Below are positions 1-64,000 of a stretch of DNA of 64,000 nt, in pieces. How positions within the stretch are numbered: the first letter of the stretch is position 1; each line of letters opens with the position of its first letter. Origin of the DNA: Kovacikia minuta CCNUW1 (GTDB taxonomy: Bacteria; Cyanobacteriota; Cyanobacteriia; Leptolyngbyales; Leptolyngbyaceae); the NCBI RefSeq assembly GCF_020091585.1, contig NZ_CP083582.1, positions 1-64,000 on the forward strand. The letters run 5' to 3'. A program made the translations under genes and the position numbers. Below the pieces are notes generated by a model. The model was not told the origin of the DNA. It saw only the letters and a list, made by a program, of their open reading frames with translations, and made no database searches.

Positions 1-33
1 ATGTTGCTGTCCTCTGTGAGGGGTAAGGGTTCC

Positions 34-1431
34 GTGGCAGAAATTACGATCGAAAGTCTCTGGTCACAAATTTTAGAGCGCTTACAGCTCCTATTAAGTG
101 GTCCTACCTTTGAAACCTGGATTAAAAGTGCGACGGCTGAACTGGTTGGTGATACGTCTCTTGTCATTCACACTGCCCATCCCTTTGCCCGTAACTGGCT
201 CCAGAAGTACTATATCCGGACGATCACCGATGTCGTTCAGGAGGTTTTGGGGCGTCCTGTCGAGATTCATATTGAGTTTTCTCCGGGGGAGGACACTCTC
301 ATGGATAACCCAGAGATGTTTTGGCCCCGCCCCTATTTAGACAATACTTTTGTTGAACCACCACCGCCGCCGCTCTCAACCTCAAGCAATGAGGGGAATC
401 GGAGCGATTTAAATTCCAAGTACGTGTTTTCTCGCCTGGTTGTTGGTTCTAATAATCGGATGGCACACGCGGCGTCTCTGGCAGTGGCAGAATCTCCAGG
501 GCGAGAATTTAACCCTCTTTTCCTTTGTGGTGGGGTTGGTTTGGGGAAAACTCACCTGATGCAGGCGATCGGGCATTACCGCTTAGACATTTGTCAAAAC
601 TCACGGGTGTTTTATGTTTCCACCGAGCAATTTACCAATGATTTAATTGCAGCCATTCGTAAGGACAGTATGCAAAGCTTCCGGGAGCATTACCGGGCGG
701 CGGATGTATTGCTGGTGGATGATATTCAGTTCATTGAGGGGAAGGAATATACCCAGGAAGAATTTTTCCACACCTTCAATACCCTCCACGAGGCAGGTAA
801 GCAGGTGGTGCTGGCGTCCGATCGTCCCCCCAACCAGATTCCCCGCCTGCAAGAGCGTCTTTGCTCCCGGTTTTCCATGGGGTTGATTGCGGATATTCAA
901 CCGCCGGACCTGGAAACCCGGATGGCAATTTTGCAAAAGAAGGCAGAGTACGAGAATATTCGTCTGCCCCGTGAAGTGATTGAGTATATTGCCTCCAGCT
1001 ACACCTCCAACATTCGAGAACTGGAGGGCGCACTGATTCGGGCAGTCGCCTACATTTCTATCTCTGGCTTGCCGATGTCGGTGGAAAATATTGCCCCTGT
1101 TCTAAATCCCCCGGTTGAAAAGGTAGAGGCATCTCCCCAAACAGTCATTGCCGCGATCGTCGAAGCATTTGATGTTTCCGTTGAAGACCTGAAGGGAAAC
1201 TCCCGACGGCGAGAAATTAGCGTTGCCCGCCAAATCGGGATGTACCTGATGCGGCAGCACACCGATCTCAGCCTGCCCAAAATCGGCGAGGAATTCGGTG
1301 GCAAAGACCACACAACGGTTATGTATAGCTGCGACAAAATTGCCCAGTTAAAGGACAATGATCCTTCAATGGCGCAAACCCTCCGCCAGTTGAGCGATCG
1401 TATCAATACCGCCAGCCAAACCCGCAATTAA
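34..1431 (+). CDS. dnaA: Chromosomal replication initiator protein DnaA
   Basis: AAA+ ATPase that binds DnaA boxes and opens the replication origin. The N-terminal domain I ([12 protein letters not shown]...) is followed by a proline-rich linker. The ATPase domain has Walker [10 protein letters not shown] at about residues 166-174 and Walker B LLVDDIQF. The C-terminal DnaA helix-turn-helix carries the signature [13 protein letters not shown]. The frame is open from base 1, but I place the start at the GTG at 34: family proteins begin close to the ESLW motif and a GAGGGG ribosome-binding site lies at 18-23. That gives 465 aa, normal for cyanobacteria. The gene is complete under this start. No DnaA-box cluster is visible in the following 230 bases, so an adjacent origin is not supported here. 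Family assignment is certain; only the start is open. Confidence 0.97.
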
Positions 1432-1434
1432 TCA

Positions 1435-1661
1435 AAATTGAGAATTAAGGATTGAGAACTGAGAATTAAGGTTTTAAGTTTTGAGTTTTGAGATGGGGAA
1501 TGGGACTGAATCTTCTTCCCCATCTCCCTTAACTTCTGACTTCTTTTCAGCCTTTATCCTTTCCCTACCTCCGACCTCCTGCAACATAACTTCAAAAAAT
1601 GTGTGATGATTGAAATAGAAATCTTTTAAAAAATGTCAATCACGCATTTTGGTTCCTGATT
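1435..1661. repeat. Low-complexity intergenic repeat tract
   Basis: This spacer between dnaA and the NYN gene consists largely of degenerate repeats of the GAATTAAGG/GAGAACTGA and TTTTAAGTTTTGAG type, then a pyrimidine-rich tract (CTTCCCCATCTCCC). The same vocabulary recurs in many other spacers and inside several genes of this window. No tRNA, ORF or origin-like element is visible. Confidence 0.6.
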
Positions 1662-2210
1662 ATGCCGCGATCTTCCCCGCAGGCGATGTTACTGGTAGAC
1701 GGCTACAATGTCGTCGGGCTGTGGGCTGAACTGCGGCGCGTGCGCGATCGGGAGGGGTTGGAATTAGCCCGTCGGCAGTTAGTCGAGGTGCTGGCAAACT
1801 ACAGTGCCTTTCAAGGATTTGATACGCAGGTTGTGTTCGACTCCCAATATCGCAATACTTCCGGGAATCGGGAAGTGATTACGCCGAATCTAGCGGTTCA
1901 CTACACAGATTTTGGGCAAACCGCTGATACCTTCATCGAAAAGACCTGCGCCAACTTTCGCTATGACATTCGTAAGTTCCACCAGCGCTTGATTGTCGCA
2001 ACTTCCGACCAGGCCCAACGCCTTACCGTTGTTGGTTATGGTGCCGAGTGGATGTCGGCTGAACGGTTAGCAGCCGAGGTAGAAGGCGTAATTCAGCGGG
2101 TGCAGCATAAACAGAAATCTGCGAAGAAACCCTCTGGTCGGTTTCTGGCTGACGCTTTAGACCCGGTTGCCCAACAACGCCTGACCCAACTTCGGTTTGG
2201 GAAGAAATAA
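1662..2210 (+). CDS. NYN domain (YacP-like) RNA-binding/nuclease protein
   Basis: 182-aa protein of the YacP/NYN family, PIN-like fold proteins that include the B. subtilis ribosome-associated nuclease Rae1. The start MLLVDGYNVVGLW (residues 9-21) shows the family's first acidic motif (DGYN). VVFDSQY (about 58-64) and VATSDQAQRL (about 127-136) carry the remaining acidic residues expected for metal binding. The ATG at 1662 is kept; a second in-frame ATG lies at 1686, just before LLVDGYN, and could be the real start. The downstream neighbour is a tRNA gene. Role in RNA turnover or translation quality control is inferred from the family only. Confidence 0.85.
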   Translation: MPRSSPQAMLLVDGYNVVGLWAELRRVRDREGLELARRQLVEVLANYSAFQGFDTQVVFDSQYRNTSGNREVITPNLAVHYTDFGQTADTFIEKTCANFRYDIRKFHQRLIVATSDQAQRLTVVGYGAEWMSAERLAAEVEGVIQRVQHKQKSAKKPSGRFLADALDPVAQQRLTQLRFGKK

Positions 2211-2508
2211 CAAAATACGGGTTAGGGGCGTGCCCTGAAGGGAAGCAGGGTGGGAGAGTGCGCAATGCCCCATCGTTCCCTTAATCTCTCTCCTTTGCTA
2301 GATAGAGCTACCCCGCTTTCATCCCCCCCTCCACCTATCCCCCCCTCCACCCCCTTCAACTGGGGATTTTATTGGGACGCCCATCACTCACATTCAGACC
2401 TATTTCAACATCTGAGCCAGGGGCGTAATTTTTCGATTGCCCAGATGGATAAAAAGACTTGTCAAAGGGTACAAATTATCGATACTATAGGATTCGCTAA
2501 GTGAGCAT

Positions 2509-2580
2509 TCCTCAGTAGCTCAGTGGTAGAGCGGTCGGCTGTTAACCGATTGGTCGCAAGTTCGAATCTTGCCTGGGGAG
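2509..2580 (+). tRNA. tRNA-Asn (GTT)
   Basis: The 72-nt cloverleaf can be folded by eye. Acceptor stem TCCTCAG (2509-2515) pairs with CTGGGGA (2573-2579) and G2580 is the discriminator. The D arm TAGCTCAGTGGTAGAGC is standard. Anticodon stem GTCGG/CCGAT encloses loop CTGTTAA with anticodon GTT at 2541-2543. The T loop is TTCGAAT. CCA is not encoded, as is usual in many cyanobacterial tRNA genes. Confidence 0.97.
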
Positions 2581-2607
2581 TTGGTTGGAAAGGATAAAGG
2601 ATGAAGA

Positions 2608-3798
2608 ATGGGGGATGAAACGGGACATTTCAGTCATTCCTCTGCGTTCAGCCGCTTCTGGTTGCTTGATCCTGAAATTACGTTTTTGAATCATGGGTCG
2701 TTTGGTGCCTGTCCGCAACCGGTGTTGGAGGCGCAACAGCGGTTGCGGGAACGGATGGAGCGGCAACCGTTGCAATTCTTAGATCGGGATATTGAAGCGC
2801 TATTGGATGCGGCTCGAGATGAGCTGGCGATATTTGTGGGTGCCGATTCGGAGGATCTGGTGTTTGTCCCCAATGCAACAACTGGGGTAAATACGGTTCT
2901 ACGATCGCTCCGGTTTGCACCGGGAGATGAATTGTTGACTACAAATCAGGAATACAATGCCTGCCGCAATGCCCTGAATTATGTGGCTGAACGGGAAGGC
3001 TTACGGGTTGTGGTGGCAGAGGTGCCGTTTCCGATCGAATCCCCCCAGCAAGTAATTGAGGCGGTCACGGCTCGAATTTCTGCCAAAACCCGGCTGGCAT
3101 TACTGGATCATGTCGTCAGCCAGACCGGGTTGGTGTTTCCGATCGCCCAACTGATCCAGGTTCTGGCGCAACGCGGGATCGAAACCCTGGTGGATGGTGC
3201 CCATGCTCCCGGCATGGTGCCCCTGGATTTACGCGCATTAGGAGCCACCTATTACACAGCCAACGGTCATAAATGGTTATGTTCCCCCAAAGGAGCTGCA
3301 TTCCTGTATGTACAGCGCGATCGCCAACCAGACATTCATCCCCTCACCATTAGCCACGGTGCCAACGCTCCCAGGTACGATCGCAGCCGGTTTCAACTGG
3401 AGTTTGGCTGGACTGGCACCGATGACCCCACGGCTTATCTATGTGTTCCAGAAGCAATCCGATTTATGGAATCACTGCTCCCTGGCGGTTGGCCCGAACT
3501 AATGGCAACCAATCGTGCCTTGGCGCTCTCCGCCCGCCAAAGCCTTTGTCAGGCTTTGAACCTTTCGCCTCCCAGTCCTGAACCGATGGTTGGGGCACTG
3601 GCGGTTGTTTCCCTCCCAGACGGCTCCCCCCAACAGCTCCAAAAAGCCCTTCTGGAGCGCTACCAGATTGAAGTACCGATCGTCCCCTTCCCCGGAACAA
3701 CGAGCAGACAGGTGCGCGTTTCTGCCCAACTCTATAATCATCCAGAGCAGTACGAATATCTGGCAGAGGCACTGGTGGCGTTGCTTGGCGAGGAGTGA
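2608..3798 (+). CDS. Class V aminotransferase-fold PLP enzyme (isopenicillin-N-epimerase/cysteine desulfurase-like)
   Basis: 396-aa fold-type I PLP enzyme. Visible family marks are the N-terminal FLNHGSFGACP, the phosphate/ring-binding region NATTGVNTVLRS (about 89-100), VDGAHAPG (about 195-202, the PLP-pyridine aspartate) and NGHKWLCSPKG with the Schiff-base lysine at about residue 222. The pattern is closest to proteins annotated as isopenicillin N epimerase-like or class V aminotransferase; the true substrate cannot be told. It starts 28 bases after tRNA-Asn and is monocistronic by layout. It is intact, unlike convergent mutS. Confidence 0.88.
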   Translation: MGDETGHFSHSSAFSRFWLLDPEITFLNHGSFGACPQPVLEAQQRLRERMERQPLQFLDRDIEALLDAARDELAIFVGADSEDLVFVPNATTGVNTVLRSLRFAPGDELLTTNQEYNACRNALNYVAEREGLRVVVAEVPFPIESPQQVIEAVTARISAKTRLALLDHVVSQTGLVFPIAQLIQVLAQRGIETLVDGAHAPGMVPLDLRALGATYYTANGHKWLCSPKGAAFLYVQRDRQPDIHPLTISHGANAPRYDRSRFQLEFGWTGTDDPTAYLCVPEAIRFMESLLPGGWPELMATNRALALSARQSLCQALNLSPPSPEPMVGALAVVSLPDGSPQQLQKALLERYQIEVPIVPFPGTTSRQVRVSAQLYNHPEQYEYLAEALVALLGEE

Positions 3799-3806
3799 GG
3801 CAGTGA

Positions 3807-3905
3807 TACCCATTTGAATTGGAAACGCGACAGATCGGGTAGGGGCGTTTGGCCAAACGCCCTTACAGGATGTTGATGTGCCACGAAGACTCTTTAATTT
3901 GGTAT
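3807..3905. mobile_element. MITE-like palindromic element, ATACC family, copy 1
   Basis: About 100 bp with imperfect terminal inverted repeats (ATACCCATTTGAATT at the left; TTTAATTTGGTAT at the right) around the inner palindrome TAGGGGCGTTTGG/CCAAACGCCCTTA. A second copy with the same internal order, including the GTTGATGTGCCACGA segment, lies at 63325-63424. No coding capacity. The element sits between the convergent aminotransferase and mutS genes. Confidence 0.7.
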
Positions 3906-3990
3906 GAGAAAGGATAAAGAATAAGGGTTAAAGCTTAGGAGAAGGAAGATGGGGAAAGCCATCCTTTAACCTTTCCCTCTCCTGCCCTAA

Positions 3991-6934
3991 TCAGTTGCCA
4001 AAAATATCCAATTGCTCGATGGGCTGATCCGCAAGTTGATACATGCCGTTTTTCTCGCGGGTGGAGTTTGGTTGACTTCCCTTGCGGAGTCCTACCGCAA
4101 TTTTGCTGTGTTTTTCAATCTGGGTCATGACCTGGCGTGCCCGCTGGATCACGGAAGCGGGTAATCCTGCCAGGCGTCCCGCTTCAATGCCGTAGGAGCG
4201 ATCGGCTCCGCCTGGTTGGACTTTATGCAAAAACACGATTTGGTCGGGCAATTCCTTTACGGTCACCTGATAGTTCGCCACATTCGGCAGAATCGATGCC
4301 AGTTCGTTCAGTTCATGGTAGTGGGTGGCAAAAATGGTACGGGCACCGATCTCGACTGCTAGATGTTCTGCCACAGACCAGGCGATCGACAACCCATCAA
4401 AAGTAGCCGTTCCCCGTCCAATTTCGTCTAACAGAACGAGCGATCGCGCGGTTGCATGGTTCAAAATATTCGCGGTTTCGTTCATTTCCACCATAAAAGT
4501 AGACTGCCCCGTTGCCAGGTCATCCACCGCGCCCACACGGGTAAAGATGCGATCGCAAATTCCCAGGGTTGCTGCCGCTGCGGGGACAAAACTTCCCACC
4601 TGCGCCATCAGTTGAATTAATCCCACCTGGCGCAGGTAACAGCTTTTGCCACTGGCGTTGGGCCGCCGTGAGAACGATCAAATCGGGAGTGGGGGGTGAG
4701 GGGTGAGAAGAGGTTTGAGTTTTAAGTTTTAAGTTTTGAGTTGGGGACTGGGGACTGGGGGCTGGGGACTGGAGACTGGAGACTGAATTTTCTTCCCCAT
4801 CTTCCCTATCTTCCCTATCTTCCTCACCTTCTGGCTCCTGACTCCTGACTCCTGACTTCCTTTCTTTCTCCTCACCCCTCACTCCTCTCTCCTCACTTCC
4901 TAACTCCGTCGAGTTCGGGACAAAGAACCCGGCTGGGAGAGACTGCTCGACGACCGGGTGACGACCGTCAAGAATGGTGATCTCGCGGGTATGGGTGATT
5001 TGAGGGCAGCAGTAGCCCTGGTAGACGGCGACCTCTGCCAGCCCACACAAGACATCGATCGCAGCAACGGCACGGGCAACGGTGCGAATCAGTTCTGCCT
5101 GCTCCCCCACCTGCGATCGTAGCTCCGCAAAAATCTCATATTCCAGGCGGTTCAGGTCTTCCCGTGCCAGCAAAATTCGGGTTTCCCGTTCCTTCAGATC
5201 GGCGGTAATGTACCGTTCTTCGTTGGTCAGGGTTTGTTTGCGATCGTATTCCTTCGGTACCTGGGCAGACTTGGTGCGGGAGATACTCAGGTAGTAGCCA
5301 AAGGTTTTGCTGTAACCAACTTTTAATGATTGAATGCCTGTGCGTTCCCGTTCCAGCACTTCCAGGTTTTTGATCCATTCCTGGTCTGTGTCTACCTGTT
5401 GCCGCAGTTCATCCAGATGCAGGTTGACCCCCGATCGAATCAGGTTGCCCTCGGTCAGATAGAGGGGGGGGGAGTCTACCAGATGGGCATGCAGGGTGTG
5501 CCCCAATTGTTCGAGGATGGGGGGCACCTGCTGTAAGTCTTGAAGATGGCGGGATTTACCCATTTCCACTAACCGTGATAGGTCGGGTAAACGGGCCAGA
5601 GAGTCTGCCAGGGCAACTAGGTCGCGGGCGTTGGCAGTGCCCGAACCAGCCCGACCAGCTAACCGCTCCAGGTCATAGATCTGCTTCAGTAGGCGTTGCA
5701 ACTCCTGGCGTAAAGGACCGTTTTCAAGCAGTTCCTGGATCGTATCCTGGCGATCGCAAATTTCTTCCAGATTCAGGAGGGGTTGCAACAACCAGCGCCG
5801 CAGTGCCCGACTTCCCATCGCGGTTACTGTTTTATCCAAGGCCCACAGCAGCGATCCATGAAACGTCCCATCCCGCGTGGTCTGCGTAATTTCCAAATTC
5901 CGGCGGGTCTGATGATCGATCACCAGATACTCACTCAGGGTATAGGTGCAAAGGGGTTGAAGGGGTACCTGTTGGAGGGCGGAGGGATGAAGGATGGGGG
6001 ATGAGGAGCTTTTTCTTTTTTCATCCCTCATCCCTCCACCCTCATCCTTTATTTTTCCCCGCTCAGAAGTACTTTCCAGATATTCCAGTACCCCCCCTGC
6101 TGCCCGAACTGCCAGTGGTAAATGCTCACAACCCAAACCTTCCAGCGATCGCAACTTGAAGCGTTGCAACAGGCGGTACCGAGCTTCTGCCAGGACAAAC
6201 GGAGCCTGAGATCGGAGCGTGTAACAAAACTGGGGCGGCAGACAATCGGGTAAATGTTCCGATTTTTCCCCCGGTCGCAACAAACTAATCAAATCGGGGG
6301 CATTGGTGGGTACCAGTACCTCCGAAGGTTGCAACCGCATCAGTTCCTGGGTCAGTTGTTCCAGGTCTTGCGATTGGGTGGTGAGAAATTCTCCGGTAGA
6401 GACATCTGCATAGGCCAATCCCCAGTGGTTCCCTGCAATTACGACGGCCGCCAGGAAGTTATTGCGACGGGCATTGAGCATTCCCTCTTCCAGTACAGTG
6501 CCGGGGGTAATGACACGGGTAACTTCCCGTTGCACCAGACGTCCCTGGGCATCCGCTGCATCCTCCGTCTGATCACAGACCGCAACGGCGTAACCTTTTT
6601 CCACCAACAACGCGCAGTAGCGATCGAGGGCATGGTGGGGAATGCCCGCCAGCGGCACCCGGCCAATTTCCTTGCCTGCATCCTTAGCGGTCAGGACTAG
6701 CTCTAATTCTCTGGCGATCGTAACGGCATCCTGAAAAAACGTCTCGAAAAAATCCCCCACCCGATACAGCAGCAGCGCATGGGGATACTGGTCTTTCAGG
6801 TCCACATAATGCCGCATCATTGGGGTCAGCAGGGCACGATCAACCGATCGATGATCCGCATACCGAACCGTGTGCTTAATTAATCGTTCAGGCAACCCAC
6901 TGAGGGAATCATCTGGAGATGCAGAATCTGTCAT
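3991..6934 (-). CDS. mutS: DNA mismatch repair protein MutS (frameshifted at Walker A)
   Basis: Mismatch-recognition ATPase. N-terminal mismatch-binding domain ([16 protein letters not shown], about residues 35-51), connector, clamp/lever region and C-terminal ABC ATPase with Walker [17 protein letters not shown] and the signature STFMVEMNE. The frame breaks within 4661-4667: the conceptual reading [13 protein letters not shown] changes to a second frame starting [17 protein letters not shown]. Removing one base restores T(G/A)[12 protein letters not shown]. The corrected protein is about 980 aa, longer than typical because of two in-frame low-complexity insertions (about 5974-6058 and 4690-4905). 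The start is taken at the ATG at 6934 (MTDSASPDD); an upstream in-frame ATG at 6973 is less likely. A real null allele would predict a mutator, but the error pattern elsewhere favours a sequencing artefact. Confidence 0.93.
4690..4905. repeat. Heptad/low-complexity insertion inside mutS (insertion B)
   Basis: About 215 bases. Reading the + strand, the GGGACTG-type heptad is repeated about six times at 4743-4784, flanked by TTTTAAG/TTTTGAG repeats, CTTCCCTAT repeats and CTGACTC heptads. On the reverse strand it is translated in the mutS frame as a charged and Ser/Pro-rich stretch ([13 protein letters not shown]...[11 protein letters not shown]). It lies immediately before the ATPase Walker A region. 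Confidence 0.8.
5974..6058. repeat. Hairpin-type low-complexity insertion inside mutS (insertion A)
   Basis: About 85 bases forming an imperfect inverted repeat (GGAGGGATGAAGGATGGGGGATGAGGAG against CATCCCTCATCCCTCCACCCTCATCC). Translated in frame as [18 protein letters not shown] in the region between the connector and core domains of MutS. The same GATGAAGGATGAGGGATGA vocabulary is found between genes (for example 61905-61935). Confidence 0.75.
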
Positions 6935-7021
6935 GAACTGGGAGCGAATACGGGTGTCAATGCAAGTCTTCAATGACTTTATCGCAAGACATGGGAGTCG
7001 GGAGGCAGAAGTCAGGGGTTG

Positions 7022-7252
7022 TTAGAAAACCTCATCCTCAATGCCAATCCACCATTCGCCCACATTCATTAGATCCTGATGCAGATCGGCCAGTTCTGCC
7101 AGGTACTCGTCTTCTGGAATATCCTCACGGCGTTCTTGCAACTTTCGTAAGCGCAACAGCACCAGCAACCAGGGCTTAGAAATCCCATCGGTGGTTTCAA
7201 TAAATCGTGCCAGTGTTTCACTGGGCATCTCCGAGAAAGAATGAATGTTCAT
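7022..7252 (-). CDS. Small conserved-type hypothetical protein
   Basis: 76-aa acidic protein (MNIHSFSEMPSETLARF...LLRLRKLQERREDIPEDEYLAELADLHQDLMNVGEWWIGIEDEVF). Predicted largely helical, no membrane segment, no motif that I recognise. It lies 87 bases upstream of the mutS start in the same direction and could be co-transcribed with it. Coding is supported by codon-like composition and lack of competing frames. Function unknown. Confidence 0.6.
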   Translation of the reverse strand: MNIHSFSEMPSETLARFIETTDGISKPWLLVLLRLRKLQERREDIPEDEYLAELADLHQDLMNVGEWWIGIEDEVF

Positions 7253-7787
7253 TATTGAGAAAGCTTTTAGCGAGATTGCAAAAAAATTGTCTCTTCACCT
7301 CTAATTTACAATCTAATATCTCGAATTTAAAGGTTTCAGAATTTGCGTAAGAGCTTCTTAGAGAATGATTTAAAGGGCTCACTGCTAGTAGCAAAACGTG
7401 AAATATCCCTCTACTCCCCTTAAAAGGGAGACTTTAAATTGGATTTCTCACTTTTGTAAGAGGAGGGGGGATCGTCGAGTGCTAAAAATCACAGACCATA
7501 ACTTTTCAAACAGCCTCTTAGATTTTCTCATTCCTGAGCTTCATCAAGCTCTTTAAGGCTAGGGAGCTTAATTTGTTTCTGAAGGCGATGCCTTTGAATA
7601 CTTCTTTATAGAAAATCTTAAGGGAAACTGCTCTACAAAAAATGCGGTGCTACAATGTGCTACAAACAGCTAATCATGAGCTAGGAGCTTTTAGTATTTT
7701 ATTCTTTAAAGTGTAAAATTTAATACGAGCTTCTTCGGAACTCAGGCTTAACCTCTACCCGTTTTATGACTTTACCAAAAGAAAGAT
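7253..7787. other. AT-rich intergenic region, no gene seen
   Basis: 535 bases between divergent genes. Clearly AT-richer than the flanks, lacks HIP1 octamers and has many in-frame stops on both strands. It must contain the promoters of the two divergent genes, but no convincing -35/-10 pair, tRNA or repeat stands out. It is probably part of the same foreign segment as the gene that follows. Confidence 0.5.
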
Positions 7788-8921
7788 ATGGAGATAAATC
7801 AGCAGATATTCGATAAGTTCATCAAGAGAATCAATTTAGGAGGGCGTTTACCTGTAGAGGAACTGCCTAATAGAGTAAGATCTCTGTTCGATTGTATTAA
7901 GGAAAGAGCAAACCATAAAATCCAGATGGTTTATGACTCTCCCAATAGAAAGTTTGTACCGATCCACTGTGACTTTATAGATAACTCTAAAGTTAACGCA
8001 GTTGCCTTTACTGATAATCAAGACTATATAGGTATTAATGCAGGTACAGTCGTGATTCTCTATGATCTTTTTCATAGGATGCTTATGCATCCAGGGATTT
8101 TGCGGAGTGTCGTTCCTGCACCTGGTTATGGGGGAGATGTTCCCTATCCACCACCATTTATGCCTATAGTTGCTGATCTTCGCCTGCACGATATTCAACT
8201 TAAAACATCCAGTAATCCTGATCGGAAAGCCTATGCTGATATTCTAACAAATATGGCTCTTGACTTTTTAATTGATCACGAAATAGCCCATTTGAGAAAT
8301 GGGCATGTCGATTACCTTTGTCATTATTCAAACAAAGCTCCATTCATTATGGAAGCGGTTGGGAAGAATTTAAACGAGCATCTTTCTCTTACTTATCAAA
8401 CCCTCGAGATGGATGCTGACTCTGTTGCCTTGCAATATAACTTCCTAGCTATTCTGGACTATTCAAAGAGCATAAGAGATAAGACAAAAAATCTTCAATC
8501 TTGGGAAAAGCCCTACATAAGAGAAGATATAGCTATTTTTAGCCTCTTATACGCAATATATTTTGTATTTCGAATTTTCAATCAACAGTCGTGGAGTATT
8601 GATGAATTAAAAACTTCAAGCCACCCTCCCACTCCTCTTAGATATCAGATGATTTTCGAGCTTGTAAATAAAGTGGCGAATAAACATGGATATAAAAACT
8701 TTACATATAGAAAGAATAAGCTCCTAAGACTTAATAGGATAGTTCTAAGCGAAGCGGAAAACGCCATTGAATTATTAACAGGAAAACGAGACAATTTAAG
8801 AGGCATAAAGAATGCCTTACATCCTAAATCATACAGTCATATAACAGCTCTATTAAATCACTGGAAGATTATTAGACCTGAACTTGACTCATTCAATCGT
8901 GGTGGCAACCTTGCTCCTTGA
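7788..8921 (+). CDS. Putative zinc metallopeptidase (HExxH...ExDAD), AT-rich island gene
   Basis: 377-aa protein of unknown family. It has a zinc-peptidase motif HEIAHLRNGH at residues 164-173, and a plausible third ligand in TLEMDADSVALQ (about 206-217), the E-x-D-A-D arrangement of M48-like gluzincins. No signal peptide or clear transmembrane helix, so it is probably cytoplasmic. The gene is much AT-richer than its neighbours and lacks HIP1 sites, suggesting horizontal acquisition. Similar soluble HExxH proteins occur in phage and defence loci, but no partner gene is present here. Start ATG at 7788, preceded by the purine-rich AAAGAAAG. The catalytic call rests on the motif only. Confidence 0.7.
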   Translation: MEINQQIFDKFIKRINLGGRLPVEELPNRVRSLFDCIKERANHKIQMVYDSPNRKFVPIHCDFIDNSKVNAVAFTDNQDYIGINAGTVVILYDLFHRMLMHPGILRSVVPAPGYGGDVPYPPPFMPIVADLRLHDIQLKTSSNPDRKAYADILTNMALDFLIDHEIAHLRNGHVDYLCHYSNKAPFIMEAVGKNLNEHLSLTYQTLEMDADSVALQYNFLAILDYSKSIRDKTKNLQSWEKPYIREDIAIFSLLYAIYFVFRIFNQQSWSIDELKTSSHPPTPLRYQMIFELVNKVANKHGYKNFTYRKNKLLRLNRIVLSEAENAIELLTGKRDNLRGIKNALHPKSYSHITALLNHWKIIRPELDSFNRGGNLAP

Positions 8922-9004
8922 AGTATAGAAATTTGGTAATCCTTTAAAGTTTAATACTCGGTTTTTCTGTAAAAGATCAGTAAATTGTCTAATTTAACAA
9001 AGTC

Positions 9005-9676
9005 TCAATCTGTAGGGATGAAGGGTTTCACGCAATCAGGATTTTCGTTGGCGGCACTGTTGACGATCGAACTAACGGGATAACGTTGCATCTCCTGAGC
9101 ATCATAGGGAAGCAGAAGGGAGTGGAGTTTCTCCGCAGGGGTGGTTGGATCAAGCCACAGATCATAGTCCTGGGGGGAAAGAATGACGGGCATTCGATCG
9201 TGAATGGGCTGCATCAACTCATTTGCCTGGGTTGTCAGAATCGTACAGGATTCTATGGGAGAATCCCCCTTCTGCCAGCGTTCCCACAGTCCAGCAAAGG
9301 CAAAGGGTTGTCCCTCGCACATTTGAATATAGTAGGGCTGCTTTTTGCCCTGCGATCGCTGCCATTCATAGAACCCATCCGCCAGAATCAAACACCTTCG
9401 CTGCTTAAATGCCGATCGAAAGGAAGGTTTTTCGGCAACCGTTTCAGATCGGGCATTGATCAACTTTGCCCCCATTGATAAATCCTTTGCCCAACCTGGA
9501 ACCAGTCCCCAACGCAACAATCTGAACTGCCGTTCTGGTTCAGCAGACATCAGAGAAACCGTGGGTATGGCTTGTGTCGGGGCAATGTTATAGCGCGGTG
9601 TCCACCCTGGAACCGCCAGTTGAAAAGCACTGGAAAGGGTTTCGGCTGATTTGCTTTGACTGAATCGTCCACACAT
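9005..9676 (-). CDS. SRAP domain protein (YedK/HMCES-like abasic-site shield)
   Basis: SOS-response-associated peptidase family member that forms a thiazolidine cross-link with abasic sites in single-stranded DNA. I set the start at ATG 9676 so the mature protein begins MCGRFSQ, giving the obligatory Cys2; the open frame extends upstream to 9787 only through low-complexity repeat sequence. Other conserved positions are INARSETVAEKPSFR, LILADGFYEW (catalytic glutamate) and IHDRMPVIL (catalytic histidine). 223 aa, normal for the family. Monocistronic. Confidence 0.92.
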   Translation of the reverse strand: MCGRFSQSKSAETLSSAFQLAVPGWTPRYNIAPTQAIPTVSLMSAEPERQFRLLRWGLVPGWAKDLSMGAKLINARSETVAEKPSFRSAFKQRRCLILADGFYEWQRSQGKKQPYYIQMCEGQPFAFAGLWERWQKGDSPIESCTILTTQANELMQPIHDRMPVILSPQDYDLWLDPTTPAEKLHSLLLPYDAQEMQRYPVSSIVNSAANENPDCVKPFIPTD

Positions 9677-9909
9677 AGAAATAGAGGGCAGAAGGCAGCG
9701 GATAAAGAAAAGGGAGCCAGGAGCCAGAAGGGGAAGACGCGGAGAGGGGGAGACACGGAGATAGGGGGAATTCAACTCAAAATTCAAAACTGACCATTTT
9801 CCCCTAATTCCAGACTCCTATTTCCAGGCTCCTATTTCCTGCCCCTTCAGCCTATCGACTAATCAGCAAAACGTGTTCATAGCATCAGGAAAAATTTTAT
9901 GCAAGTTTC

Positions 9910-9938
9910 TTGACACTTTGTAACAATTACTGTTACAT
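9910..9938 (+). promoter_or_regulatory. Candidate sigma-70-type promoter of psb34
   Basis: TTGACA at 9910-9915 and TTACAT at 9933-9938 with a 17-bp spacer, about 45 bases upstream of the start codon. The -10 hexamer overlaps the first half of the HLR1 repeat. Confidence 0.6.
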
Positions 9939-9949
9939 TAGTTTACATA
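9932..9949 (+). promoter_or_regulatory. HLR1 element (RpaB-binding direct repeat)
   Basis: GTTACATT-AG-TTTACATA matches the HLR1 consensus (two TTACA(T/A)(T/A) half-sites separated by 2 bases) exactly. A further half-site GTTACATA lies at 9962-9969, and an inverted half (TGTAAC) just upstream. HLR1 is the binding site of the response regulator RpaB, which controls high-light genes. Here it overlaps the -10 and likely start region, the position at which RpaB is known to repress in low light. Confidence 0.75.
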
Positions 9950-9981
9950 AAGAAACACAACGTTACATAGGAGAGACAACG

Positions 9982-10149
9982 ATGTACACCGTCAACGAAG
10001 AAGGTCTGTTGAACAATTACGCCATTGAGCCTGCTATTCAATACGCTGAATATCCCTCCCCTGAGCAACAACGCCGTTATGCGTTTCAGGGCGCGATCGC
10101 TACACTGTTTGTCACTGCATTGATTCTGACTTCGCTTGCAGTGGGTTAA
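9982..10149 (+). CDS. psb34: Ssl1498-family / Psb34 photosystem II assembly protein
   Basis: 55-aa single-span protein: MYTVNEEGLLNNYAIEP, then the conserved EYPSPEQQRRYAFQGAIATLFVTALILTSLAVG. This is the cyanobacterial ssl1498 family (light-harvesting-like; called Psb34), which binds PSII assembly intermediates at the CP47 site shared with high-light-inducible proteins. Start chosen at ATG 9982 because AGGAGAG precedes it (9969-9975) and the protein then has the family's usual length. Transmembrane helix about residues 35-53. Regulation by RpaB is suggested by the perfect HLR1 upstream. Thylakoid location is inferred. Confidence 0.9.
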   Translation: MYTVNEEGLLNNYAIEPAIQYAEYPSPEQQRRYAFQGAIATLFVTALILTSLAVG

Positions 10150-10321
10150 GTTTCACCCGCATTCAGCTATCAGTCACAGATCAATCTTGCGGAATTTACA
10201 AACGGATGCTTCTGTCATTCAACTTTCCACTTCAGAGGCAAAAGGCTGATAGCTGATCGCTAATTTTTGTCGTCGTATTCCTCTTCGTATTTCTATTTCT
10301 ATTTGTTCCAGGAGATTTGAG

Positions 10322-10519
10322 ATGTTTGCACCCATTATTGTTCTGGTTCGTCGTTTTTTGGGGGATGCCCGCTTTGTGCGTTTACGAGGACAGGGAATTG
10401 CGCTCCATGCTAAGGTCATTAACCAGTTCTGCGATCGCTTCGGAATTGAGCGCACCCAGCGTCAAAACATGATTCGTTTAGCCCGCGACAACGGCAAGCG
10501 TCTGGGCTTACTCGCTTAA
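10322..10519 (+). CDS. Conserved cyanobacterial small protein (possible Ssr2998-like)
   Basis: 65-aa basic protein (MFAPIIVLVRRFLGDARFVRLRGQGIALHAKVINQFCDRFGIERTQRQNMIRLARDNGKRLGLLA). The pattern R-G-x-G-I-A-L-H and the C-terminal LARDNGKRLGLLA are typical of a short protein widespread in cyanobacteria. From memory it resembles the small Ssr2998-type protein linked to cytochrome b6f, but I cannot confirm that. Ribosome-binding site CAGGAG at 10310-10315. Strongly basic, no long hydrophobic helix. Coding confidence is high; function is uncertain. Confidence 0.8.
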   Translation: MFAPIIVLVRRFLGDARFVRLRGQGIALHAKVINQFCDRFGIERTQRQNMIRLARDNGKRLGLLA

Positions 10520-10657
10520 CTTTTTAGAGAGATTTCCCACAGTTCCAATTGTGTTGCTTGAGGAACTTCCTATTAGGTAATAGCCGCAGCATACTGAACC
10601 AATTTGCCTGAACCGAATATTCATTGCTCAAGAAGCTTGTCTGATAGAACTTCGGTA

Positions 10658-10749
10658 GAATGGCACTGAAATAAGCAAAAACTAGGCGTCCAGATCCCCG
10701 GATTCTTGAAGAATCCGGGGATCTAAAATCCCTTAAGTCAGTGCCATTC
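10658..10749. mobile_element. MITE-like element with nested palindromes (GATCCCCGGATTC family)
   Basis: Outer inverted repeats GAATGGCACTGA (10658-10669) and TCAGTGCCATTC (10738-10749) enclose a perfect 16-bp-arm palindrome with a 1-base centre at 10692-10724 (arms AGATCCCCGGATTCTT and AAGAATCCGGGGATCT). It has no ORF and lies in the 311-base spacer upstream of the reductase gene. Single copy in this window. Confidence 0.7.
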
Positions 10750-10830
10750 AACTTCGGTAAGCTACACTCTCAAATCCACGACCTAAAATAAATAACTTTC
10801 AGGGTTTACAAATCCGCAAGGAGTGAGTCT

Positions 10831-12084
10831 GTGCAAAGTTACGACCTGATTGTTTGTGGGGCGGGTCCAGCAGGGGCAATGGCTGCGGCAACGGCTGCCC
10901 GGAAGGGACTCAAGGTAGCTTTGTTGGAGAAATGCCCGCTTCCTCGCCACAAAACCTGTGGTGGTGGCACACCGATGGTGATGCAGGACTTTCTCTACAA
11001 TCTGGTGCCAGAGGCGTTTGTCGAATCGGATGTGCTCTACATGCGCCACACCTGGAATTTTGCCGATCCGTTTCTGGGCGCAATTAATCCTTCTGAGACC
11101 GATCGCCGATTTTCGCTGTGGATGGTGCAGCGTTCGCTGTTCGACCATGCCTTGGTGCATCAGGCATGGCAGGCGGGCAGTCAGGTATTTGATGGTGTGG
11201 CGGTTCGCTCTGTCGAAGTGGATGCTGATCAGGTCAGGGTTAACGCTCAGATCGTCAAATCTAATGGAGGTTTGAGCAAAGGGTCAGAGTTTACTGCAAC
11301 GGCAAGATACCTCATTGGTGCGGATGGTGCCAATGGCTTGACAGCCAAGGCAGCAAACCTGCGACAGCATCGGACGATCGCTTTGGGGATGGAAGTGGAA
11401 TTCCCGCATCAATGGGGTACTGGTCATCCCGATCTCCGCCCCGACGTTTTGCACCTGGAATATGGAGCAGTGCAGCGGGGGTATGCCTGGGTATTTCCTA
11501 AAGCAGACCACTTAAATGTGGGGGCGGGTATATTTTCCTTGCGTCAGGGAGATATCCGTAGCAGCCACCAGGCGCGAGAAGCTTTACAAAAAGCTATTTT
11601 TACTTATCTGGAAACCCTTCAACTTCAATATGATCCGACCCGGATGAAGTTCCATGCCCATCCTTTGCCGACCTGGTGTGGCAGAGAGCCGTTACATACT
11701 GGCGATGGGCGTATTTTACTGGTGGGGGATGCTGCCGGATTGATTAACCCCCTGTTTGGAGATGGAATTTTACCTGCCGTCAAGAGCGGAACGATCGCCG
11801 CAACCTGCGTAGCAGAGGGAACGACTTCAACCTACAGCGATCGTATTCATGCTGAATTTGCCAGCAGTTTCGATGCTGCCCGCAGACTGGCTAACCTCTT
11901 CTACCAATATCCCCATTTCTTCTACCGCTATGGGGTCAAGTATGAGAAATCGACTCGGCTTGCAACCCGACTCATTGCTGGAGATATTCAGTTCAACAAT
12001 ATTCTGGGGCGAACCCTCCTTAAGGTGGGAAAGTCAATGGTTCAGGATTTGTTGCCGCCCTGGATGGGTTTTGTCTATCGCTGA
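10831..12084 (+). CDS. Geranylgeranyl reductase family FAD-dependent oxidoreductase (ChlP-like)
   Basis: 417-aa flavoprotein. N-terminal dinucleotide-binding motif LIVCGAGPAGAMAAATAARKG with E at the end of beta-2 (LLEK); the second FAD motif is GRILLVGDAAGLINPLFGDGI (about 290-310). It belongs to the geranylgeranyl reductase family that reduces geranylgeranyl groups on chlorophyll, tocopherol or archaeal lipids. RHKTCGGG near residue 35 is typical of the ChlP branch, but cyanobacteria carry several paralogues, so chlP itself is not claimed. The start codon is GTG at 10831, with AAGGAG at 10818-10823. Monocistronic. Confidence 0.85.
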   Translation: MQSYDLIVCGAGPAGAMAAATAARKGLKVALLEKCPLPRHKTCGGGTPMVMQDFLYNLVPEAFVESDVLYMRHTWNFADPFLGAINPSETDRRFSLWMVQRSLFDHALVHQAWQAGSQVFDGVAVRSVEVDADQVRVNAQIVKSNGGLSKGSEFTATARYLIGADGANGLTAKAANLRQHRTIALGMEVEFPHQWGTGHPDLRPDVLHLEYGAVQRGYAWVFPKADHLNVGAGIFSLRQGDIRSSHQAREALQKAIFTYLETLQLQYDPTRMKFHAHPLPTWCGREPLHTGDGRILLVGDAAGLINPLFGDGILPAVKSGTIAATCVAEGTTSTYSDRIHAEFASSFDAARRLANLFYQYPHFFYRYGVKYEKSTRLATRLIAGDIQFNNILGRTLLKVGKSMVQDLLPPWMGFVYR

Positions 12085-12211
12085 ACCCTTTTCACGGGTT
12101 GTTTCTTCCCGCCCACCGTTCGGCTGAGGCTTACACCGAAGCCTGACATCTAACGCCTGCCACCTGCTGCAACAGCACTGCTTTTGGGTACGACGCTATA
12201 CACTAGGAGTC

Positions 12212-13951
12212 ATGGCATCTGGTATTCAGGCGTTACCCTCAGCAGTTGTGCATCTCATGGCAGCAGGCGAAGTGATTGATTCACTGGCGGCTGTGGTTCG
12301 AGAGTTGGCAGAAAACGCCCTGGATGCGGGTGCGACGCGTATCAGTATTTCCCTCTATCCCGATCAATGGCGAATTCGGATTGCTGATAACGGGGCTGGT
12401 ATGAGCCTGGAAGATTTGCAACAGGCTGCCGCGCCCCATACCACCAGCAAAATTTGTAGCAGTCAGGATTTGTCAAAAATCCGGAGCCTGGGATTTCGGG
12501 GAGAAGCGCTATACAGCCTGACGCAGTTGGCGAGACTGGAAATCATTAGCCGTGCTGCTGTAAGCACCGAGGGCTGGTGGATTGCCTACGATACTCAGGG
12601 CAAGCCAATTCAGATCGAACCCGCCGCGATCGCCCCCGGCACCATTGTTACGGTCAGCGATATTTTTGCTGCCTGGTCTGTCCGCCGGGAAGGGCTACCA
12701 CCCCTGGCGCAGCAACTCAAAACCGTTCAAACCGTCATCTATCAACTGGCTCTCTGCCATCCCCACGTCACCTGGCAGGTCGAGCAAAACGATCGCGACT
12801 GGTTCAACCTGTGGATGGGCAAAACTGCCCGTCAAATTTTGCCTCAGATTCTGCGGGATGTGCAGGTTAATGATTTACAGGAGTTACAGGTTGAAGTGGG
12901 AGAAAAGGCATCTCCCTCTCTCTACCTCCTGCTGGGTCTGCCCGATCGCTGTCATCGGCATCGCTCGGACTGGGTGCGGGTGGCATTAAATGGGCGATTT
13001 GTGCAGATTTTGGAACTGGAGCAAGCCATTTTGTCTGGATTTCGGCGAACCTTGCCCCGCGATCGCTTTCCAGTTTGTTTCGTCCATCTTCACGTGCCCC
13101 CTGATCAAATTGATTGGAACCGCCATCCGGCCAAGTCGGAAGTTTACCTGCATCACCTGAACGTTTGGAGAGAACAAGTAACTCAGGCGATCGATCAGGC
13201 GCTACGCCTCAGCCCCATTAATTTGTCTGACACCTTTTATTCCGATCGGGTGGGTAACCTCCTCAAAACTGCTGAAAGTGAAGGCGGTTATTATCTGAAT
13301 CAAAGGCAAAAGTCAGAGGGCAGAGGGCAGAGGGTAGAAGGTGAGGGAGCTGGGGAAGATGGGGGAGATGGGGAAGAAAATCCACTTCCTACTCCCTACT
13401 CCCCACTTCCCACTTCCCTGCGGGCGATCGCCCAACTCCACAATACCTATATCCTTGCCGAACATCCCTCTGGGGTTTGGCTGATTGAGCAGCACATTGC
13501 CCACGAGCGCGTTTTGTATGAACAGTTATGCGATCGCTGGCGGCTGATGCCGCTTAGCTCTCCCATTACTTTGAGCCATCTTTCGCCCCATCAGGTGGCT
13601 CAATTGCAACGGTTGGAATTGGAAATAGAACCGTTTGGTGAACAAATTTGGATGGTCAGAACAGCCCCAGAGCTTTTAGCCCAACGACAGGATTGCTCCG
13701 ATGCCCTGATCGAACTTAGCCTGGGCGGAGATTTACAAACGGCACAGGTTGCCACTGCCTGCCGTAGTGCCATCCGCAATGGCACATCACTCACCCTGGA
13801 GGAAATGCAAATTCTGCTCAATCAATGGCAGCAAACCCGTAATCCGCGTACCTGCCCCCACGGTCGCCCCATCTGCCTCACGTTAGAAGAATCTTCCCTG
13901 GCTCGCTTCTTCCGACGCCACTGGGTGATTGGTAAAAGTCATGGCATTTAA
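12212..13951 (+). CDS. mutL: DNA mismatch repair protein MutL
   Basis: 579-aa GHKL ATPase that couples MutS to downstream repair. ATPase motifs are visible: VVRELAENALDAGA (catalytic E, Mg-binding N), DNGAGM, LGFRGEAL. The C-terminal dimerisation domain has EQHIAHERVLYEQ, ACRSAIRNG and CPHGRPICL, the set found in MutL proteins with latent nicking endonuclease activity (no MutH in cyanobacteria), although the first Asp of the motif is Glu here. Residues about 365-402 are a low-complexity insertion (GRGQRVEGEGAGEDGGDGEE) in the interdomain linker. Start ATG at 12212 with TAGGAG just upstream. Confidence 0.95.
   Translation: MASGIQALPSAVVHLMAAGEVIDSLAAVVRELAENALDAGATRISISLYPDQWRIRIADNGAGMSLEDLQQAAAPHTTSKICSSQDLSKIRSLGFRGEALYSLTQLARLEIISRAAVSTEGWWIAYDTQGKPIQIEPAAIAPGTIVTVSDIFAAWSVRREGLPPLAQQLKTVQTVIYQLALCHPHVTWQVEQNDRDWFNLWMGKTARQILPQILRDVQVNDLQELQVEVGEKASPSLYLLLGLPDRCHRHRSDWVRVALNGRFVQILELEQAILSGFRRTLPRDRFPVCFVHLHVPPDQIDWNRHPAKSEVYLHHLNVWREQVTQAIDQALRLSPINLSDTFYSDRVGNLLKTAESEGGYYLNQRQKSEGRGQRVEGEGAGEDGGDGEENPLPTPYSPLPTSLRAIAQLHNTYILAEHPSGVWLIEQHIAHERVLYEQLCDRWRLMPLSSPITLSHLSPHQVAQLQRLELEIEPFGEQIWMVRTAPELLAQRQDCSDALIELSLGGDLQTAQVATACRSAIRNGTSLTLEEMQILLNQWQQTRNPRTCPHGRPICLTLEESSLARFFRRHWVIGKSHGI
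13306..13420. repeat. Low-complexity repeat insertion inside mutL
   Basis: GAGGGCAGAGGGCAGAGGG and GGGGAAGATGGGGGAGATGGGGAAG followed by CTACTCCCTACTCCCCACTTCCC, the same vocabulary as intergenic repeats of the window. Translated in frame as an acidic Gly/Glu-rich then Pro/Ser-rich linker between the MutL ATPase and dimerisation domains. Confidence 0.8.
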
Positions 13952-14010
13952 AACGAACTTCCCTTTCTTCGTTAGGATAAAGGAGTGTGAAATGTTAACA
14001 ATTGTGGCTC

Positions 14011-14478
14011 ATGGCTCTGGAAAATCTCCGCGATCTGTATCAACAAGTCATCCTGGAACGTTACAAAAAACCTCGCCATCGTGGCAAAACGGAGCCGACA
14101 GACCGTTATCAGAAGGGGCACAATCCGTCCTGCGGTGACACGATCGAACTCACCCTGAAGCTCAGTCCTGCGGGTGATCAGATTGAGGATGTCAAATTTG
14201 AAGGGGAGGGATGCGCGATCGCGATGGCATCCGCTGACTTGATGGCAGAAGCCATTCGTGGCAAAACCCTTGATGAAGCTTTACAGATGGTGCAGCGATT
14301 TCAAACCATGATGCAGGGCAAAGATGAGTTCCCACCTGAGTTACGGAAGCTTAACGTCATGCAGGGAGTTTCCCAATTTCCAGTCCGGATCAAATGTGCC
14401 ACCCTCACCTGGCACACCCTCAAAGCTGCCCTTGAAGCGTCGAATGCTCAAGCCGTTGGGGTTGTGAGTAATGAATAA
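14011..14478 (+). CDS. sufU: SUF-system NifU-like scaffold protein SufU
   Basis: 155-aa IscU/SufU-type iron-sulfur assembly protein. The three conserved cysteines are seen in NPSCGDTIEL, GEGCAIAMASADLM and IKCATLTWHTL. The insert between the second and third (KDEFPPELRKLNVMQGV) is the SufU-specific region. I prefer ATG 14011 (MALENLRDLYQQ) over the TTG at 14002. It lies 59 bases after mutL, and 184 bases before psaC, whose product needs two Fe4S4 clusters; a functional link with psaC is plausible but not shown. Confidence 0.88.
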   Translation: MALENLRDLYQQVILERYKKPRHRGKTEPTDRYQKGHNPSCGDTIELTLKLSPAGDQIEDVKFEGEGCAIAMASADLMAEAIRGKTLDEALQMVQRFQTMMQGKDEFPPELRKLNVMQGVSQFPVRIKCATLTWHTLKAALEASNAQAVGVVSNE

Positions 14479-14619
14479 CCCGTTTCCCAACTATTACATT
14501 CTTTGAAGTTTTACTGCCTTTCTTCCAAGAGGGTTCAGCCAGTGATGTAAACTAAGCGTTGACTCTAAGGCTTTAGCAGTAAGGCTGAAAGGTTTGCTGC
14601 TAGGGCTGTCGGCTGATAG

Positions 14620-14907
<288 letters not shown>

Positions 14908-15014
14908 GTCTACTGATTAGTCCAGCCTACTTAAGCTGGCTCATCAGTTTCGACTGATTAAGAAAATGCATTCATAACGCATTCATTTTTTATCCATGTG
15001 GGTTCAAAGCCTGT

Positions 15015-15040
15015 AAGGGAGCAGTTTGCTCCCTTTTTTT
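15015..15040 (+). terminator. Rho-independent terminator downstream of psaC
   Basis: Stem AAGGGAGC/GCTCCCTT with loop AGTTT, followed directly by a run of T to 15040. Confidence 0.85.
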
Positions 15041-15042
15041 CT

Positions 15043-15071
15043 GCAAAAGAAAAGACCGCAAAAGCGGTCTT
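15043..15071 (-). terminator. Rho-independent terminator for the Hpt gene (reverse)
   Basis: Stem AAGACCGC (15052-15059) / GCGGTCTT (15064-15071) with loop AAAA. Read on the reverse strand it is followed by TTCTTTTGC, a T-rich tail. It faces the psaC terminator, insulating the convergent pair. Confidence 0.7.
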
Positions 15072-15113
15072 CAGCTTTAACTCAAGGAGAGATGGGTCAA
15101 CTGCAATTGAACG

Positions 15114-16109
15114 CTACTGAATTGCCTTCATCAAAAACTCGGCAATCTCGATTAACTGTTGTTTGTTGAAGGCGTCTAGCAATGCCCTGGCTGCTGCTCT
15201 TGGTTCGGCAGGAATCGAAATTTGCTGGGGCTTAGCAGCAAGCTGTTCTCGACTTGAAGGTGGGGGTGTGGTCGCTGGGGTCTGAGTTGGAGAAATCGTT
15301 GCAGGAGCTTTGGGTGGGGATGAAGGAGTAAGCTGCTGAAGGTTTTTGCTGGGAGTAATTTCGTTGGCTCTGCCTGCAATCAGCAAATCACCTGCCTGTT
15401 TGAGTTCTTTAATCACCAGGGGAGCCAAAACCGAGTAGGAAGTCTTGGAGTTGGCGATCGCCGCTTGAGCCGTTTGCAACAATCCCCGCCACGAAGGACT
15501 GGGATGGAGTTGACTTAAGCGGCTACAAAAGGCTGTGAGTTGCTGGCGGCCGGTTGCTGAATCTCCCTGCTTAAATAGCTCCAGCATTTTCCTTAAAGCC
15601 GCATTTAAGAGGGCAGCCAGTTCCCCACTGGGGCGGACGACTGGCTGGCTGGCTGGGGGCTGCTGCTGACCTGTTCCACCCCTACTTGCCCGCACTCGTT
15701 GCGCGAGATAGTTTTGTAATTCTGTAAACACCGGTTCCGCTTCCCGTAGCGTTTGCTCAGCGTTTTCCTCCCGCAAACCATAGGGAGACTGAAGCTCTTC
15801 GACTAGATCCTTAAGCGTGTCAAATCCTTTGAAGAACAGGTTCTCTAACGGTTGGTCAATTTCGACTGGATGTTCCTTTAACAGTTTGAAACTATCTTCC
15901 AGGTAGTGTCCTATTTTTTGGATACTGCTGAAGCCCAACATCGCAGCTCCACCTTTGATGGAGTGGGCTGCCCGAAACAGTTCGTTCAAATTTTCCTGAT
16001 CTGCCATTGTGGCTTTCAGATTCAACAAGCCTTGCTCGATCGTATCGAGGTGTTCCTTGGCTTCCTCAATGAAATAACCCAAAATTTGCTGTTGTTTGGT
16101 GGCTTGCAC
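15114..16109 (-). CDS. Hpt-domain phosphotransfer protein
   Basis: 331-aa protein with an N-terminal histidine phosphotransfer domain: LFRAAHSIKGGAAMLGFSSIQKIGHYLED, phospho-accepting His at about residue 49, the form typical of CheA and hybrid kinase Hpt modules. The remainder has helical segments and a proline/threonine-rich stretch (about 255-295) before a short C-terminal helix (AARALLDAFNKQQLIEIAEFLMKAI). No kinase or CheW domain, so it should act as a relay partner of a kinase encoded elsewhere, as in cyanobacterial chemotaxis-like or pilus systems. The start codon is GTG at 16109. Confidence 0.85.
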   Translation of the reverse strand: MQATKQQQILGYFIEEAKEHLDTIEQGLLNLKATMADQENLNELFRAAHSIKGGAAMLGFSSIQKIGHYLEDSFKLLKEHPVEIDQPLENLFFKGFDTLKDLVEELQSPYGLREENAEQTLREAEPVFTELQNYLAQRVRASRGGTGQQQPPASQPVVRPSGELAALLNAALRKMLELFKQGDSATGRQQLTAFCSRLSQLHPSPSWRGLLQTAQAAIANSKTSYSVLAPLVIKELKQAGDLLIAGRANEITPSKNLQQLTPSSPPKAPATISPTQTPATTPPPSSREQLAAKPQQISIPAEPRAAARALLDAFNKQQLIEIAEFLMKAIQ

Positions 16110-16428
16110 AACCCCATCCCTCGAAGTGCTAACTGGTTACATCGCATCGGAGGCAGCAGGTGCGATCGCCTCCATTAGCTTTAGTATTCCCATCTCATCC
16201 GGCACTTATCCCATTCCAGATTTATTTATTGACACATAGGCTACATCTCCCCATCAATTACACACAGGACGCTTTTATGTCTCAAATTCACCTGACTCAA
16301 GACAGAGCCGAAAATACCTCTCTTTATAGAAGTGGATTTTGCTTGCAGGACTTAAACTGGTTGAGGCGTAACCTAGTTGTTATTGCTACCCGTACCAATG
16401 GCATCTAGCTTTATCTACGAGAGTAATT

Positions 16429-16665
16429 GTGTCTAGAGAAACTGACCTTTTAAGATCCGAAATTGACGCCCTCCGAGCCGAATCATTGGGGTTAAGAGCT
16501 GAAATTGTTAGCCTTCGGGGAGAAGTTGAGGGGCTAAAAGCCTCCCTGGACAGTAGGATAGAAGGAACTGTTTTGCGAATTCTCCACGAAAGAGGAACCG
16601 AATCCTCGATAGGAGAGCATCCATCCCCTCAAGCCAAAGACGAAGCACCGCAAGATGATGAGTGA
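16429..16665 (+). CDS. Coiled-coil hypothetical protein
   Basis: 78-aa protein starting with GTG. Residues 1-45 show heptads of Leu/Ile (LLRSEIDALRAESLGLRAEIVSLRGEVEGLKASL), a strong coiled-coil pattern; the tail is polar. Its stop region overlaps the start of the GFA-family gene by 11 bases, indicating translational coupling and supporting that it is real. No functional assignment. Confidence 0.6.
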   Translation: MSRETDLLRSEIDALRAESLGLRAEIVSLRGEVEGLKASLDSRIEGTVLRILHERGTESSIGEHPSPQAKDEAPQDDE

Positions 16666-17068
16666 ATTGACCACCTATGCAGGCGGGTGTCACTGTGGAG
16701 CAGTTCGCTTTCAAGTTAGCCTTGACGAAGCAGAACTGGTAGCATCCGATTGCAACTGTTCGATTTGTCGTAAGAAGGGGTTTTTGCACCTGATCGTGCC
16801 GCCCGATCGCTTCGCCCTCCTGAGCGGTGACGCCAACCTGGTCACCTATACGTTTAATACAGGAACCGCTAAACATTTGTTTTGCCAGGTTTGTGGGATT
16901 CACGCCTTCTACCGTCCGCGATCGCATCCAAACTGCTTCGATGTAAATGTGCGCTGCCTGGATGGAGATGTTCTTTCCCGGTTTCGAATCGAACCCTTTG
17001 ATGGCAAAAATTGGGAACAACAGGTAGATTCCCTCAAGTCCGTATTCCCCTCTGCTCCAATGCAGTAG
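16655..17068 (+). CDS. GFA-family (CENP-V/Gfa-like) zinc protein
   Basis: 137-aa member of the glutathione-dependent formaldehyde-activating (GFA) domain family. Zinc-binding cysteines are seen in GGCHCGAVRF, SDCNCSICRKKGF and FCQVCGIHAFYRP. Most family members have no proven formaldehyde activity, so the biochemical role is open. Two adjacent start codons (ATGATG) at 16655; the gene overlaps the coiled-coil gene upstream. Confidence 0.85.
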   Translation: MMSELTTYAGGCHCGAVRFQVSLDEAELVASDCNCSICRKKGFLHLIVPPDRFALLSGDANLVTYTFNTGTAKHLFCQVCGIHAFYRPRSHPNCFDVNVRCLDGDVLSRFRIEPFDGKNWEQQVDSLKSVFPSAPMQ

Positions 17069-17188
17069 TCAAAAAGTGAGGGGCAACCCTGTCCTCCTGT
17101 CCTCCGCCCCCATTCGACCGGGCACTGTTCACTGAGCTGAGCGCTCACGCCGAATTCTGCCCTCTACCCTAACCTGGTTGGATCTTAG

Positions 17189-19360
17189 TTAATCGGAAAT
17201 GCGATAGGGAAGCAATCTTACCTCGATCGCCCCACGATACAACCACGGATTGTCGGTAAAAAATTGAAAGGACTTGACCTGAGCAGTTAATTTGCCCTGG
17301 AATAGGGATGAAGCCTCCTCCTTGTTTCTGGGTAAATGACTGACTAAAATCCCATTTTGAGCATTATCTTGAACGACGCGATAGGTTGACTGAGTACCAT
17401 CTACATAATTGACCTGCATCCTGATTGAGGCCGTTCTAAAAAATATTTTACAAAGTCGTCCAAACCAGGAGTACTTGAACTTTATCTCTGCTCGATTAAC
17501 TAGTGGGTTGTTTAGTTCCACAGGTTGCGGTGTATTCATTTGAACCAGAAGATTTTGTCCTTCTAAGGGAAGTGCACAAATCGGGTGGGAGCGTCTCTTT
17601 AACAGAGTTACTTCTTGAATCTGGTTAGGGATTTTGGATGAAAATTGATAATTGCAAAAAAGATAAAAGAAGGTTTTTGGCTCATCAAAAAAAGGATGGC
17701 GACTATCAATTGAATGAAAGGAGTAGAGGATAAAATCCCTGGGTTTTTGAGACAGGCTCTCGAAGTTTTTATTGTCTAGAAAAGTGGTGTACGCTGCATA
17801 GGATTGGAAAACGGGGCGGGGTTGCCAGTTAAGCGGATTGGCTGCTACTAGCGATGTTCGATCAGGAAAAATATCGATGCTTTGATTACCGATCGCCTCA
17901 AGAACTTCAGCAGGTAGCCTTTCTTGAGCAAGGTAATTCATGCTTGCAGCTTGAAGATCAGATTTAGCCCTATTTAAATGGACTGTTATATTCAACAAAT
18001 TTTGGATGGCTGCCTTGGGTTCTAATGTGTTTCCATTCGCGGGTAGCGGTGTGAATGTGGAAATCAGGTAGAAAAAGACTAGCGTGCTGCCGTAGAATAG
18101 GCAGGAAAACTTCTTTAGGCGAACCCTTGGAACCCTAGCAATACAAACGGCAACTAAAAAAGGTGCAATTACCGCCAGACTCCAGATATGACCTGCATCT
18201 TGACGAACAACACTGTGTTTGAACGATACAAAAAGAACCAGTAAAAGAGGCAGGGCAAGGTAGGAATTTCCGAGGACGGCTAGTAGGATGAAGTAGGCTG
18301 CGATTAAAACAAAGATAGAGATGATAAGTTCCGTCAAACCGTTATTTGTAGAACTGATCATGATGCTGGAATAGCCAGAGGAAATTTCTAGCGCCCCCCT
18401 CAGAAAAGGAATTAAAGAGGAAAAAATAAAAACATAAACAAGCAAACCTGTGAGGTAGGTAATATAAAATACATAGCTACTCAAACCCAGCCGATTAAAC
18501 TTCGCTTTAATCGGCTTAAATTCTTTTTTTATCATCAGTTTTTGGATCAAGGAAGGGATTTGAATCTTGAACCAATTACTTCGAGCAAGCAAGGGATAGC
18601 TTAACCAACCAATATACCCAACCAGCCCCGCCCCCAAAAAGCAAACCAGTACTTTAGCGAGTCCATGCAAAGGGTTTGGTTCGGAGAAAATCAACGAGAT
18701 GGTTAGAATGCCAATGATTGCATCAGTAATAGCAAGAAAATTAGTTTTATTACGCGGTTCTGAGCCAGTGGGTTTAAAGAAGTTGAGCAGCAGCAGCAGC
18801 ACAAGAGGACCAATGGTACAGACTGCAAGCGTAAATTTGGTAAGACTGAGAAAACCAGCTAAACCGCCTAAGCCGATCGCCCAAAATCTCATGTATTTCT
18901 GATGGAGGATGTGTCTACTCGTTAACAGTAGAATATAGATAAATAACACTTCAATATCGATTGGAGATCCACTCAGAAAACAAATTAGCAAGCTAACAAA
19001 AAGTGTAATTCTCTCAATATTTGTCTTTGCCCTGAGAATCATCCCTCCAATCAGCATCGAAAGGGAGAGATGGACGAGAATCTGAAAAATTAATATGGAA
19101 TAAAAGATTTTATCGGTCAGGGGCACTCCCGCAATTAAATAGCCAAGCGGACCGTAGGTAAATAAAATGTCCCGCCCAAAGGTAAATTCATGGGCGACTG
19201 CATAAGTGATGCCAAATTGCCAGGACGGATCGATGCCTGTTTCGATCGGGCGTAGGGTACTGGGAAGAAACGCTAGACAATAATAGGCAAGCACAACTAT
19301 CCAAATTACAGACACAAGTTTTGGAGCGAGGTTTGGCTGTAATTTGTGCATTGAACTCAC
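17189..19360 (-). CDS. Large polytopic membrane protein, possible GT-C-type fold
   Basis: 723-aa integral membrane protein with about a dozen hydrophobic segments in the first 450 residues, then a soluble C-terminal domain of about 270 residues. The N-terminal loop contains GIDPSWQFGITYAVAHEFTFGRDILFTYGPLGYL, an Asp/Tyr-rich first periplasmic loop resembling bacterial GT-C-like polytopic proteins, but no catalytic motif can be assigned. Somewhat AT-richer than its neighbours. The slipin gene lies upstream with a 41-base gap in the same direction, so the two may be co-transcribed. Confidence 0.75.
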   Translation of the reverse strand: MSSMHKLQPNLAPKLVSVIWIVVLAYYCLAFLPSTLRPIETGIDPSWQFGITYAVAHEFTFGRDILFTYGPLGYLIAGVPLTDKIFYSILIFQILVHLSLSMLIGGMILRAKTNIERITLFVSLLICFLSGSPIDIEVLFIYILLLTSRHILHQKYMRFWAIGLGGLAGFLSLTKFTLAVCTIGPLVLLLLLNFFKPTGSEPRNKTNFLAITDAIIGILTISLIFSEPNPLHGLAKVLVCFLGAGLVGYIGWLSYPLLARSNWFKIQIPSLIQKLMIKKEFKPIKAKFNRLGLSSYVFYITYLTGLLVYVFIFSSLIPFLRGALEISSGYSSIMISSTNNGLTELIISIFVLIAAYFILLAVLGNSYLALPLLLVLFVSFKHSVVRQDAGHIWSLAVIAPFLVAVCIARVPRVRLKKFSCLFYGSTLVFFYLISTFTPLPANGNTLEPKAAIQNLLNITVHLNRAKSDLQAASMNYLAQERLPAEVLEAIGNQSIDIFPDRTSLVAANPLNWQPRPVFQSYAAYTTFLDNKNFESLSQKPRDFILYSFHSIDSRHPFFDEPKTFFYLFCNYQFSSKIPNQIQEVTLLKRRSHPICALPLEGQNLLVQMNTPQPVELNNPLVNRAEIKFKYSWFGRLCKIFFRTASIRMQVNYVDGTQSTYRVVQDNAQNGILVSHLPRNKEEASSLFQGKLTAQVKSFQFFTDNPWLYRGAIEVRLLPYRISD

Positions 19361-19401
19361 TCCCCAGAAGTGATGGATTCCTTGGAGTTAGTGTTCCCTT
19401 T

Positions 19402-20238
19402 TTAGCGATCGTGTTCCTCAGGTTGTCTGGTATTCAGCAGGACTTCTGGATTAAAGGGTTGAGCGGTTGGGGTAGGGGTAATATTTGGATGGGGTTCTGC
19501 GATCCGTTTCGCCGCATTGATAAAATCTGAAGGCATCATGACGATCGTCGTTGTGTTATTTTCAGCCCCAATTTCAGTTAGCATTTGCAGACGCCGCAGC
19601 TCCAATGCAGCAGGATTAGCACTGATATTTTGAGACGCTTCTGCCAGTTTCAAAGACGCTTCCTGTTCCGCCGCTGCTTTGATTAAACGGGCACGCTTTT
19701 CTCGAATGGCTTCCGCTTCCTTTGCCATTGCTCGTTGCATTCCCGGCGGAATTTCGACATCCTTCATTTCTACCCGCTCAATCACAATGCCCCAGGGTTC
19801 TGTAATTTCATCCACAATTTCCTGAACTTTGATATTAATTTTGTCCCGATTTTGCAAAACATCATCCAGAATGTTTTGCCCAACCACATTCCGCAATGTC
19901 GTTAAGGCAATCTGGTAAACCGCCATTTCAAAATTCTCAACCCGGTTAATTGCCTTAGACGGGTCTAAAATCCGGTAATAAAGCACAGCATTCACTCGAA
20001 TCGTGACACTATCAGCCGTTACGGTTTCCTGGGGTTCAATGTTGACCGTGCGGGTGCGGACATCGACCTGAACTTTCTGGTCTACCACAGGAATAACCCA
20101 GTACAACCCCGGTCCCCTGATGCCGCTGGCTCGTCCGAGGCGAAAAATGACGCCCCGCTGGTACTCGCGATCGAGCTTAAGGCCGGAAGCCAGCAAAATC
20201 AGCATGGCTCCAAAAACTGTACCGATGATAGTTCCCAT
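19402..20238 (-). CDS. Slipin family (stomatin/prohibitin-like SPFH) protein
   Basis: 278-aa SPFH protein. N-terminal membrane hairpin (IIGTVFGAMLILLASGLK), slipin signature EYQRGVIFRLGRASGIRGPGLYWVIPVVD, SPFH core to about residue 180 with MKDVEIPPGMQRAMAKEAEAIREKRARLIKAAAEQEAS, then a helical tail with YQIALTTLRNVVGQ before it. These proteins form membrane microdomain scaffolds and are often near NfeD-like genes; none is present here. It is followed in the same direction by the large membrane protein gene. Confidence 0.92.
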   Translation of the reverse strand: MGTIIGTVFGAMLILLASGLKLDREYQRGVIFRLGRASGIRGPGLYWVIPVVDQKVQVDVRTRTVNIEPQETVTADSVTIRVNAVLYYRILDPSKAINRVENFEMAVYQIALTTLRNVVGQNILDDVLQNRDKINIKVQEIVDEITEPWGIVIERVEMKDVEIPPGMQRAMAKEAEAIREKRARLIKAAAEQEASLKLAEASQNISANPAALELRRLQMLTEIGAENNTTTIVMMPSDFINAAKRIAEPHPNITPTPTAQPFNPEVLLNTRQPEEHDR

Positions 20239-20412
20239 CTGTCATTTAACCAAACCAATGACTCCATTCTAGGGTTGGCAATGGGAGCAATGCCAAAGTC
20301 ACAAAATTATAACAATTGGAAAATTCTGTAGTTAAAGCTACAGAAATAATCTTATATTTGTAGATGAAGGATATACCCAAAAAACATTTGAACCGACATT
20401 CGGAAGTAAATT

Positions 20413-20787
20413 ATGGCAAACGTATTTCGTGTTGATCACTTTGATGCCAAACACCATGCAAACATTGCTGCTTCTCTTGCCCATCGGTTAGAAGTTGCGA
20501 GAGCATCTAACAATTTTCAGTTGGTCAAGTTATTAGAGCAGGAACGGTGGCAAATTGAAGGCGGAACAGTGCTTCGGGAGGCTCCGCAAACCCCGCTTGC
20601 TCGTCTTAGAGGATTCTGGCAACGCTTGGTAAGCGCGATCGCAGATGCGGACAAACTGCAAGTCTGGCAAACGGCTGACAACGATATCCGTTGGTGGAAT
20701 GCTTACGATCCCCATACCGGCAAATCGGTCTGCACCGAATCAGAAGCAGAACTACGCCAGTGGATCGAAGAAAATTACCGGGAGTAG
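20413..20787 (+). CDS. Conserved-type hypothetical protein
   Basis: 124-aa soluble protein (MANVFRVDHFDAKHHANIAASLAHRLEVARASNNFQLVKLLEQERWQIEG...WWNAYDPHTGKSVCTESEAELRQWIEENYRE). The C-terminal half resembles small cyanobacterial proteins of unknown function with a WxxxDNDIRWWNAYDP pattern. No membrane segment. Divergently arranged with respect to slipin. Coding is confident; function unknown. Confidence 0.75.
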   Translation: MANVFRVDHFDAKHHANIAASLAHRLEVARASNNFQLVKLLEQERWQIEGGTVLREAPQTPLARLRGFWQRLVSAIADADKLQVWQTADNDIRWWNAYDPHTGKSVCTESEAELRQWIEENYRE

Positions 20788-20843
20788 TCAAGGGAGCAGA
20801 AGTCAGGAGGGAGCGCATTGATTTCCTGACGCTCCATTCTGGC

Positions 20844-21101
20844 TTAAATTTTCTCCGTCGATTGTGCTTCTAACCGTTTGTTGACCCAGCTAACGACTCC
20901 ACTCAGGATGGCACCAGCCATAAAAATTCCGATCGCAGGAGTAAATAGGGGGTCCCAAAGTTTATACCAGATTTCCAAACCTAAAGGGATACCTGCACTT
21001 CGACCAATGAGGGCGATCGCAAACCACAGGAAGCTGATTAAAACTAAAAATAAATCTGCCATCAAAGCCAGGTTTAGCCAGTGGAGAAGTTTTTCTTTCA
21101 T
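20844..21101 (-). CDS. Small two-helix membrane protein
   Basis: About 85 aa from the ATG at 21101 (MKEKLLHWLNLALMADLFLVLISFLWFAIALIGRSAGIPLGLEIWYKLWDPLFTPAIGIFMAGAILSGVVSWVNKRLEAQ). Two hydrophobic helices (about 9-31 and 53-75). A slightly longer start at 21119 exists but lacks a better ribosome-binding site. Conserved small cyanobacterial membrane proteins of this type are common; function unknown. Confidence 0.65.
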   Translation of the reverse strand: MKEKLLHWLNLALMADLFLVLISFLWFAIALIGRSAGIPLGLEIWYKLWDPLFTPAIGIFMAGAILSGVVSWVNKRLEAQSTEKI

Positions 21102-21258
21102 AACTTCAGCTTTCCTCAAAGGTCATCTGTGCTGTATCAATTAACTCGAAAAGTAACAAATTTAGATTAGCAAAAAAGATGGCTGTTTCTGAAATGAGAA
21201 CAGCCATCGTGGGTTGCTATGCAAGATAGAGTTTGGGATGAAACTCATAAAGCTTTTT

Positions 21259-21444
21259 CTACTCTTTTGCTTCTGTGGAGGGTTCCAGATTATCTGGGTC
21301 CACATAGTAACAAACTGCATCATTCATGCAAATCAGCGCCCAACCTGCACGGTCAATATCTACGAGCTGATAAGACGTTTCTTGAACGAAAAACCCTTTG
21401 TGATTTCGAGTCCCTGGTTTAACTTCAATGCGATCAAGGATCAT
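21259..21444 (-). CDS. Small hypothetical protein with strong RBS
   Basis: 61 aa from ATG 21444 (MILDRIEVKPGTRNHKGFFVQETSYQLVDIDRAGWALICMNDAVCYYVDPDNLEPSTEAKE). A very strong Shine-Dalgarno sequence (AGGAGGGGG) lies a few bases upstream on the reverse strand and decides the start over the ATG at 21474. Soluble, probably a small beta-rich fold. Function unknown. Confidence 0.6.
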   Translation of the reverse strand: MILDRIEVKPGTRNHKGFFVQETSYQLVDIDRAGWALICMNDAVCYYVDPDNLEPSTEAKE

Positions 21445-21604
21445 AGGTACCCCCTCCTGTAGAATCCCAGACAAGTTAAAAAACGAACAGTTTGATTAAT
21501 CAATTAATTAACCAAATCCTATCATTGGATTCTGAGAATTACGGTTAAATTGTTTGTCTAAATATAGCGATATGTATCGGGAGGTGGGGGCTAGGAGCTA
21601 GGGA

Positions 21605-21650
21605 CTAGGAGTTAGGAGTTAGGAGTTAGGAGTTAGGAGTTAGGAGTTAG
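21605..21650. repeat. Heptanucleotide tandem repeat (GGAGTTA)n
   Basis: About six consecutive copies of the 7-bp unit AGGAGTT. This is the short tandemly repeated repetitive (STRR) type known from cyanobacterial genomes. No spacers, so it is not a CRISPR. Confidence 0.85.
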
Positions 21651-21666
21651 ATTCCAGAGTCAAAGC

Positions 21667-21794
21667 TTAGGAGATTTCTGGAAAAAAATACCTGTAGGGG
21701 CAGGCTTGGCAAAATCGTAGGCAGCTTAATCCAAAGACTTTGGCAAAATCTGCCCCTACCAATTAGGTAAATTCTTTACTAGAAACCTCCTTAA
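21667..21794. mobile_element. MITE-like element, TTAGGAGATTTC family, copy 1
   Basis: 128 bp. Outer terminal inverted repeats TTAGGAGATTTCT (left) and AGAAACCTCCTTAA (right), inner inverted repeat GTAGGGGCAG/CTGCCCCTAC. A related element of 129 bp with the same ends and order lies at 43832-43960. No coding capacity. Confidence 0.75.
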
Positions 21795-21953
21795 AGGCAA
21801 ACTCCTGTGTTGAAGTGTATTCGGTGTTGCAACTTAACATTTGCTTACAAACATCTAATTTACAAACGGATACCCCTTGAATCAGGAAAAAGTAGCCGAT
21901 GAATCAGGGGCGAAGGGAAAAGCGACAGAGGAATACCCATTCATCCCCTATCC

Positions 21954-22853
21954 TTACAAATCCAGCTTCTCCAACACCGATCGAGTTGAAACAATATGCC
22001 GATCGAGTCCCAGTTGTTTGGGGTCAATGCCGAGGGCAAGGGCAACTAGTTGGGGCAAATGCAGAACAGGTAGCCCCAATTTTTGCCCCATTACTTTTTC
22101 GACTTCCGGTTGGCGGGAGTCCAGATTGAGATGGCAGAGCGGACAGGGAGTTACCAGACAGTCTGCCCCCTCGGCGATCGCTGCCTGGAGATACTTTCCC
22201 GCCATTTTGAAGGATTGTTCGGTCGCATAGCTGGAGAGCGGCCAACCGCAGCAACGGGTGCGCCCGACGTACTCAACGGGTGTGGCACCAACGGTCAGGA
22301 AGACATCCTCTAGCGATCGGGGATTGAACGGATCGTCGTAGGGCAAGTGATCCTGAGCACGCAGCAGGTAACACCCGTAAAAAGCAGCACATTTTAAGCC
22401 CGCCAGCTTGCGCGTTACCTTTTGTTGCAGCGCATCTAACCCATAATCACCAACCAGTGCCCAGAGTAAATGTTTGACCTCAGTGCTGCCCTTGTAAGGA
22501 GAACAACCCTCTTTTTTAAGCAGTCCATTCACCTGTTCCACATACTCTGGATTGGTTCGCTGCCGTTCCTTTAACCGTTCATCCACATGCCCAATTACCC
22601 CCTGGCAAGTACTGCAATGGGTCAGCAGGGGCAAATTTAGTTCCTCTGCCAGGGCAATATTCCGGGCATTGACCGTATCTTCCAGCAATGGCGAGTCCTC
22701 CTTAAAGGTTCCAGAGCCACAACAGGAAGCTTTCTTTAGCTCAATTAGCTCAATCCCCAGTGCTTGCGTTAAAACCTGGGTGGATTGGTACAGTTCCCGG
22801 CAGGCTCCCTGAGCGACGCAACCGGGGAAATAGGCATATTTAAGGGATGGCAT
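21954..22853 (-). CDS. HdrB-like cysteine-rich (CCG-domain) protein
   Basis: 299-aa protein with two cysteine-rich CCG domains: FPGCVAQGACRE...KKASCCGSGTF and FYGCYLLR...RTRCCGWPLSSY, with THCSTCQG and TPCPLCHLN providing further ligands. Family: heterodisulfide reductase subunit B-like, which bind noncubane 4Fe-4S clusters. In cyanobacteria, lone HdrB-like proteins occur and have been annotated as heterodisulfide-reductase- or succinate-dehydrogenase-associated subunits; no partner subunit is next to it here. Soluble. Start ATG at 22853. Confidence 0.88.
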   Translation of the reverse strand: MPSLKYAYFPGCVAQGACRELYQSTQVLTQALGIELIELKKASCCGSGTFKEDSPLLEDTVNARNIALAEELNLPLLTHCSTCQGVIGHVDERLKERQRTNPEYVEQVNGLLKKEGCSPYKGSTEVKHLLWALVGDYGLDALQQKVTRKLAGLKCAAFYGCYLLRAQDHLPYDDPFNPRSLEDVFLTVGATPVEYVGRTRCCGWPLSSYATEQSFKMAGKYLQAAIAEGADCLVTPCPLCHLNLDSRQPEVEKVMGQKLGLPVLHLPQLVALALGIDPKQLGLDRHIVSTRSVLEKLDL

Positions 22854-23315
22854 AGGGGGATGGGGTAAGGAGAGGATAGGTGGGGGCGGTAAGGCGGTGG
22901 AGTTGGGGTAGCCTTAAAAGAGATGGTGGGAGAGTCAAGGGTTTAGATCATAGAACTGAGATTCCCAATGCCCCCTTTCTCTATCTTCTCTGGAGAAGGG
23001 AGGTTCTACCATCTTAGATTGAAGATTTTAGATTGAAGCTGACGAAAGCGTTCAGAGATATGGCTTTCAGAAGCGCATTTGGCTTCATCTGCCCATTCCC
23101 CAATCCCAATCTCCCGTTTCCTGATCCTCCCGTTCCACTTTGAAAAGCGACTATTAATCATTCGGGCGATCGCGCTTTCAGATAAGATTGAAAAATGCTC
23201 GAAATCATGTATACCTGGTAGCGGGATCGCAGAGGCTCCGCGTCGTTAACAGGTCATCTATATTTAGGGCAATGGTTCTAGGATATTCATTGCGCTGCAT
23301 CCATTGAGGGAGTTT
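22854..23315. other. Intergenic region upstream of acpP
   Basis: 462 bases without a gene. The part to about 23120 is low-complexity repeat sequence (GGGTAAGGAGAGGATAGG, TTAGATTGAAGATTTTAGATTGAAG, CCCAATCTCCCG). The right part should contain the acpP promoter; a TTGAAA (23188-23193) and TATACC (23210-23215) pair with a 16-bp spacer is the best candidate I can see. Confidence 0.45.
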
Positions 23316-23567
23316 ATGACCGAGACAGAGATTTTTGACAAAGTTCAGAAGATTGTTGCTGACCAACTGGGTGTTGATGCCAGCGAAGTGACACCCCAGG
23401 CCAGCTTTGCGAACGATCTGGGAGCCGACTCCCTGGATACGGTGGAGCTGGTCATGGCACTGGAAGAGGAATTTGATATCGAGATCCCAGACGAAGCCGC
23501 AGAAGAAATTGCGACCGTGCAATCAGCCGTAGACTATATCGGCAATAAAGTCACTGCGTCTGCATAA
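23316..23567 (+). CDS. acpP: Acyl carrier protein
   Basis: 83-aa acidic carrier of growing fatty-acyl chains. The 4'-phosphopantetheine attachment serine is Ser39 within [28 protein letters not shown]. The ATG at 23316 is preferred over the TTG at 23304, because GAGGGA (23306-23311) precedes it. The next gene is fabF (111-base gap), the usual acpP-fabF pair. The gap contains the repeat ACCACCTACC. Confidence 0.98.
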
Positions 23568-23678
23568 TCAGGAGTTAGGGGCTAGGAACTAGGGGTCAGG
23601 AACGAAGAATTTTGAATTCTGAACCCCTACCACCTACCACCTACCACCTATCACCTACCACCTGACCTCATTGAAACC

Positions 23679-24932
23679 ATGACAAGTATTGACCGTAAGC
23701 GTGTCGTTGTGACAGGACTGGGCGCGATTACACCGATTGGAAATACCCTGACCGAATACTGGGAGGGGTTAGTCAGTGGGCGGAATGGAATTGGTCCCAT
23801 TACGCTGTTTGATGCATCCCGGCATGATTGTCGGATTGCTGGAGAAGTGAAAGGGTTTGACCCCCACACCTACCTCGATCGCAAAGATGCCAAACGGATG
23901 GATCGGTTTGCCCAATTTGCTGTTTCTGCTAGTAAACAAGCGATCGCCGATGCCCGGTTTGTGATTAATGACCTGAATGCTGAGCAGGTAGGTGTTCTGA
24001 TTGGTACCGGAATTGGGGGGCTGAAAGTTCTGGAGGACCAGCAGGAAATTTACCTGACGAAGGGACCCGATCGTTGTAGCCCCTTCATGATTCCCATGAT
24101 GATAGCCAACATGGCAGCGGGATTGACTGCCATTCATATCGGAGCAAAGGGTCCCAACTCCTGTTCGGTAACTGCCTGTGCAGCGGGTTCTAATGCCATT
24201 GGAGACGCCTTTCGGCTTGTCCAGCAGGGCTATGCTCAAGCCATGATTTGTGGGGGTACGGAAGCCGCTGTGACTCCACTTTCTGTGGCTGGATTTGCCG
24301 CTTGCAAAGCGATGTCAACCCGGAATGACGACCCAGCCCATGCCAGTCGCCCATTTGACAAAGATCGGGATGGCTTTGTCCTGGGTGAAGGAACCGGAAT
24401 CTTGGTGATTGAAGAATTGGAATATGCGCTGGCACGGGGTGCCCGCATCTATGCCGAAATTGTGGGTTATGGCATGACCTGTGATGCCTACCACATGACC
24501 TCTCCTGTCCCTGGAGGAGAAGGAGCGGCAAGAGCAATTTCGCTGGCACTTAAGGATGGCAATCTCACGCCCGATCAGGTGAGCTACATTAATGCTCATG
24601 GCACCAGTACGCCTGCCAATGATTCGACCGAAACGACAGCAATTAAGAAGGTTTTGGGAGAACATGCCTATAAGGTAGCGGTAAGTTCCACCAAGTCAAT
24701 GACCGGCCACCTCCTGGGAGGTTCCGGGGGAATTGAGGCCGTTGCTACGGTGATGGCCGTTGCCAACGATCGTGTCCCACCTACCATCAATTTGGAAAAC
24801 CCCGATCCGGCTTGCAACCTGGATTACGTTCCCCACCACAGTCGGGAGCAGACCGTAGAAGTTGCATTGTCGAACTCCTTTGGTTTTGGCGGGCACAATG
24901 TCACCCTGGCATTTAAGAAGTATCGCCAGTAA
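23679..24932 (+). CDS. fabF: 3-oxoacyl-ACP synthase II (KAS II)
   Basis: 417-aa condensing enzyme that elongates acyl-ACP with malonyl-ACP. Thiolase-fold catalytic triad: Cys167 in SVTACAAGSNAIG, His in INAHGTSTPAND and His in KSMTGHLLGGSGG. The glycine-rich C-terminus NSFGFGGHN is typical. Downstream of acpP in the same direction; full length and intact. Confidence 0.98.
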   Translation: MTSIDRKRVVVTGLGAITPIGNTLTEYWEGLVSGRNGIGPITLFDASRHDCRIAGEVKGFDPHTYLDRKDAKRMDRFAQFAVSASKQAIADARFVINDLNAEQVGVLIGTGIGGLKVLEDQQEIYLTKGPDRCSPFMIPMMIANMAAGLTAIHIGAKGPNSCSVTACAAGSNAIGDAFRLVQQGYAQAMICGGTEAAVTPLSVAGFAACKAMSTRNDDPAHASRPFDKDRDGFVLGEGTGILVIEELEYALARGARIYAEIVGYGMTCDAYHMTSPVPGGEGAARAISLALKDGNLTPDQVSYINAHGTSTPANDSTETTAIKKVLGEHAYKVAVSSTKSMTGHLLGGSGGIEAVATVMAVANDRVPPTINLENPDPACNLDYVPHHSREQTVEVALSNSFGFGGHNVTLAFKKYRQ

Positions 24933-25030
24933 TCCGTAATCAAGAAGCTGAAATGGTAAGCTGTTAGGCGATTGTCCTCCTGGAAAAATTGCCGCAGAAA
25001 ACCTCTTGCCCTCACTCAGGACCCTAAGTT

Positions 25031-26944
25031 ATGACGATGACCACTGTTCGCTTCCCGATCGATCTTGGTGCCTATCAACCGCTGACGCTAGACCCCTCAA
25101 ACCCAGTTCTCACTGACAAGCAACGGGAAACCCTGAAAGCTAACATTCAGCTTTTTCGAGATGCGATCATCTTCTTTACGGCTACAGGAGCCGCAAGAGG
25201 TGTGGGCGGGCACAGTGGCGGTCCCTACGATACCGTACCCGAAGTCGTCATTCTGGACTCGCTTTTCCGGAGTGCCCCCGACCAGTTCGTACCCATTTTC
25301 TTTGACGAAGCAGGGCACCGGGTTGCCACCCAGTATTTGTTGGCTGCCATCAATGGAGATTTGCCCGCTGAGCAGTTGACCCGCTACCGGGAAGCCCATG
25401 CCCACCTGCCCGGACACCCGGAATTGGGATTAACCCCTGGCGTCAAGTTTAGTTCTGGGCGTTTGGGACATATGTGGCCCTATGTGAATGGAGTGGCGCT
25501 GGCACATCCCGGTAAAACCGTTTTCTGTCTCGGTTCCGATGGCTCCCAGCAGGAAGGCGATGACGCGGAAGCAGCCCGGTTTGCGGTGGCTCAGCACGTC
25601 AATGTTAAGTTGATCATCGACGACAACGATGTGACGATCGCGGGCCATCCTTCCAAATATCTCCCTGGTTATAGTGTCGCCAAAACCCTGGCAGGGCACG
25701 GGCTGAAGGTATTGGAAGGCAACGGGGAGGATCTGGACGATCTGTATGCCCGGATTTGTGAAGCAATCAACACGCCTGGACCGATCGCGGTCGTCAACAA
25801 ACGCCCAATGGCGGTTGGGATTGAAGGGTTAGAAGGTTCCACCCACGGACATGATGTAATTTCAGTCAAGCTTGCCGTTGCCTATCTGGAAAAGCGAGGT
25901 CTGACCGATGCCGTAGAATTCTTGAAGGCGATTAAAGCCCCCAAAAACGACTACACCTTTATCGGCTCCGGCGACAAATGGGACTCCAACCGGAATGTGT
26001 TTGGGGATGCGGTGAACGGCGTCCTTGGCAAGATGAGCGAGGCAGAGCGGAAAGCCAAAGTCGTCGTAATTGACAGTGACCTGGAAGGCTCCTGTGGTCT
26101 AAAAAAAATCCACGATGCCCATCCCGAAGTCTTCATTCCCTCTGGGATTATGGAGCGGGGCAACCTTTCTGCCGCCGCCGGATTCGGGATGGAAAAAGGG
26201 AAGCAGGGTATCTTCGCCACCTTCGCTGCGTTCCTGGAGATGTGTATTTCAGAAATCACGATGGCACGGCTGAACTACTCCAACCTCCTCTGCCACTTCT
26301 CCCACTCTGGCATCGATGATATGGCAGATAACACCTGTCACTTCGGCTTAAACAACTTCTTTGCCGACAATGGGCTGGATGATGGCTACGACACCAAACT
26401 CTACTTCCCTGCTGACGCTGCCCAAATGAAGGCGGTGGTTGAAGCGGTGTTCTTCGATCCGGGGCTGCGGTTCATCTTCTCCACCCGTTCCAAAACTCCC
26501 AACATTTTGGATGCAAATGGCAAGGATTTACACGGGGAAGGGTATCAATTTGTTCCGGGTAAGGATGAAGTGGTGCGGGAAGGAACCGCTGGTTATATTG
26601 TTGCCTTTGGGGATTCCCTCTATCGTGCGATCGATGCGGCAGAACGCCTGAAGCAGGAAGGGATTGAGGTCGGTGTGATCAACAAGCCAACCCTGAATGT
26701 GGTGGATGAGGATGCGATCGCCAAAGTTGGCAGAGCACCTTTTGTTCTGGTGGTAGAAGCCTTCAATCGCAAAACTGGCTTGGGAAGCCGCTATGGCACC
26801 TGGCTCCTGGAACGAGACTTAACTCCCAAGTATGCCCACATCGGTACCCACAAGGAAGGCTGCGGTGGTTTATGGGAACAGTACCCCCACCAGGGCATCG
26901 ATCCGGTTGGCATCATCAATAAAGTTAAGGAACTAATCGGTTAA
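25031..26944 (+). CDS. Transketolase-like thiamine-diphosphate enzyme
   Basis: 637-aa ThDP-dependent enzyme of the transketolase family but clearly different from the canonical tkt at 31589. N-terminal ThDP domain with GSDGSQQEGDDAEAARFAVAQHVNVKLIIDDND (the GDG...N pyrophosphate/Mg motif in modified form). The pyrimidine domain (about residues 330-480) has GIMERGNLSAAAGFGM with the cofactor-activating glutamate. The family is found as 'transketolase-like' proteins in cyanobacteria and others; substrate unknown. Follows fabF by about 100 bases. A clear terminator follows, so it may form the end of an acpP-fabF-transketolase unit. Confidence 0.85.
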   Translation: MTMTTVRFPIDLGAYQPLTLDPSNPVLTDKQRETLKANIQLFRDAIIFFTATGAARGVGGHSGGPYDTVPEVVILDSLFRSAPDQFVPIFFDEAGHRVATQYLLAAINGDLPAEQLTRYREAHAHLPGHPELGLTPGVKFSSGRLGHMWPYVNGVALAHPGKTVFCLGSDGSQQEGDDAEAARFAVAQHVNVKLIIDDNDVTIAGHPSKYLPGYSVAKTLAGHGLKVLEGNGEDLDDLYARICEAINTPGPIAVVNKRPMAVGIEGLEGSTHGHDVISVKLAVAYLEKRGLTDAVEFLKAIKAPKNDYTFIGSGDKWDSNRNVFGDAVNGVLGKMSEAERKAKVVVIDSDLEGSCGLKKIHDAHPEVFIPSGIMERGNLSAAAGFGMEKGKQGIFATFAAFLEMCISEITMARLNYSNLLCHFSHSGIDDMADNTCHFGLNNFFADNGLDDGYDTKLYFPADAAQMKAVVEAVFFDPGLRFIFSTRSKTPNILDANGKDLHGEGYQFVPGKDEVVREGTAGYIVAFGDSLYRAIDAAERLKQEGIEVGVINKPTLNVVDEDAIAKVGRAPFVLVVEAFNRKTGLGSRYGTWLLERDLTPKYAHIGTHKEGCGGLWEQYPHQGIDPVGIINKVKELIG

Positions 26945-26967
26945 TCCTGGATTAGCCCTATTTGCTG

Positions 26968-27001
26968 AAGGCTCTGCTCTCGATTGAGAGTGGAGCCTTT
27001 T
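26968..27001 (+). terminator. Rho-independent terminator after transketolase-like gene
   Basis: Stem AAGGCTC-TG-CTCTC with loop GATT and partner GAGAG-TG-GAGCCTT, then TTTTGTTG. Confidence 0.8.
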
Positions 27002-27072
27002 GTTGAATAAGATTTTTACGCCAAATGTGAAGTGGCATGCCATGATCGGAAATAGTTAGGGCATAAGGGCTT

Positions 27073-27312
27073 ATGACCATCACCATAGAAGCAGTTTATG
27101 AACAGGGTTTGCTTAGACTCTTGCAGCCACTCCCCTTAGCTGAAGGAACTCGGATTGAAATTATTGTTATTTCCACAGAAGTTCAATCTGAAATCAAAAC
27201 TCCCGGAAAAGTTCTTGCCGAAATCGCCGCGATGCCTCTAGAAGGGAGTAATAATGAGTTTTCTGGAAAAGATCACGACAGCATTCTGTATCCTCAACAG
27301 GGAACAGCATGA
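27073..27312 (+). CDS. AF2212-like (DUF104) antitoxin
   Basis: 79-aa protein starting MTITIEAVYEQGLLRLLQPLPLAEGTRIEIIVI. The N-terminal pattern (I-x-A-V-Y-E-x-G-x-L-x-P-L-x-L-x-E-G) is that of the AF2212/DUF104 antitoxins that pair with PIN toxins. It overlaps the PIN gene by 4 bases (ATGA), supporting coupled translation. A 10-bp palindrome TGGCATGCCA at 27033-27042 could be an operator, but the evidence is weak. Confidence 0.8.
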   Translation: MTITIEAVYEQGLLRLLQPLPLAEGTRIEIIVISTEVQSEIKTPGKVLAEIAAMPLEGSNNEFSGKDHDSILYPQQGTA

Positions 27313-27704
27313 TTTTTGTAGATACCAGCGCTTGGTTCGCCAGCATTGTCCCTTCAGATACCGATTATCAGGTAGCCTCTACTTGGGTTAGCCAGAATAC
27401 TCAACCCTTATTGACAACAGACTACGTTATTGATGAAACGCTGACCCTCTTGCGCGCTCGTGGGGAAGCATTAAGAGCGATCGCTCTAGGAAATGCTTTC
27501 TTTTCAGACGCACTTGCAACCATTTACTATCTCGCTGAGGATGACATTCGACATACCTGGCAAGTGTTCCGTCAGTTTTCGGACAAGGACTGGAGTTTCA
27601 CGGATTGTGCTAGCAGGGTTGTCATGAATCAGTTGAAACTGACTCAAGCTTTTACGTTTGACTATCATTTTCGCCAATTTGGCTTCGTAACTGTTGTACC
27701 TTAA
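27309..27704 (+). CDS. PIN-domain toxin (VapC-like ribonuclease)
   Basis: 131-aa PIN protein. Acidic active-site residues appear in order: VDTSAWFAS (first Asp), DYVIDETLTLLRARG (Glu), DKDWSFTDCASRVVMNQ (Asp pair). The family cleaves RNA, often tRNA, and is held inactive by the cognate antitoxin. Coupled to the DUF104 antitoxin gene just upstream with a 4-base overlap. Confidence 0.85.
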   Translation: MIFVDTSAWFASIVPSDTDYQVASTWVSQNTQPLLTTDYVIDETLTLLRARGEALRAIALGNAFFSDALATIYYLAEDDIRHTWQVFRQFSDKDWSFTDCASRVVMNQLKLTQAFTFDYHFRQFGFVTVVP

Positions 27705-27736
27705 GGTTTTGCCCTCAAAATAAACTCCAAATCCCG

Positions 27737-27964
27737 TCAGGCTGCTTCATTCGATGGATTCTGCTCTCGAAATTGTCTGGCTTCTTCCGCTTCCATTTCA
27801 GCCAATTTTGTCGTCAGTTCCGCCAACCGCCGCGCCGCATTTGCCCGACAGATCGGGTTTTTCTCCTTCCAAAGCCATTCGTTCTCAAAATAGACCGCAT
27901 AGCGGTATGCTTTGATCGAATCGGCAGGCAGGATGTAATCGTTTGGGTCGATGTTACTGGTCAT
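27737..27964 (-). CDS. Small hypothetical protein, last gene of coupled cluster
   Basis: 75-aa hydrophilic protein (MTSNIDPNDYILPADSIKAYRYAVYFENEWLWKEKNPICRANAARRLAELTTKLAEMEAEEARQFREQNPSNEAA); the second half is a charged helix, possibly a coiled coil. Its ATG overlaps the upstream 107-aa gene by 4 bases. No recognised family. The coupling argues that it is expressed with the genes up to 30587. Confidence 0.65.
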   Translation of the reverse strand: MTSNIDPNDYILPADSIKAYRYAVYFENEWLWKEKNPICRANAARRLAELTTKLAEMEAEEARQFREQNPSNEAA

Positions 27965-28284
27965 GAGAAAAACCTCATCTGAGTGTCAATTCTCAACAAT
28001 CGGCGGTCTGGCTCATTATAAATGAACCGAATTCCGAAGACAGCGGTTTCGGCTAACCCGATATCATAGCGAGCTTCAGTTGGAGTCAAATCAGGATGTC
28101 TGGCGACTATCGTGTAATCTCTGGCTGGAATGTTGAGAAACAATGCCATTGCCGTCCTTAGCTGAACAGGCTGTTGAGTCTGAAAAAATCCATCACGGGC
28201 AACCAGGACAACAATGAGTTCTCCGTTGATGGAGGACATCGCCACATCAGCCTGATTCTGAATTGCCATAAATATATCAGCCAT
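27961..28284 (-). CDS. Hypothetical protein in coupled cluster
   Basis: 107 aa (MADIFMAIQNQADVAMSSINGELIVVLVARDGFFQTQQPVQLRTAMALFLNIPARDYTIVARHPDLTPTEARYDIGLAETAVFGIRFIYNEPDRRLLRIDTQMRFFS). Mixed alpha/beta, not membrane-bound, no family that I recognise. Overlaps the exported-protein gene by 8 bases and the 75-aa gene by 4, so the three read as one translationally coupled unit. Function unknown. Confidence 0.65.
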   Translation of the reverse strand: MADIFMAIQNQADVAMSSINGELIVVLVARDGFFQTQQPVQLRTAMALFLNIPARDYTIVARHPDLTPTEARYDIGLAETAVFGIRFIYNEPDRRLLRIDTQMRFFS

Positions 28285-29953
28285 TCAAAGGTTTTAGTGT
28301 AATCAGTCCTTCAGATTCTAAAGCCTGTTTCTGTGCGTTTGTTAGGAAGATATAACCGACGAACTCGCTGCCGTCGTAAAGAGAATAGAATCTGCCGTCG
28401 AGAACTGTTTCCCTGACAACTTCGTCAATGAAGGTAAAAAATTCTGGATCGAGTTCGCCATCGTCAAGCCTCAACTTTTTGCTATAGTGTTTACCCTTTA
28501 TAACAAAGAAATGCTCAACCACTTTTTTAGCCGAATCAAATTGATTAGAAATTTGGGTCGGTTTAAATGCTCCATGAGAAGCAGCCGCGAATTTTTCGGT
28601 CAACTCCCGATAGGGATTTTCTACGTCTTTGGAGTCGAAATCAAATTTGAGCAGCACGCCATCAAATGCTTCAAGAATTTCGTAGGGTCGGGTCATATAG
28701 TTTTGAATCACCTGCTGGTGTCCGGCGGCAATTTGCTTGTTTGTCAGATGGCTGAGCAACCCAATTTTTTGCATAAGTGTGATAATTTGCTCGGTTCGGT
28801 CTGAGGTTAAGGCGGTATCGTGTTTCTGCCAGCCAATGTCGAGAAGCTGTTTTGGCATCAGGTAATTGGCTTGCTGTTCGGTCAAAGCAATTACTGCAAA
28901 GCGCGAATAATCTTTCCCTGGAGTCCCATCTACATAAGTCGTAGCCTCAATTGGATAGAGTCGATAGGAGGACTTTTGATCTCGAAGGATTTTGTTAAAT
29001 AGATCAATGAATTTTTCAGGCTCTATTCTGCCGATAAAGACGTTATTATCTCCCACGTTTTTGTCTATCGGCGCATAGAAACTAGCTTGTTGGTACTGCC
29101 GATCGTTCACATTTGCCGATACAAGCGCTTTGTAGAACGTCACCTGATCTGAATACTGTTCCTTGTCTGGAACCAGTTTGACCGTTAGATTTTCTAGCTG
29201 AATGTTCGCAATTCCGTCTGCGGCGAGTTTTTGGGCGATCGCTCGATGAATTTTGGGAAAGTAATCGTGAGGGTCAGTGGAATAGTTACGCAGATTAAAG
29301 ATCAGTGCATGATCCATGTAACGCAGGAGATCAAACGAGTTCTCTACGCTTTCATTTGTCAGGTCTTGTAGCAGGTGATGATAATTCTCTTCCGAGAGGA
29401 CACCAGCGGTTTTCAACTCATCAAGTTGAGGCTTAATTTGAGCAGGTTGCAAAGAATCGCTGACTTCCATTAGTGTCACAGCACTACGCAGCAATTCCCA
29501 TTCCACATGAATCTCTTTATTAAAAATCTGCCTCTGAAGGTGATTGAAAACGCTATCGCTAATTGCTCCTGCTTCCCTAAGTCGATGATTAAAGTTTCGT
29601 AGCCTGTCTAAATCTGCTTGCTTCAGATCACCACCAAAGCTAATCGAGAATGCACCACGGAAAGGCATTGAGCCAAATAGCTGGCGTTGGGCATCTTCCT
29701 CTGCGTAATGAAGCAGTTCACTCCGGTTGTGAATTTCTCCAGAATTAATTGATCGAATTACCTGTTGATAGGTTGATTCCGTCAACAGGTTCAAGCTTCT
29801 TAACTGTTGTGCAATGGAGGGGAGGGATCTTTGATTCACAAAATTCGCATTACTAGAACTACCAGGAAAAAGAGCGATCGGTGATAACCAAATCAGAGTT
29901 GCCAAACCAACTTGCATCCAGCGTAAAGGTTGTAAAGCTGATCTTGTTTTCAT
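28277..29953 (-). CDS. Exported helical-repeat protein of unknown function
   Basis: About 558 aa from ATG 29953 (a TTG at 29959 is also in frame). The N-terminus has a basic region and a hydrophobic core (MQVGLATLIWLSPIALFPGSSSNA) consistent with a signal peptide. Residues about 45-230 hold three similar units of about 60-65 residues with the pattern L-x-L-x-x-x-G-x-L-[ST]-x-x-x-Y/F-x-x-L...L-L-R/H-Y, such as LNLLTESTYQQVI, AGAISDSVFNHLQ and AGVLSEENYHHLL; a weaker fourth unit (IGLLSHLTNKQIA) lies near 405. The C-terminal third is alpha/beta. No catalytic motif is visible. The antitoxin gene ends 32 bases upstream in the same direction; two small genes overlap downstream. Confidence 0.7.
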   Translation of the reverse strand: MKTRSALQPLRWMQVGLATLIWLSPIALFPGSSSNANFVNQRSLPSIAQQLRSLNLLTESTYQQVIRSINSGEIHNRSELLHYAEEDAQRQLFGSMPFRGAFSISFGGDLKQADLDRLRNFNHRLREAGAISDSVFNHLQRQIFNKEIHVEWELLRSAVTLMEVSDSLQPAQIKPQLDELKTAGVLSEENYHHLLQDLTNESVENSFDLLRYMDHALIFNLRNYSTDPHDYFPKIHRAIAQKLAADGIANIQLENLTVKLVPDKEQYSDQVTFYKALVSANVNDRQYQQASFYAPIDKNVGDNNVFIGRIEPEKFIDLFNKILRDQKSSYRLYPIEATTYVDGTPGKDYSRFAVIALTEQQANYLMPKQLLDIGWQKHDTALTSDRTEQIITLMQKIGLLSHLTNKQIAAGHQQVIQNYMTRPYEILEAFDGVLLKFDFDSKDVENPYRELTEKFAAASHGAFKPTQISNQFDSAKKVVEHFFVIKGKHYSKKLRLDDGELDPEFFTFIDEVVRETVLDGRFYSLYDGSEFVGYIFLTNAQKQALESEGLITLKPLNG

Positions 29954-29985
29954 GTTCAACTTGTTCTCGGCAGTAATCTGACTGT

Positions 29986-30267
29986 TTATGATTCCGGCTT
30001 CTCAGAATGGTCTTTTACCGCATTCCAAAAGGCATCAGCGGTTAATCCTTTTCCAGCTTGGATGCTTTGGCGGGATTGGGTAAGAATCGCTTGCAAACGA
30101 GGCGATCGCGCCAGCAATAGGTTTTCCAAATCCTCATCGTCAGTTGGAGCAATCAGAACCGCCACCGCTTTGCCGTTTCGAGTAATCACGATCGGCCCTT
30201 CAGTTTGAGCCTGTTCTACGTAAGCACTCAGTTGTGCTTTCACATCTGCAAGCGGTGCAATTTTCAT
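29986..30267 (-). CDS. Phd/YefM-type antitoxin
   Basis: 93-aa protein with the Phd/YefM N-terminal DNA-binding fold: MKIAPLADVKAQLSAYVEQAQTEGPIVITRNGKAVAVLIAPTDDEDLENLLL. The C-terminal extension would wrap around the toxin. It overlaps the RelE-like gene by 4 bases (ATGA), downstream of it, so the pair has toxin-first order, the reverse of most type II systems. Confidence 0.88.
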   Translation of the reverse strand: MKIAPLADVKAQLSAYVEQAQTEGPIVITRNGKAVAVLIAPTDDEDLENLLLARSPRLQAILTQSRQSIQAGKGLTADAFWNAVKDHSEKPES

Positions 30268-30587
30268 AGCTCAACTTCCTCCCCGCCAACGACTAGTTTT
30301 TCTCTATCTTTGACACTGATCGCTAGAATCAGAACCCTTTTCTCGGCTGTATCCACCTCATAAAACACTCGAAAGCGATTTTGAGTTCCGAATCGGAGTT
30401 CCCACGTTGCACCAAATGGAGCGGGTTGCTCCAAAGGCTTGCGGTTTCGAGTGACCTCAAGGGGGGTGTAAGCCAATTGTTTAGCGATCGTTTCCCGAAT
30501 TAAGCTGTGATACTTTTTATCAATCACCTGAAGATGACTAACAACTTCAGGCGCGAAGATCAAAGCGAAGTCAGGTTCTTTTGTCAT
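30264..30587 (-). CDS. RelE/ParE-family toxin
   Basis: 107-aa RelE-like protein (MTKEPDFALIFAPEVVSHLQVIDKKYHSLIRETIAKQLAYTPLEVTRNRKPLEQPAPFGATWELRFGTQNRFRVFYEVDTAEKRVLILAISVKDREKL). The closing motif R-F-R-V-F-Y-E...L-I-L-A-I-x-x-K is typical of the superfamily. It is expected to inhibit growth by mRNA cleavage or related action; the true target is not known. First gene of the reverse cluster, directly behind a palindromic operator candidate. Confidence 0.87.
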   Translation of the reverse strand: MTKEPDFALIFAPEVVSHLQVIDKKYHSLIRETIAKQLAYTPLEVTRNRKPLEQPAPFGATWELRFGTQNRFRVFYEVDTAEKRVLILAISVKDREKLVVGGEEVEL

Positions 30588-30617
30588 TGACTATGATTAT
30601 AGTCAGAAATATAGTCA
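30588..30617. promoter_or_regulatory. Candidate toxin-antitoxin operator palindrome
   Basis: Perfect inverted repeat TGACTAT-GATT-ATAGTCA at 30588-30605, followed by a third half-site ATAGTCA at 30611-30617. It touches the start codon of the RelE-like toxin gene (ATG at 30585-30587), so it is well placed for autoregulation by the Phd-like antitoxin. Function is inferred from position and symmetry. Confidence 0.55.
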
Positions 30618-30774
30618 TGAACGAGGTATGTGAGCCAAAGGAATTTGATTTTGTATAATTCCGATCCTCGGAATAGCTCTTAAACTTCGGGTTTTGTTTG
30701 CCTTGCCTACTTTACAATAAGTAATACCTTATGTATTCCTCAAAACTCTTTGCCAATCAAGCTGTTGAGTTGCG

Positions 30775-31323
30775 ATGATAGTTACTTCCAAACTCTACTC
30801 ATTGCCAGAATTCCTGCAATTGCCCCAGATTGAGGAATCGCCAGCGTGGGAATTAATTGAGGGGCAGATTGTTCAAAAGCCAATGCCCACGATTCATCAC
30901 AGCATCTTGCAAAAAAGGCTGGTGGCAGCGATCGATCCGGCTGGTTCAGACTACGAGGCATTTCCAGAGTTACGCTGTGTTCTGAGCAGTAACTCTGTTG
31001 TTCCCGATATTACGATCGTTCGCCGCAACCGAATTCCGACCGAGAATGTACCGATCGCAGGCGCACCCGATTGGATGATTGAAATTCTTTCTCCTGATCA
31101 AAGCGTCACAAAGCTGATTGAGAAGATCCAGAATTGCTTAAAGGAAGGCACTCAGCTTGGCTGGCTGATTGATTCAACAGAGCAAGTGATTATGGTTCTT
31201 TTCCCCGATCAGCGAATTAATCTCCTGAAAGAGAGCGATCGCCTCCCCGTGCCGCCAGGTGTGTTACTGCATCTAACGGTTGAGCAGGTGTTGGGTTGGG
31301 TGCAATCGCCTTCCCAACCCTGA
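30775..31323 (+). CDS. Uma2-family (DUF820) PD-(D/E)xK endonuclease-like protein
   Basis: 182-aa protein of a family greatly expanded in cyanobacteria. Fold marks are WELIEGQIVQKPMPTIHH, then VVPDITIVRR (PD of the nuclease core) and APDWMIEILSP with the E; the lysine position is expected in LIEKIQNCLKEGTQLGWLID. Often borne on mobile regions. Real nuclease activity has rarely been shown. Start ATG at 30775. Confidence 0.85.
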   Translation: MIVTSKLYSLPEFLQLPQIEESPAWELIEGQIVQKPMPTIHHSILQKRLVAAIDPAGSDYEAFPELRCVLSSNSVVPDITIVRRNRIPTENVPIAGAPDWMIEILSPDQSVTKLIEKIQNCLKEGTQLGWLIDSTEQVIMVLFPDQRINLLKESDRLPVPPGVLLHLTVEQVLGWVQSPSQP

Positions 31324-31456
31324 TCCCTATTTATTCGAGATTCACAATCAAGTACCATCAAAGCAGGGAGCAATCTGATTCAGTCGCGAAGAAAATAGTA
31401 GGAATTTTTACCTATCGAGTATAGATTCTTAGCAATTTAGGTTATAGACTGGGATT

Positions 31457-31488
31457 GTAGGCAATAGGTATAGTTGCCTACTTTTATT
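31457..31488 (+). terminator. Hairpin with T-rich tail downstream of Uma2 gene
   Basis: GTAGGCAA (31457-31464) / TTGCCTAC (31474-31481) with loop TAGGTATAG, followed by TTTTATT. Could end the Uma2 transcript or act in the leader of the transketolase gene 100 bases further on. Confidence 0.5.
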
Positions 31489-31588
31489 GTGAGTCGTCTT
31501 ATAGCGAGTCAGATTACATTTCAGCGTTTACGCTCCTGTTTCACCTATCCCGTCCACCTAACGACCCACTGTTGATTTAGAGGAAGTC

Positions 31589-33604
31589 ATGGCTGTCGCA
31601 ACCACCCAATCTCTTGAAGAACTTTGTATTAATTCGATTCGATTTCTGGCGGTTGATGCCGTCGAAAAGGCGAAGTCGGGTCACCCAGGGTTGCCTATGG
31701 GTGCTGCTCCGATGGCGTTTGTCCTGTGGGACAGGCTGATGCGGTTTAACCCCAAAAACCCCAAGTGGTTTGATCGCGATCGGTTCGTTCTCTCCGCTGG
31801 TCATGGCTGCATGTTGCAGTACGCACTCATGTACCTGACGGGTTACGACAGCGTCACGATTGACGACATTAAGCAATTTCGCCAGTGGGAATCGAAAACG
31901 CCTGGGCACCCCGAAAATTTTGAGACTGAGGGCGTGGAAGTCACAACTGGCCCTCTCGGTCAGGGGATTTGTAATGGCGTTGGGTTGGCGATCGCTGAGG
32001 CACATTTAGCAGCCAAGTACAACAAGCCCGATTTGAAGCTGGTCGATCACTACACCTATGTCATCGTGGGTGATGGTTGCAATATGGAAGGGGTTTCTGG
32101 TGAAGCTTGCTCCCTGGCGGGACACCTGGGCTTGGGTAAGTTGATTGCCCTCTATGACGACAACCACATTTCGATCGATGGCTCCACCGATGTTTCTTTC
32201 ACTGAAGATGTAGCAAAGCGGTTTGAGGCATACGGTTGGCATGTCCAACACGTTGCTGATGGGAATACGGATCTGGATGCGATTCAGAAGGCGATCGAAG
32301 CGGCAAAAGCGGTTACCGATAAGCCTTCATTGATCAAGGTGACAACCACAATTGGTTACGGTTCTCCCAACAAGCAAAATACTGCTGATGTTCACGGTGC
32401 TGCTCTAGGGGCAGATGAAATTAAACTGACCCGCGAGAACCTGGGTTGGAGTTACGAGCCTTTTGTCATTCCCGATGATGCCTTGGGTCACATGCGTAAA
32501 GCGGTTGATCGCGGTGCCAGCCTGGAAGCCGAGTGGAATGAACCCTGGGCACAGTACAAAACCAAATACCCTGAAGAAGCGGCTGAATTCGAGCGGTTGA
32601 TTAGCGGTAAGCTGCCGGAAGGATGGGAGAAAGCGCTTCCCACCTATACTCCCGAAGACAAGGCGATCGCGACCCGCAAGACCTCCGAAGCGACCCTCAA
32701 CGCACTGGCAAAGGTGCTGCCTGAATTGATTGGTGGATCGGCTGACCTGACCCACTCCAACAACACGTTATTGAAAGGGTATGGAGATTTCCAAAAAGGA
32801 CAGTATCAGAACCGCAACCTCCGCTTTGGTGTGCGGGAACATGGGATGGGCGCAATTTGTAACGGAATTGCCCTCCACAACTCTGGGCTGATTCCCTACG
32901 GTGCCACCTTCCTGGTGTTTACGGATTATATGCGGGCAGCCATTCGCCTGTCGGCATTGTCACGGGCAGGGGTGATTTATGTGATGACCCATGACTCGAT
33001 CGGGTTGGGGGAAGACGGTCCTACCCACCAACCCGTAGAAACGATCGCCGCTCTGCGTGCCATCCCCAATCTCACCGTGATTCGCCCTGCCGATGGTAAC
33101 GAAACCTCCGCTGCCTACAAAGTTGCGGTGGAATACGCGAATCAGCATCGTCCCACCCTCCTCATCTTCTCTCGTCAAAACCTGCCCCAGCTAGTCGGTA
33201 ACAGCATTGAAGCGGCGGCTAAGGGTGGCTACATCCTCTCAGACAGCGAGGGCACCCCGGAATTAATCCTGATTGGCACGGGCAGTGAAGTTTCACTCTG
33301 CGTCCAGGCTGCCGACAAACTCCGGGCTGAGGGTAAGAAAGTCCGGGTTGTTTCCCTTCCCTCCTGGGAAGTGTTTGAGGAACAGCCCGCAGAATACCGG
33401 GAATCTGTCCTACCAAAAGCGGTTAAGAAACGTTTAGCGGTGGAAGCTGCTGTTAGCTTTGGTTGGTGCCGCTACGTCGGTTCCGAGGGAGATACGGTCA
33501 GCGTTGAGCGCTTTGGAGCTTCTGCCCCCGGCGGTGTTTGCCTGGAGAAGTTTGGCTACACGGTTGATAACGTGGTTGCTAAAGCAAAGGCTCTGCTGAG
33601 TTAA
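31589..33604 (+). CDS. tktA: Transketolase
   Basis: 671-aa canonical transketolase of the Calvin cycle and pentose phosphate pathway. N-terminal [23 protein letters not shown], ThDP motif [35 protein letters not shown], the pyrimidine-domain motif [19 protein letters not shown] with the catalytic glutamate, and [17 protein letters not shown]. Length and motif order are as in the family. Monocistronic, followed by a terminator. The 265-base leader contains TA-rich promoter-like sequence but no certain elements. Confidence 0.98.
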
Positions 33605-33637
33605 GCCCTCACTGCTCGTTCTCTAGATTTTGTAAGG

Positions 33638-33670
33638 GGTTCTCTATCCGTAAGATAGGGAACCTTTTTT
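33638..33670 (+). terminator. Rho-independent terminator after tktA
   Basis: Stem GGTTC-T-CTATC with loop CGTAA and partner GATAG-G-GAACC, then TTTTTT. Confidence 0.85.
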
Positions 33671-33931
33671 GTAGCGAAAATTCCTCTAGACACACCCTAG
33701 CGACTAAAACCGTACCCATGTATACTTCGTAATGCAAGATTTGTAAAACTCCGGTATCCAGGTGGAGTATTGTTGCAAGTCAATTTCGAAAGTGCTTTAA
33801 TTTAGGTACTTTTGCAACGTAAACGCTTGTAAATCCCAGTTCAATACAGGGGTTTCTGAGAAGTTGACCTCTAAATTGAGGCGATCGCTCAGGGTTTTCT
33901 GAATGTGTAGGTGTGAGTAGAGAGATTCATT

Positions 33932-35645
33932 ATGTCAATAACGAAGTGGAAGTCACTACTGACCGCTCCAGCCCTTTTGGGCGCAACGCTGACTATTTCC
34001 GCAGCAATCAACACGTCCGCCGCATCACCTGCCCGCGCCGCTGATCCAGCGCAGGTTTCGAGTGAAAAGGGAGATGCGGATGCTACCTCCGAACGGGTTC
34101 CGACCATTCAGGATGTTGCGAACTATCGGGAAGACCTGGTGGAGGATAACGGACAGGTCACTTCTGTTTCCCAGCTCACCGATGTTCGTCCTACCGACTG
34201 GGCATTCCAGGCACTCCAATCGCTGGTCGAACGCTACGGCTGTATTGTGGGCTATCCCGACAAGACCTACCGGGGCAACCGTGCCCTCAGCCGCTACGAA
34301 TTTGCTGCCGGGGTCAACGCCTGCTTAGACCGCATCAACGAACTGCTGGCAGCCGCTACTGCTGACCTGGTTCGTAAGGAAGACTTAATCGCCCTGCAAA
34401 AGCTGCAAGAAGAGTTTGCAGCCGAACTGGCTGCCCTCAGGGGACGGGTGGATGCCCTGGAAGCCCGCACCGCCACCCTGGAGAAGCAGCAATTCTCCAC
34501 CACTACCAAGCTCAACGGTGAGGTCATTTTTGCTGTTGCTGACACCTTTGGCGATGCAGCGTTCCGCAACGGCAGCAATGGACGGATTGCCGCGAACCGG
34601 GATGACAACACCAATACGATTTTTGCAGACCGGGTGCGGCTTGCCTTTGACACCAGCTTTAGTGGTAAAGATCGACTCCGGACTCGGTTGAATGCCCGTA
34701 ACGTGACACCCTTCAGTGGTGCCTTGACTGGTACCAACATGACCCGCCTGTCGTTCGACGGTAACGAAGGGAATGCGGTTGGGGTGGATAAGTTGTACTA
34801 CCGCTTCCCCGTCGGGGACAACCTGCGGATTCAAATCGATGCAGTTAACGCTGAAGTTTATGACGCGTTAATCAGCAGTTTGAGTCCGTTTGAGAGTGCT
34901 GGAAGTGGCTCAATCTCGCGCTTTGGGCGATTCAACCCAGTATTGCGGATTAACAACCCTGGGAGTGCGGGGTCTGCCGGGGTTACCTTCGCCTACAAGT
35001 TCAATGACGCCTTCCGTCTTGAAGGTGGCTATCTGGCTGACCCTGCCAGCAATGACCCTGGTGCCAAGAATGGGTTGTTCAATGGTTCCTATGCAGCCAT
35101 TGCCCAGGCAGTGTTTACGGCAGGGGGCTTCACCTTTGGGGTGAACTATTCCCACTCCTACTACCCAGGTAGTGACCTGAACATCACGGGCAGTACGGGC
35201 AGCGGGTTTGCCAGTCGTCCGTTTGTGATTGGGGGAGTGAATCAGCCCACCTCTGCTGACACGGTGGGTGGGTCAATTCAGTACAAGTTCAGCCCGGCAG
35301 TTTATTTTAGGGGGTTGGGCAGGGGCATCCTTTGCCCATCAGGAGAATGCCAACAACGATGCCACAATTTTGAATGCGGCAGTTTATGCTGCGTTTCCTG
35401 ACTTTGGCAAGCAAGGGAACCTGTTGGGAATTCTGGCTGGGTTGCCGCCACGGGTAATTGATAACGATATTGCCAGCCGTGAAGATCGGGAGGCGTATTC
35501 GGTACATGTGGAAGGGTTCTACCGCTTCCGTGTGACGGATAATATTGCGATTACACCCGGTCTGTTTGTAATTTTCAACCCAGAGAACAACGCGCGTAAT
35601 GATACCCAGTTCGTTGGGGTTCTACGAACCACCTTCACGTTCTAA
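33932..35645 (+). CDS. Cyanobacterial SLH-porin (iron uptake porin family), frameshifted
   Basis: Outer-membrane porin. Signal peptide (SLLTAPALLGATLTISAAINTSAASPARA), S-layer homology (SLH) domain VRPTDWAFQALQSLVERYGCIVGYPDKTYRGNRALSRYEFAAGVNACLDR, a coiled coil (LQKLQEEFAAELAALRGRVDALEARTATLEKQ), then an OprB/carbohydrate-type beta-barrel. The frame breaks at TTTT 35305-35308; dropping one T gives SPAVYLGGWAGASFAHQ and a 570-aa protein ending in the aromatic LRTTFTF expected of porins. Without the correction the reading ends at 35401. In cyanobacteria these proteins transport inorganic ions including iron. Terminator follows. Confidence 0.9.
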
Positions 35646-35779
35646 AAGACTCTCATCTTAGTGGGGATTCGGGAGCCAGGAGTCAGAATTCAGGATACTT
35701 TTTCCCATGACCTGCCTTCTGGTTCCTGAATCCTTGTTCAACCGCTTCGTTCTTCTTGATCCAAATTTTTATCGCGATC

Positions 35780-35801
35780 GCCCCTGCCTGGGGCTTTTTT
35801 T
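35780..35801 (+). terminator. Rho-independent terminator downstream of porin
   Basis: GCCCC-TGCCT-GGGGC followed by TTTTTTT. Confidence 0.8.
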
Positions 35802-35846
35802 ATTGCTTTCTTAAAAATCCTAGGAAACCCTACTGGAGAACCGTAG

Positions 35847-35852
35847 TATAAT
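35847..35852 (+). promoter_or_regulatory. Candidate -10 box of the Rrf2-family gene
   Basis: TATAAT about 60 bases before the GTG start, preceded by AGGAAACCCTACTGG, an interrupted symmetrical stretch in the position where Rrf2 regulators often bind their own promoter. No clear -35. Confidence 0.4.
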
Positions 35853-35908
35853 GGAAAAACCTACCTCTTTCGCTACATCAACGTCCTGTTGTTTATTAAA
35901 TTTTAGCT

Positions 35909-36346
35909 GTGGAACTTTCCTGTAAAAACGAATATGCTCTCCTGGCACTGATTGAGTTAGCAGTGCACTATGCCAGTGGAGAGCCGCTCCAAATCCGGCA
36001 AATTTCCGCTCAACAACAAATCCCCGATCGCTACCTGGAGCAACTACTAGCAACCCTGCGTAGGTGTGGCTTGGTGCGCTCTCAACGGGGCGCAAAGGGG
36101 GGGTATGTCCTGGCACGGGAACCCCGAAAAATTACCCTGTTAGAAGTAATGTCTTGTCTGGATGGTTCAGACGCCCAACCTATGGAAAAAAATGCAGTGC
36201 CGAAAACCGTCGAGGGCACTGTCATTTTAGAAATCTGGCAAGAAGCCTACGAAGCAGCCAATGCCGTGTTGCATCGATATACCTTACAAGATCTTTGCGA
36301 TAAGCGAGATGCCCGCCGCCAACTCGATATTATGTATTACATCTAA
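35909..36346 (+). CDS. Rrf2-family transcriptional regulator
   Basis: 145-aa winged-helix repressor. MELSCKNEYALLALIELAVHYASGEPLQIRQISAQQQIPDRYLEQLLATLRRCGLVRSQRGAKGGYVLAREP is the classic Rrf2 N-terminus with recognition helix and GAKGGY wing. The three-cysteine cluster of IscR is absent; a single Cys lies in LQDLCDKRDARR. Because cysteine synthase follows (180 bases, same direction), a CymR-like role in cysteine metabolism is plausible. The start codon is GTG at 35909. Confidence 0.9.
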   Translation: MELSCKNEYALLALIELAVHYASGEPLQIRQISAQQQIPDRYLEQLLATLRRCGLVRSQRGAKGGYVLAREPRKITLLEVMSCLDGSDAQPMEKNAVPKTVEGTVILEIWQEAYEAANAVLHRYTLQDLCDKRDARRQLDIMYYI

Positions 36347-36356
36347 ACAGATGGTG

Positions 36357-36398
36357 GGGGTCAGGGGTCAGGGGTCAGGGGTCAGGGGTCAGGGGTCA
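36357..36398. repeat. Heptanucleotide tandem repeat (GGGGTCA)6
   Basis: Six exact copies of the 7-bp unit GGGGTCA, followed to about 36510 by a pyrimidine-rich CCCCTCA/CTCACCTCCCC tract. STRR type; located between the Rrf2 and cysteine synthase genes. Confidence 0.9.
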
Positions 36399-36525
36399 GA
36401 AAAGGATAAAGATATCCCCTCATCACCTCTCCTTCCCCATCTCCCTCATTTCCTTCCCCCTCACCTCCCCCTCACCCCCACCTCCCTCCCCCATCACCCC
36501 CTCACTCACTCCCCTCTGACTCCCT

Positions 36526-37503
36526 ATGCCCATGTACATTGCTCACGATATTACCGAATTGATTGGTCAAACGCCCCTGGTGCAACTGAACCGGATTCCT
36601 CAAGCAGAGGGTTGTGTTGCCCAAATTGTGGTCAAGCTGGAGGGGATGAACCCTTCGGCATCGGTGAAAGACCGAATTGGGATTAGCATGATCAATGCAG
36701 CAGAACAGGAAGGGTTGATTACACCCGGAAAGACAGTTCTGGTGGAACCGACTTCTGGCAATACCGGAATTGCGCTGGCAATGGCGGCAGCAGCAAAGGG
36801 GTATCGGCTGATTTTAACGATGCCAGAAACCATGAGCGGTGAACGGCGCGCCATGCTACGTGCCTATGGAGCAGAATTAGAGCTAACGCCGGGAATTGAG
36901 GGCATGAGTGGTTGTATTCAACGGGCACAAAAAATTGTGGATACCTTACCCAATGCCTACATGCTCCAGCAGTTTCGGAATCCTGCAAATCCCCAGATTC
37001 ATCGGGAAACGACAGCTGAGGAAATCTGGGAAGATACGGATGGCAAGGTCGATATGATTGTTGCTGGGGTTGGCACGGGTGGCACAATTACCGGTGTGGC
37101 AGAGGTGATTAAACAGCGCAAGCCAGAGTTTAAGGCGATCGCAGTTGAACCTGCCAACAGTCCCGTTTTATCGGGAGGTTCACCGGGTCCCCACAAAATT
37201 CAGGGGATTGGTGCGGGGTTTATTCCCCCCGTGTTAAATGTGAGTTTGATCGACGAGGTGATTAGCGTTTCGGATCAGGATGCGATCGCCTATGGACGCC
37301 GCCTTGCCCGCGAAGAAGGATTGCTTTCTGGGATCTCTAGTGGAGCTGCCCTTTATGCTGCAATTCAGGTTGGTCGTCGTCCTGAAAATAAGGGCAAATT
37401 GATTGTTCTGATCCAACCCAGTTTTGGCGAACGTTATTTAAGCACCCCCCTGTTCCAGGACCCGGAATTGACGATGACAGCGCCGGGAGGGAGTAGGGAG
37501 TAG
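36526..37503 (+). CDS. cysK: Cysteine synthase (O-acetylserine sulfhydrylase)
   Basis: 325-aa PLP beta-family enzyme making cysteine from O-acetylserine and sulfide. PLP lysine 48 in [11 protein letters not shown], substrate loop [12 protein letters not shown], phosphate loop [19 protein letters not shown] near the C-terminus. The native end is at about LSTPLFQ; the last few residues (APGGSRE) and the stop codon come from a GGGAGTA heptad repeat. ATG 36532 ([12 protein letters not shown]) is an alternative start. Follows the Rrf2 gene, a likely regulatory partner. Confidence 0.95.
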
Positions 37504-37551
37504 GGAGTAGGGAGTTTCCTACTCCCCCTTGAGTGGCGATAGAATGGCTCT

Positions 37552-38271
37552 ATGTCTACTTCCGACCACTATCACACCCTTGATGTTAGCCCCTCGGCAA
37601 CTCAGGCAGAAATTAAGCAGGCGTATCGTCGTCTAGCAAAAAAGTTTCATCCAGACAGTAATCGTGAGACGGCGAATCATGAGACGATCGCCCAGGTTAA
37701 TGCAGCCTATGAAGTACTAGGCGATCCGGCAAATCGGAGATCCTATGACCAGCAGCGGGAATACCATGCTGGTCTGGAGTCGGCTGAGTTAACCGTTGAT
37801 CGAGTCAGTCGTCAGCAGCGAGCGGCGACTGCTCAGGCACGCTATCGAAAGCAGCAACAGACCGGAAAACAGGCAGATGAACTGCTCCAGCAATGGCTAA
37901 ATCGGGTCTATACCCCCGTTAGCCGGATAGTTTATCAAATTTTGAAGCCGCTCAACGAGCAAATCGACTATCTTGCTGCCGATCCATTTGATGATGACCT
38001 GATGGAGGACTTTCAGAATTACCTGGAGGACTGCCGGGAATTACTTAAAAAAGCGGAAACCACTTTTCGCTCCTTACCCAATCCACCTAGCGTTGCTGGG
38101 GTTGCTGCTCACCTTTACTATTGCCTGCATCAGGTGGGTGATGGAATTGAGCAATTGGAAACCTTTACCATGAACTACGACGACTCCTACCTGCACACCG
38201 GGCAGGAACTATTTAGAATTGCTGCCGGACTTCGGCGGGAAGCGCAAGCGGGCGTGAAGGAGATTGCCTGA
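37552..38271 (+). CDS. J-domain (DnaJ-like) protein
   Basis: 239 aa. N-terminal J domain about residues 4-70 with the HPD tripeptide (KKFHPDSNRE) that stimulates DnaK, then a helical region (about 85-235) without G/F, zinc-finger or DnaJ C-terminal domains. It is therefore a type III J protein; its client is unknown. Monocistronic. Confidence 0.92.
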   Translation: MSTSDHYHTLDVSPSATQAEIKQAYRRLAKKFHPDSNRETANHETIAQVNAAYEVLGDPANRRSYDQQREYHAGLESAELTVDRVSRQQRAATAQARYRKQQQTGKQADELLQQWLNRVYTPVSRIVYQILKPLNEQIDYLAADPFDDDLMEDFQNYLEDCRELLKKAETTFRSLPNPPSVAGVAAHLYYCLHQVGDGIEQLETFTMNYDDSYLHTGQELFRIAAGLRREAQAGVKEIA

Positions 38272-38402
38272 TTCCCATCCACCTTAAAAATTTGATGGCG
38301 TAGAATAGCTCCGTAAATTTTCGGACGAGAATTCTGCATCTTCACCCTATCCTTATAGATCCCCCAGAGGTTAAAGACTGATATCAGATTAAATTGAGAA
38401 TA

Positions 38403-38498
38403 GGGCAGATGCCTGTAGGGGCGGGTTTAGTTAGTCAACTATCCAGTTGAAGCAAAAATCTCAACAAAACCCGCCCTTACGATTGTTCGCATTTGCCC
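38403..38498. mobile_element. Palindromic element with GTAGGGGCGGGTTT core
   Basis: Inverted ends GGGCAGATGC (38403-38412) / GCATTTGCCC (38489-38498) surround GTAGGGGCGGGTTT...AAACCCGCCCTTAC. Related in its core to the elements at 3807, 21667, 43832 and 63325, but with different ends. No ORF. Confidence 0.6.
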
Positions 38499-38555
38499 AG
38501 AAGTTTAGTTAAATCAGTTGAGAACTGGGGTAGAGACTAAGGTATGGCTTGAAAA

Positions 38556-41500
38556 GTGTTAGCTGTGGACACACAACGGACTAGCAAGCGGGTTGTCCAA
38601 CTGGCGATCGCCCTTACGACCTTCACTGGGGCGATCGTTCTGTTGGGCTGGCAATTCGACATCACCCTGATCAAACAGGGTTTCCCCGATAGTCCTGCCA
38701 CAATGAAAGCAAATACTGCGTTGTGTTTTTTGTTGGCAGGTCTTTCATTAGCGGCAACACAGGCAAAAGTACACAGTAACAACGCAACCCTGACCAGGTG
38801 GCTGAAATGCTTAATTCTTAGTTTTACTTTTTTGGTTTTTCTAATCAGTTCGCTCACGCTTAGCCAGTATCTGTTGGGCTGGAATCTGGGAATTGACCAA
38901 CTCCTGGTTAAGGATGCTACTCCCTCGGCAACAACGCTTTCTCCGGGGCGAATGGCGGAATTAACAGCGATCAATTTTTTACTGACAAGTATTGTCCTGG
39001 GGCTGCTCTATCTAAAAACTGAGCGGGCAATTGGGGTAGCCCAGGGTTTGGGTGTGCTGATTCTCCTAATTACCTTTTTGCCCTTAACGGGACATGTTTT
39101 TGGGGCAAGTCCTGCCTATGAAGTTGTTCTGCGAACGCAGAGTGTGGCAAACCATACATTGGTCGCATTTTTGGCGCTGAGTGGGGGAATTCTGGCTATC
39201 TGCCCCGATCGCGGACTGATGCAAATCATGACCAGTCCCTTCGTTGGCGGCATCATAGCACGCCGGATATTACCGTGGGCACTGCCTGTTCCACTGCTGC
39301 TGAACTGGCTCACCTTTCTGGGAGAAAAGCACGGTTGGTATAACTCCGCCTTCGGTTATGCCTTTCGGGTCTTTGTCATGAGTGGGGTGATTGCCGTTTT
39401 AGTTGGGTGGACGGCACAATCACTGAACCAGTTAGACCACAAGCGCACCCAGGCAAAACGATCGCTCCAGGAAGCGAATGAAATGCTGGAAAGGCGCGTC
39501 ACAGAACGAACGGCTGATTTACAAAAAATGAACGATCGCCTGCAAATCGAGTTGATTGAACGGGAGCGGGCAGAACAGGCGTTGCAGGAGAGCGAGCTGA
39601 AATTCCGGGCATTGTTTGATCAAAGTTTCCAATTTACTGGGCTGCTGCATCCCGATGGGACGTTGTTGGAACTGAACCAACCCACACTCGATCTCATCGA
39701 AGAATTCGGTGAGGTGGCGATCGGTCGGCTGTTCTGGGATCGGGCGGTTTGGGGAGCGGAGGGGCGGATCAGGCTGCAAGCAGCAATTACCCAAGCATTG
39801 ACAGGCGAACTGGTTCGGCTTGAAATGCCTTTATACGCCCTGGATGGTACCTTGCTACAAGCAAGTGATGGCAGTTTAGTTATCCATGACATCACCATCA
39901 AAACTGCCAAAAATGCAGCGGGTCAGATTCTGTTTCTGATCGTTGAAGGGCGGGATATTAGTGAACAAAAACGGGTAGAAACCTCCTTTGCTCAGTTGGC
40001 GGCGATCGTTGAGTCCTCAGACGACGCCATTATCAGCAAAAATTTGGATGGCATCGTCACAACCTGGAATAAAGGTGCCGAGAAGGTTTTTGGTTATGCC
40101 GCTGAAGAGATGATTGGTCAACCGCTGACACGCATCGTCCCCTCCGACCGTCTCAATGAGATCCCGATCATTCTGCAAAAAATTCAGCAAGACGAGAGCA
40201 TCGAGCATTACGAGACGGTGCGACTGCGAAAAGACGGTGAGCGGATAGATATTTCGGTCACGATTTCTCCCATTAAAAACGCTGCGGGTAAGGTGATTGG
40301 TGCTTCTGCGATTAAACGGGACATCCGCGATCGCAAACAGATTGAAAAAACCCTGCGCCAGTACGAACGCATTGTTGCCGCCACCACCGATGCGATCAGC
40401 CTGGTTGATCGAAACTATCAATACCGCACTGCAAATCAGGCATACCTGACCTGGCACCAAAAAACCTGCACTGAACTGATTGGGCATCCCGTGAGTGCTG
40501 TGGTTGGGCAAACCCTATTTGAAAGCCTCAATTAAACCTCGACTTGATCAATGCTTGACCGGACAAACGGTTCAATACGAACTGTGGGTCAATTACCCAA
40601 CAGTGGGTCCCCAATTCGTCAGTGCCACCTATGCTCCCTATGTGGAAACCGATGGCACCATTTCTGGGGTGGTGGTGAGTCTGCGCAATATTACTCAACT
40701 TAAACAGGCGGAAACTGCTCTCCAGCAAAGCGAAGAACGCCTGCAACTGGCATTTGAAGCCTCCGGTGATGGCTTATGGGACTGGCACATTTCGACTGGA
40801 ACCGTCTACTACAGCCCGCAATATTTTCAAATGTTGGGCTATGCCGCCGATGAATTACCCCAGGAGTTAAGCACCTGGGAACAATTAGTACACCCAGAGG
40901 ATATGGTTTGGGTCAGGGAAATTCTGGCAGCCCACCTGAAGGACAATTCCTCCTATTCGTTTGATTATCGTTTGAAAACCCAATCAGGGGAATGGAAGTG
41001 GGTCGCAGACTATGGCAGGGTGGTGGCATGGGATGACCAGGGCAACCCACTGCGGATGATTGGCACCCATCGGGATATTCACAAACGCAAACAGGCTGAA
41101 AAGGAACTGGCCCTGCAACGCCGTGATTGCCCAAAACATGGCAGAAGGGATCTGTCTGGTAGGAGCCACGGATGGCACGATCGTCTACGCCAACCCCAAA
41201 TTTGAGCAAATGTTTGGTTACAACCCCGGCGAACTGGTGGGTCGGAATGTATCTGTAGTGAACTACCAGGATGAACAGATTGACCCGCATGAGGTTGCCC
41301 GACTTCTGATGCAGGAAATATTGACCCGGGGGGAAGCCACCTACGAAATTCTTAACGTTAATAAAGATGGTACGCCCTTCTGGTGTCGAGCAACCACGAG
41401 TTTGTTTGGGCACCCTGAATACGGCAACGTTTTAGTCGGAGTTCATCAGGACATCACGGAACGCAAGCAAGTTGAGGAGAAAATTCAAGCTTCTTTGACC

Positions 41501-42103
41501 GAAAAAGAGGTGTTGCTCAAGGAAATTCACCACCGCGTCAAAAATAACCTGGGTATTGTCAGTGGATTGCTGCAAATGCAACTCCGGCGAACACAAGATA
41601 CTCAAGCAGCGGCAATTTTGCGCGACAGCCAAAACCGCATTGCTTCCATTGCCCTGGTACATGAAAAACTCTATCGCTCAGAGGATCTGGCAAATGTTGA
41701 CTTCGCCCAGTACATTGCTGATCTTACTGCCTATCTGTTTGGGTCTTACAACATCCGTGCTAACCAAATTCGGCTCTATACTCAGATCACTGAAGTTGGG
41801 TTGGATATTGAGAGGGCTGTTCCGTTTGGTTTAATCATCAATGAACTGATTTCCAATGCGCTGAAGCACGCTTTCCCAGGCGATCGCCCCGGTGAAATTG
41901 AAGTCAGGCTCGTCCAGGATACCCCCGATACTCTCACGCTTCTGGTTCGAGATAATGGCGTCGGTTTGCCCCCCGACTTTGATATTCAACACACCAAGAC
42001 GCTTGGGATGTCTTTAATTCAAGGTCTTGCCAAACAACTTCGGGGAGCGATCACAATCCATTCCCACCTGGGAACAGAATTCAAGATTTCTTTCAGGAGA
42101 TAA
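38556..42103 (+). CDS. Membrane multi-PAS sensor histidine kinase (HisKA_2 type), twice frameshifted
   Basis: Corrected length about 1181 aa. The N-terminus has seven or eight hydrophobic segments (about residues 10-290), then a coiled coil (RRVTERTADLQKMNDRLQIELIERERAEQALQ), several PAS/PAC domains (to about residue 960), the HisKA_2 dimerisation motif EIHHRVKNNLGIVSGLLQMQLRR with the phospho-His, and a HATPase domain (LIINELISNALKHAFPG, RDNGVGLPPDFD). Reading is broken at AA 40530-40531 and CC 41121-41122; removing one base at each gives LFESLIKPRLDQ and ALQRVIAQNMAEGICLV. The GTG at 38556 is the track start; a second GTG is at 38565. Stop and next start overlap (TAATG), so it is coupled to the downstream response regulator-kinase. 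Confidence 0.9.
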
Positions 42104-43821
42104 TGGAAATGAGTATGGAGCGCTCTATTACCATGATCGGTTCGCCCTTAGACCCCAATCCTGCAAGCATGCCGCGCATTCTCGTGGTTGAAGACGAGTA
42201 TGTGCTGGCAATGAGTTTACAAGAAAGTCTGGAGTCTCTCGGATACGCCGTGCCAGACATCCTAGACTCCGCCGAAGCGGCGATCGAGAAAGCGCTGGAA
42301 TTGCGCCCCGATCTCGTACTGATGGACATCCGGCTACGGGGTGAAGCCGATGGTATTCAAGCAGCCGAATATATTTGGAATGAGTTACAAATTCCCGTCA
42401 TTTATCTTACGGGACATTCGGATCGGAGTACGGTAGAGCGAGCAACCCAAACCTTACCCTTTGGCTACCTGCTGAAACCCATCAAAGATCAGGAACTGTA
42501 TGTTGCAATTAAAACTGCGCTCAGCCGCTGTGAACGGGAGCAGTTTTTGAGTACGGTGCTGCGGGGGATGGGAGACGGAGTGCTGGTCGTTGATCCCCAA
42601 TTGCGCGTCAAATACCTCAACCGGGTTGCCGAAACCCTCACAGGCTGGCTTCTGGACGAAGCCAGAGATCGCCACTTAACCGAGGTATTTAACCTAGTCG
42701 ATGAGCGAACCCAGCTTCCAGCAGAAAACCCGCTTAGCACAGCACTACAGCAAGGAAGCACAATTTATATCAACGATCGCTTCCTGCTCATTCGCAAAGA
42801 CGGAGACGTCGTGCCGGTTACAGACAGCGCTACTCCCCTGAGAGATACCCGTGGCAGGATGACCGGAGCCGTCCTGGTGTTTCGAGATGACACCCGACGA
42901 CGGCTGCTTGAAGAACGAAATTTTGCCGTGGAGCGCGCCAATCAGCAGGCAGTTCAAATTGCTGAATTGGAACGTTTGAATCAAGTTAAGGACGATTTTC
43001 TGGCAACCACCTCGCACGAGTTGCGTACCCCCTTGTCCAATATCAAATTGGCAATTCATCTGTTAGAAGAGGTCTTGAATCGCGAGGGACTCCTCGACTC
43101 AGAAGCCCCTTTGGCAGGGCAAAATGTGGGGCGCTACGTCAAAATTCTGCGGGATCAGTGCGATAAGGAACTGGGTTTAATCAATGATTTGCTGGACATG
43201 CGGGCGATCGATGCCGATGCCTATCCCCTGGAATATACCCCCATCCAACTTCAGGATTGGCTCCCCCACCTTGCCGAACGCTTTTACGAACGCGCGACCA
43301 CCCATCAACAGACCTTACAGGTGAATACCTCCTCTGACCTTCCACCCGTCGTTTCAGATCTGCAAAGCCTCACCCGAATTGTCTCAGAACTGCTGAACAA
43401 TGCCTGTAAGTATACGCCTCCTGGTGGGGCGATCGTTCTCTCTGCAAGGGTTGTGGAAGAGAAAAGAGATGGGGAAGGTGGGGGAGATAGAGAAGGTGGA
43501 GAAGATGGGGGGGGCATCCAGAATTCAATTCAAACTTCAAACTTCAAACTTCAAACTTCTCCCCCCACGCTCCTCATCACCGTCAGCAATTCCGGCGTCG
43601 AAATTCCCCCCGCAGAACAGGCTCGAATTTTTGATCCGTTCTACCGTATTCCCAAAAGCGATCCCTGGAAGCATGGTGGCACAGGTCTGGGTTTAGCGTT
43701 GATTAAAAAACTGGCTGAACACCTGGGAGCCAGCCTTTCAGTGTCCAGCGGCAGGGGAAGTACAACGTTTGCGCTGGGGTTTCCGCTGGATTCCCTGGGG
43801 AAAGGGAGTTTTGAGTGTTAA
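42103..43821 (+). CDS. Response regulator-PAS-histidine kinase hybrid
   Basis: 572 aa. Receiver domain (residues about 24-140: RILVVEDEYVLAM, phospho-Asp in LVLMDIRLRGEADG, LKPIKD), PAS domain (about 150-270), HisKA with ATTSHELRTPLSNIKLAIHLLEE and a HATPase domain (LLNNACKYTPPGG N-box; GGTGLGLALIKKLAEHLG). A 37-residue low-complexity insertion (KRDGEGGGDREGGEDGG...) lies between the N and G boxes. It starts on the last base of the upstream kinase stop, with AGGAG inside that gene's end. The receiver is probably the direct target of the upstream kinase. Confidence 0.9.
   Translation: MEMSMERSITMIGSPLDPNPASMPRILVVEDEYVLAMSLQESLESLGYAVPDILDSAEAAIEKALELRPDLVLMDIRLRGEADGIQAAEYIWNELQIPVIYLTGHSDRSTVERATQTLPFGYLLKPIKDQELYVAIKTALSRCEREQFLSTVLRGMGDGVLVVDPQLRVKYLNRVAETLTGWLLDEARDRHLTEVFNLVDERTQLPAENPLSTALQQGSTIYINDRFLLIRKDGDVVPVTDSATPLRDTRGRMTGAVLVFRDDTRRRLLEERNFAVERANQQAVQIAELERLNQVKDDFLATTSHELRTPLSNIKLAIHLLEEVLNREGLLDSEAPLAGQNVGRYVKILRDQCDKELGLINDLLDMRAIDADAYPLEYTPIQLQDWLPHLAERFYERATTHQQTLQVNTSSDLPPVVSDLQSLTRIVSELLNNACKYTPPGGAIVLSARVVEEKRDGEGGGDREGGEDGGGIQNSIQTSNFKLQTSPPTLLITVSNSGVEIPPAEQARIFDPFYRIPKSDPWKHGGTGLGLALIKKLAEHLGASLSVSSGRGSTTFALGFPLDSLGKGSFEC
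43451..43563. repeat. Low-complexity insertion inside the hybrid kinase
   Basis: GGGGAAGGTGGGGGAGATAGAGAAGG units followed by three copies of the 9-mer CTTCAAACT. Translated in frame within the HATPase domain. Same vocabulary as the intergenic repeats. Confidence 0.75.
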
Positions 43822-43831
43822 GTTTTGAGTG

Positions 43832-43960
43832 TTAAGGAGATTTCTAAGAAAGAAGATACCCCATCGTAGGGGCAGGTTTAGCCAAAAGTTTCACGATCCA
43901 TGCAAATGACTCATGCAAAACCTGCCCTTACAGGTATTTTGTTTGTCAAAAATCTCCTAA
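43832..43960. mobile_element. MITE-like element, TTAGGAGATTTC family, copy 2
   Basis: 129 bp with ends TTAAGGAGATTTCT and AAATCTCCTAA in inverted orientation and an inner GTAGGGGCAGGTTT/AACCTGCCCTTAC pair. Matches the 21667-21794 element in ends, order and length. Located just after the hybrid kinase. Confidence 0.75.
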
Positions 43961-44110
43961 GTTTCTCTCTTCTGAAAAAGAAGGTGGCAGGGGGAGAAGC
44001 GTTTGAGTTCAAGTTTTAGGTAGAGTAATATTCTCAATTTCCGGATTTTTACGGCATTTTTGGGAAAATGCTGTTAACATGCTGCATGCAAGAGCTGCGT
44101 AGGGACGCAG

Positions 44111-45536
44111 ATGTGTGGGTCGAGGAAGCCTGTGAAAGATCCGAATCAACCTTCTATTCAACCAACGCCAATTCATTCCGTACTCAAGAAACTGCCAAGC
44201 CAGAAAAGGTTTCGCTGGCTCTGGTTTTTGTTTGGGCTGGTTGGTGTGGCAATGGTTTCGGCAACGGCAGGGGCACTGTTTGCCGTTACGCTGTCAAGTA
44301 CGCCGCTGATGCAACGAAAACTCAGCCCTGCGGAGGCAGCGGTTTTTTCGAAGGGCGATCGCATTTCTTCCAGTGCCAGTCTACAATTGCCAGAACTGAC
44401 CCGTCCTGTAAATGTCTTGGTTCTGGGTGTCAAAGTTCTCACTACGGATGTTTCTGACCCACCCGCCAACGCAAATAAATTGGGCTATCACGCATTGGTT
44501 AACTCCTTCGACGGGTTAACGGATACGATGCTGTTACTCCGGTTTAATCCCGTAGACAAAAAGTTGGTTGTCCTCTCAATCCCCAGGGATACCCGGGTGC
44601 AAATTCCGGGCTTCCGGGTTGCCAAAATCAATGAAGCCAATGTGGATGGTGGACCCGCATTAGTTGCCAGAACCAGCAGTGAACTATTGGGTGGTGTGGG
44701 TATCGATCGCTACGTCACCATTAATGTGCAAGGGGTGCAGGCGTTGGTGGAAGCACTGGGTGGCGTGAGTGTTTACGTCCCCAAAGATATGAAATACCAG
44801 GACGATAGCCAGCATTTGTATATTAATTTAAAGGCGGGCAGGCAACATTTGAAGGGGGATCAAGTGCTGCAATTGTTGCGCTTCCGTTACGACGAGTATG
44901 GGGACATTGGGCGCATTCAGCGGCAGCAGATGGTGATGCGGGCAATGATGGAACAATCCCTCAATCCGGCAACGGTGACACGCCTACCCAAGATTTTGTC
45001 GGTCATCCAGACCCACATTGATACCAATTTGAGCGTCGAAGAACTGGTGGCGCTGGTTGGGTATGCCACCCAGATCGATCGCTCCAATGTGCAAATGCTG
45101 GTTGTCCCCGGAGATTTTAGTGAGCCAGGTCAGTATGATGCCAGCTATTGGCTACCAAACCAGGGCAAGATTGAAACCATGATGGCCCAATATTTTGGGC
45201 GCGGCTCTGGCACGAGTCGAGACAGCAACTCCCCGTTCCCTCAAAATTTCGATTCAAGATAGTACCCGCCGTACTGGTGCAGCCCAGGCACTGATCAACA
45301 CCTTGAGGAAGGTTGGCTACTCCAACACCACGGTAGATTTGCCCTACACCGAACCCCTGCAAACTACCCGCATTGTTGCCCAGCAGGGCGACGAGGCAGG
45401 CGCTGAAGCCATTCGCCGCTCCCTTGGCTTTGGCGAAGTCCGCATTGAAAGCACAGGCGACCTTACTTCTGATGTCACCATTCAACTGGGTCAGGATGGG
45501 GTGCAAAAACTCCAGCCCGGTAAGGCAGTGAATTAA
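44111..45536 (+). CDS. LytR-CpsA-Psr (LCP) family protein, frameshifted
   Basis: Membrane-anchored enzyme family that attaches glycopolymers to the cell wall. Cytoplasmic basic stretch, one transmembrane helix (WLWFLFGLVGVAMVSATAGALFAV, about 38-62), LCP domain with NVLVLGVK, GLTDTMLLLRFNPVDKKLVVLSIPRDTRV (catalytic Arg/Asp motif) and LLRFRYDEYGDIGRIQRQQ, then a C-terminal LytR_C domain. The frame breaks at CCCC 45231-45234; one C less gives SNSRSLKISIQDSTRRTGAAQAL and joins the LytR_C part. Corrected length is about 474 aa. An alternative start is the GTG at 44132. Confidence 0.9.
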
Positions 45537-45798
45537 AAAAAGGATAAAGGATGAAGGATAAAGGATGAAAAAGTGAGCGCGGAGGAAAGAGATAGGGGAG
45601 ATGGGGGAGATAGCAATCTTTGATTGAGTGGAGTGCCTGTCCCTTTAAGTAAATCAAAGGGTCAAGGGAGGGAAGCTGCGTTCAACTGAAATCCACGATA
45701 AAAGGGGTATCTTTCTTCCTGAAGGAATTGTGGAGTTAATGAGACAGTTTTTATCCTTTATCCCTGATCCCTGATCCTTTATCTTTATCCCCCGCCCC
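45537..45798. repeat. Low-complexity intergenic tract
   Basis: AGGATAAAGGATGAAGGATAAAGGATG and GGGGAGATGGGGGAGATAG-type repeats at the left, and TTTATCCCTGATCCCTGATCCTTTATC at the right, forming potential long-range inverted repeats. No ORF is convincing. Confidence 0.5.
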
Positions 45799-47142
45799 AT
45801 GCTCAAAACCTTCAGCCATCTCCTGACGCTGTTATTGCTGGCAATCAGTTTACTTCTATCAGGATGCCAGCCATCTCAATCCCATGCAGAAGGGGTGATC
45901 CATTTGACCCTGTGGCAGGGGGTGAACCCGCCGCCCAATCGGGATGTGTTGCAAAAGCTGGTGGAGCGGTTTAACCGAGAGCATCCCACAATCCAGGTGG
46001 AATCCCTCTACGTCGGACAGGGGGACCAACAGATGCCCAAAATTCTGGCGGCGATCGTCGGCAATGCGGTTCCCGATATGCTCTGGTATGCCCCCATGCT
46101 AACGGGGCAGTTAGTCGAACTGGAGGCGATTCGACCGCTGGATGACTGGTGGCAAACGTTACCCATTCGGGAGCAGGTTGACCCGGTACTCCTGGAAAGC
46201 ATGCAACTGGAAGGACACATCTGGTCAATTCCGTTTGGAACCAATAACGTCGGCATCTTTTACCGTCCCAGTCTGTTTAAAGCCGCAGGAATTACAAAAC
46301 CACCCACAACCTGGGATGAACTGCGTCAGATTGCCCGCCAACTGACGCGCGATACCAACGGAGATGGACGCCCCGACCAATATGGAATGCTGCTCCCCCT
46401 GGGTAAAGGCGAGTGGAGCGTATTTACCTGGCTGCCATTTATGTGGAGCGGGGGAGGAGAGTTGGTAGCGGAGGGCGGAGGGCGGAGGGCGGAGGGCGGA
46501 AGTCAAGTTTCATCTTCCATCCCCCATCCCCCATCCCTCATCCCTCATTTAACCAATTCGGGGGCGATCGCAGCCCTCGAACTCTGGCGCAATCTCATCC
46601 AGGATGGATCAGCAATTTTGTCCGGTCCAGAACGGGGCTATGAATTGGATGGGTTTCTGGCGGGTAAGGTGGCGATGCAACTGACTGGCCCGTGGACATT
46701 GGGGCAATTGCAGGGAATGGGGGTTGATTTTGCGGTAATGCCCATTCCGGTTGGGGTGAAGCAGGCGACGGCAGCCGGGGGCGAAAATCTGTTTGTGTTA
46801 AAAACGACGCCAGAACGGGAAAAAGCCGCTCTGGTGTTCGCCGAGTATGTTTTGAGTGAGTCATTCCAGACCCAGTGGGCAATTGGGACGGGCTATTTAC
46901 CTGTGAATCTGAAGTCCCGCCAAAGTGCGGAATACCAGGAATTTAAGGCAAAGCAGCCTGCGGTGGATGTGTTTTTGGAGCAGGCAAAATATGGTCGAGC
47001 GCGTCCCATTTTCCCTGGATACAACCGAATTTCCGAAAACCTGGGGCGGGCGATCGAAGCAACCCTGATGAATCAAAGTTCCCCCTTGGATGCCCTGGAA
47101 ACTTCCCAAAAAAGGCTAGATCTGATTTTTAACCCACAGTGA
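45799..47142 (+). CDS. ABC transporter sugar-binding lipoprotein
   Basis: 447-aa extracellular solute-binding protein family 1. Lipobox LLLSGC with the acylated Cys at about residue 22. The fold is type II binding protein (LTLWQGVNPPPNRDVLQKLVERFNREHPTIQVE...; GNAVPDMLWYAP; DGRPDQYGM; FLAGKVAMQLTGPW). A low-complexity insertion at residues about 223-252 (AEGGGRRAEGGSQVSSSIPHPPSLIPH) interrupts the second lobe. No permease or ATPase genes are adjacent, so the transporter is completed elsewhere. Confidence 0.92.
   Translation: MLKTFSHLLTLLLLAISLLLSGCQPSQSHAEGVIHLTLWQGVNPPPNRDVLQKLVERFNREHPTIQVESLYVGQGDQQMPKILAAIVGNAVPDMLWYAPMLTGQLVELEAIRPLDDWWQTLPIREQVDPVLLESMQLEGHIWSIPFGTNNVGIFYRPSLFKAAGITKPPTTWDELRQIARQLTRDTNGDGRPDQYGMLLPLGKGEWSVFTWLPFMWSGGGELVAEGGGRRAEGGSQVSSSIPHPPSLIPHLTNSGAIAALELWRNLIQDGSAILSGPERGYELDGFLAGKVAMQLTGPWTLGQLQGMGVDFAVMPIPVGVKQATAAGGENLFVLKTTPEREKAALVFAEYVLSESFQTQWAIGTGYLPVNLKSRQSAEYQEFKAKQPAVDVFLEQAKYGRARPIFPGYNRISENLGRAIEATLMNQSSPLDALETSQKRLDLIFNPQ
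46464..46556. repeat. Low-complexity insertion inside the solute-binding protein gene
   Basis: GGAGGGCGGAGGGCGGAGGGCGG tandem of GGAGGGC heptads followed by CATCCCCCATCCCCCATCCCTCATCCCTCA, an imperfect inverted pair. Translated in frame as a glycine/arginine then Ser/Pro stretch. Confidence 0.8.
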
Positions 47143-47442
47143 ATGGCATTGATTTGATATCTGGAGCGCCCCAGAGTCGTGGGCACGCAGATCAAGTTGC
47201 ATTAAGGGTTATGCGATCTCCGCATGTATGAGTCGCCGTATTCGCATTGAAACAACAGTTCTTCACATCAGATTGGCTTTGGTTTCCCTATGATCGGGAA
47301 AGGGTGAATTCCTCTTTTTCAAAACAATTTATAGTCATCGCCATCAAGTTAACACAGCGGCGATCGCTGGAAACCTTGGTCACTGGCTATTTCTTCCCTG
47401 ACATCTGTCACTTGCTATAGCTTTTATTTCCAACGGTTAAAT
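47143..47442. other. Intergenic region, no repeat or gene recognised
   Basis: 300 bases between the solute-binding protein and a small ORF. Contains one HIP1-like site (GGCGATCGCTGG) and no long ORF. The likely promoter of the 52-codon ORF lies here, but I cannot place it. Confidence 0.4.
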
Positions 47443-47601
47443 ATGAATACCAAGATGAATACTAAAGTCAAAAAAGAATCCAAGCCCAAACCGGATGAAG
47501 GATCTGTCCCAGGGCAAAATGTCAATTTCAATTTTGATTTATGGGCGGCTCAGGTCAGACAACAAATGATTGCTGCCTTGAACCGAAGAGGAGCCGTATA
47601 G
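47443..47601 (+). CDS. Unannotated small ORF, 52 aa
   Basis: MNTKMNTKVKKESKPKPDEGSVPGQNVNFNFDLWAAQVRQQMIAALNRRGAV. Basic N-terminus and a C-terminal amphipathic helix ending in NRRGAV. Preceded by CCAACGGTTAAAT without a strong Shine-Dalgarno. Amino-acid composition looks protein-like and differs from the repeat-derived ORFs. No family recognised; it could be a real short protein or chance. Confidence 0.45.
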   Translation: MNTKMNTKVKKESKPKPDEGSVPGQNVNFNFDLWAAQVRQQMIAALNRRGAV

Positions 47602-47691
47602 GAAGACTGACACGCAATTATTTAATACGCCTGATTAATACGCCTGGTGGAGGCTCACCTTGAAGGCTGCTCACCACTTCAGGTGTCTGCG

Positions 47692-48249
47692 TTAGACTGG
47701 GCTGCTAAATTTTGTTCCTGCCGTTTTGACGGTTTGCAGATCGACCCCGGTCAGGTTGGCGTCGATTAAATTAGCATCACACATGATGGCGTCTGTAAGG
47801 TCGGCATTGGTTAGATTGGCACCCTGAAGGTTGGCGTGGCAGAGATTGGCGCTCCGCAGATTTGCCCCGGTCAGATTGGCATCGCTCAAGTTAACCCCAA
47901 TCAGGTTTGCCCCCTGAAGATCGGCATCGGCAAGATTGACATGATGCAGGTTAGCACCGATTAAGGTTGCTCCCCGCAGTTCGGCATGGCCAAGATCGTC
48001 GCCGGTTAGCTGCGCCCCGGTTAAATTTGCAGCATTCAAATCGGCACTTTGTAGATCCGCGCCAATCAGGTTATTGCCGCTGAGATCGGTTCCAGTGAGT
48101 TCCGCATCTCGCAGATCGGCACTGCCGAAATCCAATCCTTTTAGCTTTGCCCCAGTTAAATCAGGGGTTACGTGCAAATTTTCCTGCCGCCACTGGTTCC
48201 AGGTATCAATGCCCTGTTCCAAAATCGAAAGATGTTGTTGATCTGCCAT
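47692..48249 (-). CDS. Pentapeptide-repeat protein
   Basis: 185 aa from ATG 48249 (MADQQHLSILEQGIDTWNQWRQEN), with AGGAGG just upstream on the reverse strand deciding the start over 48348. Residues about 32-170 are about 27 tandem A(D/N)LxX repeats (for example ADLQSADLNAANLTGAQL), forming a right-handed quadrilateral beta-helix. The N-terminal Trp-rich segment (IDTWNQWR) is found in many cyanobacterial members. Cytoplasmic, function unknown. Divergent from the restriction-modification gene: the two starts are 54 bases apart. Confidence 0.85.
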   Translation of the reverse strand: MADQQHLSILEQGIDTWNQWRQENLHVTPDLTGAKLKGLDFGSADLRDAELTGTDLSGNNLIGADLQSADLNAANLTGAQLTGDDLGHAELRGATLIGANLHHVNLADADLQGANLIGVNLSDANLTGANLRSANLCHANLQGANLTNADLTDAIMCDANLIDANLTGVDLQTVKTAGTKFSSPV

Positions 48250-48303
48250 CGCCCCGTCCTCCTTTGAGCCAAATTCTCTCATAATTGCTACTACAATGAC
48301 CGC

Positions 48304-50787
48304 ATGACATCGTTTCTTACAGATTCCGCAGACATTACTAGGGTTCATTGCACTTCAAGGTTGAATTTGGAGCAACGTAGTGACTTGGGGCAATTTTTGA
48401 CACCCGCACCCATTGCCCGCCTGATGGCAAAACAATTTGATAGACTATCGGGGCATATCAGTCTTCTCGATGCTGGAGCTGGAGTTGGAGCGTTAACGGC
48501 TGCCGTAATAGAGCGGTTATTGGCAAATCCCAACGAGACTAAAAGCTGCCTCATCACAGCATATGAAATTGAGCCCGTTTTTCTCCCCTCGTTACATCAG
48601 AGTCTTACAGAGTGCTGTGAGGCTTTGGAAAGCAAAGGAATTCAGGCAAATTATTGTTTACGTGAGGAAAACTTTATAGAGGCTTTCAATCAGGTGAGTT
48701 TGCCACTCTTCAATCGGTCATCTCCACCTTTTACCCATGCCATTCTAAATCCCCCATATAAGAAAATTCATAACCAATCCATAGAGAAGAAAATTCTTGC
48801 AAACATCGGTATTGAAACTGTAAATCTTTATAGTGCATTTGTTTGGCTAACCATGTTGCAGCTTTCCGAAAGGGGGGAAATTGTAGCAATTACACCCAGA
48901 AGTTTCTGCAATGGTACTTATTTCCGTCCTTTTCGCAAAGCTTTTTTAGAAAATATGGGACTTAAAAAGATTCATATTTTCGAGAGTCGTTCAACAGCTT
49001 TTTCTGAAGATAATGTATTACAGGAAAATATCATTTTCCATGCTATTAAAACAGAAAGTAAGCCTGAGGAGGTAGAAATAACCAGTAATTCTGAAGCCGA
49101 GTTAGATGAGTTTTCAGAATCACGGTATGTTCCCTACGAAGATGTGATTAGAGCGAATGACTCTGAAAGCTTTATTTATATTATTACAAACTCTCTCAAA
49201 GATTCTTTGAGGGTTCAGATGGATAAGTTTTCATCTACTTTAGATGAAATTGGTCTAAAAGTTTCAACAGGCCCAGTGGTTGATTTCCGCCTCAAATCGG
49301 CGTTAAGAGTTTGCTTAGATGAGCAAAGTGTTCCACTCCTATACCCAGAATCAATTAAGTTAGGGAAAGTCCTATTTCCACCTGACAATCCCCGTAAGGC
49401 GATCGCAATTGAACATACCCAAGAAATAACACAATGGTTAGTTCAACCAGGCTGGTATGTTTTGATAAAGCGATTTTCTTCTAAAGAGGAAAAGCGACGG
49501 ATTGTTGCAGCCGTATGCCCTCCCGTTAATGCCCCAGCACTTGGAATCGAAAATCATCTCAATTACTACCATGCTAGAGGTAAGGGAATGAATCCTGACC
49601 TTGCACGGGGTTTGGCTGTATTTCTCAACTCAACTTTATTTGATAGTTACTTTCGTCAATTCAGTGGGCACACACAAGTTAATGCAACAGACTTGCGTCG
49701 GATTAAATACCCTTGTAAAGACGATTTAATCCGACTAGGAGGGCAAGTTGGTGATTCTCATCTTAATCAGGAGCAAATTGATCAGGTTGTTCATCAAACT
49801 CTGTCCATTATGAGCGAAGCAATCAATGCAATTCAGGCAAGTAAACGAATTGAGGAAGCACTTGCAATTCTCAAAGAGATTTCTACTCCGAGAGAACAAC
49901 AAAATGAAAGATCTGCACTTTGCTTACTCGCATTGGCAGATATGCGACCTGAGCAATCGTGGCAGCAGGCAACAGCGCCAAGACGTGGAATTACAGAGAT
50001 GATGGATTGGTTTCGTGATTATTACGGTAAACAATATGCACCGAATACACGGGAAACCGTTCGACGCCAAACGATGCACCAGTTTGTGCAAATGGGAATG
50101 GTTGTTGAGAATCCTGATCAACCCGATCGACCCATTAATAGCCCTAAGTGGTGTTACCAACTTCATCAACAAGCATTGTCGCTACTTCAAGCCTATGGCT
50201 CTAAGCAGTGGGAAGAGGCGCGTCGAAATTATGCTATTTCAGTCACTAATTTATTGCAGGATAAAAATCGCAATATACCGATGCTTCCTGTGACTTTGCC
50301 TGATGGTCAAGCGATTCAGTTATCATCAGGCGGACAAAATTTATTGATAAAAGACATCTTAGAAAACTTTTGTCCTAGATTCACTCCTGGAGGTTTTGTG
50401 CTTTATGTGGGTGATGCTGGAGATAAGTTTATTATTAATGAGGCTCGGAAATTCCGAGAAATGGGGATTGAATTAGATCCTCACGGAAAAATGCCAGATA
50501 TTGTCATTTACTACGAACAGCAAGATTGGCTTGTCCTGATAGAAGCTGTAACCAGTCATGGGCCAATTAACTTGAAGCGTCAAAATGAGCTTAAGCAGCT
50601 CTTTCAGTCAAGCCATAAGGGTTTAGTGTTTGTGACCGCGTTTCCAAGTCGTAAAGAAATGACCCGCTATCTGGCTGAAATTTCCTGGGAAACTGAAGTC
50701 TGGGTGGCTAACCAACCCGAACACATGATCCATTTTAATGGAGAGAGATTCCTGGGTCCCCATGAAAATTCAGGGAATCGTTCTTAG
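48304..50787 (+). CDS. BsuBI/PstI-type restriction-modification fusion protein
   Basis: 827 aa. The N-terminal two thirds are an N6-adenine methyltransferase: motif I LLDAGAGVGALT (about 54-65), catalytic NPPY at 149-152 (AILNPPYKK), and a target-recognition region to about 480. The C-terminal part (about 535-827) matches BsuBI/PstI-type endonucleases: a helical domain (RRGITEMMDWFRDYYGKQYAPNTRETVRRQTMHQFVQ) and nuclease core YVGDAGDKFIINEARKFREMGIELDPHGKMPDIVIYYE...LIEAVTSHGPI...VFVTAFPSRKEM...WVANQPEHMIHFNGERFLGP. Methylase and nuclease are normally separate genes. The gene is AT-richer than its neighbours, suggesting acquisition. Recognition of CTGCAG is a guess from the family. It overlaps gmhB convergently by 53 bases. 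Confidence 0.9.
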   Translation: MTSFLTDSADITRVHCTSRLNLEQRSDLGQFLTPAPIARLMAKQFDRLSGHISLLDAGAGVGALTAAVIERLLANPNETKSCLITAYEIEPVFLPSLHQSLTECCEALESKGIQANYCLREENFIEAFNQVSLPLFNRSSPPFTHAILNPPYKKIHNQSIEKKILANIGIETVNLYSAFVWLTMLQLSERGEIVAITPRSFCNGTYFRPFRKAFLENMGLKKIHIFESRSTAFSEDNVLQENIIFHAIKTESKPEEVEITSNSEAELDEFSESRYVPYEDVIRANDSESFIYIITNSLKDSLRVQMDKFSSTLDEIGLKVSTGPVVDFRLKSALRVCLDEQSVPLLYPESIKLGKVLFPPDNPRKAIAIEHTQEITQWLVQPGWYVLIKRFSSKEEKRRIVAAVCPPVNAPALGIENHLNYYHARGKGMNPDLARGLAVFLNSTLFDSYFRQFSGHTQVNATDLRRIKYPCKDDLIRLGGQVGDSHLNQEQIDQVVHQTLSIMSEAINAIQASKRIEEALAILKEISTPREQQNERSALCLLALADMRPEQSWQQATAPRRGITEMMDWFRDYYGKQYAPNTRETVRRQTMHQFVQMGMVVENPDQPDRPINSPKWCYQLHQQALSLLQAYGSKQWEEARRNYAISVTNLLQDKNRNIPMLPVTLPDGQAIQLSSGGQNLLIKDILENFCPRFTPGGFVLYVGDAGDKFIINEARKFREMGIELDPHGKMPDIVIYYEQQDWLVLIEAVTSHGPINLKRQNELKQLFQSSHKGLVFVTAFPSRKEMTRYLAEISWETEVWVANQPEHMIHFNGERFLGPHENSGNRS

Positions 50788-51364
50788 CAACCGTGATGAT
50801 CCAATCGACCGCAGCAGCGAGGTTGGGGGCGATGTAGTCGGGTTGGGTGTGGTGCTGGTAGTTGCCGCTGAGGACTCGATCGCCAAATCCCGTTTGCACC
50901 AGGATTCCAATGCAACCTGCGTTGTGTGCCATATCCACATCGGTGGCTTTGTCGCCAACCATGAAACTGCGGCTCAGATCCAGGTCATGTTCCCAGGCAG
51001 CGGCAACCAGCATGCCCGTATTGGGTTTGCGCCAGGTGCTCCAGCAGGTATAGTCGGGGTGAATGCCGCCTTCGGGTTGGCTCAGATAGGGGCAGTAGTA
51101 AAGCGCATCCAGATGGGCATCTGCCTCTGCTTTTAAGAGGTTGCAGAGGCGATCGTGCAGCGCATCCACATGGCGGGTGGGATAGTAGTTCCTGGCAGGA
51201 CCCGATTGATTGGAAACGAGACAGCAAAAGAGATTCTGCTCGTTCAATCGCCGGACTGCCTGGGCAACACCGGGAATCAGATGCAAGTCCTCCACTTTAT
51301 GGATATACCCCACTTCTTGATTGAGAACTCCATCGCGATCGAGGAATACAGCCCGGTTTGGCAT
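50735..51364 (-). CDS. gmhB: HAD-family heptose-bisphosphate/histidinol-phosphatase-like phosphatase
   Basis: 209-aa HAD hydrolase, GmhB-like (D-glycero-D-manno-heptose 1,7-bisphosphate 7-phosphatase, LPS core synthesis). FLDRDGVLN nucleophile motif (residues 7-15), VSNQSGPARNYY motif II, a Cys-containing loop (YYCPYLSQPEGGIHPDYTC) that would bind zinc, and MVGDKATDVDMAHNAGC motif IV. Overlaps the restriction-modification gene tail to tail by 53 bases. Confidence 0.88.
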   Translation of the reverse strand: MPNRAVFLDRDGVLNQEVGYIHKVEDLHLIPGVAQAVRRLNEQNLFCCLVSNQSGPARNYYPTRHVDALHDRLCNLLKAEADAHLDALYYCPYLSQPEGGIHPDYTCWSTWRKPNTGMLVAAAWEHDLDLSRSFMVGDKATDVDMAHNAGCIGILVQTGFGDRVLSGNYQHHTQPDYIAPNLAAAVDWIITVAKNDSLNFHGDPGISLH

Positions 51365-51654
51365 ATAGAGCAGGTGGCAGGTGTTAGGTGACAGGTGGTG
51401 GCAGGTGGTGGGAGGGAGATGGTAGTTCCTGGCTTCTATTCCTACCGCAGAATCTTCCTCAAGATACCTACAAAGGGTACTGCCAGATCCCTTGAAAGTG
51501 ATCAGAATGAAGTTATCAAACCAGGTCGCTGCGGGTGGGTAAGTGGTGGTAAATGGCTGGTGCGATACAGCGAAAGAATGGTGTACCAGGGTTTTACGCT
51601 TGCTCTGTGTCCTTTAACTCGATTTGGATAGAACCTTTGGTTCAGGAGAACCCG

Positions 51655-51849
51655 ATGTCCAGTCTTCCCGTTTGTGTCTCAAACAAGTTGTTAGTCAACA
51701 ATTTGGGGCAATATGTGATGTATCTGCACCAGTGTATGATCCGGTGCCCATTCAAACGGTACGAGGAAAATGGACGATCGCAAGTACACCTTGAACAGAA
51801 AGAAATCGTTTTAGAGATCACAATGTCTCGTCGAAAGCCCGAAATTTAG
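51655..51849 (+). CDS. Possible small ORF
   Basis: 64 aa from ATG 51655 (MSSLPVCVSNKLLVNNLGQYVMYLHQCMIRCPFKRYEENGRSQVHLEQKEIVLEITMSRRKPEI), with AGGAG seven bases upstream. No recognised motif. The flanking sequence is not repeat-derived. It may be real or chance; low confidence. Confidence 0.35.
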   Translation: MSSLPVCVSNKLLVNNLGQYVMYLHQCMIRCPFKRYEENGRSQVHLEQKEIVLEITMSRRKPEI

Positions 51850-51900
51850 CGTTGCCTCTTCCTGGTCAACTTAGCCGAATGCAGATTCAAGGGGTGAGTG

Positions 51901-52122
51901 ATGCCTGAAACAACGAAAGGATTGCTACTTGGAATACTCTTTGTTCTGGAGTTTCTAGAGTTTTTGACCAGTTCAGAGGGTCTGATTGCCAGCCTCTGGA
52001 TCGGTATTTACAGTTTCATCGAACTGACGTTTCACACCAGCCTGACGGTGGCGATCGCTGTCTCCAGCTTATTCGCCAGCATCAGTTTTTGGCTTCTAGG
52101 AGAAAGTGAGGGTAGGTGGTAG
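51901..52122 (+). CDS. Small hydrophobic protein
   Basis: 73 aa, MPETTKGLLLGILFVLEFLEFLTSSEGLIASLWIGIYSFIELTFHTSLTVAIAVSSLFASISFWLLGESEGRW. Two or three hydrophobic helices. The last residues (ESEGRW) and stop codon are contributed by a GGGTAGGTGGTAGG repeat that follows, so the native C-terminus may have been altered. Function unknown. Confidence 0.5.
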   Translation: MPETTKGLLLGILFVLEFLEFLTSSEGLIASLWIGIYSFIELTFHTSLTVAIAVSSLFASISFWLLGESEGRW

Positions 52123-52310
52123 GTGTCAGGTGTCAGGGGCTAGGAATTAGGAGCTAGGGGCTAGGAATTAGGAGCTAGGGGCTAGGAGCTAGGGAAAGGA
52201 TGAAGGATAAAGGATGAAGGATAAAAATTCTAATCACCCCATCACCTCCCTCATCTTCCCTATCTCCCCACCTTCTGCCCTCTGCCCTCTAACTTCTGCC
52301 CTCTGCCTTT
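52100..52310. repeat. Composite heptad-repeat tract
   Basis: GGGTAGGTGGTAGGTGTCAGGTGTCAGG, then alternating GGGCTAG / GAATTAG / GAGCTAG heptads, AAGGATGAAGGATAAAGG repeats and CTTCTGCCCTCTGCCCTCT. No gene. Confidence 0.8.
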
Positions 52311-52320
52311 CTAGAGCATC

Positions 52321-52406
52321 GGTACAGTATTTCGAGAAACCGGGTTTCTGGTGAGGATATTCAGCGAAAATTGAGCATCTCACAGCAGAAACCCGGTTTC
52401 TGTACC
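52321..52406. mobile_element. Palindromic element, AGAAACCGGGTTTCT family, copy 1
   Basis: 86 bp. Ends GGTACAG and CTGTACC are inverted; inner pair GAAACCGGGTTTCT / AGAAACCCGGTTTC. A second element with the same inner sequence lies at 61966-62033. No ORF. It lies close to the 3' end of the debranching enzyme gene. Confidence 0.7.
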
Positions 52407-52412
52407 GGCGTT

Positions 52413-54419
52413 CTAGGCATGTTCTGTTCCTAACCACGCGCGTAAAATTTCCGCAACGGTCCAAGCCTGGGCAATGCAGCCGTTGGGGATCATGGGGGCA
52501 TCGCCGTCAAAGATTTCGCTAAGACTGCCAACCCCGTGGGCATGGAGGTGATTTGCCATCGGTTCCAGGAATTCGCGTGCCCTGGTGGGATTGTTGTAAA
52601 CGCGCAGGTGGGCAAGCACGAAGGGACCCAAAAGCCACCCCCAAACCGTGCCTTGATGGTAGGCACCGTCGCGCTGGCGCTGATCGCCGCCATAGTGTCC
52701 CTGGTATTGGGGATCATCGGGCGATAACGATCGCAGCCCATGCGAGGTCAACAATGCCCGTCCACAGGCTTCGACCACTCCTTTTTGTTGGGCGGGAGTG
52801 AGCGGACTTTCGGGTAGGGAAACCGCAAAGATCTGGTTTGGGCGGAGAGAGGCATCATCTCCATTCGGGCTATCCAGCACGTCGTAGCAGTAGCCGAGAT
52901 CTGAATTCCAGAAGCGAACGAAGCGTGCCCCAATTCGATCAGCGATCGCCTCATACTCCTGGTGGGGTTTGCCGATGCGGCGGGTCAATTTTGCCATTGT
53001 CCGCAGGGCATTGTACCAGAGTGCATTGACCTCCACAGGTTTGCCAATGCGGGGAGTCACCACCCAATCCCCCACCTTGGCATCCATCCAGGTCAGTTGC
53101 ACACCCTGTTCACCCGCGTACAACAATCCATCCGTGGGATCGAGGTGGATATTGTAGCGGGTGCCCTTACAGTGCCACTCGATAATCTCTGCCAGTACCG
53201 GAAAAAGTTCCTGCACGAGGTCGTCATCTTCAGTAACGCCGTAGTAGGCCCGCAGTGCTTCAAAATACCAGAGTGTCGCATCAACCGTATTGTACTCTGG
53301 CGTTTCGCCCGCATCGGGGAAGCGGTTTGGCAGCATGCCCTGATCGACGTAGCGAGCAAAGGTGCGCAGAATAGAACGGGCAATTTCCGGGCGTCCAGTT
53401 GCCAGGGTCAGTCCGGGCAGGCTAATCATTGTATCCCTGCCCCAGTCTCCAAACCAGTGGTATCCGGCGATGATGGTTTTGCCATGAGGTTCTTCAGGGG
53501 TGGAGCGGTTGACAATAAATTGATCCGCTGCCAGCACCAACCGATTGGCAAAGGCTGGAATGTCTTTAGCATCGACAGGACGGTTGCTTTTCCAGAGACC
53601 CAGTAGTTTCTGGTCGTAACTGCGGCGGATTTTGAAGGCTGCTTCACCGTCCCGATCTGCCTTCTGCTCGGTGCTGGCAACCAGGGTGAGCGATTCTCCA
53701 GGCTGCAAAGTGACCTGAAAGGTGGCAGCGTGCAGATGGTCATCGCGATCGTCCAGTCCCCGATTGCGCTCCTCACTCAATTCGTAATTGTAGTACCAGT
53801 CGTGGGCTGGGGTAACTTCAGCCCGATCGCTCAATAGGTTCAACTGCACCGCCTCCGGAAAAGCTGAGACATGCACTCCCTGATCCGTTGGCACAATCGT
53901 CATTCGCCAGCCATTGCTGTGGGTATTGCTGTGGTAATCCCGGTAGTTCACCATTGCTTTCAGGGTCAGGGTCAGGGGTTGGGTTGCCCGGTGCAATTGG
54001 TAATGAACATAGGTTGTGTTCGCTCCTGGCTGCATCCATATCCGCTTTTCCAAGAGCGCATCAGCACAGGCATAATGCCAGGTCGGAACCGTACCATCCA
54101 GGGTAAACCGTTCAATATGGCGATAGCCATTCGGACCCACCGTTCCATCTGCCCAGCGGTTGGTGTGCAAGGGGTAGAACCGATCGCCATACAGCACCGT
54201 ATCATCTAGCTTGGCCAGCATCAACGTCCGCCCCAGGGGTGGTTTCAAAGCTGCCACCAGCAACCCGTGATAGCGCCGAGTCAGTACCCCTGCCACCGTC
54301 CCAGAAGCATAACCGCCAATTCCATTGGTTACTAACCATTCCCGTGCTTCGGACTGGGTAAGGTCGCCAGCTACTTCCCGTCCAAAGTTAATTCCCATTG
54401 GCATATCTGCCTCTCCCAT
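52413..54419 (-). CDS. Glycogen debranching enzyme (amylo-alpha-1,6-glucosidase family)
   Basis: About 668 aa. N-terminal domain begins INFGREVAGDLTQSEAREWLVTNGIGGYASGTVAGVLTRRYHGLLVAAL; the catalytic (alpha/alpha)6 barrel has WFGDWGRDTMISLPGLTLATGRPEIARSILRTFARY, NRFPDAGETPEYNTVDATLWYFEALRAY, GVQLTWMDAKVGDWVVTPRIGKPVEVNALWYNAL and HQGTVWGWLLGPF. The acidic residues in the D/E motifs fit GH133-like enzymes that cleave alpha-1,6 branches. The frame is open to 54572 but I start at 54419 (GGAGG upstream); 54404 or 54398 are also possible. Monocistronic. Confidence 0.92.
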   Translation of the reverse strand: MGEADMPMGINFGREVAGDLTQSEAREWLVTNGIGGYASGTVAGVLTRRYHGLLVAALKPPLGRTLMLAKLDDTVLYGDRFYPLHTNRWADGTVGPNGYRHIERFTLDGTVPTWHYACADALLEKRIWMQPGANTTYVHYQLHRATQPLTLTLKAMVNYRDYHSNTHSNGWRMTIVPTDQGVHVSAFPEAVQLNLLSDRAEVTPAHDWYYNYELSEERNRGLDDRDDHLHAATFQVTLQPGESLTLVASTEQKADRDGEAAFKIRRSYDQKLLGLWKSNRPVDAKDIPAFANRLVLAADQFIVNRSTPEEPHGKTIIAGYHWFGDWGRDTMISLPGLTLATGRPEIARSILRTFARYVDQGMLPNRFPDAGETPEYNTVDATLWYFEALRAYYGVTEDDDLVQELFPVLAEIIEWHCKGTRYNIHLDPTDGLLYAGEQGVQLTWMDAKVGDWVVTPRIGKPVEVNALWYNALRTMAKLTRRIGKPHQEYEAIADRIGARFVRFWNSDLGYCYDVLDSPNGDDASLRPNQIFAVSLPESPLTPAQQKGVVEACGRALLTSHGLRSLSPDDPQYQGHYGGDQRQRDGAYHQGTVWGWLLGPFVLAHLRVYNNPTRAREFLEPMANHLHAHGVGSLSEIFDGDAPMIPNGCIAQAWTVAEILRAWLGTEHA

Positions 54420-54588
54420 GAAGCCTCCAACTGCCCATTCTGCCTTATGCGTTACACTGATTTCCGCGCGATCGCGGCATCTATAGTAAAATTTAGTGTT
54501 TTGAACTGAGAGCGCCAGGATAAAACACTCAATTCTCCCTGAGTACAGGCTAAAGTGGGGCTGAATTAGCAATGGAGCATTTTATAAG

Positions 54589-54948
54589 ATGATCAAAATC
54601 CCCTTCAAAGAATGGTTTGTCTTGGCGGCAATGGCGTTAGCGCTCGCCTTCTTTGTGCAATTTCTTAAGGAAACTCCAGCGTATTCAGCCGCAGTGGATA
54701 GCCCGTCTGAAGCACCACTCGTCCAGCGTCACCCTGGAGCGATCGCCACCGCTCCCCAGCCCCCCAAGCTAGTACCAGCCGTACTGGGCGGCAAGCCCGT
54801 TTATGTGTTGTACAGCACCCAACCGAATGATGTTATTCTTGTTCGCTGCTACCCCACCTATCAACCCTCTCTAGAAGTGAAACCGATGGGCGGGCAACTC
54901 AATCAGAAGGAAGGATCGCTGACATGCAAACCAGGCGGTGCCATGTAG
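54589..54948 (+). CDS. Exported hypothetical protein
   Basis: 119 aa. N-terminal hydrophobic segment (EWFVLAAMALALAFFVQFL, about 8-26) serves as signal anchor or signal peptide; the rest is soluble (KPVYVLYSTQPNDVILVRCYPTYQPSLEVKPMGGQ) with two cysteines. Divergent from the debranching enzyme. Function unknown. Confidence 0.6.
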   Translation: MIKIPFKEWFVLAAMALALAFFVQFLKETPAYSAAVDSPSEAPLVQRHPGAIATAPQPPKLVPAVLGGKPVYVLYSTQPNDVILVRCYPTYQPSLEVKPMGGQLNQKEGSLTCKPGGAM

Positions 54949-55101
54949 GAAGGGGTTGGTCAAATTAATGCGAGGTGCAACGATCTCCTGACTCCTGACT
55001 CTTCCCCAAACCATCTCAGCATTCTGTGCCCGTTCTGACATGAATTGGTAACTATTCACTGCATAATGGGGACTCAGTTGTTTTAGAGAATCGAGAAAGT
55101 C

Positions 55102-56305
55102 ATGGGTCGCGCCAATAAAGTTGTGCTGGCATATTCCGGTGGAGTCGATACCTCCGTCTGTATTCCCTACCTCAAGCACGAGTGGGGTGTCCAAGAAGTG
55201 ATTACCCTGGCTGCGGATCTGGGGCAGGGGGATGAACTGGAACCTGTTCGGGAAAAGGCACTCAAGTCGGGGGCTGAAGTTTCGCTGGTGATTGATGCAA
55301 CAGAGGAATTTGTCAGGGATTATGCTTTTCCGGCAATTCAAGCCAATGCCCTCTACGAAAACCAGTATCCCCTCTCGACTGCCCTGGCGCGACCGCTGAT
55401 TGCCAAACTACTGGTGGAAGCAGCGGAAAAGTATGGTGCCGATGCGGTTGCCCACGGCTGTACCGGGAAAGGGAATGACCAGGTGCGGTTTGATGTCTCG
55501 ATCGCCGCCCTCAACCCAGATATAAAAGTCCTTACACCGGCGCGGGAGTGGGGCATGAGCCGGGAAGAAACGATCGCCTACGGCGAACGGTTTGGCATTC
55601 CTTCTCCCGTAAAAAAATCTTCCCCTTATAGCATCGATAAGAACCTTCTTGGTCGGGCGATTGAAGCGGGACCGCTGGAAGACCCCTGGACAGAGCCGAC
55701 GGAAGATGTTTACACAATGACCAGAGCGATTGCAGCAGCCCCCGATCAGCCCGAATATGTAGAGATTGGCTTTGAACAGGGCATTCCCGTGACCCTCAAT
55801 GGCGAATCTCTGGCACCCGTCGCCCTCGGTCAGCCAACTGAACGAGATTGCGGGAGCACACAGCGTTGGGCGAATCGACATGATCGAAAATCGTCTGGTT
55901 GGGATTAAATCACGGGAAGTATATGAAACTCCCGCATTAACGGTGTTGATCCAGGCCCACCGCGATCTGGAAAGCCTCACCCTGACGGCTGACCTGATCC
56001 ATTACAAACGGGGCATCGAAGAAACCTACTCCCAGATGATCTACAACGGTCTCTGGTACAGCCCGTTGAAAGATGCGCTGGATGCCTTTGTTCAAAAAAG
56101 TCAGGAACGGGTATCCGGGACGGTGCGGATCAAACTGTTTAAGGGACACGCGATCGTGGCTGGGCGCAAATCGGTTAATTCCATCTACAGCCCTAGCCTG
56201 GCAACCTACGGAGCCGAAGACAAATTCGATCACCGCTCCGCCGAAGGGTTTATTTACATTTGGGGCTTGCCCACCCGCGTCTGGGCACAAAAGCAGAGAC
56301 ATTAG
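55102..56305 (+). CDS. argG: Argininosuccinate synthase, frameshifted
   Basis: Arginine biosynthesis: citrulline + aspartate + ATP to argininosuccinate. N-terminal ATP loop [28 protein letters not shown], and [40 protein letters not shown]; the second reading frame continues [34 protein letters not shown]. The frame breaks at GG 55828-55829; dropping one G gives [14 protein letters not shown] and a 400-aa protein, the exact family length. An essential biosynthetic enzyme broken mid-gene argues for a sequencing error. ATG at 55102. Confidence 0.94.
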
Positions 56306-56392
56306 TTCAAACTGTTAGCCGTTACGGGGGAGGATTATGGTAACGACTCATGGGTAATGGCTACAATAACCCATCACCCATTACCCATTGTT

Positions 56393-56803
56393 ATGAAAAC
56401 CCCTAGAGAAGTGATCCAGATTTGGGTGGATGCTCACAACGCGCGGGATGCCCATTCTGCCGCTGACCTGTACCATGAGGATGCGACGAACATTCAGGTA
56501 GCAGTGGGTATCCCAGTGCAAGGAAAACAGGCAATTTTGGAGGGTTTGATCCAGTTTTTCCAGGCGTTCCCTGACAACTACACCCGGATTGAAAATCTGT
56601 TTGAGGATGGGGAGTGGGCGATCGTCGAATGGTCGGGGGGTGGCACCTTTTTGGGCGAATTTGCCGGGGTAGCACCCACAGGCAAGAAATTTACCCTCCA
56701 GGGCTGTGGCTTTTTCCATATCACCAAAGGAAAAATTCGCTTTCAAAGAGGATACTGGGACAAAATGAGTTGGTTCAGTCAAATTGAGATTCCGCTAAGT
56801 TAG
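56393..56803 (+). CDS. SnoaL-like/NTF2-fold protein
   Basis: 136 aa from ATG 56393 (MKTPREVIQIWVDAHNARDAHSAADLYHEDATNIQVAVGIPVQGKQAILEGLIQFFQAFPDNYTRIENLFEDGEWAIVEWSGGGTFLGEFAGVAPTGKKFTLQGCGFFHITKGKIRFQRGYWDKMSW). Pattern of the SnoaL-like ester cyclase/polyketide cyclase family, a ligand-binding cone fold. The longer start at 56357 is less likely. Substrate unknown. Confidence 0.8.
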   Translation: MKTPREVIQIWVDAHNARDAHSAADLYHEDATNIQVAVGIPVQGKQAILEGLIQFFQAFPDNYTRIENLFEDGEWAIVEWSGGGTFLGEFAGVAPTGKKFTLQGCGFFHITKGKIRFQRGYWDKMSWFSQIEIPLS

Positions 56804-57105
56804 GAGATTCTGTGGGAAGGTTCGTGAGTTAAGCTGTTAACTACAGATTGTCATGGCATACCCAGCTAGATACTCTTCTTCCCTTGAAAGATTAGAATAT
56901 GACCGCTCTTGAAAGCAGATCGAAACAGAAACCACAGGTTTTCGTAAGTTACGCTAGTGAAGACAGTGCAACTGCAAAATTGATTGTGGAAGGGCTGCGA
57001 TCTCGGGATCTCAAGGTGTGGCTAGATGCTGATGAACTTCGTCCAGGAGATCATTGGGCTAAGTCTATTCGTACAGCTATTTCAGCTAGTGCCTACTTTT
57101 TATTC

Positions 57106-58192
57106 CGCCAATTCAAATCTGAAGTGCACCATCACCTGACTGACCCCAGAATACCTCATGAGGAGTTCGATAACCTAACGATTGTCTCGGTCGATGATTA
57201 ATCAATTCAACTACTTGATCGACTTCATCTTGCTTGACGATTCTAAAATTCGTTCCTTTTGGGAAAAACTGTCGAATCAATCCATTCGTATGCTCATTCA
57301 ACCCACGTTCCCAAGAATGATATGGATTGGCAAAATAACATTGCACTCCCAACCTCGCTGTTAGTTGCTCATGCTTGCTAAACTCCTTGCCATTATCAAA
57401 CGTCATCGTCTTACGTCGCTCTTTTGGAATCGACTCAAACGCTGCAATACTGACACGGTTCATCTCCCCTGCTGTTCGGTCTTTCATCACTCGTGCAACC
57501 AGAAACTTTGAGGCTTTGTCTACATGCGTCGCAATCGCTCCCAAATGATTACCCCCGACGATCGTATCGCCTTCCCAATGCCCAATTTCACTCTTTTGTT
57601 CTGCAATCACAGGTCTGTGTTCAATCCCAACTCGATTGGGAATCAATCCTCGTTTCTGTCGCTTGGCGCTCCGATGCTGCCGTCGGATGTGAGAGTGCCG
57701 TAAATAGCCACGATAGGCACCCATATCGGCATAGTTGTGATAAATCATCTGATAGATGGTCTCATGGCTCACCCACTCCAGTCCTTTGAGCTTGAGTGAA
57801 CCGGCAATCTGTTGCGGGCTATGGTACTGCCGAAGTTGCGCTTTCACCCTCGCCAAACAACCCTCAGAGATGCCCACAAACGGTTGCTTGGACTGCTGCC
57901 GACGAACGTGCTGCTGAGCTTGAGCCAAGTCCGGTAGATAGATCTGCTCTGAGCTTTGGTTGCGTTTGAGTTCACGAGAAATGGTGCTGTGGGAACGTCC
58001 CATTCGAATGGCAATTGCCCGCAGGGACAAATCACCCCTTTGTCTCAATCGATAGAGTTCCAGGCGCTCATCTGCGCTAAGCTGCGTATAGCTCATTAGG
58101 GTTTCCTGTTGTTGTGATAAATGCCAGGTTACCCTTTTGAGTCCCTCTAGGGGAAGCTTCTAGAGGGGGTGCACTTCAGATTTGAATTGGCG
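57106..58192. mobile_element. IS30-family insertion sequence
   Basis: 1087 bp. Perfect 25-bp terminal inverted repeats at 57106-57130 and 58168-58192 (CGCCAATTCAAATCTGAAGT... and its complement). Flanked by a 3-bp target duplication TTC (57103-57105 and 58193-58195). One transposase gene on the reverse strand. Both ends and the reading frame are complete, so the element may still be mobile. Confidence 0.95.
57113..58096 (-). CDS. IS30-family transposase
   Basis: 327-aa DDE transposase. N-terminal helix-turn-helix (YRLRQRGDLSLRAIAIRMGRSHSTISRELKRN), then the catalytic triad: Asp in HWEGDTIVGGN, Asp in MTFDNGKEF, Glu in WERGLNEHTNGLIRQFFPKGTNF. Full length, intact. Stop codon lies inside the left inverted repeat. 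Reverse to the gene it interrupts. Confidence 0.96.
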   Translation of the reverse strand: MSYTQLSADERLELYRLRQRGDLSLRAIAIRMGRSHSTISRELKRNQSSEQIYLPDLAQAQQHVRRQQSKQPFVGISEGCLARVKAQLRQYHSPQQIAGSLKLKGLEWVSHETIYQMIYHNYADMGAYRGYLRHSHIRRQHRSAKRQKRGLIPNRVGIEHRPVIAEQKSEIGHWEGDTIVGGNHLGAIATHVDKASKFLVARVMKDRTAGEMNRVSIAAFESIPKERRKTMTFDNGKEFSKHEQLTARLGVQCYFANPYHSWERGLNEHTNGLIRQFFPKGTNFRIVKQDEVDQVVELINHRPRQSLGYRTPHEVFWGQSGDGALQI

Positions 58193-58873
58193 TTCCTATT
58201 ATCGAAACATTCAGTACATTCTCTTTGGATGGATCACGAAGTTGAGGCTGTGTTGAAAGAACTGCAAAGCCGAGATATCACCTTCTTACCTATCCTTCTA
58301 GAAGACTGTGATATTCCGCCATCTCTTGCCATATATCAATTGTTTGATATGAGAAGTGGAGTTGAAAAGAATTTAGAGAAACTTACTGAAGTTTTGAGAT
58401 TTACTCCAAAAATTGATTTTGAAAAGCTGTCTCCGCAAACTTTTGGGCAACTAGTGGTAGATCTTCTTCAAAAACTTGGTTTTGTTAATTTGCAGGTAAA
58501 ACCACAACAGGGGGCATTAGCTTTTGATGCTGTTGTTGAATTCCGTCAAAAAGACCCATTTGGTGCTGAGACTCGTGAGATTTATGTCGTTGAAACTAAA
58601 CTGTATCGGCATGCGCGCGCGGATTTACAAGCACTAAGACAGTTGGCTATGTATGCTGAGAGTGATCCAACAATCAACAAAGCACTTCTTGTTACCAATG
58701 GAAATCTTACATCTGCTGCTCTTGATTGGGTAAGCGATGCCCCTAAAGCTACTGGTGTTCCAATCCGAGTTATTGATGGAACAGAGTTGAAGAGACTTCT
58801 CTTACAAAATACTGATCTAGTTTCCAAATACTTTTCTACTATTAACCTGGCAATATTTGATCTAGCATGAGCT

Positions 58874-58953
58874 GTAGGGTGCTGTTAGGCATCGCCGTAA
58901 CGCACCGCTAACCCACGCCTCGGTGCGTTACGCTGTCGCTAACAGCACCCTAC
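58874..58953. mobile_element. Palindromic element, GTAGGGTGC family
   Basis: 80 bp. GTAGGGTGCTGTTAG...CGTAACGCACCG at the left mirrors CGGTGCGTTACG...CTAACAGCACCCTAC at the right; nearly perfect long inverted repeat. No ORF. Immediately downstream of the interrupted TIR gene. Confidence 0.8.
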
Positions 58954-59022
58954 GCAATCATGGCGCAATTCCAAAATATGTAGGAACAAAAGCTGCCGGG
59001 TTAATAGCTTAAGCAGCGCTTC

Positions 59023-59563
59023 ATGAGCCGAGTTACTGATTTAGTTAATCGGCTTGATAGCTGTCCTGTCGGAGAAAAAGGTTGGCGAGAGTTTGAAGAC
59101 CTTTGTGTAGAGATTCTCGAATTTCTATTTGTTCCACCATTGGTTAGACCAATCATTCAGCCTCGAACATACTCCGGTACAAATCGGCGAGATGCTGTAT
59201 TTCCTAATCGAAATTTTGATGAAAAGCACGGCTGAGGTTTACTGCTTCGAGAATTAGAAGCAAGAATGGTGCTCTTTGAATTCAAAAACTATGGAATAAC
59301 AGATATTGGACAAGAAGAAGTCATTCAAACTGACAATTATCTTACTGAACCTATGGGCAGGCTGGCGATCATGATATGTAGTAAGCTTCCCACTTCTGAT
59401 GCTCACATTCAACGAAATACTATTTATAGTCGGCGGCGAAAGATAATTCTTTTTATAACGAAACAACATCTTAAGGAGATGCTATTCATCAAAGAACGAG
59501 GTGGAAGATCCATGTGATTTAATTGTCGATCTCGTTGAGAGATTCTATTTGCAGCATGAGTAA
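59023..59563 (+). pseudogene. PD-(D/E)xK nuclease-like gene with an in-frame stop and a frameshift
   Basis: Residual protein of about 180 codons: MSRVTDLVNRLDSCPVGEKGWREFEDLCVEILEFL...QPRTYSGTNRRDAVFPNRNFDEKHG, stop TGA at 59233-59235, then GLLLRELEARMVLFEFKNYGITDIGQEEV in the same frame. The RRDAVFPN and MVLFEFKNY segments give the D...E-x-K pattern of restriction-type nucleases. A +1 expansion at CC 59510-59511 separates the tail SCDLIVDLVERFYLQHE, which ends at 59563. The TGA could replace TGG (G-W-G). Close to the TIR nuclease gene, it suggests a two-gene defence locus in decay, or sequencing errors. Confidence 0.7.
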
Positions 59564-59639
59564 GCAACATCACAGAAATAAATTTTTCTTTCCATCTAAC
59601 ACCTAATGCCCGACACCTGCGATGAAATTCAAAATTTGA

Positions 59640-59831
59640 TTACTTCCCATCAGAATTCTGTTGAAATACTGACCAAACTTCCACATCAGGATTCATGACA
59701 ATTCCATTCTGAAGCCCTTGTAATTCAGCAGTAAAACGTGGTGCGGGAAGAATGGAGGCGATCGCTCCCACAACTGTAAATAAAGCAATCAGTTTATAGG
59801 CCATTTTGGCGGTGAAAGTTGGAGCTTTCAT
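59640..59831 (-). CDS. Small exported or membrane-anchored protein
   Basis: 63 aa, MKAPTFTAKMAYKLIALFTVVGAIASILPAPRFTAELQGLQNGIVMNPDVEVWSVFQQNSDGK. One hydrophobic segment (about 12-28) near the N-terminus. Strong Shine-Dalgarno AAAGGAG upstream of the ATG on the reverse strand. Function unknown. Confidence 0.65.
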   Translation of the reverse strand: MKAPTFTAKMAYKLIALFTVVGAIASILPAPRFTAELQGLQNGIVMNPDVEVWSVFQQNSDGK

Positions 59832-59973
59832 AGTTCTCCTTTAAGTGTTCTAACCCGCGAAGCAAATGCGATAAAATGCTAAATTGCGAAGTCCAAAAAT
59901 CTTTTTCTAATTGGTTAGACTGCCGCTGTCGCTCAATAGTTCATGAATTAGCCTGAACTTTACGTACTGTAAT

Positions 59974-60606
59974 ATGGAATTGGATGGTCCCAACCCGAAT
60001 CGACCCTATCCCCTGGCCGATCACCGCCGCGTTTGTTTTATCAAAAATTTTGTCAAATCACCCCATATCATTGTTGGCGATTACTCCTATTACGATGATC
60101 CAGTTGATCCGGAAGGCTTTGAACGCAACGTGTTGTATCACTACGGTGACGATCGCCTGATAATCGGTAAGTTCTGCGCGATTGCCACCCAGGTCAAATT
60201 CATCATGAATGGGGCCAATCACAAACTGGATGGCATTTCCACCTTTCCCTTTCCCATCTTTGGGCATGGTTGGGAAAAGGAGATGGCGCAATTGATTGGG
60301 CTACCCAGTCGGGGGGATACGGTGGTTGGCAACGATGTTTGGATGGGCTACGATTCCCTCGTCATGCCAGGAGTCAGGATTGGTGATGGGGCGATCGTGG
60401 CAGCCCGATCAGTGGTCGTGAAGGATATTCCCCCTTATACGATTGCGGGTGGTAATCCAGCTCAGCCTCTTAAACAGCGCTTTAGTGAGGCTGAAATTGC
60501 TCAGTTACTAGAGATTCGATGGTGGGATTGGGATATTGCCAAAATTAGCCGCAATCTTCATCTGATTATGGCTGCTGACATTCAAGCGCTTTCGAATGCA
60601 ACGTAG
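59974..60606 (+). CDS. Vat-family/CatB-like O-acetyltransferase
   Basis: 210-aa left-handed beta-helix acetyltransferase. SPHIIVGDYSYYDDP, LIIGKFCAIATQVKFIMNGANHKLDGISTFPFPIFG (active-site His), then hexapeptide repeats VVGNDVWMGYDSLVMPGVRIGDGAIVAARSVVVKDIPPYTIAGGNPA. This is the xenobiotic acetyltransferase group including streptogramin A and chloramphenicol enzymes; chromosomal cyanobacterial members need not confer resistance. Its 3' end overlaps the convergent comB by about 25 bases. Confidence 0.88.
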   Translation: MELDGPNPNRPYPLADHRRVCFIKNFVKSPHIIVGDYSYYDDPVDPEGFERNVLYHYGDDRLIIGKFCAIATQVKFIMNGANHKLDGISTFPFPIFGHGWEKEMAQLIGLPSRGDTVVGNDVWMGYDSLVMPGVRIGDGAIVAARSVVVKDIPPYTIAGGNPAQPLKQRFSEAEIAQLLEIRWWDWDIAKISRNLHLIMAADIQALSNAT

Positions 60607-61302
60607 GTGCCGTTGAGCAAAACGGGAACGCATCGGCTGCTGTTGAGCATTGCCGCAAGTTTCACGTCTTGAGCGAATCCCCCTGGCAATTAATTCTTTG
60701 CCTGAACCACACTGAGACAGCCTTGTTTGAAGATTCTCCTTCGCATGCTGAAAGGCGACGATCGCCGCTTCCGCCTCCGGCGATCGGGAACCTTGCAAAT
60801 GGCTCAAAATTGCGCCTGCGCCCACCCAATCCTCCCAGGCGGGACGCAAGCTGCCCTCTCGCCAGCGTTCTCCTGCCGGGATCACGGCAATTCGATTTCC
60901 CAGGGTTTGAGCAAAGCGAGCCACTGCCTCACCGTTTCGCAGGCAACCGGCGATCGTCGGAGTTTGCCCAGAGAGCAAGGTCAAGGTCGATCCATTGGGA
61001 GAAGGGATCACCAACCGGGTTCCCGCGGGGATCTGGATCAAAGAACTGGGTGAAAGGGAATACCCAGCCCCCCGCTGATGGGTTGCCAGGAGAGCATTCA
61101 CCGACTGAGCATAGGTCAATGCCGAGCCATCCTGGAATCGGTACGGAAAGATCACAGCCCCCCTGCTTGTGGCAATTTCCACACAGGTGGAAAACGACAA
61201 AACATCCACAATGACGATCGCATCACTGGTGGGGGCAAGGTTAATCACCCCCTGTTCACCCCACTCGCAGCGCAGATCAAATTCTGTCTGGTCAAACATC
61301 AT
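60582..61302 (-). CDS. comB: 2-phosphosulfolactate phosphatase, frameshifted near the end
   Basis: Phosphatase of the coenzyme M/sulfolactate pathway, common in cyanobacteria. MMFDQTEFDLRCEWGEQGVINLAPTSDAIVIVDVLSFSTCVEIATSRGA, LVIPSPNGSTLTLLS, ERWREGSLRPAWEDWVGAGAI and HAKENLQTRLSQCGSGKELIARG are typical. The raw frame runs to 60508 with a non-family tail; removing one base at CCCCC 60679-60683 gives ARGFAQDVKLAAMLNSSRCVPVLLNGTYVAFESA ending at 60582 and a 239-aa protein of the expected length. Start MMFDQ at 61302. Confidence 0.88.
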
Positions 61303-61386
61303 CGTTTCAATCCTGGTTCTCCCCATTACTCCGCTTCAGAAAACTCCCATTACACTGGGAGAGGTAAACTTTTGTGGCCTATCCCT

Positions 61387-61902
61387 ATGGTGTTGAGTCG
61401 CCTGGTTGCCTTGCTCGCTTCCCTCCTTATTTTCTGCTGGTCCTTGCCAGTATGGGCAGTTCAGACCGGAACGACCTACAGCAAGCAATACACCCCCCCT
61501 CCGTCCTACAGTAACGCCCAACTTGCAGGACAGGATTTTTCTGGGCAAACGCTGAAGGTTGCTGAATTTTCTAACGCGAACCTGAATCGGGTAAATTTTT
61601 CTAACGCCGACCTGCAAGGTGCGATTCTGAGCGCTTCGACCCTGACTGGAACTGTTTTGCATGGTGCAGATTTGACCCAGGCAATGGTGGATCAGGTCAA
61701 ATTTGTGCGGACGGATTTGAGTGACGCAGTTTTGGTGAATACGATTTTGCTGCGTTCGACCTTCGAGGATGTCGTAATCGCAGGTGCCGATTTCACGGAT
61801 GCGATGCTGGATGGTGCCCAGGTCAAGCAGTTATGCCAGGTGGCAGAAGGCGTGAATCCTAAAACGGGGGTTGGGACACGGGAGTCGTTGGGGTGCCGGT
61901 AG
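61387..61902 (+). CDS. Exported pentapeptide-repeat protein
   Basis: 171 aa from ATG 61387 (MVLSRLVALLASLLIFCWSLPVWAVQTGTTYSK). Signal peptide with probable cleavage at VWA-VQ, then AQLAGQDFSGQTLKVAEFSNANLNRVNFSNADLQGAILSASTLTGTVLHGADL, several A(N/D)LxX pentapeptide repeats, and a C-terminal pair of cysteines. Predicted lumenal or periplasmic, like other small cyanobacterial pentapeptide proteins. The frame continues upstream to 61078, but that part runs antisense through comB. Confidence 0.8.
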   Translation: MVLSRLVALLASLLIFCWSLPVWAVQTGTTYSKQYTPPPSYSNAQLAGQDFSGQTLKVAEFSNANLNRVNFSNADLQGAILSASTLTGTVLHGADLTQAMVDQVKFVRTDLSDAVLVNTILLRSTFEDVVIAGADFTDAMLDGAQVKQLCQVAEGVNPKTGVGTRESLGCR

Positions 61903-61965
61903 GAAAGGATGAGGGATGAGGGATGAGGGATAGGAGTGGGGGGGTGTGCGGGTTGGGGGTGGTAG

Positions 61966-62033
61966 AGAAACCGGGTTTCTAAACCAAATATCAAGGGTTT
62001 CACACATTGATTCTCGCAAGAAACCCGGTTTCT
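61966..62033. mobile_element. Palindromic element, AGAAACCGGGTTTCT family, copy 2
   Basis: AGAAACCGGGTTTCT at 61966-61980 and AGAAACCCGGTTTCT at 62019-62033, each itself nearly palindromic, 38 bases apart. Same motif as the element at 52321-52406. Confidence 0.7.
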
Positions 62034-62092
62034 GAGACTGCTGCAAGATCTCAGATAAGGGATTAAAGAGTAGGGGAGGGAGGGAGGAAGAA

Positions 62093-63241
62093 GTGAAGAA
62101 TGGAATGATTAAACGGGTTGGGGTGATTGGGGGAGGGCAACTTGCTTGGATGATGGCAGACGCGGCGGCGAAACTGGGTGTTGAGTTGGTGGTGCAAACA
62201 CCTGCTGCAACCGATCCAGCGGTGGCGATCGCGGCGGGTAAGATTCTTGCGCCTGTGGATGACACCGCTGCAACGGCGCAACTCGCAACCCAGTGTGATG
62301 TGATTACCTTTGAGAATGAGTTTGTTGACTTGAAAGCGCTTTCTTCTCTAGAAAGTCAGGGCATTTGCTTCCGTCCCAGTACCCATGCCCTGTTCCCCCT
62401 GTTAGATAAATACCACCAGCGCTGCTACCTGAAAGACTTAGGGCTACCCACGCCAAAATTTTCCAGCTTCCCGACACCCCACACCCCACACCCCACACCC
62501 CACACACCCCTCGTCCTCAAAACCCGTCGCCACGGCTACGATGGGCAGGGAACCTTCATCCTCAAAAACCAGGCAGAATTGCAAGCGACTGTAGAACGGT
62601 TGCAAACAGTGCCCCTATTGCTGGAAGAGTTTGTTCCATTTGAGCGAGAGCTGGCAGCGATCGCGGCTCGTTCCGTGACGGGCGAAATTGCAATTTACCC
62701 GATTGTGGAAACGCAGCAGGAGAAGCAGGTGTGTCGGCGAGTGTTTGCGCCTGCAACCGTCAGTCAAGAGGTGGTGGAGCAGGCGGAGGCGATCGTTCGT
62801 ACCCTGCTCGATCGCCTCCAGGTCGTTGGCGTTTTTGGGATCGAACTCTTTCTGACACCAGAAGGAAAGGTTCTGGTGAATGAAATTGCTCCCCGCGTCC
62901 ACAACTCTGGACATTTCACCCTCGACGCCTGTGAAACGTCCCAGTTTGAGCAACACCTGAGGGCTGTTTGTGGGTTGCCATTGGGCAGTCCGGCTATGCA
63001 CACTTCAGCAGCGGTGATGGTCAACCTGTTGGGTTACGAGCATTCCACCAGTGACTACCAGACAAAGCGCCAGCAGTTAGCAGCAATTCCCCAGGCGCAG
63101 GTTCACTGGTATGGCAAAACTGAGTCTCGCCCCGGACGCAAACTGGGGCATGTGACGGTTCTGCTAGATGAACCAGGAAAAAAGCAGCACGACTCGGCGA
63201 TCGCGATCGCCCAAACGGTTGAGGCGATCTGGTACGGTTGA
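62093..63241 (+). CDS. purK: N5-carboxyaminoimidazole ribonucleotide synthase
   Basis: 382-aa ATP-grasp enzyme of purine synthesis. RVGVIGGGQLAWMMADAAAKLGVE at the N-terminus, VITFENEFVDLKALSSLE, ATP-grasp parts LVLKTRRHGYDGQG and EEFVPFERELAAIAARS, and LTPEGKVLVNEIAPRVHNSGHFTLDACETSQFEQHLRA. A short Pro/Thr/His repeat insertion (FPTPHTPHPTPHTP) precedes the ATP-grasp lysine segment. The start codon is GTG 62093; ATG 62105 is also possible. Confidence 0.95.
   Translation: MKNGMIKRVGVIGGGQLAWMMADAAAKLGVELVVQTPAATDPAVAIAAGKILAPVDDTAATAQLATQCDVITFENEFVDLKALSSLESQGICFRPSTHALFPLLDKYHQRCYLKDLGLPTPKFSSFPTPHTPHPTPHTPLVLKTRRHGYDGQGTFILKNQAELQATVERLQTVPLLLEEFVPFERELAAIAARSVTGEIAIYPIVETQQEKQVCRRVFAPATVSQEVVEQAEAIVRTLLDRLQVVGVFGIELFLTPEGKVLVNEIAPRVHNSGHFTLDACETSQFEQHLRAVCGLPLGSPAMHTSAAVMVNLLGYEHSTSDYQTKRQQLAAIPQAQVHWYGKTESRPGRKLGHVTVLLDEPGKKQHDSAIAIAQTVEAIWYG
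62466..62512. repeat. CCCCACA heptad repeat inside purK
   Basis: Four copies of the 7-bp unit CACCCCA with a degenerate end, translated in frame as TPHTPHPTPHTP between the dinucleotide-like and ATP-grasp domains. Confidence 0.85.
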
Positions 63242-63324
63242 GGGGAATTAAAAATTGAGAATGATGAATGATGAATTAAAACCAGTTGTCGAATAGATTT
63301 CTAATTTTGCATGTTTAATTCTTA

Positions 63325-63424
63325 TACCAATTTGAATTGAAAACGCGACAGATCTGGTAGGGGCGTTTGGCCAAACGCCCCTACCAAAATGTTGATGTGC
63401 CACGAGGACGATTCAATTTGATAT
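63325..63424. mobile_element. MITE-like palindromic element, ATACC family, copy 2
   Basis: Ends ATACCAATTTGAATT and ATTCAATTTGATAT are inverted; the inner palindrome GTAGGGGCGTTTGG-CCAAACGCCCCTAC (28 bp) is perfect here, whereas the copy at 3807-3905 carries two differences. Core sequence including GTTGATGTGCCACGA is shared. Confidence 0.75.
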
Positions 63425-63449
63425 TCATTTCTTCTCTTCCCAATTTCCC

Positions 63450-64000
63450 ATGCGTATCTCCCGATTGCATCAATTGCTCATCAACCCAATTGAAAAAGTA
63501 GCAGCGGGCGATCGGACTGCACCTGTCTCTGCCTCTATGGGCGTTTGGTTCGGTTTAAGTTTAGGATTTGCAGTTTTTTATGGTTTTTTAGGGCTACAAA
63601 AGGCATTTCGGTCTGCATACGTTGTTCAAGACGATGCGAGAGAGTATGTGTTTTGGATGCAGCGGTTTATCGATCCAGCGCTTTTCCCCCAGGATTTAAT
63701 CGCAGATTATTTTCAGTCGATTACCCCATCGGGATACGCGGCTCTTTACCAGTCAATGGCAACGTTGGGCATCCCCCCGCTACTGCTCAGCAAAGTTCTG
63801 CCCCTGGGTTTGGGGCTAGTGGCAACGGTCTATTGTTTTGGGGTTTGCCTTCAGATTTTTCCGGTTCCTGCAGCTGGGTTTGTGTCGTCTTTGCTCCTGA
63901 ACCAGAGTCTCTGGTTTAAGAGTGACCTGGCTTCTGCAACTCCCAAAGCGTTTATCTACCCGCTGTTTCTGGCATTCGTTTATTATTTGCTGCGACGCTC
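63450..64000 (+). CDS. Membrane protein, 3' end beyond window
   Basis: Open frame from ATG 63450 to the end of the window, at least 183 aa (MRISRLHQLLINPIEKVAAGDRTAPVSASMGVWFGLSLGFAVFYGFLGLQKAFRSAYVVQDDAREYVFWMQRFIDPALFPQDLIADYFQSITPSGYAALYQSM...). Hydrophobic segments about 32-50, 120-145, 148-165 and 170-180, separated by an Asp-rich loop (VVQDDAREYVFWMQRFIDPALF). This loop is like the first extracytoplasmic loop of GT-C-type glycosyltransferases, as in the larger membrane protein at 17189-19360, but the family cannot be fixed from the fragment. Confidence 0.75.
   Translation, partial: MRISRLHQLLINPIEKVAAGDRTAPVSASMGVWFGLSLGFAVFYGFLGLQKAFRSAYVVQDDAREYVFWMQRFIDPALFPQDLIADYFQSITPSGYAALYQSMATLGIPPLLLSKVLPLGLGLVATVYCFGVCLQIFPVPAAGFVSSLLLNQSLWFKSDLASATPKAFIYPLFLAFVYYLLRR

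Follow-up and report, generated by a model that had tools for sequence, protein, structure and literature searches.

A probable PstI/BsuBI-type restriction-modification system encoded as a single polypeptide in the cyanobacterium Kovacikia minuta

The window analyzed here is a stretch of 64,000 nucleotides from Kovacikia minuta CCNUW1 (contig NZ_CP083582.1, positions 1 to 64,000). Near its right-hand part lies an open reading frame of 827 codons on the + strand, at 48304-50787, with a single terminal stop, in which a methyltransferase (M) half is followed by an endonuclease (R) half. The features discussed below are as follows.

48304..50787, + strand: fused methyltransferase-endonuclease gene, one open reading frame with translation; 49 distinct full-length fused chains were found, including that of the window
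48304..49818, + strand: methyltransferase half, residues 1-505, with its own predicted C-terminal recognition domain (Eco57I Pfam match; structure model)
48469..48489, + strand: D56-A-G-A-G-V-G62, which we take to be motif I (AdoMet binding; conservation in fused proteins)
48748..48759, + strand: NPPY catalytic motif IV, residues 149-152, the same in all 27 fused proteins of the alignment
49810..49812, + strand: ATG codon 503, at the point where the R gene of two-gene relatives starts (conservation; two-gene geometry)
49843..50256, + strand: helix-turn-helix (HTH) domain of a BsuBI/PstI endonuclease, residues 514-651 (PF17728; SdaI alignment)
50287..50745, + strand: catalytic domain of a BsuBI/PstI endonuclease, residues 662-814 (PF06616; SdaI alignment)
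50494..50550, + strand: putative catalytic-core signature P731-D732 ... E747-A748-V749 (conservation; SdaI alignment)
63868..63873, no strand: CTGCAG site, the sole one in the window, presumed methylated

An earlier note on this DNA had claimed an 827-residue chain with an NPPY methyltransferase signature in its N-terminal half and a BsuBI/PstI endonuclease core in its C-terminal part, and all three points are borne out by the single reading frame and the Pfam matches. The Eco57I methylase family was matched at residues 122-228 with 40.5 bits against a cut-off of 25.3, and D56, G58, G60 and G62 are invariant in the 27 aligned fused proteins. The order of the parts, with motif I before NPPY and a recognition domain after it, is that of a gamma-class N6-adenine methyltransferase. 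Both domains of the BsuBI/PstI endonuclease family exceeded their curated cut-offs of 27 bits by a wide margin, BsuBI_PstI_RE_N (PF17728) with 191.8 bits at residues 514-651 and BsuBI_PstI_RE (PF06616) with 219.2 bits at residues 662-814. The best solved relative is SdaI (2ixs), which aligned with residues 512-821 (E 3.9e-75, 40% identity). P731, D732, E747 and A748 are invariant and V749 is nearly so in the 27 fused proteins, and SdaI has the same letters, which together form the PD...EAV core of the family. By analogy with the PD-(D/E)XK family, these residues would have a catalytic role.

The predicted structure of the whole chain showed a mean pLDDT of 82.8 and a pTM of 0.65. Its M half aligned with whole methylases, namely CamA (residues 4-505), M.TaqI (29-477) and M.BseCI (21-507), the best chains of which gave Z-scores of 24.0-25.4 and rmsd values of 3.1-3.6, and in the model it forms a complete enzyme of the M.TaqI/CamA type that has a recognition domain of its own. 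In the structural match list (VIA), the R half was covered by few entries. Model residues 515-815 matched SdaI with a Z-score of 24.1 and an overall rmsd of 15.5, and on account of this high rmsd the R subdomains appear to be placed differently in the model and in SdaI.

The fused gene is solitary, with a divergent pentapeptide-repeat gene on one side and a convergent HAD phosphatase gene on the other. The longest pentapeptide-repeat frame, on the - strand, overlaps the fused gene over its initial 45 nt (48304-48348); the pentapeptide-repeat gene probably starts at a later codon, which would leave a short promoter region shared by the two genes. A scan for promoters and terminators gave fewer hits than were obtained in shuffled sequences. 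At E <= 0.001, the fused gene was the sole match in its own genome (8.56 Mb, 3 contigs), where no second PstI-type methylase of the same family was found at that threshold; therefore, the methylase half must supply self-protection. We also compared the flanking open reading frames of the 49 fused loci from the scan of GTDB genomes and accepted no conserved partner gene, because the commonest group occurred at only eight of the 49 loci and resembled an antisense frame of the fused gene, and the next occurred at six.

To see how far the fused form extends, we used a sample of 386 genomes from the phylum together with 77 loci from the scan of GTDB genomes. Matches occurred in 57 of the 386 genomes, and in 20 of these, including that of K. 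minuta, one place spanned at least 810 residues; three of the 20 (G153, G376 and G382) carry a stop inside R. A full-length single frame was present at 51 of 107 loci, which represent 49 distinct loci, one of them the window's own. Given that the same unbroken frame is held by other assemblies, at 48 other distinct loci, a sequencing artefact is very unlikely, and an assembly error or frameshift was ruled out. The search for other fused examples, suggested in the earlier note, came out in favor of a genuine fusion, and the notion of a unique oddity was rejected on the strength of the many matches among phylum and GTDB genomes.

In a tree of 94 rows, from which 14 of 108 distinct loci were omitted as holding too little of M or R, the clade of the window comprised 39 rows from several cyanobacterial families with an SH-aLRT support of 100. 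All of these rows are fused, counting as fused one locus (L012) that had been called split in our test and whose frame breaks inside R, past the junction. Further fused chains, nearly all of them in metagenome assemblies, came from records whose titles name Chloroflexi, Planctomycetes, Acidobacteria, Deltaproteobacteria and Proteobacteria. The fused form is therefore natural and widespread, and its spread over a diverged clade indicates that it is old. A single origin of the fusion was not upheld, as parsimony needs six changes, of which at least two are forced by well-supported branches; the deep branches are weak. The family is also already caught, unremarked, by a model of a 2023 defence-protein library: PDLC03359 of PADLOC-DB ('MTase_II', 840 positions) spans residues 7-820 with 884 bits and matched 27 of 27 aligned fused proteins, and the entry is labelled only 'Type II methyltransferase', with the nuclease half unmentioned. 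We found no description of a natural fused BsuBI/PstI enzyme in the titles and abstract starts of the listed open-licence PMC papers, and REBASE may list some.

Relatives encoded by two genes occur in plasmids and in other bacteria, in the same M-then-R order as in the fused chain. In a plasmid collection, 170 records had a match, and we judged the 49 with at least 80% coverage (the other 121 lay below). In every one of these 49, the match was divided into two pieces; two annotated genes cover the pieces in 48 records, and in the remaining one they are unannotated. The earlier statement that PstI-like systems are normally two genes thus holds for these plasmid records and fails for this family in cyanobacteria. 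In six plasmid stretches that were read closely, the stop codon of M and the start codon of R lie in an overlap of 4 nt, and the same arrangement was found at 12 of the 25 two-gene loci tested, three of 28 (L084, L085 and L086) having been omitted as lacking a clean R piece. With this geometry, a small frame change at the overlap would suffice for fusion.

These relationships bear on the class of the enzyme. It shares with the type IIP systems BsuBI, PstI and SdaI full-length endonuclease domains and a methylase of the gamma adenine family, and differs from them in being one chain instead of two genes. Orthodox type IIP systems have R and M on separate polypeptides, whereas here one reading frame encodes both; type IIC comprises proteins that hold an endonuclease and a methyltransferase together, as this sequence does. 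The earlier note had expected behavior like that of a type IIG enzyme. According to the part of PMC4081073 that concerns type IIG, both activities are harnessed in that class to one specificity module, and most combined restriction-modification enzymes carry the nuclease at the N-terminus. The enzymes of the BpuSI, MmeI and TspGWI family (type IIG/IIC) likewise combine a nuclease with a gamma methylase in one polypeptide, but they have a shared recognition module and mostly an N-terminal nuclease, and they cut outside the site (PMC4081073, in part). Stimulation of cleavage by AdoMet is a further mark of type IIG. In the present chain, R lies C-terminal, contrary to the type IIG majority arrangement (which is not absolute), and homology and the model point to two separate DNA readers. 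A type IIG-like enzyme, in which cleavage would be governed by the reader of the methylase and fall outside the site, could draw on the gamma-methylase fold common to the M half and BpuSI/MmeI; nevertheless, the C-terminal nuclease has a complete HTH of its own and aligned nearly end to end with SdaI, so that we consider such an enzyme very improbable. Instead, we read the chain as the two enzymes of an orthodox type IIP system linked in tandem, an arrangement that on its sequence and model would be type IIC by definition and not IIG.

Fusions within type IIP have precedents. The methylase of Eco29kI is a cytosine methylase. In RM.Eco29kI, an engineered type IIC enzyme, the two proteins of a type IIP system were likewise combined into one chain, and this fusion differs from the present enzyme in being engineered, in its R-then-M order and in its GIY-YIG nuclease, where the chain described here is natural, M-then-R, of the PD-(D/E)XK type and directed to adenine; in the available part of the same report, BsuBI is given as one of the head-to-tail systems from which natural fusions might arise (PMC3039593). 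Fusions of the CR.NsoJS138I type are likewise natural, within type IIP and in some cases cyanobacterial, but they join a regulator to a nuclease, not a methylase to a nuclease (PMC3850674, in part).

We also examined whether the two halves have stayed intact. Of the 70 distinct loci in the fused lineages, 49 have both halves intact; R alone is broken at 16, M alone at three, and both halves at two. Some of the broken loci are marginal, since L101 (R broken) lies near a contig end, L068 (M broken) lies at a contig end, and L069 (R broken) fails the threshold by its last residues only. More frequent breakage of R than of M is expected of a working, dangerous nuclease, and breaks of the two halves are unequally visible, because a break in the M half of a fused gene usually abolishes both activities. 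The 16 loci with M open and R broken show that the methylase alone is often kept, and this would also suit the alternative that the chain is in effect a methylase with an inactive or silent nuclease half, whose methyl mark is regulatory. Against this, the R half of the window is open and carries the P-D...E-A-V letters as in SdaI, and neither half is interrupted in 49 distinct chains. We thus regard a silent nuclease as quite unlikely for the gene of the window. The genes with M open and R broken (L008, L011, L045, L046, L049, L051, L054, L074 and others) mark a possible route from a restriction-modification system to a lone methylase.

The ATG at codon 503 raises the question of a second product. 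It could be that the locus yields the fused chain together with a free endonuclease, started at codon 503, that does most of the cutting. All 38 close fused relatives (the gene of the window included) have an ATG here, as do 23 of 26 distant ones, and this is the point where the two-gene relatives begin R, often with the 4-nt overlap described above. In the distant set, a Shine-Dalgarno-like motif precedes 10 of 24 ATGs at this point against 31 of 347 other in-frame ATGs, an excess with p=6e-5 in a test that disregards shared ancestry. However, no such motif was found before the ATG in any of the 38 members of the clade of the window, which leaves a Shine-Dalgarno-led internal start unsupported there. 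Moreover, Met503 lies within a predicted helix, several other methionines of the protein are equally conserved, and three fused genes (L015, L023 and L062) have no ATG at this point. A C protein-endonuclease fusion, as far as the pertinent part of PMC3850674 goes, gave only the full-length product under the conditions tested. Taken together, a two-product locus seems rather unlikely in K. minuta. A free endonuclease deserves serious consideration in the distant fused genes, and less so in the gene of the window. An in-frame ATG with a Shine-Dalgarno-like motif at the old R start was seen in L061, L058, L067, L070 and other distant fused genes, which suggests internal initiation of a free endonuclease in these genes.

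Next, we analyzed the occurrence of CTGCAG. The earlier note had pointed to one such site at 63868-63873, which is indeed present and is the only one in the window. The whole genome contains 94. In a 464-kb sample of it, CTGCAG was observed twice where a fourth-order Markov model predicts 137 occurrences, whereas CTGCAA, CTGCAT and CTGCAC stood at 1.30-1.44 of expectation. Among related palindromes, ATGCAT (0.82) and TTGCAA (0.87) are nearly unavoided, and GTGCAC stood at 0.34. In 200-kb samples of other intact carriers, the observed and expected counts of CTGCAG were 0 and 49 (G251), 0 and 37 (G308), 2 and 49 (G352) and 1 and 33 (G255), with weaker avoidance in G312 (9 against 32) and G099 (17 against 73). 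However, the two non-carriers sampled over 200 kb also avoid the site (G002, 5 against 33 expected; G011, 3 against 104), and avoidance was accordingly rejected as proof of specificity. The genome of K. minuta avoids other palindromes as strongly (GGCGCC, 0 against 74 expected; GTCGAC, 0 against 52). We also noted GGATCC at 1 against 53 expected and GAGCTC at 1 against 45, with CGATCG over-represented (1.48).

Comparison of relatives within one family (f7) gave a median of 3.5 CTGCAG per Mb in intact carriers (n=11), 7.3 in genomes with broken R (n=4), 4.8 in those with remnants (n=12) and 13.7 in genomes with no match (n=15). With kinship ignored, one-sided tests gave p=0.0004 for intact carriers against no-match genomes and p=0.036 for intact carriers against broken and remnant genomes combined, and the control palindrome GACGTC gave p=0.25. 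Elsewhere the pattern is less clear: G099, with an intact fused gene in a distant clade, has 801 sites genome-wide, G312 and G357 (186 and 208) have no fewer than genomes of their genus that lack a full copy (186-246), and G255 (15) has no fewer than its congeners (6 and 18). In another family (f31), three small genomes (G079, G212 and G269) hold 10, 5 and 28 sites against several hundred in many relatives; G212 has a distant endonuclease-only match.

Members of the BsuBI/PstI endonuclease family are expected to cleave CTGCA/G or a site that includes it. SdaI, the solved relative, recognizes the 8-bp site CCTGCAGG and belongs to the 8-bp group. It is therefore conceivable that the fused system works on a palindrome other than CTGCAG: the SdaI site CCTGCAGG, a different NTGCAN, or a site read with relaxed specificity. 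The avoidance of CTGCAG may have been left by other systems. PstI and SbfI, although related, have sites of different length, as noted in part of PMC4081073. Nevertheless, CTGCAG is avoided whatever flanks it, CCTGCAGG accounts for only about 11 of the 137 expected occurrences, and ATGCAT and TTGCAA are nearly unavoided and GTGCAC is at 0.34. We consider another site doubtful, and the least unlikely of the alternatives. PstI-like specificity is plausible in itself, and CTGCAG is the likely site of the fused enzyme: the avoidance fits this sequence and argues against an 8-bp site, and it is no proof. The fused chain also matched phage proteins with 44.7% identity over 96%, in two pieces, which we infer to be EcoGIII. 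According to the portion of PMC6602927 on EcoGIII, this PstI-like system, which E. coli phages encode in two genes, methylates and cleaves CTGCAG. No methylome of a carrier strain was found in the titles and abstract starts of the listed open-licence PMC papers.

From these results, we propose, with a probability of roughly 0.7, that a single polypeptide from this locus constitutes a complete restriction-modification system of the PstI/BsuBI type, probably in working order and probably specific for CTGCAG. Both activities, this specificity and control by assembly are inferred, as follows. The N-terminal half would methylate the adenine of the site, probably giving CTGCm6AG, and the C-terminal half would cut the same palindrome when it is unmodified, each half reading DNA through its own domain. 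Since the gene is solitary and no second match to it was found in its genome, self-protection would have to come from the chain itself. On the hemimethylated DNA left by replication, the methylase half may work as a monomer, whereas a double-strand cut would require that two nuclease halves come together at a site; marking would therefore be favored over cutting when the enzyme is scarce. SdaI is a monomer in solution, and this weakens the case for such a dimer step in the fused enzyme. Control by assembly was proposed for type IIC enzymes in the relevant part of a review (PMC12707154). The engineered Eco29kI fusion kept both activities, with weaker restriction, and in vitro it showed preferential cutting with little methylation (PMC3039593, in part). 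The latter behavior is the opposite of what self-protection needs, and it counts against our explanation.

More broadly, the fused chains may form a natural class of type IIP enzymes, of long standing, in which one polypeptide carries two readers for one palindrome; the host genomes would shed the site, and marking would be timed by the assembly of dimers and not by gene order. We put this view forward tentatively and hold it to be less probable than its negation. If it is true, then specificity is locked twice, and the host sheds the site as it does with two-gene systems. In the excerpted survey of PMC4687349, site avoidance accompanied about half of orthodox type II cases and 0 of 107 type IIC/G cases. 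It would then be the shared reader, and not the single chain, that abolishes site avoidance in the latter. Avoidance of CTGCAG is nonetheless indecisive for the class of the present enzyme, because the two sampled non-carriers share it. The fused form would also be stable on chromosomes and poor at entering new cells, which would explain why all 49 near-full plasmid relatives are in two pieces. A natural fused form had been proposed from the engineered Eco29kI fusion, and here it is natural, clade-wide and present in several phyla. It offers a test case for two questions: how one polypeptide can methylate DNA ahead of cleavage without the timing given by separate genes, and whether the way specificity is encoded governs site avoidance. 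The fused enzyme is also, in cyanobacterial genetics, a likely barrier to DNA with unmethylated CTGCAG.

Finally, we looked at the sites that the K. minuta genome does contain. Among the first 25 of the 94 chromosomal CTGCAG sites, 11 sit in near-identical multi-copy repeats, and many sites therefore look like recent arrivals. Pairs of CTGCAG 77 bp apart recur in identical copies at about 1.378, 1.876 and 2.227 Mb of the chromosome (L219, L224 and L228), as would be expected of a multi-copy mobile element that brought in the avoided site.
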